This document shows positions 1-48,401 of a stretch of 48,401 bases of DNA, one piece after another. Source of the stretch: a virus; IMG/VR virus record IMGVR_UViG_3300005563_000044, positions 1-48,401 of that record. The stretch is one strand, 5' to 3'. A program made the translations under genes and the position numbers. Under the pieces are notes generated by a model, which ran no database searches, was not told the origin of the DNA, and saw only the letters and a program-made list of their open reading frames with translations. Positions within the stretch are counted from its first letter, which is position 1. Each line of letters begins with the position of its first letter.

Positions 1-2450
1 CCACCCGCACCGCCGCCGGCCGACAGTTGCGAACCCGCCGTCAGCGTGAGCGTACCGGCTTGACCGGACGAGCCCGACGTGTTGCCTGCGGTGATGGTGA
101 TCGGACCACCCGTCTGGCTTGCAGCCGTGTTGGTGTTGTTGCCGCCTTGCAGCGACAAGGTACCTGGGTTACCGCCCGTGGTGGTGTTGCCCACCGTCAC
201 CGAGACACCGCCCGACGCACCGTTGGTGGTCGCGCCCGAACTGATCACCACGGCGCCAGAAGCGCCGCTGGTCGAACCGCCAGGACCTGAGAAGACGGAT
301 GTCGCACCGGACGCGCCAGTGGCACCGGGCGAACCCGTACCGATGCTGGCCGAACCGCTGTTGAGTGCACCTCCCGAGGCTTGCCCGGAACGAACGTCGA
401 CCGGACCTGTGGTGCCGCTGGTCGGACCCCCGTTACCACCGCGAATGGTGATACCGCCGCCGGCCCAGGTTCCCGCGCCGAGGCCACCGGTGATGATGAC
501 GTCACCGCCGACCACAGCGCCGGTCGCACCTTGACCGGCACCGCCGGTGATGTTGACCCGGCCGCCTTGACCACCAGTACCGGCATCGCCCAGACCACCC
601 GTGAGGTTGACCGCGCCGCCGTTGGCACCCGTACCACCCAGACCTGCGGTGATATTGATGGCTCCTGCCAGACCAGAGGCACCCAGGATGTTGATGGTGC
701 CACCGCTGCTACCACCTGAACCCGGCTGGATCGTGATGTTACCCACAGCGCCACTGACGACTGCACCGGTGCGCAGTGTCAACGCACCCGAGCCGCCGCT
801 GGTCGAACCACCGGCGCCCGTCAGCACCGAGATGGCGCCACCCGTACCGGCAGATCCACCCGCACCCCCGACCAGATTCAGAATACCACCGGCGCCTGCA
901 TTCTGACCGACACCGGCAGTGATCGTGATCGGACCACCGGAGTTGCCATCGGTGTTGGTATTGCCAGCCGTGATCGTGATGGTACCGGCAGTCACGCCGT
1001 TACCACCCTGAAGCGCCAGACCACCACCGATACCACCGGTAGAGTTCGCACCCGTGAGCGTGACACCACCGGCATGACCGGTCGACGACGCCGCGCCGCC
1101 GGCCAGGTTGACGTTGCCAGCGTTGGACGCTGTCGAAGTCGAACCACCGGTGATGTTGACCGTACCCCCACCACCCGAAGACGAACCACCGGCCATGGCC
1201 GTGATGGTCACGGCCGAACCGGTTGCCGTCGCACCCGCCGGAGCCGGCGGGCTGAAGGTGAACCCGTTCGAAGCGATCGTCGTCAGCGACGCATCGGCTG
1301 TGGTCGCGACCAGTTGCAGGATCGATGCGACCGCGCCTTGTGCGTCGTCGTAGCTGCTGAGTGTGAACAGACCCGTGCTGGAGACCGTCGCACCCCAGGT
1401 GCGGTGGTTGGCCGGCGCAGCCGAATTGACCCAGTACTGACGCGGGATGGTCGGTGTGCCCGAGTCGGTACCCATGTAGATACCGGAGGTGGACGCCGAG
1501 ACCGTGGGAACCGTGGCAGTCGCCGAGACCGACGTTGCGGCGCCCGTGCCGGCCACCGGTTGCCAGGTACCATCACCACGCAGGTACGTCGTGGTGTCAG
1601 CCGTACCCGAACCCAGGAACGCGGTTCCCACGCGACCCGACGAGATCGCGGTCGCATTCAGGTTGGTCAGCGCGGCGCCCGAACCCGTGAAGGCGGTGCC
1701 GGTGATGGTGCCCGACGAGTTGATGCTCGTGGGTGTGATCGCGCCGAGACTGAACGTCAAGGCAGGGGTGCTGCCTTGATTGGCCACGGTGGCTGAGACG
1801 CCATTGGCCGCCGTCACGGTGACGGCCGAGACCGTCGACGCCCACGTCCCGTCACCCCGCAGGAAGTTGGTCGATGTGGGCGAACCCGTTCCCAGGTGTG
1901 CCACCGGGACGGTGCCCGATTGCAGCGCCGAGGCGTTCAAGTTGGTGATGGCCGAACCGTCACCGGTAAACGAGGCCGCCGACAGCGCGGAGCTGACCAC
2001 CACCTGACCCGTCAGGTTGATCGTCTGCGCGGTGAGCTCCAGCGTCGTGGCCGCATTGGCCAGACGCGCCACCGTCAGAAACGCCGAAACGGCCGAGAAG
2101 TCGTCGTTGGAAAACCCGAGGTTGAAGCCGCCACCAGCCGACGAGTACGCCCGCGTGATGCGGTTGTTGGCGTTGGCCGTCAAGTCGGCGAGCGTGAGGT
2201 CAGCGTGACCGCTGGAGTCCACGCCCGGGTACACCCCCGAGATCAGCGACGAACGCTGCGTACCGCCTTGGAAGGCGCCGCCGCCGGTCACGATGATCGG
2301 GCGAGCGATGGCCAGCAGCGTGGTGTTGGTGTCCGGGTCGAGGAACGAATAGAGCTCGTTGATGGCCTCGACAGCCAGCAACAGAGACGCTCGTGCCAGC
2401 TTGGGCGAATCATCGCCAGCATCGAGCTGAGAGGTTGGGATCGGAGCCAT
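1..2450 (-). CDS. Glycine-rich tail fibre / adhesin, C-terminus cut by window edge
   Basis: The minus-strand frame is open without a stop from an ATG at 2448-2450 to base 1, so at least 816 residues are present and the C-terminus lies outside. GAGG stands about 10 nt before the ATG. Residues 1-150 form a non-repetitive N-terminus. Next come about 1.5 copies of the module seen in the neighbouring fibre (ITNLNAS, TTYLRGDGTW, SLGAITPTS). From about residue 400 onward the chain is extremely rich in Gly, Thr, Ser and Ala, with short repeats such as GGAGGSAGTGG and ITITAG. Such chains usually make elongated fibres: beta-helices or polyglycine-type bundles. The N-terminus probably attaches to the baseplate and the distal part binds the host surface. 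The tail-fibre role is inferred from composition, the shared module and position. Confidence 0.8.
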   Translation of the reverse strand, partial: MAPIPTSQLDAGDDSPKLARASLLLAVEAINELYSFLDPDTNTTLLAIARPIIVTGGGAFQGGTQRSSLISGVYPGVDSSGHADLTLADLTANANNRITRAYSSAGGGFNLGFSNDDFSAVSAFLTVARLANAATTLELTAQTINLTGQVVVSSALSAASFTGDGSAITNLNASALQSGTVPVAHLGTGSPTSTNFLRGDGTWASTVSAVTVTAANGVSATVANQGSTPALTFSLGAITPTSINSSGTITGTAFTGSGAALTNLNATAISSGRVGTAFLGSGTADTTTYLRGDGTWQPVAGTGAATSVSATATVPTVSASTSGIYMGTDSGTPTIPRQYWVNSAAPANHRTWGATVSSTGLFTLSSYDDAQGAVASILQLVATTADASLTTIASNGFTFSPPAPAGATATGSAVTITAMAGGSSSGGGGTVNITGGSTSTASNAGNVNLAGGAASSTGHAGGVTLTGANSTGGIGGGLALQGGNGVTAGTITITAGNTNTDGNSGGPITITAGVGQNAGAGGILNLVGGAGGSAGTGGAISVLTGAGGSTSGGSGALTLRTGAVVSGAVGNITIQPGSGGSSGGTINILGASGLAGAINITAGLGGTGANGGAVNLTGGLGDAGTGGQGGRVNITGGAGQGATGAVVGGDVIITGGLGAGTWAGGGITIRGGNGGPTSGTTGPVDVRSGQASGGALNSGSASIGTGSPGATGASGATSVFSGPGGSTSGASGAVVISSGATTNGASGGVSVTVGNTTTGGNPGTLSLQGGNNTNTAASQTGGPITITAGNTSGSSGQAGTLTLTAGSQLSAGGGAG

Positions 2451-2482
2451 GTATGAAATCCTCGAGATTTAAAAACGAGACG

Positions 2483-2531
2483 GGCAGTCTCAGCGAAGAG
2501 CCTAGTCATAGACTCTCCGGCTGAAACTGCC
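2483..2531 (-). terminator. Hairpin with T-tract between two tail-fibre genes
   Basis: Arms 2483-2494 (GGCAGTCTCAGC) and 2520-2531 (GCTGAAACTGCC) pair over 12 bp with one G-U. On the minus strand the stem is followed by CGTCTCGTTTTTAAA. It lies between the stop of the LamG-type gene and the start of the glycine-rich fibre, so it is probably a factor-independent terminator or attenuator for the upstream gene. Confidence 0.65.
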
Positions 2532-2548
2532 TGTTCGTACGGTTTTGC

Positions 2549-4558
2549 TTATTGCAGAGCGAAAGCCTTGGCAGGCGGTGTGTAGTTGGTCGTGTACAAA
2601 CCCGTCCCCTTCATCACACGCACATTGTCCAAGTTGCCATTCAGGCGGTTCGCGCCGGAGTTGAAGTCCCCCAACCCAATCGGCGCACTCGAGCCGTAAT
2701 CGTTGGTGTCGGCGTAGCTGGAACCGACTTGAACTCCGTCCAGGAACAACCTTGTCACCCCACTGACGCGGCAGACTGCGAATTCATGCCACGCGCCTGT
2801 AGCGATGGCCGTTGCAGATACGATCCGGTCGGTGTTGGCCACCGCGTAGGCGAGCTTTCCCCCGCTGTTGATCTTCAGGTGGGGAGCCACAGACGCGGTA
2901 GTGGTGTAGAAGCTGACCAGGGTTTGCAAGGTCGTAGCAGCCAGATAGACATGCCCTTCAATCGTGAAGTCGCCAGTGCCAAACCCGAAGATGTCGTTGT
3001 TGACCCCCATGCACGAACCAGCCCCTGCAATGAGCAGTGAGGCAGACCCGTATTTGAAGCGTGTCGTTGACGACGTTGCTGTACCTACCACGCCGATGTT
3101 GGAGGTGCCTGACAAGTCGACCAACTGCGCGCTGGCAAAGTTCAGCAACAAAATCGTGTTGGTGATGGCCGTCAGCGCGGTGGCCGGAGGTGTAAACGGA
3201 GCGGTATAGACCGCCGTGCCTTTGACAATCCGAACTTGCGACATGAAGCCGTCGAAGATCGGGACGGTGCCACCACTGTTGCGGCGATAGCCCACCCCCA
3301 GAACTTCAGTCTCACCGGTGTAGGACGCACCGGTGTTGGTCACCGAAGTTCCTGCCACCCCGTTGGTGTAGACCGTGTTGACACCGTTGTGCCGCACGAT
3401 GGCAATGTGGTTCCACGCATTGAGCGTGACCGCGGGACCCGTGACCGTGTATGCCGCCGATGTTCCACTGGTGGACAGCGCAAACGTGGGTACGCCATTG
3501 GCCAGATTGAACAGCCAACTGTTGGAAAGCAACGACCCCATGCCGTTGGCCTTGGAGACCAACGTCATGTCGGTGTTCAGCACCAGCGGGAAGAACCAGC
3601 CTTCGATCGTGAAGTCTTGATTCGACGTGAATCGGAACGCCGTGTTGTTGGCGATCGTCATGTAGTCAGTGGCTGCCGCTGTGCGAATTGAACCAGCATG
3701 AATGGTCGCGTCGTACGGACCCGAAGGCGCCAGCGGACTGTTGGGTCTGATGATCGGCCCATTGGTCGGCGTGATTGTCACGGGCGTCGGCGACAAGTCG
3801 ACAAAGCGATTGGCCTGACAAGCCAGCAGCACGCAATTGGGATGGTTACCCAATAGCGGAATGGTCGTCAGTTGAAAGGTTTGGTCGTAAAACCCCATGC
3901 CTTTCAAGACTCGCACACCGTGCATGAAACCCGTGAAGTAGTTGGTCGAGCCGGTGATCTGCCGCGAGCCAATGTTGATTGCTCGTGTACCATCTCCAAT
4001 GGCTGTCGAACTGGCACCCACGTTCAAAGCCACCACGCCATCGACGAACAACCGAAGTTGTCCTTGAGTGCGGGTCACCGTCCAGTGGTGCCAGCTGTTG
4101 CGGGTAAACAATCCCGTGGGTGTCGTCGAGACGGTGGTGCCCACTTGGAACTGCAGAGCGCCTGCAGCCGTGATACCCACCGACCAATCGGCTGACGTGG
4201 TGCCCGTCATGTTGCCAATCAGGTCACACGCCGACATCGCTGCGTTGACGTAGAACCAACCTTCGAGCGTGAAATCACCTGTGCCGAAATTGAAGTCGGC
4301 ACTGGCAGGCACTCGCAGGTAGTGCAAGCTCGAACCGATGAACTCCACCGACCAGTTTTGCGGTGACAGGGGCGACATCGATCCCATGTAGGGACTGCCG
4401 CTGCGGGTCACCGTCCAATGATTGGTGCTCGAGTCGACGATGGATTGGTTGCCGCCACCGTTGGTGCCATCGAAAGCACCCAAAAAGACAACATCCGACA
4501 TGTTCGGTTCACGGTAGACCGAATTCGGATTGGCATGAGGGATTTTGCTAATGAGCAT
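2549..4558 (-). CDS. Virion protein with three LamG-like (concanavalin-type) domains, probable tail adhesin
   Basis: This 669-residue protein contains three successive beta-sandwich domains of the LamG/pentraxin type. Each has the signature FTxEGWxxx ... WHHxxVxR ... LFVDGV ... GFMxxVRVxKG ... YTxxFTPP. They lie at roughly residues 45-230, 290-470 and 510-665. LamG-like domains bind carbohydrate, and several phages carry them on tail fibres or decoration proteins. The ATG at 4556-4558 is preceded by AGGT, and the upstream gene stops 3 bp before it, so the two are probably co-transcribed. Position among fibre genes suggests a receptor-binding or fibre-associated role. The domain call is firm; the adhesin role is inferred. 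Confidence 0.82.
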   Translation of the reverse strand: MLISKIPHANPNSVYREPNMSDVVFLGAFDGTNGGGNQSIVDSSTNHWTVTRSGSPYMGSMSPLSPQNWSVEFIGSSLHYLRVPASADFNFGTGDFTLEGWFYVNAAMSACDLIGNMTGTTSADWSVGITAAGALQFQVGTTVSTTPTGLFTRNSWHHWTVTRTQGQLRLFVDGVVALNVGASSTAIGDGTRAINIGSRQITGSTNYFTGFMHGVRVLKGMGFYDQTFQLTTIPLLGNHPNCVLLACQANRFVDLSPTPVTITPTNGPIIRPNSPLAPSGPYDATIHAGSIRTAAATDYMTIANNTAFRFTSNQDFTIEGWFFPLVLNTDMTLVSKANGMGSLLSNSWLFNLANGVPTFALSTSGTSAAYTVTGPAVTLNAWNHIAIVRHNGVNTVYTNGVAGTSVTNTGASYTGETEVLGVGYRRNSGGTVPIFDGFMSQVRIVKGTAVYTAPFTPPATALTAITNTILLLNFASAQLVDLSGTSNIGVVGTATSSTTRFKYGSASLLIAGAGSCMGVNNDIFGFGTGDFTIEGHVYLAATTLQTLVSFYTTTASVAPHLKINSGGKLAYAVANTDRIVSATAIATGAWHEFAVCRVSGVTRLFLDGVQVGSSYADTNDYGSSAPIGLGDFNSGANRLNGNLDNVRVMKGTGLYTTNYTPPAKAFALQ

Positions 4559-4561
4559 GAC

Positions 4562-6643
4562 TTACCTGTTGTCGATGCTGACTGCAGAAGCGCGCCAGGT
4601 GGTTCCACCATCTCGCGTCCAAAAGTGCAAGATGTCGGTACCCGAGGCAGTTAGCGTCGGAGCCACGCCGCTGGTCCACTTCGTACCCGTAAACCACGTT
4701 TGCGTGGCCAGACCCCCGTTGGTCAGTTCAAGAACGAACTCGTAGTAGTTGCCCGAGGCCGGTGGGTTGATGATCGTCCAGGTGTTCACGCCCGTGACGG
4801 TCTTGTAAAAGACGTTCCCCACCCCGCAGTCGATCTGGGCTGCGGCCACCGAATTGGCTGCGTAGCTCACGGCGTTATTGACCGTCAGCCAGCCATTGAC
4901 CGCCAGACCGTAGTTACCCGTGGTCAGACCCAGCACCCACGCATATCCGCCAGCGGTCAACGTGCCAGTCACACTCGCGTTACCCGTGAATGTGCCGTCG
5001 GTCCCGCTGACCGCACCGGATGACGTCAGACTGGTGACGGTAGTCGCAGCCGCACTGAGCGTTCCACTGAACGAGGCCGTAGTTCCCGACACCCCGCCCG
5101 TGGACGTCACGCTGGAGGGGGTGATATCGCCGAGGGTAAACGCCAATGACGGCGTCGTACCCTGGTTGGAGACTGCCGCCGACACGCCATTGACGTTGGC
5201 CACCGTGACCGCAGTGACGGCAGTCGCCCACGTGTTGTCACCGCGCAGATAGGTCGTGGTGTTGGCGGTTCCCGACAAACCCAGCCGAGCCAGAGCTACC
5301 GTACCGGAAGCCAGGTTCGACGCGTTCAGCGACGTGATGGCCGAACCTGCGCCCGACAGGGTGGCGCCGCTGACGGCTCCCGTGGCAGCCACACTCGTGG
5401 GAGTGATGGCGCCGAGCGTGAAGGTCAGGGCCGGTGTCGTGGTACCTGTGGCTACCGACGCCGAAACGCCGTTGGCCGTGACCACCGACACCGACGTGAG
5501 GGCCGTCGCCCACGCATTGGCACCGTTGAGGAAGGTCGTTGCACTGGGTGTTCCGGACGAACCGAGTTGCGCCAGTGGAACGGTACCCGAAGCCAGATTG
5601 CTGGCGTTGAGCGAGGTGATCGCACTGCCAGCGCCAGAAAGAGTCGCGCCAGAGATGCCTCCGGACGCCACGATGCTCGTGGGTGTGATGGCACCCAACG
5701 ACAACGTGATCGCAGGGGTCGTCGACCCCGTCGCGACAGAACCAGAAATGCCATTGGCCGAGACGATGGACACCGCGGTCAACGCCGTCGCCCACAAGCC
5801 GCCACCGTTCCAGAACGTGGTCCCGCTCGCGCCGGTACCGCTGTTCAGATTGGTCACCGGCAGGTTGCCCGAGACTTCGCTGGACAGACTGACTTGCGAA
5901 CCCACAGTCCATGTGTCAGCGGCCGTGCGACGGGCCAGGCCGGTACCAGCCAACCCTTCGAGGGCTGCCAGATCGTTGGCCAATGCCAGCGTGATCGATC
6001 CGGACGAGGTGATCGGACCACCCGAGACGGTCAGACCGGCTGCCGGTTGGGTCAGGTTGACCGAGCGCACACCGTCGGTGATGCCGTAGCCAGACAGCGT
6101 CGTTGGAGGGTTCTGGATGGACGACCACTGTGGGGTGATCGTCACGGGCGTGAGCACCCCCGTCAGACGACCCTTCGCATCGAAGGTCATCGGCGTGTGA
6201 GTGGTCGCGCTGGTGTTGTAGTTGCCGGCGGTCACGCCCGAGTTGGCCAGGGTAGCCGTGCCAGTGGCATTGCCCGAACCATCGAAGCTACTGGACGTCC
6301 AGGTGACATCACCGGTCATCGCAATCGTGCGCGCGGTGGCCAGCGCGCTGGCCGTATCGGCGTTGCCCTGCAGGTTGGCCACGAGGGTGGCGGCGCTACC
6401 GGCGTAGACACCCGCAGTCAGTGTGGTGTCCGTCATGAAGACGAACTTGCCACTCGAGCGTTGGAAACCGTAAAAACCGGTCTTTCCTGCCGAGCCGTTG
6501 TTCCAGTTGAATACGATGCCCAGATCTTGTCCGGCGTCCGTTGTGGGCACCACTTGACCGCCGAGCGTGGCGATCTGCGCGGTCGTGGTGATTTGACTGA
6601 TCACCCCCGCGATGAAGAGGTGCATGATGGATTTGTCAGACAT
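4562..6643 (-). CDS. Repeat-built tail fibre protein
   Basis: This 693-residue protein starts at the ATG 6641-6643, where AAGGTAG stands 6-7 nt upstream. An in-frame start 30 bp further upstream lacks this support. Residues 1-260 resemble fibre N-termini, with phrases such as LQGNADTASALATA, TLANSGVTAG and FDAKGRLTG that are common in phage tail fibres. Residues about 290-570 hold three tandem copies of a module of about 94 residues (LGAITPTS, ITSLNASNLASGTV, WATALT). The C-terminal 100 residues form a distinct tip domain (WTIINPPASGNYYEF, ILHFWTRDGGTTW). The last 1.5 modules resemble part of the glycine-rich fibre downstream, suggesting exchange between fibre genes. Function in host recognition is inferred. 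Confidence 0.85.
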   Translation of the reverse strand: MSDKSIMHLFIAGVISQITTTAQIATLGGQVVPTTDAGQDLGIVFNWNNGSAGKTGFYGFQRSSGKFVFMTDTTLTAGVYAGSAATLVANLQGNADTASALATARTIAMTGDVTWTSSSFDGSGNATGTATLANSGVTAGNYNTSATTHTPMTFDAKGRLTGVLTPVTITPQWSSIQNPPTTLSGYGITDGVRSVNLTQPAAGLTVSGGPITSSGSITLALANDLAALEGLAGTGLARRTAADTWTVGSQVSLSSEVSGNLPVTNLNSGTGASGTTFWNGGGLWATALTAVSIVSANGISGSVATGSTTPAITLSLGAITPTSIVASGGISGATLSGAGSAITSLNASNLASGTVPLAQLGSSGTPSATTFLNGANAWATALTSVSVVTANGVSASVATGTTTPALTFTLGAITPTSVAATGAVSGATLSGAGSAITSLNASNLASGTVALARLGLSGTANTTTYLRGDNTWATAVTAVTVANVNGVSAAVSNQGTTPSLAFTLGDITPSSVTSTGGVSGTTASFSGTLSAAATTVTSLTSSGAVSGTDGTFTGNASVTGTLTAGGYAWVLGLTTGNYGLAVNGWLTVNNAVSYAANSVAAAQIDCGVGNVFYKTVTGVNTWTIINPPASGNYYEFVLELTNGGLATQTWFTGTKWTSGVAPTLTASGTDILHFWTRDGGTTWRASAVSIDNR
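5010..5800 (-). repeat. Three tandem ~282-bp fibre modules
   Basis: Three in-frame copies of a module of about 282 bp (94 codons) repeat within the fibre gene. The equivalent VxANGVS segments start near 5770, 5490 and 5210. The third copy is the most diverged. A related 1.5 copies occur in the adjacent fibre at about 1555-1975. Confidence 0.8.
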
Positions 6644-6674
6644 TGGTCTACCTTGTCTTGTAAGCGTGAACATA

Positions 6675-6712
6675 AGACCGACGCTCGGTGGGGTGTGCCG
6701 AGGCGTCGGTCT
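6675..6712 (-). terminator. Hairpin followed by TTATG upstream of the fibre gene
   Basis: The stem AGACCGACGC/GCGTCGGTCT is extended by CTCGG/CCGAG. Read on the minus strand it runs directly into TTATG (6675-6671), 28-32 nt before the fibre start codon. It belongs to the hairpin-TTATG family described in the findings. It could end leftward transcription or sit beside a promoter for the fibre gene. Confidence 0.6.
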
Positions 6713-6838
6713 AAGACGGTATTTGGAATCTTTGTATCCTACTTTTAGCAGGATCCTGCCCTATGCGAACATGACGGAGGAGGTCTAGTACCGGGCAGCG
6801 CCACATGATTTCGAGGCAAAAAGAACCACAGCGGCATA

Positions 6839-6864
6839 AGAGACCAGCCTCTCGACTGGTCTCT
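6839..6864 (-). terminator. Hairpin-TTATGCCGC terminator after the 223-residue gene
   Basis: AGAGACCAG (6839-6847) pairs perfectly with CTGGTCTCT (6856-6864). On the minus strand the stem continues into TTATGCCGC. The minus-strand gene stops at 6869, five bases before the stem, which fits a terminator. Confidence 0.7.
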
Positions 6865-6868
6865 GATG

Positions 6869-7540
6869 TCAGCTGTTGTCAAAACCGTCGACGGTATTGG
6901 ACAGGACTGTGGCCAGATCAACCGTCCCACCAGGCAAGGTGGTGGCGATGTAGCTTTCGAGTTCCTGGATCTTGGCCAGCGCCGCTGTCAGCTGCGCTTG
7001 CGCGGCCAGGTACATCGCGCGATCGGTCTGGTTGTTGGTGATCTCTGCCAACCGGGCCGACTCGATTGCATTGGCGTCCGCGATGGACATGTTCTTGGTC
7101 TCGCTGATCGCAGCTTGCTGGATCTGGGGCGTGACGCCGAACATGTCGTGGACCACGTTGGCGATGGCGACTTTGACAGCCGTCAGGTCAACGTAGTTGG
7201 GGATCGCTCCCAGACTGACTCCGAGCACGATGGCGGTATACGGGATACCGCCCATGTTGGGGTAGCTGAGAATGTAGGACGTCGGAACGTAGAGAAAGGC
7301 TCCCCCGTTCGATCGCAAAGTGACGATGCACTCGCCATTTGCGACGTCCGTGACGTAGATCGACTCGGCCAGTCCATTGGGGACGTAGAAAGTCGCATAC
7401 GGATCGATCCCCAGCTTCTGGATGTCAGCGAACTTGCGAACCGCGATGCAAGTGTAGTTGACTCCAGGAATGAGGTCTTGTTCAAAGGGCGATGCGAGTC
7501 GGAATAGTCCACTCGCACCGACTGGTGGCGTCAAGGACAC
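6869..7540 (-). CDS. Probable tail-associated virion protein, unknown function
   Basis: This 223-residue protein probably starts with GTG (7538-7540), because AAAGGA stands about 8 nt upstream; no ATG is equally placed. The first 130 residues are compact and beta-rich (PYATFYVPNG, GGAFLYVPTSYILSYP). Residues 150-200 form an amphipathic helix rich in Ala, Gln and Glu that could be a coiled coil. The upstream gene ends 12 bp before it, so they likely share a transcript, and a strong hairpin follows its stop. I recognise no family. Its place between fibre genes and another probable structural gene suggests a baseplate or fibre-attachment protein. Confidence 0.75.
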   Translation of the reverse strand: MSLTPPVGASGLFRLASPFEQDLIPGVNYTCIAVRKFADIQKLGIDPYATFYVPNGLAESIYVTDVANGECIVTLRSNGGAFLYVPTSYILSYPNMGGIPYTAIVLGVSLGAIPNYVDLTAVKVAIANVVHDMFGVTPQIQQAAISETKNMSIADANAIESARLAEITNNQTDRAMYLAAQAQLTAALAKIQELESYIATTLPGGTVDLATVLSNTVDGFDNS

Positions 7541-7552
7541 GAATCAGTCCTT

Positions 7553-8914
7553 TCAGCTGTAGGTCAAACCGAGCAGCGCGTAGACCGAGCGCTTGGTGGC
7601 CATCAGGTACTGGATGTTGCCAAAGGCTTGCACCAGGTAAAGGATGTTGTTGCGCTTGATCTTCATCATGCCCGCCGGCACGACCGTGTGCTCGTCCATC
7701 GACTGGGCGATGGGCAGCATGTCGTTGAGCAAGATGGCCCAGTTCTGGGTGGTCTGCTCCATGCGGTTGAAGTCCGTGGACGACGGCGGTACGTCGATGT
7801 AGTCGGGAAACACCTGGCCGATCTCGAACAGCGCCGAGCGGTTGTCGACCGAGCCGACCATGCTCAGCACGAGCGAGTCGAACGCGCAGCCCAGCACGTT
7901 GGCGTGGGTGTCGACGAACGCCGGATCGTAGGCCGGCGCCACCAGCTTCAGGAACGCCTTGCCGTCGTTGTAGTTCACGATGGGCGAGTAGACGCCGGCG
8001 GCTTGGGTTCGGTTGGCGATGGCGTACTTGTGCCAGTGGGGCGCGATGATGAACTCGGTGCGCTTGAAGATGTCGGGAAAGATCGCGGTCCAGTCCGCCC
8101 GGCTGTGCGCCGAGTTGGCCAGGATGTAGTTGATCAGCGCATCCTTGATCGCATCGATATTGTCGCCGGCCGGACCGTAGATCAGCACGGGCCAGTCCAC
8201 GGGCACGGTCTGCCCGGAGTTGAGCGGGTTGTAGTACGTGTACTGGTCATCTCGCGAGATCGTGGGCGGGTGGCCGCTCGAGTACGTCTGCATCCGCGAG
8301 ATAATTTGAGGCGTTGTGATCGCCTGGACCATGTTGACGACACTCGTACCGGTTCCGAAGAACAGGTCGAGGTTGTCCACCGGAGGTACTACGACGATCT
8401 CGTACTCGTCGTACTCGGCTGCGAAAGCAGCAATCGAGATCCAGATCGTGTTCAGGTTGGGGATCAGGATGTGATCGCTGCCCGTGGTCAGGTCCTGCGA
8501 CTGGAACGACACCCAGTCCGGGCACCAGTACTGATCATGGCGCACCACGTCGCCGATCGAGAACGTGTCCAGACCCACCGTGGCCCCGTAGGCCACGAGG
8601 TCTTGCAGCAGTTGGTCTGCATCGATCTGACCGACCGTACCCGTCACCTTGTTGGTGATGAAGTTGATCACCCCGACCATCTTGGTGACCATCGTCGGAT
8701 CGACGGCGACCTTGCCGGCTGTCGGGCCGTCATTGCCATCATTGCTCGACGAGAAGTTGTAGATCGTGTAGCCAGGCTGGCTACCGTCTTCGTAGACACC
8801 AACCTCACGGGAGAACGTGGCCCCGTAGGTGGTCAACTCCCCGATCGGAGAATTGGTACCAGGCACGTTCGACAAGAACGCGCTGATATTGGCAAAGCTT
8901 TTGGAAGTGTACAT
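7553..8914 (-). CDS. Probable baseplate or tail virion protein, unknown family
   Basis: The frame is open from 8953, but the ATG at 8912-8914 has GGAG seven bases upstream and gives the better start (MYTSKSFANI, 453 residues). The protein is rich in aromatic and acidic residues (DQYWCPDWVSFQSQD, YDEYEIVVVPPVDN) with no signal peptide or membrane segment. It is the first gene of a leftward group holding the fibre genes, after a divergent promoter region. This suggests a baseplate or tail-tip component on which the fibres assemble. No catalytic motif is visible. Confidence 0.78.
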   Translation of the reverse strand: MYTSKSFANISAFLSNVPGTNSPIGELTTYGATFSREVGVYEDGSQPGYTIYNFSSSNDGNDGPTAGKVAVDPTMVTKMVGVINFITNKVTGTVGQIDADQLLQDLVAYGATVGLDTFSIGDVVRHDQYWCPDWVSFQSQDLTTGSDHILIPNLNTIWISIAAFAAEYDEYEIVVVPPVDNLDLFFGTGTSVVNMVQAITTPQIISRMQTYSSGHPPTISRDDQYTYYNPLNSGQTVPVDWPVLIYGPAGDNIDAIKDALINYILANSAHSRADWTAIFPDIFKRTEFIIAPHWHKYAIANRTQAAGVYSPIVNYNDGKAFLKLVAPAYDPAFVDTHANVLGCAFDSLVLSMVGSVDNRSALFEIGQVFPDYIDVPPSSTDFNRMEQTTQNWAILLNDMLPIAQSMDEHTVVPAGMMKIKRNNILYLVQAFGNIQYLMATKRSVYALLGLTYS

Positions 8915-9083
8915 TCGGTTCTCCGATGAGACGCTAGTATTTTTTGCAGGCAATTGAATTTATCATCGCTTCGGGCTCGAAGCTGTTTCTTTTAGAGAGC
9001 CTGAATAAACCTCGAAACTTGGAAGCACTCCGCGAGAGAGTCACTGGTCCCGAGGTGAGCACACAGAATTGAGGAATGGGAAA
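8915..9083. promoter_or_regulatory. Divergent intergenic region between tail and lysis-like genes
   Basis: This 169-bp AT-richer stretch separates leftward and rightward genes and must hold start signals for both. ATACTAG lies shortly before the leftward start. A small hairpin GCTTCG/CGAAGC (8968-8983) is followed by TGTTTCTTTT on the plus strand. No clear sigma70 -35/-10 pair is visible, as expected if a phage polymerase is used. Confidence 0.4.
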
Positions 9084-9431
9084 ATGTTGTTGTTCAGATT
9101 CGTTGCGGCGATCTTTCCATTCGTCAGGGAGATGTTGTTCCCTGGGAAGTCGACCAAAGAGATCTTGATGGAGAACAAGCTGGCGGTGGCTTTGGCTGCC
9201 ATGCTGGCTTGTTCCGTCTACCTGAATTACTTCATGGTCAAGCGTGTTTATGAAATTGCGCAAGAGCGCAAAGCTGAACACGTGCACCATGCTGATGGTG
9301 GGGCTTCCGATGCGGCTGCGGCGGCGTCGGCTGGTATTGCAGCGGCTTCGGCTCCGGTCACCCCGGCGTCTGATCCGGCGCAAGACGATCTGGCTCAACG
9401 CCTGAATGCCCTGTTCGGAAACAAACCTTGA
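9084..9431 (+). CDS. Small membrane protein, possible inner-membrane spanin or holin-like
   Basis: The ATG at 9084 has GAGG nine bases upstream; an in-frame TTG at 9069 is less likely. The 115-residue product has a hydrophobic, partly amphipathic first 20 residues and a clear membrane segment at about residues 32-51. A charged stretch and an Ala-rich tail (residues 75-100) follow. The next gene, 13 bp downstream, encodes a lipoprotein. A membrane protein followed by a proline-rich lipoprotein is the usual arrangement of inner and outer spanin subunits that fuse the Gram-negative membranes during lysis. No endolysin is adjacent and there is no strong coiled coil, so the spanin call is tentative. 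Confidence 0.6.
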   Translation: MLLFRFVAAIFPFVREMLFPGKSTKEILMENKLAVALAAMLACSVYLNYFMVKRVYEIAQERKAEHVHHADGGASDAAAAASAGIAAASAPVTPASDPAQDDLAQRLNALFGNKP

Positions 9432-9444
9432 AGAGATACCCACC

Positions 9445-9897
9445 ATGAAACACACCCGTCGCTTCCATCGTGGACTCCTCTTGGTTGTCGGGTCCTTGGC
9501 CATCCTCAGCTTTGACAGCTGCACGGTGTACAAGGACCCGCTCCTTGTCAAATATGACGACTTGGAGCAGCGGCGCCAATTGGAAGCAGTCCTGGCCAAT
9601 TCGCATACCCCGCAGCCTCCGGCACCAGCGCCCTCCAAACCAGTCGAACCCGATCCGCCGACCAAAAAGATCTTGGCGTGCGACAAGTTCGTGATGCCCA
9701 CGGTCGGTGAAATCCCTCGGTTGACACCCCAACAGATTGCGGTGGTCACCAGTACCAACGACGTCAAGGTCTCCAACACCATCTTGGTAGACGAGCTGGA
9801 GAAGATCTACAAATACACCTCGACTTATCAAAAAGCACTCGAAGCGGCTATGACCAAGCACACCAGATCGTGCCACCGGGTCACCGTCGAGAAGTAA
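9445..9897 (+). CDS. Probable lipoprotein, possible outer-membrane spanin
   Basis: This 150-residue protein starts with a basic stretch, a hydrophobic core (LLLVVGSLAI) and a lipobox-like LSFDSC with Cys26 as the likely lipidated residue. Asp at -2 and Ser at -1 are somewhat unusual for a lipobox. A proline-rich linker (PQPPAPAP, residues about 52-72) follows, typical of outer spanins. The C-terminal half has two more cysteines and helical sequence, longer than classic Rz1 proteins. It probably works with the preceding membrane protein in host lysis, or it may be another surface lipoprotein. Confidence 0.6.
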   Translation: MKHTRRFHRGLLLVVGSLAILSFDSCTVYKDPLLVKYDDLEQRRQLEAVLANSHTPQPPAPAPSKPVEPDPPTKKILACDKFVMPTVGEIPRLTPQQIAVVTSTNDVKVSNTILVDELEKIYKYTSTYQKALEAAMTKHTRSCHRVTVEK

Positions 9898-9966
9898 ATC
9901 CTGTCCAAAAAGGTCGTTAAATACGCAGTTCGATGATCCTTTGTACAGGTGTGTTGGAGCTCAACA

Positions 9967-11604
9967 ATGACTGAAGAAGTGATCACCGTGGTTGAAGAAA
10001 CCCCGGTCGCGAAGAAGAAAGAAAAAGAGACGCCCCCGGTCGCTGTCATCGGCATGGTTGCCTATGTCGACGCAGGCGCTCGTCCCAATCCCGGTTGCGG
10101 GGGTATCGGCATGCACGCCTATACCTACTCGACTGCCTCTGCTTTGAAGGGGGTCGGTCTGGGCAATGTCGTGGCCAGCACGCACGGTTACGTGGCCAAG
10201 GAACAGACCGCTTCGCTTTGGGGCAAGGAACGCACCAAAGAACAGATGGCCCAGGCGCTGACCAGTGGCAAGGTCTACCAAGTCGTTCCCTCGCAGTACA
10301 TCGACTACTTCCGCACGGTGCCCGGTCCCAACGCCACCAACAACATCGGCGAGATCGAAGCGGTGATCTACGCGATGGACGAGGCGATGAAGCGCGAGGC
10401 CTGCCACCTGCAGGTCTACTCGGACTCGGAGATGACCTGCAAGGCCCTGAACGGCTGGGTCGATCGCTGGGCAGCCAACAACTGGTGTCGTCCCAATGGC
10501 GTGCCCATCGCCAACCCCCAGTACTGGAAGCGGGCGCTCGAACGCATGCAGACCCTGCAAAAGCTGGGGATCACGTTCAAGATCGACTGGATTCGTTCCC
10601 ACAACGGCGATCTGGGCAACGAGCTGTCGGACGTACTGGCCACCATGGGTGTGTTCGAATCGCAGCGCGGTCGCAACATCGAACGTGAAGTCGTCAGCTC
10701 GCCCGATGGCTACTGGAAGATGTCGATCGAACGCCATCCGTTCCTGGCCAGCCCCAAGCTGTACTTCAACACGATGTCGGGTGCCAACATCCCGGGCACG
10801 TACTACCTGGGTCACCACGGCAAGGACGACGACCAGATCGGCACGCGGGACCCGGAAACGCACTACGCCATCATCCATCTGGCCGAACCGATTCCCGTGC
10901 TGGAGAACCTGCGTAAGCACCAGGAAGAGACCAGCAAGTACGCTGACTCGATCTTCCAGATGTACATGGACCGGGTCTTCAACCCGGATCAGTTCCGCTT
11001 TTTGGTCAGCCACGAAAGCGTGGCCATCGAGCCGACCAACGGCTACCGCGACGATCTGACGTTCGTCAACGGGCCGGTGCTGACCAAGCAATTCAAGCCT
11101 TCCTTGCTCTCGCGGCGTGTTGTCGACGCGGTGACCAACCTGGACATGGTCTTGGAGCAGTTCAAGAACAACGACCCGCAATTGCAGGTCGTGGATCTGA
11201 CGAGCTACCTCTACGACCTGGAAACCAAGAAGGTCAAGGGCAAGAAGGGCGAACCCGACTACGATACGGTCGAGTACACGCTCAAGAAGGATTTGGTGGT
11301 CGGAACGGCCTCTCTGGACGTCTCTTTCCCCAATCCGTTCTACCCGGAGACCACCTACAACCTGACGCTGACCCTCGGAACGGACCTGCTCGAGCGCAAC
11401 TCGCTCAAGCGCCTGGAAGAGTACAAGCCCAAGGTTTTCCTGGTGATCTGGAAAGAAAGTGAGATGGCTTTCCGGTTCGCCACCATCATCCAAGCCGGTG
11501 ATGACGAGGGAATCTGGTCGGCCGGCGCCAGCAATCTTCGCCTGGTCCCGCCTCCCGGGGCTGAACCCAAGGCTGAAGAACCCAAGAAAACCAAGAAGAA
11601 GTAA
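9967..11604 (+). CDS. RNase H-like protein with a ~300-residue C-terminal extension
   Basis: The ATG at 9967 has GGAG nine bases upstream. The N-terminal part (residues about 30-235 of 545) carries the RNase HI pattern. These are YVDAGARPNPGCGG with the first catalytic Asp, GEIEAV with Glu near 129, YSDSEM with Asp near 152, and SHNGDLGNELSD with the last Asp near 221. The domain should cut RNA in RNA-DNA hybrids, for example removing primers or R-loops during phage replication. The remaining 300 residues match nothing I recognise and end in a Lys-rich tail (KAEEPKKTKKK). A 60-residue insertion between the first motif and the Glu motif makes this domain longer than the bacterial enzyme. Confidence 0.82.
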   Translation: MTEEVITVVEETPVAKKKEKETPPVAVIGMVAYVDAGARPNPGCGGIGMHAYTYSTASALKGVGLGNVVASTHGYVAKEQTASLWGKERTKEQMAQALTSGKVYQVVPSQYIDYFRTVPGPNATNNIGEIEAVIYAMDEAMKREACHLQVYSDSEMTCKALNGWVDRWAANNWCRPNGVPIANPQYWKRALERMQTLQKLGITFKIDWIRSHNGDLGNELSDVLATMGVFESQRGRNIEREVVSSPDGYWKMSIERHPFLASPKLYFNTMSGANIPGTYYLGHHGKDDDQIGTRDPETHYAIIHLAEPIPVLENLRKHQEETSKYADSIFQMYMDRVFNPDQFRFLVSHESVAIEPTNGYRDDLTFVNGPVLTKQFKPSLLSRRVVDAVTNLDMVLEQFKNNDPQLQVVDLTSYLYDLETKKVKGKKGEPDYDTVEYTLKKDLVVGTASLDVSFPNPFYPETTYNLTLTLGTDLLERNSLKRLEEYKPKVFLVIWKESEMAFRFATIIQAGDDEGIWSAGASNLRLVPPPGAEPKAEEPKKTKKK

Positions 11605-11690
11605 TTGTCCTGAGACGGGGGTGCATGAGTATCGTATGTAGCGATGCCCATCGCCCCCTATTCTAAACCCTTCTTGAGGTTCCACCCACC

Positions 11691-12110
11691 ATGTCTGCCC
11701 CCTCTGCCACGCAGAACAAGCCAAGTGTCGTCCGTGAAGCCTTTGCCAGTGTCCTGGCACGGACGTTTACCGACAGCATGAAACGCGCCATCCTGTTCGC
11801 GTCGCTGGCGGCCAGCCAGGACGGACCGCGGTTCTCCAAAGAGATGATCCACAAGCTCAACAAGGTCATGGTGCTGGCCAACAGCGACCAGCCCCTGGAA
11901 ATCCCGGTCATGCTCAGCCGCGTGATCTGGTCGGGCGATCGTGGAGATCAGGTGCTGTACGCGATGACTCAGTGCAAGACGCAGGACGAAGCCGTCGAGC
12001 ATCTGATGAGCGTCATTCCCAACTGGTTGCGCTACGGCAACCTGAAGGGCATGCGCGAGGACCTGATGAAGATGGTGCGCTCCAGCGAGTTCCTGGTGGT
12101 CAACCACTGA
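11691..12110 (+). CDS. Hypothetical protein, 139 residues
   Basis: A soluble, mostly helical protein with no signal peptide, membrane segment or catalytic motif. It has many Met and Leu residues and a basic face (KEMIHKLNKVMVLA). GAGG lies 12 nt upstream of the ATG. It follows the RNase H gene by 86 bp and ends before a bidirectional hairpin. I do not recognise the family; the replication-gene setting is the only clue. Confidence 0.75.
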   Translation: MSAPSATQNKPSVVREAFASVLARTFTDSMKRAILFASLAASQDGPRFSKEMIHKLNKVMVLANSDQPLEIPVMLSRVIWSGDRGDQVLYAMTQCKTQDEAVEHLMSVIPNWLRYGNLKGMREDLMKMVRSSEFLVVNH

Positions 12111-12159
12111 CGGACTTTTCGGACCTGCGCACTTACCGTTTCGGGGGAAAAGCAGGAAA

Positions 12160-12203
12160 GACAGCATAATCGGGGAGCCGCAAGGGCTCCCCTTTATGCC
12201 GCC
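12160..12203. terminator. Bidirectional hairpin terminator with TATGCYGYC flanks
   Basis: GGGGAGCC (12172-12179) pairs with GGCTCCCC (12185-12192) around the loop GCAAG. TTTATGCCGCC follows on the plus strand and ATTATGCTGTC on the minus strand, so the outer arms also partly pair. It separates convergent genes ending at 12110 (plus) and 12203 (minus). Confidence 0.8.
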
Positions 12204-12547
12204 TAGAGAATGTCGTTGTCTACCGGAAGGTAGACTTCAGGTATTCGTGGAAGCTCTACCGTCTTACCAGCCAGCTCGTGTCCGCAGTCTTCTGCAAACA
12301 TGATCTTCCCATTTGCCAGGGTGTAGTGGCAGGCAATCCAACTTCTAACCCCTTCTCGTTTGATTGAGACCTGGGAGAAGTTCAAAGACGGACTGAAGGT
12401 CGGACATTCCCGGTTACCGTTGAAGTACCAACGGTTTCCTTTTCCATCACCGCCGTGAATGGGAATCGAATGTAGCGTCTTACAGCCTGGGCAGTAATGA
12501 CCCCACGACGCGTTTCCCATGTCACGCAGGAAAGGCGGCCAGCACAC
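12203..12547 (-). CDS. DUF6527-like small zinc-ribbon phage protein
   Basis: This 114-residue protein starts with GTG (12545-12547), preceded by AAGGAG at the right distance inside the end of the upstream gene. It shows the pattern of a small phage family: YCPGCKTLH, a WYFNGN ... PTFSPSL core, a CHYTLANGKI segment and DCGHELAGKTVELP. The paired Cys (CPGC) plus later Cys/His residues suggest a metal-binding fold. Members are common in phage genomes and of unknown function, sometimes mislabelled as ammonia monooxygenase. It overlaps the ribosome-binding site of its upstream neighbour's end, so expression is probably coupled. Confidence 0.72.
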   Translation of the reverse strand: MCWPPFLRDMGNASWGHYCPGCKTLHSIPIHGGDGKGNRWYFNGNRECPTFSPSLNFSQVSIKREGVRSWIACHYTLANGKIMFAEDCGHELAGKTVELPRIPEVYLPVDNDIL

Positions 12548-12550
12548 GAC

Positions 12551-13441
12551 TTACTCCTTCAGGAGCGCCGGCATGGCCTTCATGTTCGTCTCGGTGATGT
12601 TGGACAGCGTCCAGACGCGGAACATCGTCACCGAGTAGAACTCGACCTCACGGGCGGCCGACAGCGTGCCTTCGGACAGGTTCTTGAGCGTGGCAGCCGA
12701 GCTGCTATCGAGCTCGCCGGCGTGCACAGCGTTCTTGAGCGCGTCCAGCAGGTCCATGATGTCCTTGACGGTGGCTTGCACGACATCCGGCTTGGTCAGC
12801 TCGGCGTCACGACGCAGGTCACCCAGGCCATTCAGGAACGGCTTCCAATCGGCGTTGCGGGTGAAGCACTCGCCCACCGACGACTTGGCCGTGGTCGAGC
12901 CGTGGGTGAAGAACTGACCGATCTCCTTCTGGTAGTGCTCACGCTCGGCGTCGCGCTTGGCCAGGAAGGCGAGGTCGCGCGAGCTGTTCATCGTGGCGTT
13001 CTTGCTCGAGACGATGCGGCTGAGGAACTGCGCGTACGGGTTGAGCACTTCACCGATCACACCCGAGGCGTGCTTGGTGCACAGCGCCAGCGCTTCGACG
13101 TAGGGGACCATGTGACCCTTGAAGCCTTCGGGCACGTACCAGCGCAGGTTCGTGATGGACATGTAGCGCTGGGCTTCCATGAGCATCAGGAACTTGCGGA
13201 ACTCGTTGTAGTTCAGGACCTCGTCGGTGGGCTTTTCGATGGACGCCAGCTGGCTGTCCTTGCCGATCAGACGGGTCAGGAAACCCTTGGTGGTGTCCAC
13301 GAGCGAAGGGACGACGTTGCGCAGCGTGGTCGTGAAATTGGCCAGGTGTTCCGATTCCAGCGAACACCGCGCACCGATGCGCTCGAGGTCACGCAGCGTG
13401 ACGGGTTCGGGACGGGCCAGGGTAGACAGGATTTTGGACAT
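12551..13441 (-). CDS. Hypothetical protein, 296 residues, possible virion protein
   Basis: A soluble, largely helical protein starting at the ATG 13439-13441. No nucleotide-binding motif, signal peptide or membrane segment is visible. Codon use is strongly biased to GC-ending codons, as in the abundant structural genes of this window. It is transcribed leftward, opposite to the replication genes on either side, with a 141-bp divergent region upstream. Strong codon bias and separate transcription hint at a late, abundant product such as an internal head protein, but this is inference only. Confidence 0.75.
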   Translation of the reverse strand: MSKILSTLARPEPVTLRDLERIGARCSLESEHLANFTTTLRNVVPSLVDTTKGFLTRLIGKDSQLASIEKPTDEVLNYNEFRKFLMLMEAQRYMSITNLRWYVPEGFKGHMVPYVEALALCTKHASGVIGEVLNPYAQFLSRIVSSKNATMNSSRDLAFLAKRDAEREHYQKEIGQFFTHGSTTAKSSVGECFTRNADWKPFLNGLGDLRRDAELTKPDVVQATVKDIMDLLDALKNAVHAGELDSSSAATLKNLSEGTLSAAREVEFYSVTMFRVWTLSNITETNMKAMPALLKE

Positions 13442-13582
13442 GGTTCACCATTGGTAAAAGGCCGTGCCCGCCTCAGATGGCGTACACGTTGGATTTGATC
13501 ACAGGATAATCGCCACAATTTACGTACTCGAGGATTTCTTTGAAAAAGACTCCCACAAGCCCTGCCAAAGGACTGTACGAAT
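13442..13582. promoter_or_regulatory. Divergent intergenic region before the RecA/UvsX-like gene
   Basis: This 141-bp stretch lies between divergent genes and is AT-richer than its surroundings (for example TTGGATTTGATCACAGG). It must contain opposed start signals. AAAGGA near 13565 is the likely ribosome-binding site of the rightward gene. I see no convincing consensus promoter. Confidence 0.35.
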
Positions 13583-15076
13583 ATGGACCTCCGTCCCAAC
13601 TTTGAACTTGCCCCGATCGTGAAACTCATGATCAACATCGGTGCACTGGTCGACATCCCGACCGGCTCGTACCTGAAGGGCAAACACGGCGAACATATCC
13701 TCAATGGTGGCCTGGGCATTTTGTCCGGCGTCGTGGGGATCGGCAACAACTTCAAGTCCACCGTCGCCGACTGGATGCTGCTGATGGCGACCTCGCGTTT
13801 CAAGGGATCGTACTTGAACACGTACGACACCGAGGTCAACATCCATGAAGACCACAAGCGCAAGTTCTACCAGAAGATCTTCGGCTTCAAGGGTGAAGAC
13901 ATCCTGAAGACCGGACGCTGGACCATCACCGACAAGACCAAGTACACCGGTGATGAGTACTACGACAAGATGAAGACCTATCAGCTGGACAAAAAGAAGT
14001 TCGCTGACAAGATCATGATCACCACACCGTTCCTGGACCGGGACGGCAAGAGCCTGCTCAAGGTGATCCAGCCGACCTTCCGCGGCATCGACTCGTTCTC
14101 CGAATTCGTCACGCAAGACGTGATCAAGATGCAGGACGACAACGAGCTGGGTGAAGCTGGTGGCAACACCATCTTCATGCGCCAGGGTCTGCAGAAGTCG
14201 CGCTTCCTGATGGAGGTCCCAGGCAACGCCACGGCCGCCTACGACTACGTCATGCTCACGGCCCACATCGGCACCGAGTTCTCGATGGACCCGCGCAATC
14301 CGCCGCCCAAGAAGCTCCAGCATCTGAAGGGTGGCCAGAAGATCAAGGGCGCTCCCGAGAAGTTCACGTTCTCGACGAACAACTGCTGGCATTGCTACAA
14401 CGCAGCGCCATTCATCGACCAGGGCACCAAAGGCCCTGCGTATCCGCGCTCGCCCACGGATGACATGGTCGGCGACACGGATCTGAACATCGTCACGATC
14501 CGACAGCTTCGTTCGAAGTCCGGCCCTTCAGGCATGGCCATCGAACTCGTGGTCTCGCAGCAAGAAGGCGTTCTGCCCTCGCTGAGCGAGTTCCACTACA
14601 TCAAGGAAAACGAACGCTTCGGTCTGGAAGGCAACGTGCAGAACTACGTTCTGGCGCTGTGCCCCGAGATCAAGCTGTCGCGGACCACGGTGCGTGGCAA
14701 GATCGACAAGCACCCGGAACTGCGCCGGGCGCTCAACATCTGCGCGGAGCTCTGCCAGATCACCGATCTGTGGCACCACATGGACCAGCGCCTGCTGTGC
14801 ACACCCAAGCAGCTGTACGACGACCTGAAGGCTCGCGGCTACGACTGGGAGATCCTGCTGAACACGCGTGGCTACTGGGTCAGCCAGGACAAGGAAGCTG
14901 AAGAGCCGCCGTTCCTGTCCACGATGGACTTGCTGCTCATGCGCGCCGGCATCTACGTGCCCTACTGGTACAGCAAGGAGCTGCTGGCCAAGGTCAACAC
15001 GAAGCTGTCGCCCAACTTCGTGCCCAACGAAATCGCCGTGCTGGAACGCCAGCTCGATGTTCCGGCCGAGGCCTGA
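13583..15076 (+). CDS. RecA/UvsX-like ATPase, probable recombinase or replicative motor
   Basis: This 497-residue protein has a Walker A-like loop GIGNNFKS at residues about 53-60. The last Gly of the usual GKS is Phe, as in T4 UvsX (GPSKSFKS). Next come YDTEVN, the usual acidic strand after the P-loop, and FRGIDSFSEF, which matches the 'viDS' Walker B region of RecA-type ATPases. A Met/His-rich strand (YVMLTAHIGTE) and a basic strand (RQLRSKSG) with an amphipathic continuation resemble the DNA-facing loops of that fold. The C-terminal 150 residues are specific. It probably binds DNA with ATP in recombination-dependent replication; a DnaB/RadA-type helicase is the alternative. The stop overlaps the next start (TGATG). 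Confidence 0.68.
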   Translation: MDLRPNFELAPIVKLMINIGALVDIPTGSYLKGKHGEHILNGGLGILSGVVGIGNNFKSTVADWMLLMATSRFKGSYLNTYDTEVNIHEDHKRKFYQKIFGFKGEDILKTGRWTITDKTKYTGDEYYDKMKTYQLDKKKFADKIMITTPFLDRDGKSLLKVIQPTFRGIDSFSEFVTQDVIKMQDDNELGEAGGNTIFMRQGLQKSRFLMEVPGNATAAYDYVMLTAHIGTEFSMDPRNPPPKKLQHLKGGQKIKGAPEKFTFSTNNCWHCYNAAPFIDQGTKGPAYPRSPTDDMVGDTDLNIVTIRQLRSKSGPSGMAIELVVSQQEGVLPSLSEFHYIKENERFGLEGNVQNYVLALCPEIKLSRTTVRGKIDKHPELRRALNICAELCQITDLWHHMDQRLLCTPKQLYDDLKARGYDWEILLNTRGYWVSQDKEAEEPPFLSTMDLLLMRAGIYVPYWYSKELLAKVNTKLSPNFVPNEIAVLERQLDVPAEA

Positions 15077-15531
15077 TGGACATCCAACCTTTGACGCTAC
15101 TGCAGATCATCTCGTACGGGCATGAACCCCCGAACACGGATGACTTCTACAGAGCGTGCGACCAGGCAACGCATTTGATCTGCAATGTGCTTCCGAGAAA
15201 GACGATCGACGTCACCGTCGAAGGTCCGGAAGAGTTCGTCAAGATCAACCCGTTGTCGGTCCTCTATGATTTTGTCGCAGCGCTTCAGCGAACCATCACT
15301 GACGGCGTTGGCATCTCCGAGCCGAACGATGCATTGGGACTGGCCCAGCTTGCTGTCCACAACTTTGTGACTCGCGTGATGCCGCACTGCACGTACTCTT
15401 TCCGGCCCAGGTTTTCCCGACCTCACTCGGCCCTCCTTCTGCCTGCACGCGATTCCTGGGGCAAGCTCATCGTCAAGAGAGTGCTGCTCCAGAATCAATA
15501 CACCGACTTCAAGGAAGTACCTCGATCATGA
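15076..15531 (+). CDS. Hypothetical protein, 151 residues
   Basis: It starts inside the stop of the RecA/UvsX-like gene (TGATG) and is translationally coupled to it, so a linked replication or recombination role is plausible. The sequence is mixed alpha/beta with a basic C-terminal third (YSFRPRFSRPHS) that could contact nucleic acid. No known motif was recognised. Its stop overlaps the next start (ATGA). Confidence 0.75.
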   Translation: MDIQPLTLLQIISYGHEPPNTDDFYRACDQATHLICNVLPRKTIDVTVEGPEEFVKINPLSVLYDFVAALQRTITDGVGISEPNDALGLAQLAVHNFVTRVMPHCTYSFRPRFSRPHSALLLPARDSWGKLIVKRVLLQNQYTDFKEVPRS

Positions 15532-15959
15532 CCACCGCTGTCCTCTCCCTTCCCACGGAGGAGAACAAGACCTCCGTGCTCTACCAACCGGGCGCTGGTC
15601 CGGTCGAAGCGTTCGATCCCGCGGACGCCGTCTGCAAGGAACTGATGTTCGCCGGTCACAAGGACCCGTTTCGCTGGCTGACGGGCATCGACCCCAATGC
15701 GGTCGATCCGGACGTCGACGTGAACCTGCGGCGCTTTCTGGTCAACCGCCAGCTGCGCATGGTGCTGGGTTCGTGCGACGAAATCGACACGACTGTCGAG
15801 CGCTACTGCCTGGTCGACAAGGGCACCGACGACGCGTGGGTCATGCTGATCAAGGAATCGGTGGCGCCCACGATGGCCAAGAACAACCTGCCCAACCTGC
15901 CGCCCGTCGTGCAGCAAGCGCAGGCCCCGGACGCTCCTTCGGAAGCGTCTCCGACCTGA
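15528..15959 (+). CDS. Hypothetical protein, 143 residues
   Basis: Overlaps both neighbours (ATGA at its start, TGATG at its end), so it is part of a tightly coupled group of at least four genes from 13583 to 16387. It is acidic and soluble, with a low-complexity end rich in Pro and Ala (QQAQAPDAPSEASPT). The middle (LRRFLVNRQLRMVLGSCDE) looks helical. No family recognised. Confidence 0.75.
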   Translation: MTTAVLSLPTEENKTSVLYQPGAGPVEAFDPADAVCKELMFAGHKDPFRWLTGIDPNAVDPDVDVNLRRFLVNRQLRMVLGSCDEIDTTVERYCLVDKGTDDAWVMLIKESVAPTMAKNNLPNLPPVVQQAQAPDAPSEASPT

Positions 15960-16387
15960 TGAAGGTCTACCCGCCTCCGGCTATTAGCTACGATGACTAC
16001 ACTTCTTTCGAGAAGCGGGTCATCGTGGCCGGTAGCCGGAGTTATTCCGACTACAAGCAGTTCTGCCAGGTGTTTGCCTGGTACTTGGAGTTCTTTGAGC
16101 TCGGGAATGCTTTGATCATTTCGGGTGATGCCCGCCATGGTCCGGACGCAATGGCAATCCAGTATTGCATCGAACACAACAAACCCTATCTGCCCATGCC
16201 GGCCGATTGGGACAAGTTGGGTAAAGGCGCCGGCTACGCTCGAAATGCGGATATGGACAAGATATCCACTCATTTGCTGGCCTTCTGGGACTGTCAGTCC
16301 CGAGGCACTCGAAACATGATCGAGATTAGCTACAAGTCCAAGAAGAACGTCAAAGTCGTCTTGGTCTTGGGTGATCACGAACGCTGA
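15959..16387 (+). CDS. DUF2493 / SLOG-domain (YspA-like) nucleotide-binding protein
   Basis: The 142-residue product fits the DUF2493 family of the SLOG superfamily. It has a first strand and loop VIVAGSRSY (residues about 20-29), an ISGDARHGPDAMAI segment (54-68) and PADWDKLGKGAGYARN (80-96). FWDCQSRGTRNMI near 112-125 completes the pattern. The SGDARHG and SRGT loops form the nucleotide-ligand pocket in SLOG folds. Members probably bind or process nucleotide-derived ligands; none has a settled function in phages. The start overlaps the preceding stop (TGATG). Because other SLOG domains act in NAD/ADP-ribose-based defence, a part in handling nucleotide signals is a reasonable guess. Confidence 0.85.
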   Translation: MKVYPPPAISYDDYTSFEKRVIVAGSRSYSDYKQFCQVFAWYLEFFELGNALIISGDARHGPDAMAIQYCIEHNKPYLPMPADWDKLGKGAGYARNADMDKISTHLLAFWDCQSRGTRNMIEISYKSKKNVKVVLVLGDHER

Positions 16388-16398
16388 AGGAACCTTTC

Positions 16399-17073
16399 AT
16401 GGCCAAGAATCGAGCTGCGGCTCAAAAGCTTTGCATCGAACTTGTGGAATCGATCCTTCCCGGTGGCATCAACCGGGAGGCGTACGAGCACATGTTCTCG
16501 CAGTTGAGCGACGAGGAATTTCACGAGTGGATCGAAGGCCTGAAAAAGGGCGACATCCGCTTGTGCATCATCGCTCCGAACCAGACCAAGCCCCAACTGA
16601 CGGTCGAACGCAACTTCGAAGTGGCCAAGAAGATCGGCCACGAGTTCTTCGAACGCGTCTGGATGGACTCCAAAGCCGGATCGGCGGCGTACCTGTCCAA
16701 CACGCCGTACCTGGTGGTGGATCTGCCGCTGCGTCGCCAAGCGCAGCTGCTGGTCAAGAAGATCTCCATTCCCGAAAACAACCAGTCGGTGGACAACCTG
16801 ACCGGTCAAGCCACGGGCGTGTCCAAGGGCTCCAAGATCTCGTATCCGGAGCTCAACATTCTGACCGCCCACAATCTGACGAGCTGCATCACCGAGCTCG
16901 TGAAGTACCGCGGCGGCGACACGCAAGGCTTCCAGGCGATGAACGATGCGATCTCGCGCACTGGTGAAGTCTCTCTCAAGGCGATCGAAGGACTGGGCAC
17001 GCAAGTGCAGTCCACGGTCACGCTTTCCACCTACTTGACCAGCATGCACCTTTCGAACTCTTTGCTTGCGTAA
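16399..17073 (+). CDS. Probable detached C-terminal piece of an RNA polymerase beta subunit
   Basis: This 224-residue protein has a central segment matching the C-terminal region of bacterial beta. TGQATGVSKGSKISYPELN (residues about 136-154) corresponds to [20 protein letters not shown], and NILTAHNLTSCITELVKYR corresponds to the following helix that ends in LQEML. The region before it (VVDLPLRRQAQLLVKK) matches MLKLNHLVDDK. The 1,474-residue beta gene at 33155 ends just before this region. phiKZ-type phages split beta and beta' over several genes, so this fits a separate clamp/C-terminal module. Similarity is distant and judged by eye. GAAGGAA precedes the ATG. It could belong to the virion or the non-virion polymerase. 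Confidence 0.62.
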   Translation: MAKNRAAAQKLCIELVESILPGGINREAYEHMFSQLSDEEFHEWIEGLKKGDIRLCIIAPNQTKPQLTVERNFEVAKKIGHEFFERVWMDSKAGSAAYLSNTPYLVVDLPLRRQAQLLVKKISIPENNQSVDNLTGQATGVSKGSKISYPELNILTAHNLTSCITELVKYRGGDTQGFQAMNDAISRTGEVSLKAIEGLGTQVQSTVTLSTYLTSMHLSNSLLA

Positions 17074-17108
17074 AGGCTGGTGTTGGTTGGGTTCAATCTT
17101 AAGAATCC

Positions 17109-17645
17109 ATGGCTAACGAACAACAAGTCGAGGTTCCCTCGACAGACTACTACTTCCAGCACTTCAGAGACGCGTTCACCCACACGTACATGAAGTTCGT
17201 GGAGTCGCAAGGCAAGGAAGCCATCGTCGCTGCGCTCGGTCAGAGCGTGATCGGCACTTCCATGTTCTACGCCTTCACCCCAGGTCAGCTGGAGACCCTG
17301 GTGGACATCGTGTTTCGCAGCAACTACGTGCGCGACTTCATCCTGACGCTCACGAGTGTCTTTTACATGCGCATCGATCGCGGTTCGCTGGAGTGGAACA
17401 CGCTCGTGGAACGGCTGACGCTCAGCTACGGGGTGGCGACCGTCCACACGACGCAAGCCGGTGACTTCAATTCGAAGTTCCGGCTGATTCCCAACGTCTA
17501 CGCCGAGCGGCTGCCCGACAACGCTGACATTGCGGGCTACCTGCAGGGCAATCGCTGGCTGGTCGTGCTGTGCATGATCGACCAGTGCATCACCCTCGGC
17601 GACCTGTCGGTCATGACCAGCGCCAAGCCGCCCAAAAAGCCATGA
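17109..17645 (+). CDS. Hypothetical protein, 178 residues
   Basis: A soluble alpha-helical protein rich in Phe and Tyr, with hydrophobic helices (FILTLTSVFYM, WLVVLCMIDQCITLG) too broken to be convincing membrane spans. The C-terminus is basic (SAKPPKKP). The motif ATCTTAAGAA sits just before the start, as before the gene at 19560. The last bases overlap the next start (ATGA). No family recognised. It follows the polymerase-like gene by 35 bp. Confidence 0.72.
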   Translation: MANEQQVEVPSTDYYFQHFRDAFTHTYMKFVESQGKEAIVAALGQSVIGTSMFYAFTPGQLETLVDIVFRSNYVRDFILTLTSVFYMRIDRGSLEWNTLVERLTLSYGVATVHTTQAGDFNSKFRLIPNVYAERLPDNADIAGYLQGNRWLVVLCMIDQCITLGDLSVMTSAKPPKKP

Positions 17646-18391
17646 GCGTTCTCAAGCCTGATACGGTCTACGTCGATCTGGACTGCCTCCTGGACACGCG
17701 TCTGGGGACGCTGGCCAAGATCGATGACAACTACGCAGTCAACGCCATGCTAGGAGACTACTTCACCCGCACGGTGGATGAGTTTCCGGACGTGAACGCT
17801 CAGACCTTCAAGGAAGCCTACGCGCAGCGCGACACGTCGGTGCTGCGCCGATCGGTGCTGACCAACATCGTCTACCTGCTGGCCAGCTTCGTCAAGAGCT
17901 CCCGTGAGGACGTCGCTAAAGGTGGCCAGAACATGGGCATCGAGTTTTGCGTGAACGTGCATCCCTACAAGCTCACCGATGACGAAGCCAAAGAGATCTT
18001 GAACGTGCTGCAGTTCCGGCTGGGCAGCGACATCACGATCTCGTCGATCAACGTGAGCGACCAGGAACTGACCCCGGAGATCTGCAAAGAACACTACGCG
18101 GTCATGGTGCGCTACTCGTTTCACGAGTGGTTGGAGATGCACCTCGAAGCGTTCAAGAAGTGCAAGATGCCTTCGATGGTGTTGTATGCTCCGGCGCTGT
18201 TTGCCAAGGTTCCCACTGCGGCAGAACAAAAGGAGTTGGTCGACATGAAGCTCGATCCGTTCCAAGCAACGGAGATTGCGTGCTCGACCACCTTTGCGCT
18301 GCGCCTACTCGAACCGAACCTATTCAGCATCCATGACGGCATAAAGACCAGGAAGGGCTTTACCCCTCCTGGTCCTAGTGCCAGCACTTAA
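17642..18391 (+). CDS. Hypothetical protein, 249 residues, 3' end overlaps a hairpin
   Basis: Starts in an ATGA overlap with its neighbour. The N-terminus YVDLDCLLDTRLGTL begins with an acidic strand DLD as in HAD-like or polymerase-associated folds, but no full motif set follows. The body is mixed alpha/beta (NVHPYKLTDDEAKEIL). The last 15 codons run through the hairpin at 18346-18374, which probably ends the convergent neighbour, and the two stop codons overlap by 4 bp. I cannot assign a function; a phiKZ-type conserved protein is likely. Confidence 0.75.
   Translation: MSVLKPDTVYVDLDCLLDTRLGTLAKIDDNYAVNAMLGDYFTRTVDEFPDVNAQTFKEAYAQRDTSVLRRSVLTNIVYLLASFVKSSREDVAKGGQNMGIEFCVNVHPYKLTDDEAKEILNVLQFRLGSDITISSINVSDQELTPEICKEHYAVMVRYSFHEWLEMHLEAFKKCKMPSMVLYAPALFAKVPTAAEQKELVDMKLDPFQATEIACSTTFALRLLEPNLFSIHDGIKTRKGFTPPGPSAST
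18346..18374 (-). terminator. Hairpin-TTTATGCCGTC terminator inside the 3' end of the opposite gene
   Basis: GACCAGGAAGGG (18346-18357) pairs with CCCCTCCTGGTC (18363-18374) apart from one A-C mismatch. On the minus strand it runs into TTTATGCCGTC. The minus gene stops at 18388, so this is its probable terminator. The plus-strand CDS reads through it as its last codons. Confidence 0.7.
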
Positions 18392-18837
18392 GCGGCCTGT
18401 TGCGGCGGATCGATCGGAGCCGGACGGTTCTCGTCCATGAAGCTCTCGAAGTTCAGCTGCTTGGTGCCGATATCCGTCTCGCCGGGCAGCAGCTCGGGAA
18501 CCGGAATCTCGGCACCGAGCACCGGCGCTTCGATGATCGTGATGGAAGCGGACATGCCAGGCGCATGCGAGAGCTTGCTCAGCAGCGCAGCCACGACTTC
18601 CTTGCCCGAAGCGGCTTGGCCGGCAGCGATGTCGGCGTCCAGCTTCATGCGCTTGGTGGTCAGTGCGGACTTGTCCAGACCGTCGAGCGCCTTGATCAGG
18701 AGCTTGGCTTCGTCCGGGTCGGCGGGGAACGCGTCAGTCTCGGTGAGCTTCTTGACGATGCGAAGGCGGACGCCTCGCGTCCTTGCCAACACCTGGTCTT
18801 CAGTCAAGTCACCGGAGACAACGATGTCTTGCGACAT
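18388..18837 (-). CDS. Hypothetical protein, 149 residues
   Basis: AAAGGAG lies seven bases before the ATG at 18835-18837, a strong ribosome-binding site. Residues 1-90 are helical with many charged residues (LRIVKKLTE, KRMKLDADIA), a little like small DNA-binding packaging proteins. The C-terminal 55 residues are acidic and Pro-rich (PVPELLPGETD) and probably disordered. A small-terminase-like role is only a thought; there is no clear helix-turn-helix. It is the only leftward gene in a rightward cluster and has its own promoter region. Confidence 0.72.
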   Translation of the reverse strand: MSQDIVVSGDLTEDQVLARTRGVRLRIVKKLTETDAFPADPDEAKLLIKALDGLDKSALTTKRMKLDADIAAGQAASGKEVVAALLSKLSHAPGMSASITIIEAPVLGAEIPVPELLPGETDIGTKQLNFESFMDENRPAPIDPPQQAA

Positions 18838-18990
18838 GATGTTTTCTCCTTTGCGGTAATGAAATGTCAGTCAATCACATATCACCAATCTGAGGTGACG
18901 TGGAGTGACGCAGCGAGTGTGCGTGTCATATCACTGTGCACCAAATCCATGGCAGCGCACAAACGTGCTTGCCCAATGAAAGCCTAAACC
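18838..18990. promoter_or_regulatory. Divergent promoter region with repeated CACATATCACC motif
   Basis: This 153-bp region lies between a leftward and a rightward gene. CACATATCACCA lies near 18876-18887, and a related CATATCAC lies near 18928. The first 12-mer recurs near 41080 in another intergenic region. Read on the minus strand it gives TGGTGATATGTG, about 40-50 nt before the leftward start. It may be a phage promoter or operator; this is inference. Confidence 0.45.
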
Positions 18991-19500
18991 ATGCTAAAAC
19001 AGTTGCTCAAGAGGATCCTTTTGGGTCCTCCCATGACGCCGGTAGGTCGTGATGTACTACCACCAGCAGGACAGTCCAACCGAGAGTTGTGTCTCGAGTT
19101 GATTGTTGGCTTCAAGGAACTGAGTGATCGAAATTACAGTCCGTTGGCAGCCAACGGCGTGTTCATTTCGACCTGCGTTCCCAACATCGCCAGGTTCGTT
19201 ACGGTGCTCAAACAGATCACCATGACGATCAAGAAAAACGAAGCCCTCGACAGCGATCGCTACGCTCTGGTCATGGTCGACAAGACCCTGGATCAGTTCT
19301 TCATCTCCGACGACGGCTACTACATCGAGAGCACCTACATCTACGAATTCGTGGAAGAGGCTCTCAAACTGTGCGAACTGATGGAAGGCGCAGAAAGCGC
19401 CGAATACGGCGTACAGGAACACAACTTGCGAATTCTGACCAAGACCTTCGCGAGTCTAAAATCGATCCTGACGGGTCTACTTCAGGTCCTTGCGACTTGA
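18991..19500 (+). CDS. Hypothetical protein, 169 residues
   Basis: A soluble helical protein (FVTVLKQITMTIKKNEAL, YEFVEEALKLCELMEGAE) with no membrane segment. The N-terminus is basic and hydrophobic (MLKQLLKRILLG), which may be an amphipathic helix. The ribosome-binding site is weak (GAAAG at 14 nt). No family recognised. Confidence 0.72.
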   Translation: MLKQLLKRILLGPPMTPVGRDVLPPAGQSNRELCLELIVGFKELSDRNYSPLAANGVFISTCVPNIARFVTVLKQITMTIKKNEALDSDRYALVMVDKTLDQFFISDDGYYIESTYIYEFVEEALKLCELMEGAESAEYGVQEHNLRILTKTFASLKSILTGLLQVLAT

Positions 19501-19559
19501 GGAAAGCAACCGTTGGTTGATCTTAAGAAACCAGCTTAAACCTAGCAAAAGGAGTCCCC

Positions 19560-20204
19560 ATGTGGGATAACAAAAGACAGATCGGTCTGCGCCTGGCGCT
19601 CAAACCACGCTCTTTTGGCGTGGGGGTGCCAAGCGGAATTACTGGGGTGCTCGCCAAGATGTTTCGCAACATCGTCCACGAGCTCGGTGTGGGTCCTTCC
19701 CAATGGGACCACTTCATGGATCAGTACCTGAACAAGGAACTCAAGATCCTCGAAGACCGGCGGCGGGAACGTCTGATTCGCCAAGGCGGGGTGGAGACTC
19801 GCGAGCAGATCGACACCAATCGTCGTGATCGCACCAGCTTGCGCGGGAACCTGAACAAGGAATTCAAGCGCAAGATTATGACTTGGAAGGTCTTTTGCAA
19901 GGGCATGCGCTTCTTGCAGTTCGAAGGCTTCGAGTTCAAGATCATCGGCAAACGCAAGAACGGTACCATCTCCACGCATTCCATGTACATCTCGTTCGAT
20001 GACGTCACGCACGAGATCGAGCAACCGGACGATCCGGAAGAAGGCGGTGAAGGCGATGCCGTGATGAGCGCTGCGGGTGATGTGTTGATCAACACCGACA
20101 AGGGCGACCTGGTCGAAGAAGTCCCCGAAGTGATCAGCCCTGGCAACAGGCAGCAAGATCTCTTCGAAGACAGCGGCGACCAGGACGACCTCGCAGACAA
20201 CTGA
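19560..20204 (+). CDS. Hypothetical protein, 214 residues, basic core and acidic tail
   Basis: AAAAGGAG at the right distance supports the ATG at 19560. Residues 50-115 are strongly basic (KILEDRRRERLIRQGG, NLNKEFKRKIM), followed by a small beta region (EFKIIGKRKNGTI). The last 60 residues are very acidic (DDPEEGGEGDA, DSGDQDDLADN). A basic body with an acidic tail is typical of nucleic-acid-binding proteins such as single-strand-binding or scaffold proteins, but no OB-fold signature is clear. The motif ATCTTAAGAA lies 30 nt upstream. The next gene begins 6 bp after its stop. Confidence 0.75.
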   Translation: MWDNKRQIGLRLALKPRSFGVGVPSGITGVLAKMFRNIVHELGVGPSQWDHFMDQYLNKELKILEDRRRERLIRQGGVETREQIDTNRRDRTSLRGNLNKEFKRKIMTWKVFCKGMRFLQFEGFEFKIIGKRKNGTISTHSMYISFDDVTHEIEQPDDPEEGGEGDAVMSAAGDVLINTDKGDLVEEVPEVISPGNRQQDLFEDSGDQDDLADN

Positions 20205-20210
20205 AAAACC

Positions 20211-20858
20211 ATGGAAAACTCCAGAAAACCAGCCGGGGGTCGGCAACTTCCCCCGAGCCGCAAGAGCGTCTCTGATAACCCGAGTTCCCGGTTCGATCCT
20301 GCCAACGACGGGATCGACCACATCAACATCCTGTTCCACAAAGCCAAGACCAAGCTGGGCCACGAGCTGTCGCACTTCACCAAGATGAAGTTCACGCATC
20401 CTTACCTGGGCTACTTCACGTCCATGGAGGGCTTTTGGTTCTACGTGCGTTCTGGTTGCGTGGCTGACGACTTGCGCTACAAGTACGGCTTTGATGCCAA
20501 GCAGGAAGGCCGCCAGTACGAATCGAAGTGGAACCAGCACTTCGAAGAAGACATCATGGCCGGCAACTACCAGAAGATCATCCAGAACCCGGATCTGCTG
20601 GAGAGCTTTGTCAACAGCCAACTACCGTTCACGCACTACTACCTGTTTGATACCGCCAACGGCGGCCAGCACAAGGTGTCTGCGCGCGGCGAGGCGTGGC
20701 TGTCCAAGGGTTTTGAAGACCTGCGCACTGCCCTGAAGGAGCAGCGCGTGCCTGAATGCTGGATCAACGCTGAACAGCGCTACGTCCAGGCCCATGCCGA
20801 CACCCCAGTGGTCGTCCCGGCTGAAACCCAGTCGTCTGGCAAGCCCGACGCGTTCTAG
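20211..20858 (+). CDS. NADAR (YbiA)-like domain protein
   Basis: Residues about 35-150 of this 215-residue protein resemble the NADAR/YbiA pattern. LSHFTKMKF corresponds to the LSNF..xPF motif, GYFTSMEGFWFY to the xSxEhxfQ motif, and DAKQEGRQ to the AKxxGR motif. A later helix (GNYQKIIQNPDLL) matches the KFxQNxxL stretch. NADAR proteins are N-glycosidases that act on ADP-ribosyl or ribosylated pyrimidine intermediates. Some remove ADP-ribose from nucleic acid and can counter toxin-type defence. Similarity is by eye and the Trp/Gly end motif of canonical members is unclear. Expression follows the preceding gene by 6 bp and a UUCG-loop terminator comes after it. Confidence 0.5.
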   Translation: MENSRKPAGGRQLPPSRKSVSDNPSSRFDPANDGIDHINILFHKAKTKLGHELSHFTKMKFTHPYLGYFTSMEGFWFYVRSGCVADDLRYKYGFDAKQEGRQYESKWNQHFEEDIMAGNYQKIIQNPDLLESFVNSQLPFTHYYLFDTANGGQHKVSARGEAWLSKGFEDLRTALKEQRVPECWINAEQRYVQAHADTPVVVPAETQSSGKPDAF

Positions 20859-20864
20859 ACCAGT

Positions 20865-20912
20865 GGGCTCTCCTTCGGGGGAGCCCCCTCTCTTCCCCTT
20901 TGTTTTTTGGCT
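20865..20912 (+). terminator. UUCG-loop terminator
   Basis: GGGCTCTCC (20865-20873) pairs with GGGGAGCCC (20878-20886) around a TTCG loop, with one G-U. C- and T-rich sequence with TTTGTTTTTT follows. It lies 7 bp after the NADAR-like gene and is a typical factor-independent terminator. It lacks the TTTATG tail of the family seen elsewhere. Confidence 0.85.
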
Positions 20913-20924
20913 TGAAAACGCCTC

Positions 20925-22097
20925 ATGAACCCTCTTGCACCAACCACGTTCTCATCGGGCCCGAAAGATTCGTTGGCGTCGGTTGACGTCTACGGCGCAT
21001 CGGGCGGAGTTGTCAATTCGATTCAAGACACCAAGACTGCCTCGACCTTTGACATCAGCTCGATCCTGGCCAACTCCGGCAAGGGTCTGCTCACAGGGGC
21101 TGGCAGTCTTCTGAAGGTCAGCAACGTCACTGGCGCAGTCACGCTGGATCAAGGCACCATCCTGAATCGCCTGAACGCTGTCGTTCCGGCAGCGGCTGGT
21201 TCGATTCGCGGGCTGTCGGCCGATGCGCAAAAGACGCTGACCAGCAGCTACACCGACTACGGCAACGTCAACGTCAACATGAGTGGTTCGACGTTCAACG
21301 TCGATTCGTCTCATGTGGCCGACCTGTCGGGCTACGGTGACTACGTCAACATGGTCAATGCCTACGGCACGGGATTGTCCAACGAGACGGTGCCGGGTCA
21401 GTGCTCGATCTACGACGTGGACTCCCACGCTTCGCTCATCAGCGCCGGCGTGATCCAAGGCAGCAGCTACGGGTTGCCCAACTCGTTTACCACGCTGACG
21501 GCGCCGTCGGCTGTGTCGAGTAACACGGGTCTGCTGACCAAGGTCACGGCGGCGTGCTTGCCGGTGCTGGTCAGAAACGGTGACCTCAACAACCTGAAGA
21601 CCATGGCCGCCTCACCGGGTGGACAGATCTTCGATGCGGTCTTGCCCAACTATGGCCGGCTCCTGACGACGGGCTACTCAGCCACCGCCTACGGGCGCAA
21701 TGGTTTCGGAGCTTCCGTCCAGGACTACTCCAACCTGATCTCGATCTTCACGAGCACGAACTCGCAGTGGAATGTCTTTGACCGCCTGGGTGATACCGGG
21801 GGCGACAACACCACGCTGAACCTGCTCAAGTTGATCGGCGGCAGCCGCGACTTTACGACGCTTTTGGCCATCGGGATCAAGAGCTTGGTCGATGGGGATC
21901 GCGGCAAGCACCAGATCCTGGCCACGATGTTTCCGCGCACCACGGTCGAAGCCGAAGTGGCGCGAGCATTTCCCCGGGTCGTGCTGTCGACGTCGCTGGC
22001 CAACAGCCAGACCCAACGGGCCCAGACGATCGATCCGCGCGTGGTCCGGCTCATTGCCAACACCACCAAGGCTCTGATCGGTGCCATTCCTGTCTAA
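20925..22097 (+). CDS. Probable virion structural protein, 390 residues
   Basis: Rich in Ser, Thr, Gly and Asn with few charges (AVTLDQGTIL, NVNVNMSGSTFNVDSS), typical of virion proteins. The C-terminal part (LLKLIGGSRDFTTLLAIGIKSLV) contains hydrophobic helices. It is transcribed towards the leftward tape-measure group and ends at a convergent bidirectional terminator. In phiKZ several virion genes follow the tape-measure gene, and this gene may be a counterpart. No enzyme motif is visible. Confidence 0.72.
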   Translation: MNPLAPTTFSSGPKDSLASVDVYGASGGVVNSIQDTKTASTFDISSILANSGKGLLTGAGSLLKVSNVTGAVTLDQGTILNRLNAVVPAAAGSIRGLSADAQKTLTSSYTDYGNVNVNMSGSTFNVDSSHVADLSGYGDYVNMVNAYGTGLSNETVPGQCSIYDVDSHASLISAGVIQGSSYGLPNSFTTLTAPSAVSSNTGLLTKVTAACLPVLVRNGDLNNLKTMAASPGGQIFDAVLPNYGRLLTTGYSATAYGRNGFGASVQDYSNLISIFTSTNSQWNVFDRLGDTGGDNTTLNLLKLIGGSRDFTTLLAIGIKSLVDGDRGKHQILATMFPRTTVEAEVARAFPRVVLSTSLANSQTQRAQTIDPRVVRLIANTTKALIGAIPV

Positions 22098-22098
22098 A

Positions 22099-22141
22099 GA
22101 CAGCATAGGAGGGGGAGCCTCGGCTCCCCCTTTATGCCGCC
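22099..22141. terminator. Bidirectional hairpin terminator with TATGCYGYC flanks
   Basis: GGGGGAGCC (22111-22119) pairs with GGCTCCCCC (22122-22130). TTTATGCCGCC follows on the plus strand and CCTATGCTGTC on the minus strand. It separates convergent genes ending at 22097 and 22142. A smaller hairpin CTGTC-TAAA-GACAG (22090-22103) contains the upstream stop codon. Confidence 0.82.
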
Positions 22142-24208
22142 TCAGCGGTTGACCCGTCCGGCCATGAAGGCCGAGATCAATTGCGCCGGGGCCAGGTCCC
22201 CGATCCAGTTGGCGGTATGGGCCGCGCTGAACCAGGTGTTCATGTTGGCCATGGTGCGCGTCAGCCGCAGCTTCAAGCGATCCATCGAGTAGATCTGCTC
22301 GTTGAGCGAGAGCGAACCAAGGACAGCCATGTAGTCGGTGAACGTCGAGTCGTCATCGAACAAACCGGCCGTCGGATTGGTGAACGGGTTGTAGCCCTGG
22401 ATGATGGGCATGTGCAGGATTGAACTCAGATCCAGCACCGAGAACGTGATGTCGATGGCCATGGCCGAACCGGACTTGGAAAAGCCCAGATTGCCTGTAC
22501 CGCGCGTGATGCTCATCGAGTCGATGATGCCCAGACGCGTCTGCGCACGACCGCGGTCGTAGAGCTCGACCAGGAACGGGCTGGTATAGGACTGCTTGCC
22601 GGTCGACAGCGGCAGGGCTGCAGCCAGGAGCATGCACAGCGGCACGTACAGGTTGAGCATCTGGCTGATCTTGTTGCCGTACGGCGAGGTCAGCTGGATC
22701 GAGTAGCTCATGGACGGCAGGTTGGCGCTCGAGCTTTGCCAGTGCTTGGGAATGTCCACGAACGCCGAACCCCCCAACGCTGCCAGTCCTGACATGGACA
22801 GACCTGCCGCAGCGCCCGACAGAAAGTCCTTGACACCTGAGACCACCGCACCCGCAGCTTGACCGATCAACCCGTCGCTGATGTTACCACCGGCAAAGTT
22901 GAAGTTGGTCTCACGGGCCTGACCCGACATCGAGTTGATCTTGTTGCCGATCTCCGACTCACCCACGGAGTTGCTGAACGACTCGTGCACCGGACCATCG
23001 TTGTCCACCCGGAACGACACAAAGGTCGAACCATCGTCGAGTTCGGCGTGCAGGAACTCGGCCAGCTTTTGCAGCATGGTCTCGTTCTTGGGCGCCAGTT
23101 CGGTATCGACCGACGGACTCGAATCTTTGGCCGCTGCATCGGCGGTGGACGTGTTGGCCGAGGTGGTAGACGAGACGGTGCTGGTCGTGGTGTTTTGCGA
23201 CGGCGCCGAGCTGGCTTTCGGAACGGAGACGGCCGAATCAAACCACTTGCTCAAGTAGCTCTGGAACGACACCGATTGGGTTTGCGCACGGTCGATTCGA
23301 AAACCATGACTGACCAGGTTGGTCATGACGTCGTACAGATCGTCAAACCCCGAGGCGCCCGAGTTGGCCGTGGCGGTGGCGTCGTACGTCTCTTCCATGT
23401 AGCGGTAGAGCTTGCGGCTCAGGCGCTGGTAACGCGTGGCCATCGCGTAGACGTTGATCTGGCCGTTCTCGTAGATGATGTCAGGCATCTTCGAGGCGAA
23501 GTTCTGCAGGTCCGCTTCCTTGAACGGATAGCGACCATCCAGGAAATTGACCGTGTCGTTGTTGCCCGAGAATGCCCGCGGGACCATGCCCTTGTTGACG
23601 GCGATCGCGTTGACCATGCCTTGTACGGCATTCCAGTACACCGGCATCGTGGGCTTCAAGTAGTAGTACTTGCTCGACGGCTTGTTGAGCAGAAACCGCA
23701 TGATGTTGCCGCCCAGCGAGATCAGCAGCAGCGGCATCGAAAACAGCGGCACCACGTAGCCCGCGGCCTTGCCGATGTTGTACAGCAGCGAATTGCCCCG
23801 ACCTGTGCGCGCCAGCACACCAGCATCGGAGTTGTAAAAACCCGTGAAGAACGTGGTCAGCGAATTGAACTGCGGCACGCCAAAGCGCATCGAGATGATG
23901 CGCGAGTTCTCTTCGATGACTTCCCCGTAGTAGCGGCCGTAGCTGCCGTGATCGGGGTTGGGGGTGACCGGGTTGCCGTCCGCGTCGAGCTGGACCATGA
24001 TGCCCGGAATACGGGGATCGGCATTCGGGGTGAACTGGGCCGGCGGATTGATCGCCAGGCTGCCCCCGAGTTGGGTGTTGCCGAACTTGAACCGGTTCGT
24101 CGAGAACGACCGATTGCGATTGTCGATGTCTTGCTGGGCCGTCGAGGGAACCAGGAACGCCTGGCGCACCCAGTCGGCGTCTGAGATTTTCTGCAGACTC
24201 GTAGTCAT
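22142..24208 (-). CDS. Probable virion/tail structural protein next to the tape measure
   Basis: This 688-residue protein directly follows the tape-measure gene on the same strand. Residues about 145-185 are hydrophobic (AGYVVPLFSMPLLLISLGG). Residues 325-380 are a Ser/Thr/Ala-rich disordered linker. The C-terminal third holds a conserved-looking block (SIQLTSPYGNKISQ, PLCMLLAAALPLSTGKQSYT, PFLVELYDRGRAQTRLGIID). Such blocks occur in large-phage proteins thought to belong to the tail or baseplate. In phiKZ the gene beside the tape measure (gp182) is also a virion protein. No enzymatic motif was found. The ribosome-binding site is weak. Confidence 0.75.
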   Translation of the reverse strand: MTTSLQKISDADWVRQAFLVPSTAQQDIDNRNRSFSTNRFKFGNTQLGGSLAINPPAQFTPNADPRIPGIMVQLDADGNPVTPNPDHGSYGRYYGEVIEENSRIISMRFGVPQFNSLTTFFTGFYNSDAGVLARTGRGNSLLYNIGKAAGYVVPLFSMPLLLISLGGNIMRFLLNKPSSKYYYLKPTMPVYWNAVQGMVNAIAVNKGMVPRAFSGNNDTVNFLDGRYPFKEADLQNFASKMPDIIYENGQINVYAMATRYQRLSRKLYRYMEETYDATATANSGASGFDDLYDVMTNLVSHGFRIDRAQTQSVSFQSYLSKWFDSAVSVPKASSAPSQNTTTSTVSSTTSANTSTADAAAKDSSPSVDTELAPKNETMLQKLAEFLHAELDDGSTFVSFRVDNDGPVHESFSNSVGESEIGNKINSMSGQARETNFNFAGGNISDGLIGQAAGAVVSGVKDFLSGAAAGLSMSGLAALGGSAFVDIPKHWQSSSANLPSMSYSIQLTSPYGNKISQMLNLYVPLCMLLAAALPLSTGKQSYTSPFLVELYDRGRAQTRLGIIDSMSITRGTGNLGFSKSGSAMAIDITFSVLDLSSILHMPIIQGYNPFTNPTAGLFDDDSTFTDYMAVLGSLSLNEQIYSMDRLKLRLTRTMANMNTWFSAAHTANWIGDLAPAQLISAFMAGRVNR

Positions 24209-24258
24209 GGAAAGGCTTTCGTGGCGGAAGGAGTTTTAAAGGAATTACGGCAAGGAAA

Positions 24259-24280
24259 GGGGGAGGGGAAGCCCTCCCCC
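24259..24280 (-). terminator. GC-rich hairpin terminator after the tape-measure gene
   Basis: GGGGGAGGG (24259-24267) pairs with CCCTCCCCC (24272-24280). The minus-strand side continues with TTTCCTTGCC. It lies 19 bp beyond the tape-measure stop and separates it from the 688-residue gene. Confidence 0.75.
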
Positions 24281-24298
24281 TCCTTTGTTTTACACGGT

Positions 24299-27200
24299 TT
24301 ATCGCGCCATGCTGATCGGTGCTCGCGGCGGAGGCCGCGGGACATCGGTAGGGGCAGGCGTCTTGGTGGTGTCGTTGGAGGCCGCTGCGCCAGTGGGCAG
24401 CGAACCCAACTTGCTCAGGATGGTGGCCATGAGCGTGAGCTGGGACAACGACCGGGTCTGGACATCGAGCGATTGAGTCAGGGTCTGACCAATGGACTTG
24501 ATGTCGCCACCCGTGGCAGCAGCGGTTGCAGCGTGTTGGGCTGCAATCTCGTCGGCCGAAGGTTGCAGACGAGGCTGGTAGCCTTGGTAGCCTGCCACTG
24601 GCGGACGCACCACCGGCGCAGCCGGAGTCGGGGTGGCGGGGGTGGTCGCAGCTGGCGTTGCCGCCGGCGTGGCCGAGGTGGCCGCCGCCACACTGCCGCC
24701 GTAACCCGATGCGCTCGAAGCGCCCGCAGCAGTTCCGGCAGCTGTGCTCGAATTGATGAGCGCAGCAGCGCCTGTGGCTGCTTGGGACTTCGGAGCATTC
24801 GGATCGACCGCAGTGGCCACTGGCTTATTCGGCGAAGCCGTCGCAGTGACCGGCGCACCCTTTTGTCCACCAGCAACAGCCGAGGTCGAAGCCGTTGCAG
24901 GATTGGTCGTCGGATCACCCGTGACCTCGCCCTTGGCGTTCTTCTTTGCATCTGTTGCAGTTGGAGCCGCCGAAGCCGTCATGTCCGTAGACACACCGTA
25001 CTTCTTGGTCTCGCGATCGATCTTTTCCGTGAACAGCGAGTAGATCTCAGCAAACGTACGCGGAGCGTTGTTGCGCTTGGTGTCGTAGAAGATCGTCGGG
25101 TTCGCACTGGCAGCCTTGGGCATGGCTTCAGCAGCGATTGCAGACGGATCACTGTTCAGGAACTGAGCGGCGCCACCGGCGCCCAGGAAATGGGCCAGGT
25201 ACAGATCGGTCGAGGTCACCGGTTTCTTCAAACGACCTTGCAGGCTCGTCAGATTCTCACGGATGAACTCGGCACCCATCAGGGCGTTGGCTCGCGGATC
25301 GGTCGGGGGGGTGCCAGGTGCGATGCCGTACTTGGCAGCGTACTTGGACATCATCGCGTTCCAGGTCGAGGGGATGAACTGGTACAACCCCACCGCGCCC
25401 GAAGCCCGCTTACCCGTTGCCGGGTTGATGGGTGGCATGGCGTTGGCTCGGAAGCCTGACTCGACTGCGGCGGTCGTGATCAACGGATTGAGCGGGACAC
25501 CAGTCATCTTGGAGACGGCTGCCAGCATGTCCTTCATCCCTTCGTAGCCGTCGCCCGAAGGCTGCGGCAGCGAATTGATGTCACCGCCCGTACCCTTGCC
25601 CGGATGTTCGATCGGCGCGCCCTTGGTGAAGTCACCGATGGCACGCACGCCCTTGGCGTCCGGAGACAATGGCAGCGATTGACTGAAGCCCACCCCACCC
25701 GCGAGTTTGGCCGTGTCCTTTTCGACAGAGGACTTGTCTCGCTGGATGATGTCGGTCTTGCCCGTCTTCGGGTCCTTGGCAGTGTCCGTCTGGCTGGCAG
25801 ACGTTCCCATGGCAGCACCCTTGGCTTCGTTGGCCCGTTGGGCGTCCTTGACCTTGGTGGACATCTGCTCGTTGGCTTTGACCGCCTTGACCGCTTCGGT
25901 CAGGAACTGCAAGTTGGCTTGGACGGTGGCCGGATCATCGTTCAGGGCGTAACCCTTCCACGGCGAATCGGAGACCTTCCAGACTGAGACCTTGGAGCCA
26001 TCGACCACCGACGAGGTCGTGTAGACCGCGTTGGCCGTATCGATCTGCATTTGCGGGGTCAGCGCCATCTCCGCGCCCACCAGGTCCTTCTTGCCCGTGA
26101 GCTTGGTGACCATGGTCGCGTAGTTCAGGTAGACCGGCAAGAAGCGGTTACGGAACCACTTCATCCAAGCCAGACCTTCAGGACTGTGCGGACCCGTGAT
26201 ACCGAATGTCCCCTTGACCTGATTGAGCAACGCTTCGATGTCTTCATCGTAGGTCGCCCCATCCTTGTTGATCTTCAGGACCTTCATCACGTTCATTTCG
26301 AGGTAACGGATGTTCTTGATCTTGTCAACGTCCATCTCCACCAGACCGTAGGTCTTGTAGCGGATGGAGCTGAGTGCATCAATGCGACCCGTTTGCCCTG
26401 TGAACAGGTAATCGCTCGGAACAGTGTTGCCAGCAATCAGGTTGACGCCAGCATCTTTGTTCGTTGCATCGGTCGGAACCGTGCCACCCAGATCAGAAGC
26501 CGCTTTGGCAGCAGCTGCTTCAGCAGGACTGACACCGGCCGCGGCCGCAGCCGTACCGACCGCAGATTTAGCACCTGCGGTCAGGCTCGTAGCAGCAGCC
26601 TTACCAGTAGCAGCAGCGCCAACCGCAGCGGCCGGAGCCACCGCAGCCTTCGTTTTCGGATTGGCGGCTTCATTGGCAAGATCCTTCTTGAGTTGGTCTT
26701 GCGCAATGTCAATGGCCGACTTCACGCCATCACTGGCTACCGTCAGGTTCTTCTGATCGGTAAACGGAGACGCCATGTAGTCGTAGGGACCATTGGGCAT
26801 CGAAGACGCGGCCAGGTAGTCCAGCTTTTCTTGCGCCGTCAGCTTACTGCTGTCGACGTCGTGCAGCTCGACTCCGGGCTTTTTGGCACGCAGCGAAGCG
26901 ATGTGCGCAAAAAAGACAGGCTTGAAACGGTTGTTGAACCAAGCCGCCCACTGGTTGACTTGATCCGAAGCCTTTTCAATCTTGAAGATCTTCATGCACT
27001 CGTCCAAGCTGAACTTGGATTGATCGAACGAAGCTTTGCCATCGTCGATCTTGGTGATCGGCTCGAGCAGCTTTTCCAGATCCCACACCGGGGCCAGGTG
27101 ATCCTGGGGTTCCGATGCAGCAATACCGTACTGCGCGTAGCGAACCGTCGACAGAGTGCCGAGGCGAACCTTGGTCAGGTACTTGTAGCCGTAGTACGCC

Positions 27201-30200
27201 GCAGCGCCCACAGCCGCCACACCCAGAACCGCCAGGGTGACAGGTGCGGTCAGGACCGCCAGCAGACCACCGCCAGCCGCAGCCAGGGCGCCACCAGCAC
27301 CTGCGGCCAGCGCCGCGCCGCCTTCAAGGGCAGCGCCACCTACTGCAGCCGCACCAGAAGCGAGGCCGCTGAATGCACCACCGAGTCCCAGACCGCCAAG
27401 ACCAAGGAGACCGAGTGCTCCTCGACCCAAGAGCTTTCCAGCACCGAGCACACCACGACCAAGACCGCCAATTGCACGACGAAAGAGGCCCTTCTTGACG
27501 CCACCTTCAGCGAGTTTCTCCGCATCTTTGACTCCTTCTTTGGCTGCTTTGCCGCCGAAGCCGCCGAGATCGATGTTGGTGTCGCCACCTTCTTCGCTAC
27601 CCGCTTTCTTCTTGGCAAACAAGTCTTTCATCTTGGCCAACAGGCCGCCACCGGCGCCAGCACCACCACCGGCTGCCGCAGCAGCGCGAGGATCGATGTC
27701 TTGGTTTGCGGTGCGGGCCTTGTCAGCCGCCTCTTCGGTCTTTTCCAGTTCTGCTGCCGAACCTTCCCGGATCCCATCGCCGTTGATGTCACCCAGCACA
27801 TGCCGTTTCTTGGCAGGCATGCGTTCGGTGAGCAACTTGAGGATGGCCGTCTGCACGTCCAGCTGTTTCATGCTGGTTTGCAGGTACTCACCCTTCAGAC
27901 CAAAGACCCCACCGAAGATGTCTTTGACGGCTTGACCGATGCCAACCAAGAACTCCTTGGCATTACCAGCCAAACCACGCAAAGCCTTCAGACCCACCCC
28001 GGCCAGTGCCTTGGCTTTGCCAAGCAGACGACCCGGACCCTTGATCGTGACGCCCTTGACGTCCACCAGACCGGTATCGTAGTCTTCTTGCGTGATCGCC
28101 TGGTTACCGTCTTTGTCCAAGACGATGCCATCGATCTCACGTGGATGGGTCAGGGCCTTGCCCGTCTTTTTCGAGAAGTAGACACGATCAACGAAACCAG
28201 ACTTGCGCAGCTTCGGGGTATCCATGTCGGTCTTGACGTAGACGTCGTAGGGCGGCAGCATGGCACGCACGGTGTGGAACCCGGTGATCGCTGCACGCAG
28301 CGCCAGGTTGTAGCCACCGCCGACCATACCCAGCGCAAAGCCGGCCAAGCTCTTGATGGCGCCGCCTGCTTCGCTGACGGCTTGGATCAGGGACTTGGTG
28401 CGGGTGCCCTTGACGTAGGCGACCTTGACTTGTTCGTCGTCGAGAATGACGTTGCCGGCTTCATCGACAACAGCCCCCGAGATGTCCTTGAACGACGTGA
28501 CCTTCTTGCCTGTCTTCTTATCGAAGTACAGACCAGCCTTCATGTCGCCGCGGGTGATCCGAGGTTCCTTTTCGTTGGGCAGGTAAACATCGCCGAACAT
28601 GTCGGCCAGCTTTTGGGTGCCCGAAGCGATCAGCGGGATTCCCACCGCTGCCACGTTCTTGACCACCCCGCCAGCCAGCGAGGCAACACGGCTACCCGTC
28701 TTGAAGGCTTGACCGCCAGCCCACTTGGCCGCGCCAAAGACACCGCTACCGATATCCCCGAGGGTGACATCTTGGAGTGACTTGGAGACCTTGTCTTTGC
28801 CTCGACCGTACAAGTCCTTGGCCTTGTCTTTGAGGTTGCCCGCTGCTTCCGCGGCGCGACTCCTCAGACGACCCAGCTTGTCTTTGTACCTGGCACGAGC
28901 GCCGCTACCGAGATAGTCCTCGGCCAGGGAGTACGTGTTGATACCTTCGGCCAGATGCTGGTTGATCTGTTCGAGCTGAGCGACCATCGACTTGAACAAG
29001 TCGCCGTGATCCAGCTTTTTGATCTCATCGGTCTGCGCTTGGAGCGCGGTGATGAAATCTTTCGTATCGAACTTGACAATCTGCGGCGCTTGCAGCGCTT
29101 CAGCCACTTTGGGCTTGGGCGCTTCTGGCATCGCCGCGGGTGCTTGAACCGGGCGCTGCGCTTCGAGGTTGGCACGACGACGCGCTTCGAGTGCGCGACG
29201 GGCTTGGTTCGGACGACGACCCCCGCCCACGGGAACGTAGGTCTCGTCTTCACCAACCTCACCTGGCTCATGACCACGCAAAGCGCCAGCGATCTTGTCC
29301 AGATCGAGCGACCCCTTTTCAGCGTTGTACAAGCCGCTCTGGTTGATCGCGCCGGTCTGACCCAGCGCCGCCATGGCTTGGATCTGGGCCCGAGGATCAT
29401 CGAAGTACCTCGACAACCCCATGACCCGATCGGACAAGACCCGTTGGGCGCGGATGCCTTCGAGCGAGCCATCGCGCTTTCCAGCCTCGTCGACTTGCAG
29501 GTGCTGTTGGAACAGCTTGGCAACGTCATCCCCACCAGGCGCGCTGGCCCAGGTGCGACCCTTGACCAGGTTGGACGCGTCTGTGGACTCACGCTTCAAA
29601 GACATGCGAGCCAGGACGTCCTTGACGCCCTTGACTTGGTCTTCGGTGAGTTTGCCTTCCTTGTCGACTTCAGCGATGATCTGGTTCAGGCGTTCATCGA
29701 ACTGCTTGCGATTGCCTTCACCAGCCAGCGAAGCACGAATGCCTTGGCTAACCGCCTTTTGCGTCGAGAACTTGTTGGCCTTGAAGTCGTAGCTGATCAG
29801 CCCTTGGTCTTGACCGGTACGTGTGACCACCAATTCACGGTGGATGCGGGCCAGCATACCTGGGATGACTTCGATGATCGACTTTTGCGCCGCGTTCGAA
29901 TAGATGGCCGGTTGGTTCTGACCGAGCAGGCCAACCTGGTCCAACTTCGTTTCGGGCGCGTTGCTGGGCAGGTGGGACGCCAGCGTCTCACGCAGCGTTT
30001 CCAACATGCCCGGGCCATTGAAGTCGTACATCCCTTCATCGGACGGGGCCAGCTTGTCAGCCAGCCACCCACGCACACCCGGACGCCGGCCGTTGGCACG
30101 ACCCCTGTCGAGCATGTCAGCCATGCCACTACGGGCATTGCGGACGCTCCATTCCTTGTTGGGGTTGGTCAGCGCATCCGAAAAGCGATTGGCTGCGTTG

Positions 30201-31357
30201 TTCAGGTTGTACTGGAGATGTTCGGCACCCTTTTGGATGCCAGGATTCTTCTCCAGACGGCCCTTCAAGTACTTCTGACCGAAGTGCTTGGCGATCGCTC
30301 CAAGACCTTGGCCAGCGAACTCGCTGGCCATTTCGTGCTTGGAAGGACCCATGTCGCCCATGTCGCCCACGGAGCTGGCCATGTCGAGCATGTCGGCCAA
30401 CCCGTTGACGCCTTCGGCGCCGCCGCGCAGCTTTTCACCAGCGCTCTTTTTGAGATTGCCGATGAAGTTCTTGATGAAGTCTGCGCCACCCCCGCCCCCG
30501 AACAGGGCGTTGTTACCCATTTCGAGGAACTTGTTGCGCATGGCTTGCTTGAGCGCTGCCGAAGTCGAAAGCTTGGCATAGTCAGGCAGGCCGGTATTCT
30601 TGACGATCGCTTCGAGTTGGTAACGCGTTGCCGCGGCCGACCGCTTCGACTCGTTGAGCAAGTCCGCCATGACGTAGTACTGGCGGAACTGCAGCTCCAG
30701 GGACTTCTTTTGGTAATTGGCGAGCACCGTGTCTTGGTACTGCGCCAGACGGGAGACTCCTTGGTCGATGGCCGACAGGCCACCCAGGAGATCCCGATGA
30801 CGGATCTGAGTAACTCCCTCGGTCAGCAGCTCGCGCTTTTCAGCGCGCTGTTCCTTGCGATCGGTGTCTTGGGCTTGCGCCTGAAAGATCTGACCAATCT
30901 GCATGGCCAGTGCATCGTCACGGATTCGATCCTGCGACAGTGACGCACCGCTACTGGTACCAGACTTACTCCACGCCTTGACCTTTTCAGCGAGTTCCTT
31001 GGACAGAATTCCTTCTGCTTGGGGCAAGAATCGCTGGGTCGTTTGCTTGAGTTGGGTGGTCGCCGGACGCAGCTCCTTGGCGGCGTCATTGTATAGCGAC
31101 CTGACCGACTCCTTGGCTTGATCGTAGAAATCGTAGGCCTGACCGTATGCATCGGGCAGCGAATTCTTGATCGTGGAGCGAATCAGACCACGGTTGAACA
31201 CACTGCCGACCGCCCCCTTGCCAATGGCCTTGAGGGTAGACAAAACAGGGTGCGAGTCCTTCTTGGGCTCTCCGTAATCGAAGTCTAGGTTCGGGAAGTC
31301 GAGGTCAGATCCGAGCTCAAACTCTTTCGAATTGAGCTTGGTCGTTTTTGCAGCCAT
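24299..31357 (-). CDS. Tape-measure protein with lytic transglycosylase domain
   Basis: At 2,352 residues this is by far the longest gene, as expected for the protein that sets tail length. The N-terminal half is helical and charged. Two related repeats lie at residues about 922-979 and 1036-1105 (YFDKKTGKKVTS / YFSKKTGKALTH). Near 1187 is an EF-hand-like DINGDGIREGS. Residues about 1290-1390 are Gly/Ala-rich and hydrophobic (LGLLGLGGLGLGG), a likely membrane-inserting part. Two more related segments, 1399-1516 and 1659-1782, share WFxNRFxPV. Residues about 1935-2120 form a soluble lytic transglycosylase domain (AAVESGFRA with catalytic Glu, GLYQFIPSTW, LAHFLGAGGA). It should pierce peptidoglycan during injection, like phiKZ gp181. 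The last 230 residues are Ala/Thr/Pro-rich. Confidence 0.9.
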   Translation of the reverse strand: MAAKTTKLNSKEFELGSDLDFPNLDFDYGEPKKDSHPVLSTLKAIGKGAVGSVFNRGLIRSTIKNSLPDAYGQAYDFYDQAKESVRSLYNDAAKELRPATTQLKQTTQRFLPQAEGILSKELAEKVKAWSKSGTSSGASLSQDRIRDDALAMQIGQIFQAQAQDTDRKEQRAEKRELLTEGVTQIRHRDLLGGLSAIDQGVSRLAQYQDTVLANYQKKSLELQFRQYYVMADLLNESKRSAAATRYQLEAIVKNTGLPDYAKLSTSAALKQAMRNKFLEMGNNALFGGGGGADFIKNFIGNLKKSAGEKLRGGAEGVNGLADMLDMASSVGDMGDMGPSKHEMASEFAGQGLGAIAKHFGQKYLKGRLEKNPGIQKGAEHLQYNLNNAANRFSDALTNPNKEWSVRNARSGMADMLDRGRANGRRPGVRGWLADKLAPSDEGMYDFNGPGMLETLRETLASHLPSNAPETKLDQVGLLGQNQPAIYSNAAQKSIIEVIPGMLARIHRELVVTRTGQDQGLISYDFKANKFSTQKAVSQGIRASLAGEGNRKQFDERLNQIIAEVDKEGKLTEDQVKGVKDVLARMSLKRESTDASNLVKGRTWASAPGGDDVAKLFQQHLQVDEAGKRDGSLEGIRAQRVLSDRVMGLSRYFDDPRAQIQAMAALGQTGAINQSGLYNAEKGSLDLDKIAGALRGHEPGEVGEDETYVPVGGGRRPNQARRALEARRRANLEAQRPVQAPAAMPEAPKPKVAEALQAPQIVKFDTKDFITALQAQTDEIKKLDHGDLFKSMVAQLEQINQHLAEGINTYSLAEDYLGSGARARYKDKLGRLRSRAAEAAGNLKDKAKDLYGRGKDKVSKSLQDVTLGDIGSGVFGAAKWAGGQAFKTGSRVASLAGGVVKNVAAVGIPLIASGTQKLADMFGDVYLPNEKEPRITRGDMKAGLYFDKKTGKKVTSFKDISGAVVDEAGNVILDDEQVKVAYVKGTRTKSLIQAVSEAGGAIKSLAGFALGMVGGGYNLALRAAITGFHTVRAMLPPYDVYVKTDMDTPKLRKSGFVDRVYFSKKTGKALTHPREIDGIVLDKDGNQAITQEDYDTGLVDVKGVTIKGPGRLLGKAKALAGVGLKALRGLAGNAKEFLVGIGQAVKDIFGGVFGLKGEYLQTSMKQLDVQTAILKLLTERMPAKKRHVLGDINGDGIREGSAAELEKTEEAADKARTANQDIDPRAAAAAGGGAGAGGGLLAKMKDLFAKKKAGSEEGGDTNIDLGGFGGKAAKEGVKDAEKLAEGGVKKGLFRRAIGGLGRGVLGAGKLLGRGALGLLGLGGLGLGGAFSGLASGAAAVGGAALEGGAALAAGAGGALAAAGGGLLAVLTAPVTLAVLGVAAVGAAAYYGYKYLTKVRLGTLSTVRYAQYGIAASEPQDHLAPVWDLEKLLEPITKIDDGKASFDQSKFSLDECMKIFKIEKASDQVNQWAAWFNNRFKPVFFAHIASLRAKKPGVELHDVDSSKLTAQEKLDYLAASSMPNGPYDYMASPFTDQKNLTVASDGVKSAIDIAQDQLKKDLANEAANPKTKAAVAPAAAVGAAATGKAAATSLTAGAKSAVGTAAAAAGVSPAEAAAAKAASDLGGTVPTDATNKDAGVNLIAGNTVPSDYLFTGQTGRIDALSSIRYKTYGLVEMDVDKIKNIRYLEMNVMKVLKINKDGATYDEDIEALLNQVKGTFGITGPHSPEGLAWMKWFRNRFLPVYLNYATMVTKLTGKKDLVGAEMALTPQMQIDTANAVYTTSSVVDGSKVSVWKVSDSPWKGYALNDDPATVQANLQFLTEAVKAVKANEQMSTKVKDAQRANEAKGAAMGTSASQTDTAKDPKTGKTDIIQRDKSSVEKDTAKLAGGVGFSQSLPLSPDAKGVRAIGDFTKGAPIEHPGKGTGGDINSLPQPSGDGYEGMKDMLAAVSKMTGVPLNPLITTAAVESGFRANAMPPINPATGKRASGAVGLYQFIPSTWNAMMSKYAAKYGIAPGTPPTDPRANALMGAEFIRENLTSLQGRLKKPVTSTDLYLAHFLGAGGAAQFLNSDPSAIAAEAMPKAASANPTIFYDTKRNNAPRTFAEIYSLFTEKIDRETKKYGVSTDMTASAAPTATDAKKNAKGEVTGDPTTNPATASTSAVAGGQKGAPVTATASPNKPVATAVDPNAPKSQAATGAAALINSSTAAGTAAGASSASGYGGSVAAATSATPAATPAATTPATPTPAAPVVRPPVAGYQGYQPRLQPSADEIAAQHAATAAATGGDIKSIGQTLTQSLDVQTRSLSQLTLMATILSKLGSLPTGAAASNDTTKTPAPTDVPRPPPRAPISMAR

Positions 31358-31513
31358 GTGCTTTGAACCTCGGGTTTAAGAAACTTGGGATGGACAAAAT
31401 GTTCGAGCGTGCCCTATTTAAAGGGGGACGCCGAGCCTTTTTCACCCCTAGTCTTAGACCCTGGGTTCGAAGGCTCTCTCATATTTTTCGCACTTTAGAC
31501 TAAGGAGCACGTT
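31358..31513. promoter_or_regulatory. Divergent promoter region between tape measure and polymerase genes
   Basis: This 156-bp region is AT-rich compared with its surroundings, with CCCTATTTAAAGGGG near 31410 and CATATTTTTCGCACTTTAGACT before the beta' start. On the minus strand AAAAATATGAG occurs about 120 nt before the tape-measure start. It must drive both late-type operons outward. The exact promoter type cannot be told from sequence alone. Confidence 0.5.
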
Positions 31514-33142
31514 TTGAAACGTCTCGACGTGCCTTTCAACATCGTCATTCTGGCGCTCCCGCCTGAACGGTTGAAGGGCTTCAAACCCGTCACCGTGCTG
31601 GACATCTTCGATGGCAGTTCCACGGACTTCCATGAAGACGGCCTGTTTTCCGTTTCGATCTTCGGGCGTATCGGCGATGAGCGCCGGAATCGGCGCTTCT
31701 CGTACATCAACGTCAAGGTTCCGATCTTTCACCCGATCATCTTCAACACGCTCGTCAAGATGAAGCGCCTGTACGGCGACATCTTGTCGGGCACCGGTTA
31801 TGCCAAGTGGGACAGCTCGATCAACGACTTTGTCAAGACCACCCCGGTCGACGAAGCGCGTGGGACCGGGTTCGAGTTCTTCTTGAAGCACTGGAAAGAC
31901 ATCGAGTTCAAGAACGAAGGTGGCTCTTCCACGCGCATGCAAGCCATCGCACTGATGAAGAAGTACAAGGACATCGCGCTGACCACCAACGTGATCATCA
32001 TGCCTGCAGGTCTGCGTGACCTGGAGATCGATGAACACAACCGCAAGAGCGAAGACGAAATCAACACGATGTATCGCCGGTTGATCTCGTTGTCCAACGC
32101 GATCACCGAAGCCACGGTGCGCAACGACATCGAACTGCTGAACACGCCGCGCTACCAGATGCAGCTGGCGTTCAACGGCATCTTCGAGTACGTGATGTCG
32201 CTGATCGAAGGCAAAAAGAAGTTGCTGCTGGGCAAGTGGGCCGCACGCAACATCTTCAACGGCACGCGAAACGTCATCACGGCCGGTGACACCGCAGTGG
32301 AGTATCTGGGCGCCAAGGGCAACCCCGACATCAACACCACGATCATCGGCCTGTACCAGTACCTGAAGGCCTCGCTGCCGGTCACGCGGTACTTGCTGCG
32401 CAAGATGGTCGAGAGCATCTTCACCGATGCCAACGTCCCGACCTTGTTGATCAACAAGGACACGCTCAAGTCCGAGGAAGTGCTGCTGCACGACCGGTTC
32501 TTCAACCAGTGGACCACCAACGAAGGCATCGAAAAGATCCTGAACCTGTTTCAGGAAGAGTCGATCCGCAATCGTCCGATGGAAGTCGACGGGCGTTACC
32601 TGTTTCTGATCTACAAGGGGCCGGACATGACGTTCCGACTCCTGCGTTCGATCGACGAGGTGCCCCCGACGCGCAGCAAGGCCGACGTCACGCCGTGCAC
32701 GTTTGCCGAACTGCTGTACCTGGCGGTCTACCAAAACGCCAACAAGTACCCGATCCTGGTCACGCGCTATCCGGTGGAAAATGCGTACTCGATCTACCCG
32801 TCGCGGGTGCATCTGCGCGTCACGCTGGAGTACGAAAAGCGCAAGCTGCTCGGACAGCAGTGGGATCCGATGAGCCCGGAGACGGATGCCCTCGAGTTCC
32901 CGGTGCGTGGCTCGGCCTTTGTCAACAGCTTGATTCCTCATCCGTTCAAGCTGGCGGGTCTGGGCGCCGACCACGACGGTGACACCTGCTCGGGCAACAT
33001 CGTCTACTCGCAAGAAGCCGTCGCCGAAGTCGAGGACTTCTTCCAACAACGCCGTGCCTATGTCGGCACCACTGGTCAGATCTCCAGCCGGACGGGGATC
33101 TCCACCGTCAACCTGGTCCTGGCCAACATGACCGGCGACTGA
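31514..33142 (+). CDS. RNA polymerase beta'-like subunit, N-terminal part with catalytic DxDGD
   Basis: The start is TTG (31514), as TAAGGAG stands seven bases upstream and no in-frame ATG fits. The 542-residue product aligns with the N-terminal half of bacterial beta'. LLLGKWAARNIFNG near residue 237 corresponds to the LLGKRVDYSGRS region. TRYPVENAYSIYPSRVHLRV matches the RAPTLHRLGIQAF region. LGADHDGDTCSGNIV near 485 is the Mg2+-binding NADFDGD motif with His for Phe, all three Asp kept. It ends at the same place as the split beta' N-terminal subunits of phiKZ-type phages; the C-terminal part with bridge helix and trigger loop is not in this window. Beside the tape measure, it is probably part of the virion polymerase (phiKZ gp180-like). 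Confidence 0.9.
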   Translation: MKRLDVPFNIVILALPPERLKGFKPVTVLDIFDGSSTDFHEDGLFSVSIFGRIGDERRNRRFSYINVKVPIFHPIIFNTLVKMKRLYGDILSGTGYAKWDSSINDFVKTTPVDEARGTGFEFFLKHWKDIEFKNEGGSSTRMQAIALMKKYKDIALTTNVIIMPAGLRDLEIDEHNRKSEDEINTMYRRLISLSNAITEATVRNDIELLNTPRYQMQLAFNGIFEYVMSLIEGKKKLLLGKWAARNIFNGTRNVITAGDTAVEYLGAKGNPDINTTIIGLYQYLKASLPVTRYLLRKMVESIFTDANVPTLLINKDTLKSEEVLLHDRFFNQWTTNEGIEKILNLFQEESIRNRPMEVDGRYLFLIYKGPDMTFRLLRSIDEVPPTRSKADVTPCTFAELLYLAVYQNANKYPILVTRYPVENAYSIYPSRVHLRVTLEYEKRKLLGQQWDPMSPETDALEFPVRGSAFVNSLIPHPFKLAGLGADHDGDTCSGNIVYSQEAVAEVEDFFQQRRAYVGTTGQISSRTGISTVNLVLANMTGD

Positions 33143-33154
33143 AAGCTACTCAAC

Positions 33155-36100
33155 ATGGCATTGCTGCAATTTGCGCCGTTCTACCGGATGTACGGTATCC
33201 GGCGCCCCGATCAACTGGTCCGACCCCCGCTGCCGGTGCTGGCCAAGCTCGCGCTCACCCGAGACGCGATCTACCACTACCTGGGCGTGGGTCCCCTCGA
33301 TGACGGTCCGACCGATCACGAGAACGTTCTGAAGTCGGTGCCCAAGAACATGTTCATCGCAACGGTTCCGGCACTGACGCGCACGCAGGGCAATCCCCGC
33401 GCGATCCCGCTGATCGTCGATCGCCTGGCCCGCGCGCACCGCGTCAAGAACCCCAAGTTCCTGCCGATGAAGGATCTGGAGATCTCCCAACGAGATCCTC
33501 GCGTTCCTGTCGTCTACAACTACGCCTATCTCCAACGCCTGTACAAGTACCAGCGCAACTACTACGCTTCGTACAACAAGTGGGAGAACATCTTTGCCAC
33601 GCTGTGGACCACCGTGGCCCAAGTGGCCACCAAGTCCGATCGTCACCAGTTCGTCGAGTTCGACCTGCCCCGCATCCTGCCGAGTCTGTCGGTGCTGCGC
33701 AGCGCCGAGACCAACATCACCCAAAAGACCGCCAGCGTCTTTGCCACCCTCGAATCGGTGGCGATCCTGGAGCTGTGGAAGTGGCTGGGTGAGAACCGGG
33801 ACGCGTCGTCGATGAATGCGATCCGAAAGGAAGACTACAAGAAGGTGAACATCATCTTCCGAGAGTCCGACCGCTGGTTCGTGATCAACCTGGGTACGCT
33901 CAACGAGTGGCGTGGCCTGTCGAAGAAAGAGCAAAAAGAGATCAAGCCTGAAGAGCTGGCCAAGATGAAGACGGCTGTCCTGACGCCTGAAACGATGCAA
34001 AAGCGTTTCTTGCGGGTGACGATGTCGCTGTTCGAGGCCCGCAACAACCAGCTCGACGAGAATATCGGCACCGACGAGCCCGATCCGACGCCCGGTGCGG
34101 TCCAGAACGCACCGTCCAATTCGCCCGAGGTCAAGACCACGGTGGCTGACAAAGCGCCGCAAGGCAAGGTCAAGGAGATCAACCCGGTTCCCGGCACGAC
34201 CGCCGGTGGCCAGGAAGACACCAAAGCCGATGTCACCCCCGAGCAGCCGTTTGCCACGCCCGGGGAAGAACGCGACGACGAAGCCGACGTGGACGAGGTC
34301 GCTCGCGACGAAGCTGCTGAACAGCAGCGCGAACGCGACGCCCAGATCACCGACGCTCCGACCGAGCGCGAGATGCAAGACATCGACAACATCGAGCGTC
34401 TGGAAGAGCATCTGGATGCGGACATCGACCGAGACCTCGAAGAACTCGAGCGCATCATCGACAACGCCCATCCGGACGAGAACGCGGCTGTCGACGGCAC
34501 GATCGAAGTGGTCGTGCCCGAAGCCAAGGACCTCGAATCGGCCATCATCGAGCACGCCAACGCGCTGGCCGACAACGGCGGTCTGTCGGCAGCCGAGTAC
34601 CGTCGCTACATTGAGGCGGCTGGGAACTACAAGAAGATCCAGGCGCCCAACGGCAAGTCGATGCACGAGTACGTGTCGATCCATCCCCAGGATGTCGAGA
34701 TCAAGCACGTGCCCCAGGTGCCTGACCACAAGACGGTGGCCGACAAGTCCATGCTCAAGTCCACCCACTTGACCTTTGACCGGCACTACGTCAAAGACGT
34801 CATGGGGCGCGACGTGGCCGCCGCGGTGATGAGTCTGCAAAACGCAGGCATCCTCGTGACCGACTACTCGGCCCACGACGTCGAAGACATCACCGGGGCT
34901 TACACCGAGTACTACGTCAAGGTCAAGCCGCTCCAAGGCACTCCTTCGACGCTGCGCTGGCGCATGCCCAAGGTCGACGAAGAAGGCTCGTTCAGGATCA
35001 ACGGCGTCAACTACCGCACGCGCAAGCAACGCGGCGACCTGCCGCTGCGCAAGCTCGGTCCGGATCGCGTGGCGCTCACGAGCTACTACGGCAAGCTCTT
35101 TGCCGAACGTTCGAGCAAGAAAGTCAACGACTACGGCCGCTGGCTGCGGGACAAGATCATGGCCATGGGGTTGGACCAGTCCAACAACGTGATCACCGAT
35201 CTGATCCCGGGCAACTGTTTCGTCAATGAGATCAAGGCGCCGCGTCTGTTCACGATGCTGGCCATGGGTTTCCGCGCGTTCACGGTCAACCACGCCGGCA
35301 TGCAACTGAACTTCAATCTGGACCACCGCAAGTTGCGTCCGAAGATCATGCCTGGCCTGCCGTATCCGTGCGGTTCGACCAGCGATGGTCGGGGACTGGT
35401 CATCAGCAAGGAAGACGTCATCTACGTGAACAACGGTGGTGGCAAGCTCGAACCGCTGCCGGCCCTTGAGACCATCATGGGTGTCGAGAGCACCAAGGCG
35501 CCGGTCGAATACGTGGAACTGCGCGTGTTTGGCAAGATGATCCCCATGGGCGTCATCCTGGGCTACCTGCTCGGACTGGAGAACCTGGTCAAGATGCTGG
35601 GCGTGCGGCCGCGCATCGTTCCGGCCGGTCAGCGTCCCACGCTCAACGCCGACGAATGGTCCATCGTCTTCGAAGACGAAGCCTGGGTCTTTAACCGCGA
35701 CGACGTGGTTGCCACGTTGGTGCTGGCAGGCTGGCGTGACTTTGACAGCACGACCCGCACGTACAGCTTTCACGAGTTCAATCGCAAGGACGTGTACTTC
35801 AACCTCCTTGAAGACCACGGCCTGAGCGTGCGGTACCTGCGCGAGATGGACTTGATGAACAACATGTTCATCGACCACATCTGCAAGGAACTGCTCATCG
35901 AGATGAACGAGCCCGTGATCTTCACGCAGCTCCTGATTCGTGCGTGTCAGCTCCTGGCCACCGATGATCACCCCCACGAACTCGATTCGCGCTTCATGCG
36001 CGTCAAGGGTTACGAGCGCTTTGCTGGCTTGCTCTATAGCGAACTGGTCAAGTCGGTGCGAGTGCACAACGCCAAGGCGTCCAAGTCCACTTCGCCGTTG

Positions 36101-37579
36101 GAGATGAACCCGCACGCGGTGTGGATTGCCATCTCCGAAGATCCGGCCAAGGACCAATCGCTCGAGATCAACCCGATCAAGGAGTTGAAGGAAAAAGAAG
36201 CGGTGACCTACTCGGGCACCGGCGGCCGTTCGGGTCGCTCCATGGTCAAGCGGACTCGCGCATTCCACCCGAGCGATCTGGGTGTGATCTCCGAGGCCAC
36301 GACCGATTCGTCCGACGTGGGCATCAACACGTTCATGACCGCCGACCCGCAGTTCAAGAGCCTGCGGGGCACCGCCCATCCCTACCAGCACGGGGCGATG
36401 GGGCAGACGGCAGCCTTGTCCACGTCCTCTCTGGTTTCGGCCGGAGCGGACCGCGACGACATGAAGCGTGCCAACTTCATCTCGATTCAAGCCGCGCACG
36501 GCGTGGCCACTGAAGGCAACCACCAGGCTCAAGTCCGCACGGGCTACGAGTCGGTCATCCCGCACCGGGTCTCGGACATGTACGCCTACATGGCCAAGGG
36601 TCCGGGCAAGGTCGTCTCGATCGATCAGTTTGCTGTTCGCATCGAGTACGCCAACGGGGACGTGGTGGGCATTCAGTTGGGCAAACGCTACGGCAACGCC
36701 GCGGGCTTGACGATCCCTCACGAGATCGTCTGCTGCGTCAAGGTCGGTCAAGAGTTCAAGCTGGGTGACCCCATCGCGTACAACCGCGGGTTCTTCGAGC
36801 AAGACTTCTTTGACAAGACCAAGATCGTCTGGAAGTCCAGCCGCTCGGTCAAGACGGTGCTGCTCGAATCGGCCGACACGCTCGAAGACTCCAGCGCCAT
36901 CTCTCAACGTCTGTCGGATCAGTTGGCTACCAATGTCACGAAGGTGCGTACCATCGTGATTCGGTTTGACCAGCAGGTCCACCGCATGGTCAAGGCCGGT
37001 GAAGAAGTCGAGTTCGATTCACCTTTGTGTCTGATCGAAGATCCGGTGAGCGCCAGCAATGGCCTGCTCAACGAAGCCACGATCGACACGCTGCGTCTGC
37101 TGCAAGCGCAAACGCCGCAAGCCAAGATGAAAGGCAAGGTCGACCGCATCGAAGTCTTCTATCACGGTGAAAAGGAAGACATGTCTGCAACGCTGCAGGC
37201 ACTGGCCAACAAGAGTGATGCTGTCCTGGTGGCTCGCCAGCGCAGTCTGAACAAGAAGGCCTTTACCGGAAGCGTCAACGACAACTTCCGGATCGAAAAC
37301 GATCCGCTCATGCTCGATACGGCAGCCATCAAGGTCTACATCACGGCCTCGGTTGCAGCAGGGGTGGGCGACAAGGGTGTCTTCAGTCACCAATTGAAGT
37401 CCGTCTTCGGACGGGTCTTTTCTGGTGAAGTCGAAACCCAATCGGGTGTGCGCATCGATGCGATCTTCGGGGCCAAGTCCGTAGACGATCGCGTGGTGCT
37501 CAGCCCGTACCTCGTGGGAACCACCGCGAGCTTGCTCAACACCATCGCCAAGCGCGTGGTGACAGCGTACGAAGGCTGA
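33155..37579 (+). CDS. RNA polymerase beta-like subunit with acidic insertion
   Basis: This 1,474-residue protein aligns with bacterial beta in order. EEGSFRINGVNY (about 608) corresponds to the FIING element of the lobe. MVKRTRAFHPSDLG (about 1029) matches the RxxHPTHYG fork region. GADRDDMKRANFISIQ (about 1099) matches the DDANRALMGANMQRQ segment. GDKGVFSHQ (about 1405) matches GNKGVISKI. It ends just after the LNPLGVPSRM-like segment, so the C-terminal clamp module of beta is missing and may be supplied by the 16399-17073 product. Residues about 302-475 form an acidic, low-complexity insertion not expected in beta. It follows beta' by 12 bp. The most likely identity is the beta subunit of a virion polymerase, as in phiKZ gp178. 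Confidence 0.9.
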   Translation: MALLQFAPFYRMYGIRRPDQLVRPPLPVLAKLALTRDAIYHYLGVGPLDDGPTDHENVLKSVPKNMFIATVPALTRTQGNPRAIPLIVDRLARAHRVKNPKFLPMKDLEISQRDPRVPVVYNYAYLQRLYKYQRNYYASYNKWENIFATLWTTVAQVATKSDRHQFVEFDLPRILPSLSVLRSAETNITQKTASVFATLESVAILELWKWLGENRDASSMNAIRKEDYKKVNIIFRESDRWFVINLGTLNEWRGLSKKEQKEIKPEELAKMKTAVLTPETMQKRFLRVTMSLFEARNNQLDENIGTDEPDPTPGAVQNAPSNSPEVKTTVADKAPQGKVKEINPVPGTTAGGQEDTKADVTPEQPFATPGEERDDEADVDEVARDEAAEQQRERDAQITDAPTEREMQDIDNIERLEEHLDADIDRDLEELERIIDNAHPDENAAVDGTIEVVVPEAKDLESAIIEHANALADNGGLSAAEYRRYIEAAGNYKKIQAPNGKSMHEYVSIHPQDVEIKHVPQVPDHKTVADKSMLKSTHLTFDRHYVKDVMGRDVAAAVMSLQNAGILVTDYSAHDVEDITGAYTEYYVKVKPLQGTPSTLRWRMPKVDEEGSFRINGVNYRTRKQRGDLPLRKLGPDRVALTSYYGKLFAERSSKKVNDYGRWLRDKIMAMGLDQSNNVITDLIPGNCFVNEIKAPRLFTMLAMGFRAFTVNHAGMQLNFNLDHRKLRPKIMPGLPYPCGSTSDGRGLVISKEDVIYVNNGGGKLEPLPALETIMGVESTKAPVEYVELRVFGKMIPMGVILGYLLGLENLVKMLGVRPRIVPAGQRPTLNADEWSIVFEDEAWVFNRDDVVATLVLAGWRDFDSTTRTYSFHEFNRKDVYFNLLEDHGLSVRYLREMDLMNNMFIDHICKELLIEMNEPVIFTQLLIRACQLLATDDHPHELDSRFMRVKGYERFAGLLYSELVKSVRVHNAKASKSTSPLEMNPHAVWIAISEDPAKDQSLEINPIKELKEKEAVTYSGTGGRSGRSMVKRTRAFHPSDLGVISEATTDSSDVGINTFMTADPQFKSLRGTAHPYQHGAMGQTAALSTSSLVSAGADRDDMKRANFISIQAAHGVATEGNHQAQVRTGYESVIPHRVSDMYAYMAKGPGKVVSIDQFAVRIEYANGDVVGIQLGKRYGNAAGLTIPHEIVCCVKVGQEFKLGDPIAYNRGFFEQDFFDKTKIVWKSSRSVKTVLLESADTLEDSSAISQRLSDQLATNVTKVRTIVIRFDQQVHRMVKAGEEVEFDSPLCLIEDPVSASNGLLNEATIDTLRLLQAQTPQAKMKGKVDRIEVFYHGEKEDMSATLQALANKSDAVLVARQRSLNKKAFTGSVNDNFRIENDPLMLDTAAIKVYITASVAAGVGDKGVFSHQLKSVFGRVFSGEVETQSGVRIDAIFGAKSVDDRVVLSPYLVGTTASLLNTIAKRVVTAYEG

Positions 37580-37589
37580 TAGCCGACAC

Positions 37590-37725
37590 GGCGTAGACTG
37601 TAGTTGTGCCTTGCTGGAAGAGGTAATTAGCGAGTTTCAGGCTGAGATTGTGTGTAGAAACGCACGCTCAGGCCCGAAGGCTCGTGCGTTGCCAATTCAA
37701 AGCGGGTGTGACTACAGTCTACGCC
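37590..37725 (+). ncRNA. Structured intergenic RNA element, 136 nt, unknown class
   Basis: Perfect 15-bp inverted arms, GGCGTAGACTGTAGT (37590-37604) and ACTACAGTCTACGCC (37711-37725), enclose 106 nt. Inside, ACGCAC (37660-37665) can pair upstream with GTGTGT (37650-37655, AGAA loop, extended by GGCTGAG with CTCAGGCC). It can instead pair downstream: AACGCACG with CGTGCGTT (37683-37690), enclosing GGCC-CGAA-GGCT. The two folds exclude each other. T-rich sequence TTCTCTTTT follows the outer stem. It starts 10 nt after the beta stop and ends 30 nt before the next gene. It could be an attenuator or switch, a processed small RNA, or a complex terminator. It is not a tRNA, and no known riboswitch was recognised. 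Confidence 0.55.
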
Positions 37726-37755
37726 TTCTCTTTTAACCGCTTGTTCGAGGACATC

Positions 37756-37950
37756 ATGAAATACAAGCAGTCCGTCGGTTCGATCGTTGCTCTGGGCAAC
37801 GCAGCCGAACTGGTCAAGGCCGTGGCTCAACAAGCCGTCGGCGCCACGTCGGCCGAGTTGCTCGACGGCTCCCCCATCTCCGACGAGATGGTCATGAACC
37901 TGGCTCAATCCAGCATCGCTCAGGTGCTGGCGGGCGCGAAGAAGGAATAA
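37756..37950 (+). CDS. Small hypothetical protein, 64 residues
   Basis: GAGG stands six bases before the ATG. The product is helical, with an Ala/Val-rich middle (NAAELVKAVAQQAVGA) and a Lys-rich end, and no signal peptide. It follows the structured element at 37590-37725, which lies in its leader, and precedes the 487-residue gene by 4 bp. It may therefore be co-expressed with virion proteins. Function unknown. Confidence 0.65.
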   Translation: MKYKQSVGSIVALGNAAELVKAVAQQAVGATSAELLDGSPISDEMVMNLAQSSIAQVLAGAKKE

Positions 37951-37954
37951 CGCC

Positions 37955-39418
37955 ATGCTGACCGTTCCCGCACTGGCCAGTGCTCTGCCCACTGTCGCCA
38001 ATCTCGAAGCCCGTGGCATGGTGGCGCGCCCCATCGCCGGCACCCCGCTGGCAGCGCTCGTGGCCGCGTCCTACAAGGACCCCGAATGCGCCTGGTCGAC
38101 CAACGCCGAAGAAGCCGGCGGCGATCCCTACAAGCGCTACACCGTGCAGCTCGAACAGCTGGCCAGCGGCACCAACTCGCCCTCGTCGGTGACCGGCTAC
38201 AGCGAGCAGGACATCACGATGCAGGAGCTGGCCGGCCCCGTGGCCACGGCCGTGCTCGCGCACTTCAACCACGCACGCACCGTGGCTGCGCCGCTGGTCG
38301 ATCACTTCGTGACCGCCCTGACGCCCACCATCGAGCGCATCCTCAAGGACGACGTCTCGGGCATGGAGATCGTCGTCAACAAGCTGCCTGCGCCGATGCT
38401 GGAGAACTCGGTGATGTCGGCCTTTTCCAGGGCCAAGGACATGGCCGGCCAGACCGTGGTCTTCAACGTGTCGATGCCCCAGACCGACGAAGCCACCATC
38501 ATCTCCATGATGAAGACCGGTTCGCCCAGCGCGGACCAGGCCATCGACGACTGGGTCGAGTCGCTCGAAGACGGCTTCCTGTCGCGCGTCTACACCCAAG
38601 TGTTCACCAAGAACCCCGAGTTCGTCCAAGGCACCCCGCCTTCGACCGAGACGGTGTTCACGCGGGACGTGGACGGCGTCAACGCTGCGCTGGCCGTGTT
38701 CCTGATCGCCCGCAACCACTGGGACAAGCCCGGTGAAGGCGTCGAGATGAACCTGGACGCCTACCAGGACGCCATGACCATGCTGCGTGACCAGGCCGCG
38801 CTGCGCCTGAGCCACGAAGTCGGCCAGGCCGATCGCAACGAGAAGTACGGCACGCTCGTGCGCTCGCATTCGCGCAGCAAGATCCACGTCAACGACGTCG
38901 TCTACCGCAAGTTCCTCAACGACGGCGGTACCAACGAGATCCTGTTCGGCAACTCACTGCTGTCCAAGCCGGCGCTGGGCGCCAAGGACATCCTCGAGCA
39001 ACGCGCCGCGGCGGAAAAGGCCTGGGAGAACTTCCTGGCGTTCAACCGCACCACGCTGATGAACCGGCGGTTCCTGGCGGCCAAGGCGGCCTTCAAGATC
39101 GAGTTCGACATGTGGATGAGCAAGGCTTCGCAAGAAGAACTGCCCGTCAACATCCGCGACGCGGTCATGCAGTGCTTCAACGAAGAACTCGACTGCACCG
39201 TGCAAGACGAGACGATGGACCTGTACGCCTGGGTCCAGCGCCTGATCTGCCGCAGCGTGTTCTACCGCACCGACGACGAGATGATCCTGTCGTCGATCAA
39301 CCGCGTCATGAAGGCCAATCCCGAGTTCGACGCCTCCAAGGCGGCGGCCGTGGCGGTCATCGAGTACGCGGCGACCTGGGTGGGTCGCCAGCTGGAACTC
39401 GTTCCTGCTCGCGGCTGA
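37955..39418 (+). CDS. Probable abundant virion protein, 487 residues, unknown fold
   Basis: Codon use is extremely biased to GCC, CTG, GTC and AAG, as in the sheath and tube genes, which points to high expression. The protein is largely helical (HFNHARTVAAPLVDHFV, NRRFLAAKAAFKIEF) with no enzyme motif. It lies between the polymerase and the prohead protease. phiKZ carries head proteins gp176/gp177 in the same place, and several inner-body proteins are processed by the protease. A head or inner-body role is therefore the best guess, from position and bias, not from sequence identity. Confidence 0.72.
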   Translation: MLTVPALASALPTVANLEARGMVARPIAGTPLAALVAASYKDPECAWSTNAEEAGGDPYKRYTVQLEQLASGTNSPSSVTGYSEQDITMQELAGPVATAVLAHFNHARTVAAPLVDHFVTALTPTIERILKDDVSGMEIVVNKLPAPMLENSVMSAFSRAKDMAGQTVVFNVSMPQTDEATIISMMKTGSPSADQAIDDWVESLEDGFLSRVYTQVFTKNPEFVQGTPPSTETVFTRDVDGVNAALAVFLIARNHWDKPGEGVEMNLDAYQDAMTMLRDQAALRLSHEVGQADRNEKYGTLVRSHSRSKIHVNDVVYRKFLNDGGTNEILFGNSLLSKPALGAKDILEQRAAAEKAWENFLAFNRTTLMNRRFLAAKAAFKIEFDMWMSKASQEELPVNIRDAVMQCFNEELDCTVQDETMDLYAWVQRLICRSVFYRTDDEMILSSINRVMKANPEFDASKAAAVAVIEYAATWVGRQLELVPARG

Positions 39419-39423
39419 AGTCC

Positions 39424-40149
39424 ATGGACGTTCGGGGCCTCATCAAGGACGTTGCCCGGATCCAAGCCAGTTTGCAGAAGATGGAAGACAACAGCCTGGT
39501 CACCAAGACAGGCTGCAAGATCTACATCCCTGCCCGCTTTTCGGAGCGGTCGCTGGCTTCGATCAGCGTGGAGACCCACATCGTGGGCATCTACGCGATG
39601 GTGGTCGATGACAAGTACTACGCGGTCAGCTTGATCAACGCGTTGGTGCGCATCGATCCCGTGGCAACCAACAAGGTCTCTGTCGATGGTGACGAGTACT
39701 ACGAGTTTGTGTTCAACCCAGGCAGCGTGGTCATCCCCTCGCTGGCCTTGGTCAAGCAAAACACGCTCGTCTACCGGATCTACGACGAGATCATCAACAA
39801 GGGACGAGTGCCCTGGTACCTGAAGTACCCCGAGCTGGCTAAGCTGTTTGAAACGGCCAAGAAGCACGCGGGTGCCAACATCGGTGGAAACCACGAAGTC
39901 ATCGAACTGCTGATCTCGATGATCGCGCGTGACCCCGAAGACCGTACCAAGTACTACCGTTCCACGGTCCAAAGCCTGGACGATCTCGTGAATCGTCCAC
40001 CCGTGTTCATCCCGCTCAAGAGCGTGACGTACTCGGCGACCAACACCACCAACAAGCTCGCAGGCTCGTACATGCAAGACGGCATCGTCTCCGCACTGGT
40101 GAGTCCTGCCGAACGTACGGAGCGCATCGAAGCGCTCTTGCGTTTGTGA
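39424..40149 (+). CDS. Probable virion-associated protein, 241 residues
   Basis: A mixed alpha/beta protein with short beta-rich segments (CKIYIPARFSERSLASISV, YYEFVFNPGSVVIPSL). It starts 6 bp after the preceding stop. It sits between the 487-residue gene and the prohead protease, where phiKZ has head protein genes. No motif permits a specific function. The C-terminal third contains NRPPVFIPLKSVTYSAT, a beta-rich patch. Confidence 0.7.
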   Translation: MDVRGLIKDVARIQASLQKMEDNSLVTKTGCKIYIPARFSERSLASISVETHIVGIYAMVVDDKYYAVSLINALVRIDPVATNKVSVDGDEYYEFVFNPGSVVIPSLALVKQNTLVYRIYDEIINKGRVPWYLKYPELAKLFETAKKHAGANIGGNHEVIELLISMIARDPEDRTKYYRSTVQSLDDLVNRPPVFIPLKSVTYSATNTTNKLAGSYMQDGIVSALVSPAERTERIEALLRL

Positions 40150-40171
40150 TCCCATCAACCTGAGGACTCTC

Positions 40172-40975
40172 ATGAACTCGATCATGTTTTCCTGTGTGTC
40201 CCTGGCCGGGACCAACAAAGTCGGTAACTTGGTAAAGACCCCTGACGGCTATTACACGATGGTCGTGGGGGCGTTGAACATGTTCAACAGCGGCGGCGCC
40301 TTCTACCCGTACGACGCGGTCAAGGAGCTGTTCGCTCAGTCCAGCCAGTTCATGCGCCGCATCCAGCGCGGCGCGCTGCGTGGCGAGTACGGCCATCCCG
40401 TGCAGTACGACGACAAGGCTGGCCGTCGCATTCCCGACGACGAGTTCGCGGCGCGGTGCCTGCGCATCGACGAAAAGAACGTGTGCGTGCACCACCGCAA
40501 GATCTGGCTGGACTTTGACAACGTCAAGGACAAGTCCGGTCGCCCGGTGATTGCGATCATGTCCGAACTGACCCCTGACGGTCCGTACGCGGGTGTGCTC
40601 GAACGCACGCTGCAGAACCCGAGCGCCAACGTGTGCTTTTCGGTTCGCTCGTTCACCAAGGACTCCATTCGCAACGGGCGTCTGGAAAAGGTGCTCAAGA
40701 CGATCGTGACGTGGGACTACGTCAACGAGCCGGGCATCGCCGTGGCCGAGAAGTACAACTCGCCGGCGCTCGAGAGCATGTCCGATGCCAGCATCAGCCG
40801 CGGTTCGCTCGAGCGAGCCCTGATGAACACGGCCTCGGCCGGCATGGGTCTGGAATCGAGCTCGACGCTGCTGACGGCGGCCGAGCTGTTTTCGAGCATG
40901 GGCTGGACCGACAGCAAGGGCAACCTGCCGTTCCTGAAGGAGCCGGGCTGGAAGTCCTGGGGCAAGTCGCTCTGA
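40172..40975 (+). CDS. Prohead (head maturation) protease
   Basis: This 267-residue protein has the head-protease pattern of T4 gp21 and phiKZ gp175. The His motif is LRGEYGHP (residues about 69-76, compare the xGELDHP form), with a nearby CVHHRKIWLD strand. The Ser motif is NVCFSVRSF (about 152-160, compare the SSRG-type nucleophile loop). The Gly/Pro-rich N-terminus GALNMFNSGGAFYP also matches family members. It should cleave scaffold and inner-body proteins during capsid maturation. GAGGA precedes the ATG. The C-terminal 70 residues (SRGSLERALMNTAS) look like a self-cleaved tail. A TTTATGCTGCC-type terminator follows. The assignment is fairly secure by motif; the exact clan is not. Confidence 0.8.
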   Translation: MNSIMFSCVSLAGTNKVGNLVKTPDGYYTMVVGALNMFNSGGAFYPYDAVKELFAQSSQFMRRIQRGALRGEYGHPVQYDDKAGRRIPDDEFAARCLRIDEKNVCVHHRKIWLDFDNVKDKSGRPVIAIMSELTPDGPYAGVLERTLQNPSANVCFSVRSFTKDSIRNGRLEKVLKTIVTWDYVNEPGIAVAEKYNSPALESMSDASISRGSLERALMNTASAGMGLESSSTLLTAAELFSSMGWTDSKGNLPFLKEPGWKSWGKSL

Positions 40976-41015
40976 ACGCGCCTACGGGCCGTTTAAAGCC
41001 TTCCTAGAGGTACTG

Positions 41016-41059
41016 ACGACATAAACGGGGAGACCTTGCGGTCTCCCCTTTATGCTGCC
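41016..41059. terminator. Hairpin terminator with TTTATGCTGCC tail after the protease
   Basis: GGGGAGACC (41027-41035) pairs with GGTCTCCCC (41040-41048) around TTGC. TTTATGCTGCC follows on the plus strand and GTTTATGTCGTC on the minus strand. It ends the polymerase-protease gene group. Confidence 0.82.
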
Positions 41060-41226
41060 TGTAATCAAAACCAGAATAACCACATATCACCACATTGGAA
41101 TCTTGGGGTTTAATGGCGTGTTCGTTGAGTTGAAAAATACAACGTGCCTGCAATGAATTGCTTCAAGACGTGTGCCCGTCGTCTACGGGTAAATCCCTTC
41201 CACCCCCACCAGTCACAGCGAGGACC
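41060..41226. promoter_or_regulatory. Leader region of the 126-residue gene
   Basis: This 167-bp region after the terminator is AT-rich, with CACATATCACCACATT near 41080 (a 12-mer also found near 18876). A small hairpin CCCGT/ACGGG lies near 41175-41189. It probably contains the promoter for the downstream gene group. The exact start is not visible. Confidence 0.4.
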
Positions 41227-41607
41227 ATGCAGCCCATCACCCTGAGTTTCCACGGCAAGTCCGTGAAGTTGATCACGTTGCTCGATCAACTGAAAACCCT
41301 CCCCCTCATCGACGTCCGGTTCGACGAACTGGCCAAGGAAAACCGCTACGCCAATCGCGGCCGACCGATCGAGGACAACGAGGAAGAGATCTCGGTGTTC
41401 AAGGTCGACGGCTACTACGTCGTCCTCACGGGCAAGTCGGCCCTCGAAAAGATCAAGACTGGCCAGTCGTTCCAGGCTCGTCTGCTGAGCAAGCACGCGC
41501 TCAAGCACATGCAAGCCATCACGATCGATGCGCCCGTGGTCGCGGCTGTCAAGCCGATGACCAAGGGCAAGCCCCAACAAGCCGCCCTTCTGGGTGGTAA
41601 CGCCTGA
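41227..41607 (+). CDS. Hypothetical protein, 126 residues, weak ParB/Srx-like look
   Basis: The ATG at 41227 is preceded by GCGAGGAC. The middle (ISVFKVDGYYVVLTGKSALEKI) resembles the strand-loop of ParB/sulfiredoxin-fold proteins, where 'DGxYxVLxGxxxL' is frequent, but the catalytic or CTP motif cannot be confirmed. The C-terminal 30 residues are Lys/Gln-rich (KPMTKGKPQQAALL). Codons are GC-biased, so expression may be high. I do not assign a function. Confidence 0.65.
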   Translation: MQPITLSFHGKSVKLITLLDQLKTLPLIDVRFDELAKENRYANRGRPIEDNEEEISVFKVDGYYVVLTGKSALEKIKTGQSFQARLLSKHALKHMQAITIDAPVVAAVKPMTKGKPQQAALLGGNA

Positions 41608-41830
41608 GCTTTCAGCTCGGGACTGTAGTTCTCATCCATTCCAAAATCGAGGAGTTTGGCGTGGATGGTCAAAGACCGCTGTTTGAGTTAGAAGTGACTA
41701 CTCTGCGCGCTCCCTTCGGTTAGGAAGCATGGTGACGCACGAATCAGCACATGACAACAACTTCCAGAGGTTCTAGCTCTCCACAAACCTCCTCTAGTCC
41801 CCAACACCTGACATCCACGAGGATATTTCA
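41608..41830. promoter_or_regulatory. Leader region with repeats before a highly biased gene
   Basis: This 223-bp stretch has no gene. It holds GACTGTAGTT (41622-41631) and, 62 bases after the end of that 10-mer, GTGACTAC (41694-41701), the same words as the outer arms of the element at 37590-37725. A CATCCA/TGGATG inverted repeat lies between them, and a GAGGTT/AACCTC hairpin lies at 41767-41791. It probably forms a structured leader RNA. Pairing between the outer words is weaker than in the other element. Confidence 0.4.
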
Positions 41831-42304
41831 ATGACGACCGAATCCACGATCAAGCCCGAAGTCACCGCTCTGGCCGCCAAGATCAAGCCCCTGCTCAAGA
41901 TCGACAACAAGACCGGCGTGGTCACCGTCGAAGACAAGCTGTACGTCGGCCTGCTGCCCGAGAGCATCACCGAAGCGCAGCTGAAGGAACTGGGCAAGCA
42001 CAACGCGCAATTCGTCGCGGCCGCCGGCCTGGCGCTGGGCGAGCTGACCCTGCCGGTCATGAAGAAGAACGCCGAGATCGACAAGGTCTCCGTCGAGATC
42101 CCGACCGTGGGCGGCGACAAGTTCAACTTCGCCATCGACCGCAGCAAGACCAACCCGGCCGGCCCGCAAGGCGGCGACCCGGTCGAGAAGTTCGGCGTGC
42201 TGTCGGCCTCGCACACGATGCGCGCGGCCCGCAACATCGGCCAGTACGCCCAGGTGCGCTCGCACCTCGGTACGCTGTTCGCCGAAGGCCTGGCCAAGAA
42301 GTAA
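41831..42304 (+). CDS. Small, highly expressed protein of unknown function, 157 residues
   Basis: Codon use is the most GC-biased of the small genes (GCC, CTG, GTC, AAG only), suggesting high expression. The protein is soluble, with VTVEDKLYVGLLPES, a helix that ends in FVAAAGLALGELTLP, and IPTVGGDKFNFAIDRSK. Similar 'LPES ... FVAAxGLAxGE' proteins occur in many large phages without known function. GAGG precedes the ATG by ten bases. It has its own 223-bp leader and a hairpin after it, so it is a single-gene unit. A single-strand-binding or virion accessory role is possible but unsupported. Confidence 0.78.
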   Translation: MTTESTIKPEVTALAAKIKPLLKIDNKTGVVTVEDKLYVGLLPESITEAQLKELGKHNAQFVAAAGLALGELTLPVMKKNAEIDKVSVEIPTVGGDKFNFAIDRSKTNPAGPQGGDPVEKFGVLSASHTMRAARNIGQYAQVRSHLGTLFAEGLAKK

Positions 42305-42329
42305 GCTGCGCCAGTCGCTGCCAAGCTAA

Positions 42330-42381
42330 GGGTCTTGGAGCTTTCCTCTTCTCAGGGAGGGGGGCTCTAAGGCCCTTATGC
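42330..42381 (+). terminator. Hairpin followed by TTATGC, between two rightward genes
   Basis: GGGTCTTGGAGC (42330-42341) pairs with GCTCTAAGGCCC (42364-42375) with two G-U pairs, and an inner CCTC/GAGG extends it. TTATGC (42376-42381) follows. It ends the 157-residue gene; the next gene starts 38 nt after the motif, so the trailing motif could also be part of a start signal. Confidence 0.7.
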
Positions 42382-42418
42382 TTCGGTAGTTTCTTTTTGT
42401 GATAGCCAAGGGATGCAG

Positions 42419-43036
42419 ATGTCCGATTACGGTGAGTTTCCTCTGATCCTTTCTGCCAACATCGAAAACGTGGCAGTCGACAACTACGACGCCAACGTGT
42501 TTTCCAAGTCGCTGCAAGCCAGCCTGAACCCGCACAGTGCCGCTCGGCGGCACGCAGCCCTAGCGGGATTTCAAGAACAACTGAGCCGGCTTGGAAGCGG
42601 CTTTACCATCACGCATGCGACCACGCTGAACGAAAACGCGTCGCTAGACAATCTGTACCTGGAACGGCTGACCTACCGGCAGTACTGGATGGAATGCACG
42701 GTCATGGCCGCCACGCTAGATCCGCCCCTTCCAACCAAAGTGGGCATCGATCGCGTGGAGCTGTCTAGCCGCAAAGACGTGCTCGAAAGCTATAAGACAT
42801 GGTACGAAGAACACGCCCGGTCGCTGTCAGACCAATTCTTCGAAGCCACCAGCGAGATGATCTGCATTGCCGTGGCCGCCGCCGGCCCTCGGGCAGTTGT
42901 CCAACAAGGGTTCCCGACGGCCAACTGCGCCTACCCGAACTGGCGCTGCCTGATCGAAACCCCCCATAAACCCAACGGATTCGCAGTCGCGTTTAACTTC
43001 ATCAGTCCTAAGAGGTTTCCCAAACTGCGAAGGTAA
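42419..43036 (+). CDS. Hypothetical protein, 205 residues
   Basis: The ATG at 42419 has AAGGG seven bases upstream; the in-frame ATG at 42413 is too close to it. It is the first of six small genes reading rightward to 45742. Mixed alpha/beta; Tyr- and Trp-rich middle (LTYRQYWMECTVMAA), no signal peptide. Codon use is less GC-biased than in structural genes, suggesting modest expression. No family recognised. Confidence 0.75.
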   Translation: MSDYGEFPLILSANIENVAVDNYDANVFSKSLQASLNPHSAARRHAALAGFQEQLSRLGSGFTITHATTLNENASLDNLYLERLTYRQYWMECTVMAATLDPPLPTKVGIDRVELSSRKDVLESYKTWYEEHARSLSDQFFEATSEMICIAVAAAGPRAVVQQGFPTANCAYPNWRCLIETPHKPNGFAVAFNFISPKRFPKLRR

Positions 43037-43042
43037 GGAGTC

Positions 43043-43669
43043 ATGACCGCCTTCTCGATTTCCTTGATCAACAAGGATCCTGCCTCTATCGAAGACGCCC
43101 TGGAAAAGGTCTATCTGCCGGCCCTACCGATGTCGGCACTGATGTATCACAAGGCGCTCGTTTCCCAGTACGCTTCGTTTGCTCAGAACCTCAAAGAAGG
43201 CGAGCAGATCAAGTACTTTGTCAAGATCGGCAAGAACGGCGACTTTCTGGAATCGCTGTCCATCGCCGATGGTGATGAGACCGCCATGATGATCAGCCAG
43301 TGCACGCCTGATCAATTCCAGATCGAAAGTTTCAAGCGAGACCGCTTGGCTTTCCGCCCGGCTCCTCTTGCGGCCATGTCGCTGATGGAAGCGCTGGCCA
43401 CCCACGAACGCAACGTGTGCTACCCCGGCCACAAGGTCGGGCTGTTTCACACCGCGGCCGTCGTGCTCATGCACATCGACCGGACACACGTCTACAGCGT
43501 CCAGTGCAAGCCCGATGAAGCTTTTGCCATCCAGGGGATGGGACCGGATATGGAAACCGGCCCGTACTTCCTGATCAAGTCCAACTCTTGGGCCAACATC
43601 ACGCTCAAGAACTACGCGAGGCACAATTCGCCGTTCCATCCGAACGCGCAGACCGAAGCTGTTCATTAG
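43043..43669 (+). CDS. Hypothetical protein, 208 residues
   Basis: AAGGAG six bases upstream supports the ATG; the previous stop is only 6 bp away. A mixed alpha/beta protein with acidic patches (IADGDETAMMISQCTPDQF) and a His-rich segment (HERNVCYPGHKVGLFH). No motif recognised. Position in a block of small genes and unbiased codons suggest a regulatory or host-takeover type protein, which is inference. Confidence 0.75.
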   Translation: MTAFSISLINKDPASIEDALEKVYLPALPMSALMYHKALVSQYASFAQNLKEGEQIKYFVKIGKNGDFLESLSIADGDETAMMISQCTPDQFQIESFKRDRLAFRPAPLAAMSLMEALATHERNVCYPGHKVGLFHTAAVVLMHIDRTHVYSVQCKPDEAFAIQGMGPDMETGPYFLIKSNSWANITLKNYARHNSPFHPNAQTEAVH

Positions 43670-43693
43670 CCCTCCTAACCAAGGGAGCTAGCC

Positions 43694-44272
43694 ATGACTT
43701 TGCTCATTGACATCAATACACGGGACCTTCCGATCGACCATGAAAAGATCGAGCAGTTGCTGCTTGATCAGTCCGACTCGGATACCGCGTTTGTTCAATT
43801 TGTCATGAAGCAATACCTGAAGGGTTTGGACGCATTCGCCCACAACCCCTCATTTGTCAACCGTTTCACGATGCGTGCTGGCGCTGATCGCAGCACGCTT
43901 CACGTGGCTCACCAGGTTACGGTACGCGACACTCAAGTCGACGTTTACCGCGCCTACGTTCACTACTCGCAAGATCTGTCGATCCAACTTCGTCGTACTC
44001 TCAATAGCGCCAACCAAGCCTTCTGCGGCGTCTGGGCGGGCATTCAGGCCGATTCGAAGTTTGTCGATACCGACGTGGCGATCTTTGCGACGCTGTCACT
44101 GTCGGATCTGTTCCATGGATTTTCCGATCCGATTTACCGTTACGACTTCCACACGGACGACACCCTGTTAGTCTCGTGTGGCCTACCCATGAATCCCCTT
44201 AGCTGCAGCATCTCGATTCCTTCGAGGATGAAGGTGCTCGAAACGCTGGAGGCTCTGGGGAAAAGCCTTTGA
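43694..44272 (+). CDS. Hypothetical protein, 192 residues
   Basis: AAGGGAG precedes the ATG. It has a helical N-terminal third and beta-rich later parts (TLHVAHQVTVRDTQVDVYRAYV, VDTDVAIFATLSLSDLFHGF). No membrane segment or catalytic signature. The stop lies 14 bp before the MazG-like start. Unknown family. Confidence 0.75.
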   Translation: MTLLIDINTRDLPIDHEKIEQLLLDQSDSDTAFVQFVMKQYLKGLDAFAHNPSFVNRFTMRAGADRSTLHVAHQVTVRDTQVDVYRAYVHYSQDLSIQLRRTLNSANQAFCGVWAGIQADSKFVDTDVAIFATLSLSDLFHGFSDPIYRYDFHTDDTLLVSCGLPMNPLSCSISIPSRMKVLETLEALGKSL

Positions 44273-44286
44273 AGGAATTTCCCCGT

Positions 44287-44628
44287 ATGAACACGAATGA
44301 CCACCTCCTTGTCGTCGCTGCCGAGGAGGCCTCTGAAACCGCCGTGCGCCTGTGCAAGATCTTGCGCTTCGGCCCCGACGACATCGAACCCGGCCAGAAC
44401 CTGACCGCGCGCCAACGAGCACAGAACGAGATCTACGATTTCCTGGCGTCACTGCAAGACCTGCAGACCGCCGGGATCATCCAGATCCCGATGGATCGGT
44501 CCGCTGAACTGGCCATCGAGGCCAAGCGGGTCAAGGTCCAGCAGATGCTCGAGTACTCGCGCAAGGTGGGCCGTCTTGTCGATGACGTCCGACAAGGAGA
44601 ACCTGATGATCCCGACATTGTACTCTAG
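44287..44628 (+). CDS. MazG-like NTP pyrophosphohydrolase
   Basis: This 113-residue protein carries the all-alpha NTP-PPase signature. EEASE (residues 13-17) lies in the first helix, followed by CKILRFG and a loop PGQNLTARQR. NEIYDF (about 47-52) gives the ExxD metal-binding pair. These enzymes hydrolyse NTPs or dNTPs to NMP and PPi with Mg2+. Phage MazG is thought to alter nucleotide or (p)ppGpp pools during infection. AAGGAA nine bases upstream supports ATG 44287 over a TTG 18 bp earlier. Its end overlaps the next gene by 23 bp. Assignment rests on the helix pattern and paired acidic residues, which are clear. Confidence 0.78.
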   Translation: MNTNDHLLVVAAEEASETAVRLCKILRFGPDDIEPGQNLTARQRAQNEIYDFLASLQDLQTAGIIQIPMDRSAELAIEAKRVKVQQMLEYSRKVGRLVDDVRQGEPDDPDIVL

Positions 44629-45238
44629 CCACGGCCTGCCGTCCGTCGGTCACGCCGGTGTGTTCGAACCGGTGATCGTCACGCTCGCGCACTATGCCGA
44701 TGCGGTTGCCAGAACGCCGATTCTCGACGCGGTCGGACGGTTCTGGCATGTGAACGCCACCCTGGAGATGCAGGGAAGTTTCCTGACGCTGACGGTCAAG
44801 AACCCGAACAAGAAGTTCGACAGCGTCGAGCTGGTGATCACCAACGAGCCCGGTCACAAGGACACTGACTGTCTGGTCCGGGGATTCTCAACTCAACCGT
44901 TGTCGGCTTGCCGCGGCACGGCTGACAGGGATCCCCAACCCAGCGATCCGATGGACGCGGCCAGGATGGCCCGGGTGCTCGATGCGGTCTTTCTGCCAAA
45001 GATCCCCATTCCGATCCATGAAGACCTGGCGTTGGCCACCAACGGCTTGGCTCACCTTTTGATGGGCGATCTGCCCCATCAATACCGGTACGTGATCGAG
45101 TACATCGATGACAGGTACCTGATTCTGACCGGCGCAGCCGAAGACAGTGATTTGTCTTTCGAGCTGTTCATCCGGACAGAGCAGGATTACAACGAAGAGA
45201 AAACCGCCGTTGGCGCGTTATTCGGTCAGGAGGGCTAG
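44606..45238 (+). CDS. Hypothetical protein, 210 residues
   Basis: AAGGAG eight bases before the ATG at 44606 decides the start, inside the end of the MazG-like gene, so translation is coupled. Two similar-looking halves each hold beta-strands (LTLTVKNPNKKFDSVELVI; YLILTGAAEDSDLSFELFI), perhaps an internal duplication. No family recognised. Confidence 0.72.
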   Translation: MIPTLYSSHGLPSVGHAGVFEPVIVTLAHYADAVARTPILDAVGRFWHVNATLEMQGSFLTLTVKNPNKKFDSVELVITNEPGHKDTDCLVRGFSTQPLSACRGTADRDPQPSDPMDAARMARVLDAVFLPKIPIPIHEDLALATNGLAHLLMGDLPHQYRYVIEYIDDRYLILTGAAEDSDLSFELFIRTEQDYNEEKTAVGALFGQEG

Positions 45239-45742
45239 ATGGTCATCAAGGAGAACTTCAAAGCGTTGCGATTAGCTGTCATGGACATCATGGCGCTGGT
45301 CGACGACGCTGCCAAGTCGATCAACCCGCGACTGGGGCTTTGGGTCTACACGCATGATCCGGATTATCCGGAAGACTCGCGGGCTTATTTCGAGTCTTTC
45401 CGGCCTCATCCTCATCAAGTGACCGAATCCAACACGGACCATGGTCAGGCCTTGGTCCAGTTGCTGGAAAAGGCGCTGGGTTTTGACCAGACAGCACGCC
45501 GGGTCAGCATGATCCATCTCGATGCACTTCACGAAGGCAACATCGATGGGATCTTGTTGGAGGAGTTCGGCTTCAAGCTCTTTGGCAACAAGGGCCGCAA
45601 TGAACCCCCGTGGTTCAACCACTACTACATGAGCATCCAGTTCGATCGGCGCGTGGCTCTGGATGTCACGCTCGACTTCGCACGAGATGGCGAAGCCAAA
45701 TACAAGATCGACATCAAGGTGATGCCGCTGTTGGGCGACTGA
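45239..45742 (+). CDS. Hypothetical protein, 167 residues
   Basis: Starts directly after the preceding stop (TAGATG) with AGGAGG at the right distance. The C-terminal part contains FNHYYMSIQFDRRVALDVTLDF, a beta-rich segment. No known motif. It is the last gene of the rightward block and ends at a pair of strong terminators. Confidence 0.75.
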   Translation: MVIKENFKALRLAVMDIMALVDDAAKSINPRLGLWVYTHDPDYPEDSRAYFESFRPHPHQVTESNTDHGQALVQLLEKALGFDQTARRVSMIHLDALHEGNIDGILLEEFGFKLFGNKGRNEPPWFNHYYMSIQFDRRVALDVTLDFARDGEAKYKIDIKVMPLLGD

Positions 45743-45749
45743 TGGGACG

Positions 45750-45793
45750 GCGGCATAAAGGGGAGGCCTAGGCCTCCCCTCGTATGCTGCCTT
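45750..45793. terminator. Bidirectional terminator with a perfect 20-bp palindrome
   Basis: GGGGAGGCCTAGGCCTCCCC (45760-45779) is a perfect palindrome. CTCGTATGCTGCC follows on the plus strand and TTTATGCCGCC on the minus strand. It separates the rightward block from the leftward tail genes. Confidence 0.85.
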
Positions 45794-45795
45794 TC

Positions 45796-45822
45796 TTTTT
45801 TGGTCTGTTTCCAGACCAAAAA
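45796..45822. terminator. Second hairpin with T- and A-tracts on both sides
   Basis: GGTCTG (45802-45807) and CAGACC (45812-45817) form a stem with loop TTTC. It is flanked by T6 on the left and A5 on the right, so it can terminate in both directions. It directly abuts the stop of the leftward tube gene. Confidence 0.82.
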
Positions 45823-45824
45823 GA

Positions 45825-46697
45825 TCAGACCTTGATGGCGCTGTTGGCCAGCGTGTCCACGCCGACCTTGTAGCCCACGTTCGAGGCCAGGATGTCGGCC
45901 GCGATCGCTTGCTGGAACGCCGGGCGCAGGCTCGGGTTCGCACCGGTGATGCTGATCGAGTCGAGCATCGTCTGGGCGAAGACGTCCACGCCGGCGCCGA
46001 ACTGCGTGATCGCCGTGAAGGTGATCGAGTACGTGACCGGTTCCTTGGCTTGGGTCAGGTCACGACGACCTTCGACTTCGCCGGTGGAGGTGGGCCACAT
46101 GTTCGTGCACAGCCACGCATGCACGACCTTGTTGTGCAGGACGTCGGGCTCGATGAACAGCATGGTCGCCGCGTAGCGGTCGGCCAGCATGTCCGTGGGT
46201 CGGGTCGCGGCGCCCAGCGTCGCCACGTCGGCGACCTTGGAGTCCGGATCCATCATCAGGTACGTGACCCAGCCGCGCAGGAAGCTCGTGATGGGCTTGC
46301 CGTACTTCTCGGTCCAGCGGAACACCGGGTTCGAACGCGCACGGGTGACGTTCGTGAAGTCCTGGTGCATTTCGCCCGAGCCGCCCACGGGCGAGGTGTC
46401 CTGCACTTCGATCTCGAGGCCGGCGTTCAGGCCCTCGATCGACAGCGCGTGGTTCTCGACGAGGGTGCGCAGGGTGCCGACCCAGCGCTCGGGGTTGTCC
46501 AGCAGCTGGAAGCCCGTGGGGGCCTCGATCAGCAGGCAGATCAGGTGGTTGCGGACGTAGGCCTGGTTGGAGACCCACTGGGTCAGATCGGGCGCAAAGC
46601 CCATCATGCCGCCGTACTTCAGGTCCAGGATCGCATTCTGGCGACCCTTCGCCCAAGCCGTGTTCGACGGCATGATCGCGTCAGTCAAACGAGACAT
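45825..46697 (-). CDS. Tail tube protein (probable)
   Basis: This 290-residue protein directly follows the tail sheath gene on the same strand, the usual sheath-tube order in contractile-tailed phages and in phiKZ (gp29-gp30). It is beta-rich with strand patterns (VTYSITFTAITQFG, NPVFRWTEKYGKPITSFLRG) of tube monomers. Length is normal for phiKZ-type tube proteins. GAGG stands before the ATG. Codons are strongly GC-biased, as in other abundant virion genes. No enzyme motif. The tube call rests on position, size and abundance rather than a diagnostic motif. Confidence 0.75.
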   Translation of the reverse strand: MSRLTDAIMPSNTAWAKGRQNAILDLKYGGMMGFAPDLTQWVSNQAYVRNHLICLLIEAPTGFQLLDNPERWVGTLRTLVENHALSIEGLNAGLEIEVQDTSPVGGSGEMHQDFTNVTRARSNPVFRWTEKYGKPITSFLRGWVTYLMMDPDSKVADVATLGAATRPTDMLADRYAATMLFIEPDVLHNKVVHAWLCTNMWPTSTGEVEGRRDLTQAKEPVTYSITFTAITQFGAGVDVFAQTMLDSISITGANPSLRPAFQQAIAADILASNVGYKVGVDTLANSAIKV

Positions 46698-46755
46698 TGT
46701 TCAGTTCCTCAAAGAAAATGGTGGAAGGGTTGAAGCTGTGTGAGAAGTAAGAGGC

Positions 46756-46803
46756 GGGTCGCCATGATTTCTACAAGATCACTTGTGAAATCTCTGGCGA
46801 CCC
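46756..46803 (-). promoter_or_regulatory. Long stem between sheath and tube genes
   Basis: GGGTCGCCA (46756-46764), GATTTC (46766-46771) and ACAAG (46773-46777) pair perfectly with CTTGT (46782-46786), GAAATC (46787-46792) and TGGCGACCC (46795-46803), giving 20 bp with two small bulges and loop ATCA. It lies 59 bp upstream of the tube start and 32 bp downstream of the sheath stop. The minus-strand exit sequence has only a weak T-tract. It may attenuate, stabilise or process the sheath-tube mRNA. Confidence 0.6.
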
Positions 46804-46834
46804 TTGAAGGCGTCTGCTTCTCAGCAGCTCATGA

Positions 46835-48401
46835 TCAGGCCGTGGTGGCAGCCAGGTCGCTGATGCGACGCGCCGTCACCGACAGAGTCATGACCGTCAT
46901 CAGGTTCGGGCCGTAGACGTCGATGTTGGTCGACCAGCTGTAGCCGCGAGCCGTGTCGGCCTGCGTGAAGAACGTCGTCGGCTTGACCGTGACGCGATCG
47001 TCGAAACGACCCTTCGTGTTCTCGAGGATGAACTTGTTCACGCGCTCGATGATCTGGTCGTTCGTCAGGTTGTCCGAACCCGTGAACTGGCGCCAGGCGC
47101 GCTCGCCGACCTTCTCGAGCTCGACGCAGATCATCATGTTGAAGAAGCTGTTCAGGATCGAGGTGTCGTTGGTGTACACCGTCTTGAGCGCCGGGAAGAA
47201 CAGGCTGCGACGTTGGTACGACTGGACCCAGACCAGACCGGCGTCCCAGTCCTTGTTGCGCACCTTGGGCGACGTGTAGGTCACGTTGACGTCGGTGAAG
47301 AACTTGACTTCGGAGTTCGGGATGGCCGAGAACGACTCGCCCGGCTTCCAGATGCCGTCGGAGGCGCCCATGTAGGTCGCCGCCTTGATGGCCAGCTCGT
47401 GCGTGAGCGGCAGGCGCTTGGTGTACTGCGTGTTGAGCATGCGGCCCGAACGGCCCACGATCATGCCACGGCACACCGGCGTACCGTAGTACTCCGATTC
47501 CGGGAACTGCTGCAGGCGGGTGCGCAGCGCGATGGCCATCGAGTTCTCTTGCGCGGCCGTCAGGGCCACGCCGTTGACATCGTGGGTGGCCAGCACGACC
47601 GCGGTGTCCTTGCGCACGGCGATGAAGTTGCACATGGCGTACTTCGTCGCGAGCGGGAAACCCGAGTCCCACATGATCGACACGGGGTAGCGTGCCGAGT
47701 CCATGAGGTTGCTGTCTTCGTCGGCCCAGGCCGCCATCTCGGTGGCCACGGACGTCGCGAAGGCCGCGTCGTTCATCGTGCCGTCCGAGCCGCCGGCCGC
47801 GTAGGACGTGGAGGTCTCGCTCAGGCGCGCCGCGCCGTCGCCGCTGGTCTGCACCAGGAACGTCTCGTAGGGCTTGCCCGACGAAGAAGTGCCCGAGATC
47901 AGGTTGAAGCGGTACAGGTCATCGGCGGTCACGCCGGTGAAGTCGCCGTCCGGGTTGTAGGCGGCGAACTCCAGCGGGTAGGCGATGTTGAGCACGGCAG
48001 CGATCTGGCTGTCGTAGATCGCCATCTCGCCGAACGGGCCGTACTGGGGCGGGTTGACGGGGTCGTCCAGGTTCTGGTAGGACTGCAGCAGCACGTCGCC
48101 CACGTAGAGCTGGCTTTCCGTGTTGCGGTCGATGGCGCCTTGCTTGAAGGACACTTCCATGTACTGCTCGCCGGTCTGCGTCTCGACGACCGTGGGGGTC
48201 GACAGCGGATCGGGGCGGTAGACGAAGGCCACGCGGAACGGGTAGACGGCCGAGTCGGTGATCAGGCGATCGTCCAGCGGCGAGGTGCCGGCCGTGGTCG
48301 GAGCCCACATGCGAACGCCGTAGTTGTTACCGTCCGAGCCGAAGTACGGGGCGCGCATGTCCATGATCGGATAGCGCAGCGACTGCGTCGAGGTCGACGT
48401 G
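46835..48401 (-). CDS. Tail sheath protein, N-terminus cut by window edge
   Basis: The frame remains open from its stop (46835) to the last base and continues upstream, so about 522 residues of a larger protein are present. Recognisable sheath-like features are a C-terminal domain that ends in DVYGPNLMTVMTLSVTARR, and the segments KAATYMGASDGIWKPGESF and AWRQFTGSDNLTNDQI. These recall the sheath handshake/core region. The tube gene follows. Extreme GC-biased codon use suits an abundant virion protein. phiKZ sheath (gp29) is near 695 residues, so about a quarter is missing here. The assignment is inferred from position, size, tail context and fold-like C-terminus. Confidence 0.8.
   Translation of the reverse strand, partial: TSTSTQSLRYPIMDMRAPYFGSDGNNYGVRMWAPTTAGTSPLDDRLITDSAVYPFRVAFVYRPDPLSTPTVVETQTGEQYMEVSFKQGAIDRNTESQLYVGDVLLQSYQNLDDPVNPPQYGPFGEMAIYDSQIAAVLNIAYPLEFAAYNPDGDFTGVTADDLYRFNLISGTSSSGKPYETFLVQTSGDGAARLSETSTSYAAGGSDGTMNDAAFATSVATEMAAWADEDSNLMDSARYPVSIMWDSGFPLATKYAMCNFIAVRKDTAVVLATHDVNGVALTAAQENSMAIALRTRLQQFPESEYYGTPVCRGMIVGRSGRMLNTQYTKRLPLTHELAIKAATYMGASDGIWKPGESFSAIPNSEVKFFTDVNVTYTSPKVRNKDWDAGLVWVQSYQRRSLFFPALKTVYTNDTSILNSFFNMMICVELEKVGERAWRQFTGSDNLTNDQIIERVNKFILENTKGRFDDRVTVKPTTFFTQADTARGYSWSTNIDVYGPNLMTVMTLSVTARRISDLAATTA

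Follow-up and report, generated by a model that had tools for sequence, protein, structure and literature searches.

A 136-nt hairpin past the virion RNA polymerase beta gene of a phiKZ-like phage, most likely an oversized transcript-end signal

Gene organization and the intergenic hairpin

We studied a virus record of 48,401 bases (the window hereafter, i.e., the whole stretch of DNA analyzed), which is a fragment of a phiKZ-like jumbo phage. Its virion RNA polymerase beta gene product scored 1567 bits against the phrog_3148 RNA polymerase beta subunit, and tblastn searches placed Burkholderia phage FLC9 as the closest named relative (46.9%), with PHIKZ178 of phiKZ at 35.5%. No close relatives of the window phage were found in IMG/VR or GTDB genomes, and a scan of genome contigs gave one relative, L088 (JARLJL010000015.1), a 245-kb contig in a Sulfuriferula metagenome-assembled genome (MAG) carrying a phiKZ-like virion RNA polymerase gene with 44% identity. 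The contig probably derives from a jumbo phage, whether one that infects that host or one whose sequence was mis-binned. The features around the 3' end of the beta gene were the following:

33155-37579, + strand: virion RNA polymerase beta-type subunit gene, 1474 aa, homologue of phiKZ gp178 (phrog_3148)
37590-37725, + strand: imperfect hairpin of 136 nt, a 57-bp rod of -76 kcal/mol, interpreted as a 3'-end hairpin of terminator type
37590-37604, + strand: GGCGTAGACTGTAGT, 5' half of the perfect stem at the base of the rod, complementary to 37711-37725 without mismatch
37711-37725, + strand: ACTACAGTCTACGCC, 3' half of the same perfect stem, pairing with 37590-37604
37726-37736, + strand: pyrimidine/T-rich tract TTCTCTTTTAA, equivalent of a U-tract, directly 3' of the stem
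37756-37950, + strand: small gene, 64 aa, at the position of phiKZ gp177.1, first gene 3' of the hairpin
37955-39418, + strand: homologue of phiKZ gp177, structural head protein (phrog_3841; from position and phiKZ annotation)

By tblastn, the small gene matched the ORF that relatives have in this position (40% in L006 and 39% in L010, for example), and the order past the hairpin, i.e., small gene, gp177 homologue, an intervening gene and the head protease, was the same in phiKZ and FLC9. A longer version of the small gene, starting at a TTG at 37648 and running through the hairpin, was discarded because the proteins of relatives align from the ATG at 37756. The sigma-70 promoter match at 37689-37718 was attributed to chance (2 found versus 3.4 expected). 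No TATG, the motif at which the late polymerase of phiKZ starts (PMC4666361), occurred in 36801-38000.

The original prediction that a structured element separates the beta gene from the gene that follows was confirmed, including its two perfect 15-nt arms (37590-37604 and 37711-37725), which are exact reverse complements, its placement 10 nt past the beta stop (the gene ends at 37579) and 30 nt before the ATG at 37756, and its T-rich tail, TTCTCTTTTAAC. The arms were also said to close a 106-nt domain; 106 nt do lie between them, but they form no separate closed domain, the whole being one continuous imperfect rod. Its 57 pairs comprise 27 GC, 19 AU and 11 GU, with 84% of the nucleotides paired. 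A 15-bp perfect inverted repeat within 150 nt occurred once in the window, as compared with an average of 0.017 in dinucleotide shuffles. Raw folding energy was rejected as a criterion because GC-rich coding segments reach -90 kcal/mol, and z-scores were used instead: that of the 181-nt region was -5.2 (200 shuffles), and the best 150-nt segment over the hairpin reached -8.25 (40 shuffles), rank 1 of 2413 segments, of which only the 285 at -62 kcal/mol or below were shuffled. By this score the hairpin was the strongest structural outlier of the window, and its rod was the longest in the scan. The second strongest fold (15975-16041, z -7.5) was a 67-nt hairpin of 29 pairs followed by TTATTCC on the + strand.

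Several properties of the hairpin are those of an intrinsic terminator. The 15-bp perfect stem has a GC-rich base, GGCGTAG/CTACGCC, and it is followed at 0 nt by TTCTCTTTT, with 7 T and 2 C in 9 nt; such a tract follows the stem on the + strand only, and none was present after it on the - strand. The RNA of the + strand also folded better than that of the - strand (-76.0 vs -58.6 kcal/mol), as would be expected of an element that acts as + strand RNA. The 136-nt rod lies outside the usual terminator size (loop of 3-8 nt, stem of up to ~20 pairs), and a consensus terminator scan limited to loops of 3-8 nt did not list it. A short stem-loop is typical of terminators, not obligatory; hence the size weakens membership in the ordinary class and not a terminator-like way of working.

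The two exclusive folds originally proposed were not borne out by the energies. ACGCAC (37660-37665) paired with GTGTGT (37650-37655) with a probability of 0.64-0.71, whereas the alternative partner of ACGCACG, CGTGCGT (37683-37689), had a probability of 0.000 and forcing that helix cost 13.7 kcal/mol. Stepwise folding from the 5' end never gave the alternative pairing as the minimum at any chain length. The two comparable, mutually exclusive folds that define a two-state attenuator or riboswitch were thus lacking. Over the whole window, Rfam covariance models gave 0 matches at the gathering threshold, and no tRNA or tmRNA was found.

The same junction in relatives

Blastn of the hairpin against 50,697 phage records returned two chance-level matches at E = 8, and scans of IMG/VR with an arm-pair pattern and with an inner pattern detected no homologue of the long hairpin. 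The window held no second copy of it, nor was there a target duplication around it (flanks GACAC and TTCTC). We therefore compared the junction itself. Loci around the beta gene were collected from IMG/VR and from named phages, the beta stop and the next small gene were located, and the gap between them was folded. Gaps of 35 nt or more were present at 45 distinct junctions, one from the window and 44 from relatives. A junction hairpin was counted when it had -12 kcal/mol or better and started within 45 nt of the stop.

Such a hairpin was present at 39 of the 45 junctions, starting at a median of 4 nt past the beta stop and spanning a median of 34 nt. Hairpins of -20 kcal/mol or better occurred at 51% of the junctions versus 9% of random places in the same loci. 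The tails contained at least 5 T in some 9-nt stretch in 32 of the 39 cases, and at positions 3-9 past the hairpin 3' end (34 junctions) T made up 56-68% and A 6-18%, a T-rich and A-poor profile that is the signature of intrinsic terminators. The stems were mostly of 9-20 bp (median 14). The window hairpin, of 136 nt, is about twice as long as any other, the next longest being 69 nt. At the Sulfuriferula MAG contig the junction showed, as read by eye, a hairpin-like repeat and then TTATTTTTTA. Some phages have no gap at this place, including phiKZ (-17 nt) and LucasX (3 nt), and the function is therefore dispensable.

The sequences of the junction hairpins were unrelated between clades, and they had neither a conserved loop sequence nor a ligand-like core. 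Covariation was analyzed in two clades of short junction hairpins, the long form having no homologues. Compensatory changes preserved the stem in both, with 98% of cells paired: in clade A3, 8 of 17 pairs had changed on both sides, and in clade A4, 8 of 11; slid controls for the two sets were all far lower. These sets are small (4 and 5 sequences), and they lend support to the class of short hairpins but no direct support to the long one.

Rfam matches to group I introns, in or adjoining the virion RNA polymerase beta gene, were found in L007 at 7032-7336, 7439-7752, 11608-11899, 11947-12233 and 13177-13419, of which three fall within the beta gene region and two shortly before it, and in L006 at 12366-12675. 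In the jumbo phage contig L004 (8001-12800) the beta gene lacked a single open frame (8 stops) and was ~370 nt longer than usual; it may contain an insertion, or an intron that Rfam does not match.

Gene-end hairpins with TTATG tails

The window has nine TTATGC sites, and eight of them lay directly 3' of a GC-rich hairpin. Gene-end hairpins followed within a few nt by TTATG(CC) also occurred in phiKZ and in many phiKZ-like loci. The hairpins at gene ends with such tails, in the window and in phiKZ, were as follows:

6839, 12169, 18344 and 45758, - strand: TTATG(CC)-tailed gene-end hairpins of the window
12194, 22132, 41050 and 42376, + strand: TTATG(CC)-tailed gene-end hairpins of the window
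25214-25234, 34917-34937 and 43770-43791 of phiKZ (L089), mostly on both strands: hairpins between convergent genes with TTATG-type tails

Tails were surveyed for 347 distinct uninterrupted hairpins from 67 loci, the window included: 92 had TATG no more than 12 nt from the stem, against 13.9 expected in shuffled tails, and 46 had TATGCC, against 0.5 expected. Only 2 of the 39 beta-junction hairpins carried TATG, which indicates that this junction, the window hairpin included, uses the plain T-rich type. Several of the TTATG-tailed hairpins lie where convergent genes end, a position that favours a role in termination over one as promoters, even though TATG is the motif of phiKZ late promoters. 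This suggests that they are terminators sharing a motif with promoters. A literature search, which did not extend to the key phiKZ transcriptome paper (Putzeys 2024), returned no report of TTATG-tailed terminators and nothing specific on phiKZ termination, so that novelty is not established.

A terminator-type signal and its alternatives

We interpret the 136-nt hairpin as an intrinsic-terminator-type 3'-end signal of the virion RNA polymerase beta transcript, with a probability of roughly 65%. It has the place, the orientation and the kind of T-rich tail of the junction hairpins of relatives, 10 nt past the stop, and would thus be the version of the junction's terminator present in this phage. 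We observed the fold, the tail and the recurrence of a hairpin at this junction in relatives, with compensatory changes in two clades, whereas termination itself, the polymerase responsible and the leakiness are inferred. On this view, transcription of the beta gene by a phage-encoded RNA polymerase would yield a nascent RNA that folds so that the GC-closed 15-bp base directly abuts the T-rich tract; the polymerase would pause and release the transcript; and a leaky terminator would set the levels of polymerase relative to head genes. Some read-through is the most likely working mode, given that the downstream genes lie on the same strand and that no TATG is present nearby, and full termination would silence the head genes since no downstream promoter was recognized. 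The virion polymerase subunits of phiKZ belong to the middle genes (PMC10612078), and a partial terminator between middle polymerase genes and head genes would make sense. In phage AR9, which has homologous polymerases, RNA-seq revealed strong termination at predicted terminators (PMC5312081). The long copy probably arose from an ordinary short hairpin that was elongated or received an insertion. Counting against a terminator are the extra length of this copy, about twice that of the longest other, its tail, which is unlike the TTATG tail of the other gene-end hairpins of the window phage, the missing downstream promoter, and the phages that have no gap at this junction.

The main rival is processing by RNase III, in which the host enzyme would cut a polycistronic RNA within the rod and separate the polymerase and head-gene messages. 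In phage T7, intergenic hairpins are cut by RNase III. With 57 pairs, where at least ~20 bp of double-stranded RNA are needed, the window rod has the length of a good substrate, which most of its counterparts lack, and it has internal bulges; read-through, which processing presupposes, is expected from the missing promoter motif downstream. However, the hairpins of relatives are mostly too short (see above) for cleavage to be the general role of the junction, and they carry T-tracts that processing does not need, so we consider this explanation rather unlikely. The hairpin might also have no part in termination and only shield the message upstream of it from attack by 3' exonucleases, as a very stable rod directly past the stop codon could do, and the hairpins of relatives also lie near the stop. 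This role leaves the T-rich, A-poor tail unexplained and is also compatible with a terminator, since terminators protect as well; as a separate explanation it is improbable.

The unusual length and the very low z-score could also point to a discrete small structured RNA or a ligand-responsive two-fold switch. The original prediction had offered an attenuator among its options, along with a switch or a small RNA of a new class; the switch and the new class are not supported, given the energies, with a second fold 13.7 kcal/mol worse and of probability 0.000, the absence of an Rfam match and the short T-tract hairpins of relatives. With no homologue in the 50,697 phage records or the two IMG/VR pattern scans and no conserved core in relatives, we regard such an RNA as highly improbable. 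A distinct functional RNA of this phage lineage that replaced the ordinary short terminator at the junction is very improbable; it may, for example, be a stable double-stranded RNA arising from termination and processing and acting on host nucleases or defence. An element acting as DNA, i.e., an inserted mobile palindrome or a replication or packaging site, would account for a long inverted repeat at a junction where relatives have less DNA. Against it, the hairpin is single-copy in the window, its arms are absent elsewhere in IMG/VR, no target duplication was seen, and the 11 GU pairs of 57 favour folding of the + strand RNA (-76.0 vs -58.6 kcal/mol). For the replication or packaging site that had been suggested we found no positive evidence, and phiKZ and several others lack any gap here; a DNA-level element is accordingly a very long shot.

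Transcription termination by the multisubunit polymerases of nucleus-forming jumbo phages seems to be poorly understood. A junction hairpin that recurs across many divergent phiKZ-like phages with compensatory changes offers concrete sites to test, and the TTATG-tail class raises the sharper question of whether the motif for starting transcription is also involved in ending it. In itself the long hairpin is of limited interest, and it most likely represents an outsized signal for the end of a transcript rather than a novel RNA switch.

Among known systems, the RNase III hairpins of T7 share with the window hairpin a long imperfect intergenic structure in a tandem gene block, but the latter has a T-rich tail and short counterparts in relatives, and its cleavage is hypothetical. 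The TTATG-tailed hairpins of the window phage and phiKZ are likewise intergenic, GC-rich and at gene 3' ends, but they have short, mostly uninterrupted stems with a TTATG(C) tail and are often convergent, whereas the 136-nt hairpin has neither the short stem nor that tail. It differs from intrinsic terminators in being a 57-bp rod of 136 nt with a T-tract interrupted by C, the enzyme here would be a phage-encoded multisubunit polymerase and termination is predicted only; it shares with them a GC-closed stem followed by a T-rich tract, just past the stop codon on the coding strand, with the same position and format in many relatives. Compared with the beta/gp177.1 junction hairpins of other phiKZ-like phages (e.g., FLC9 and IMG/VR loci L002-L088), the window copy is about twice the next longest and has no detected sequence similarity to them, but junction, orientation and T-rich tail are the same.
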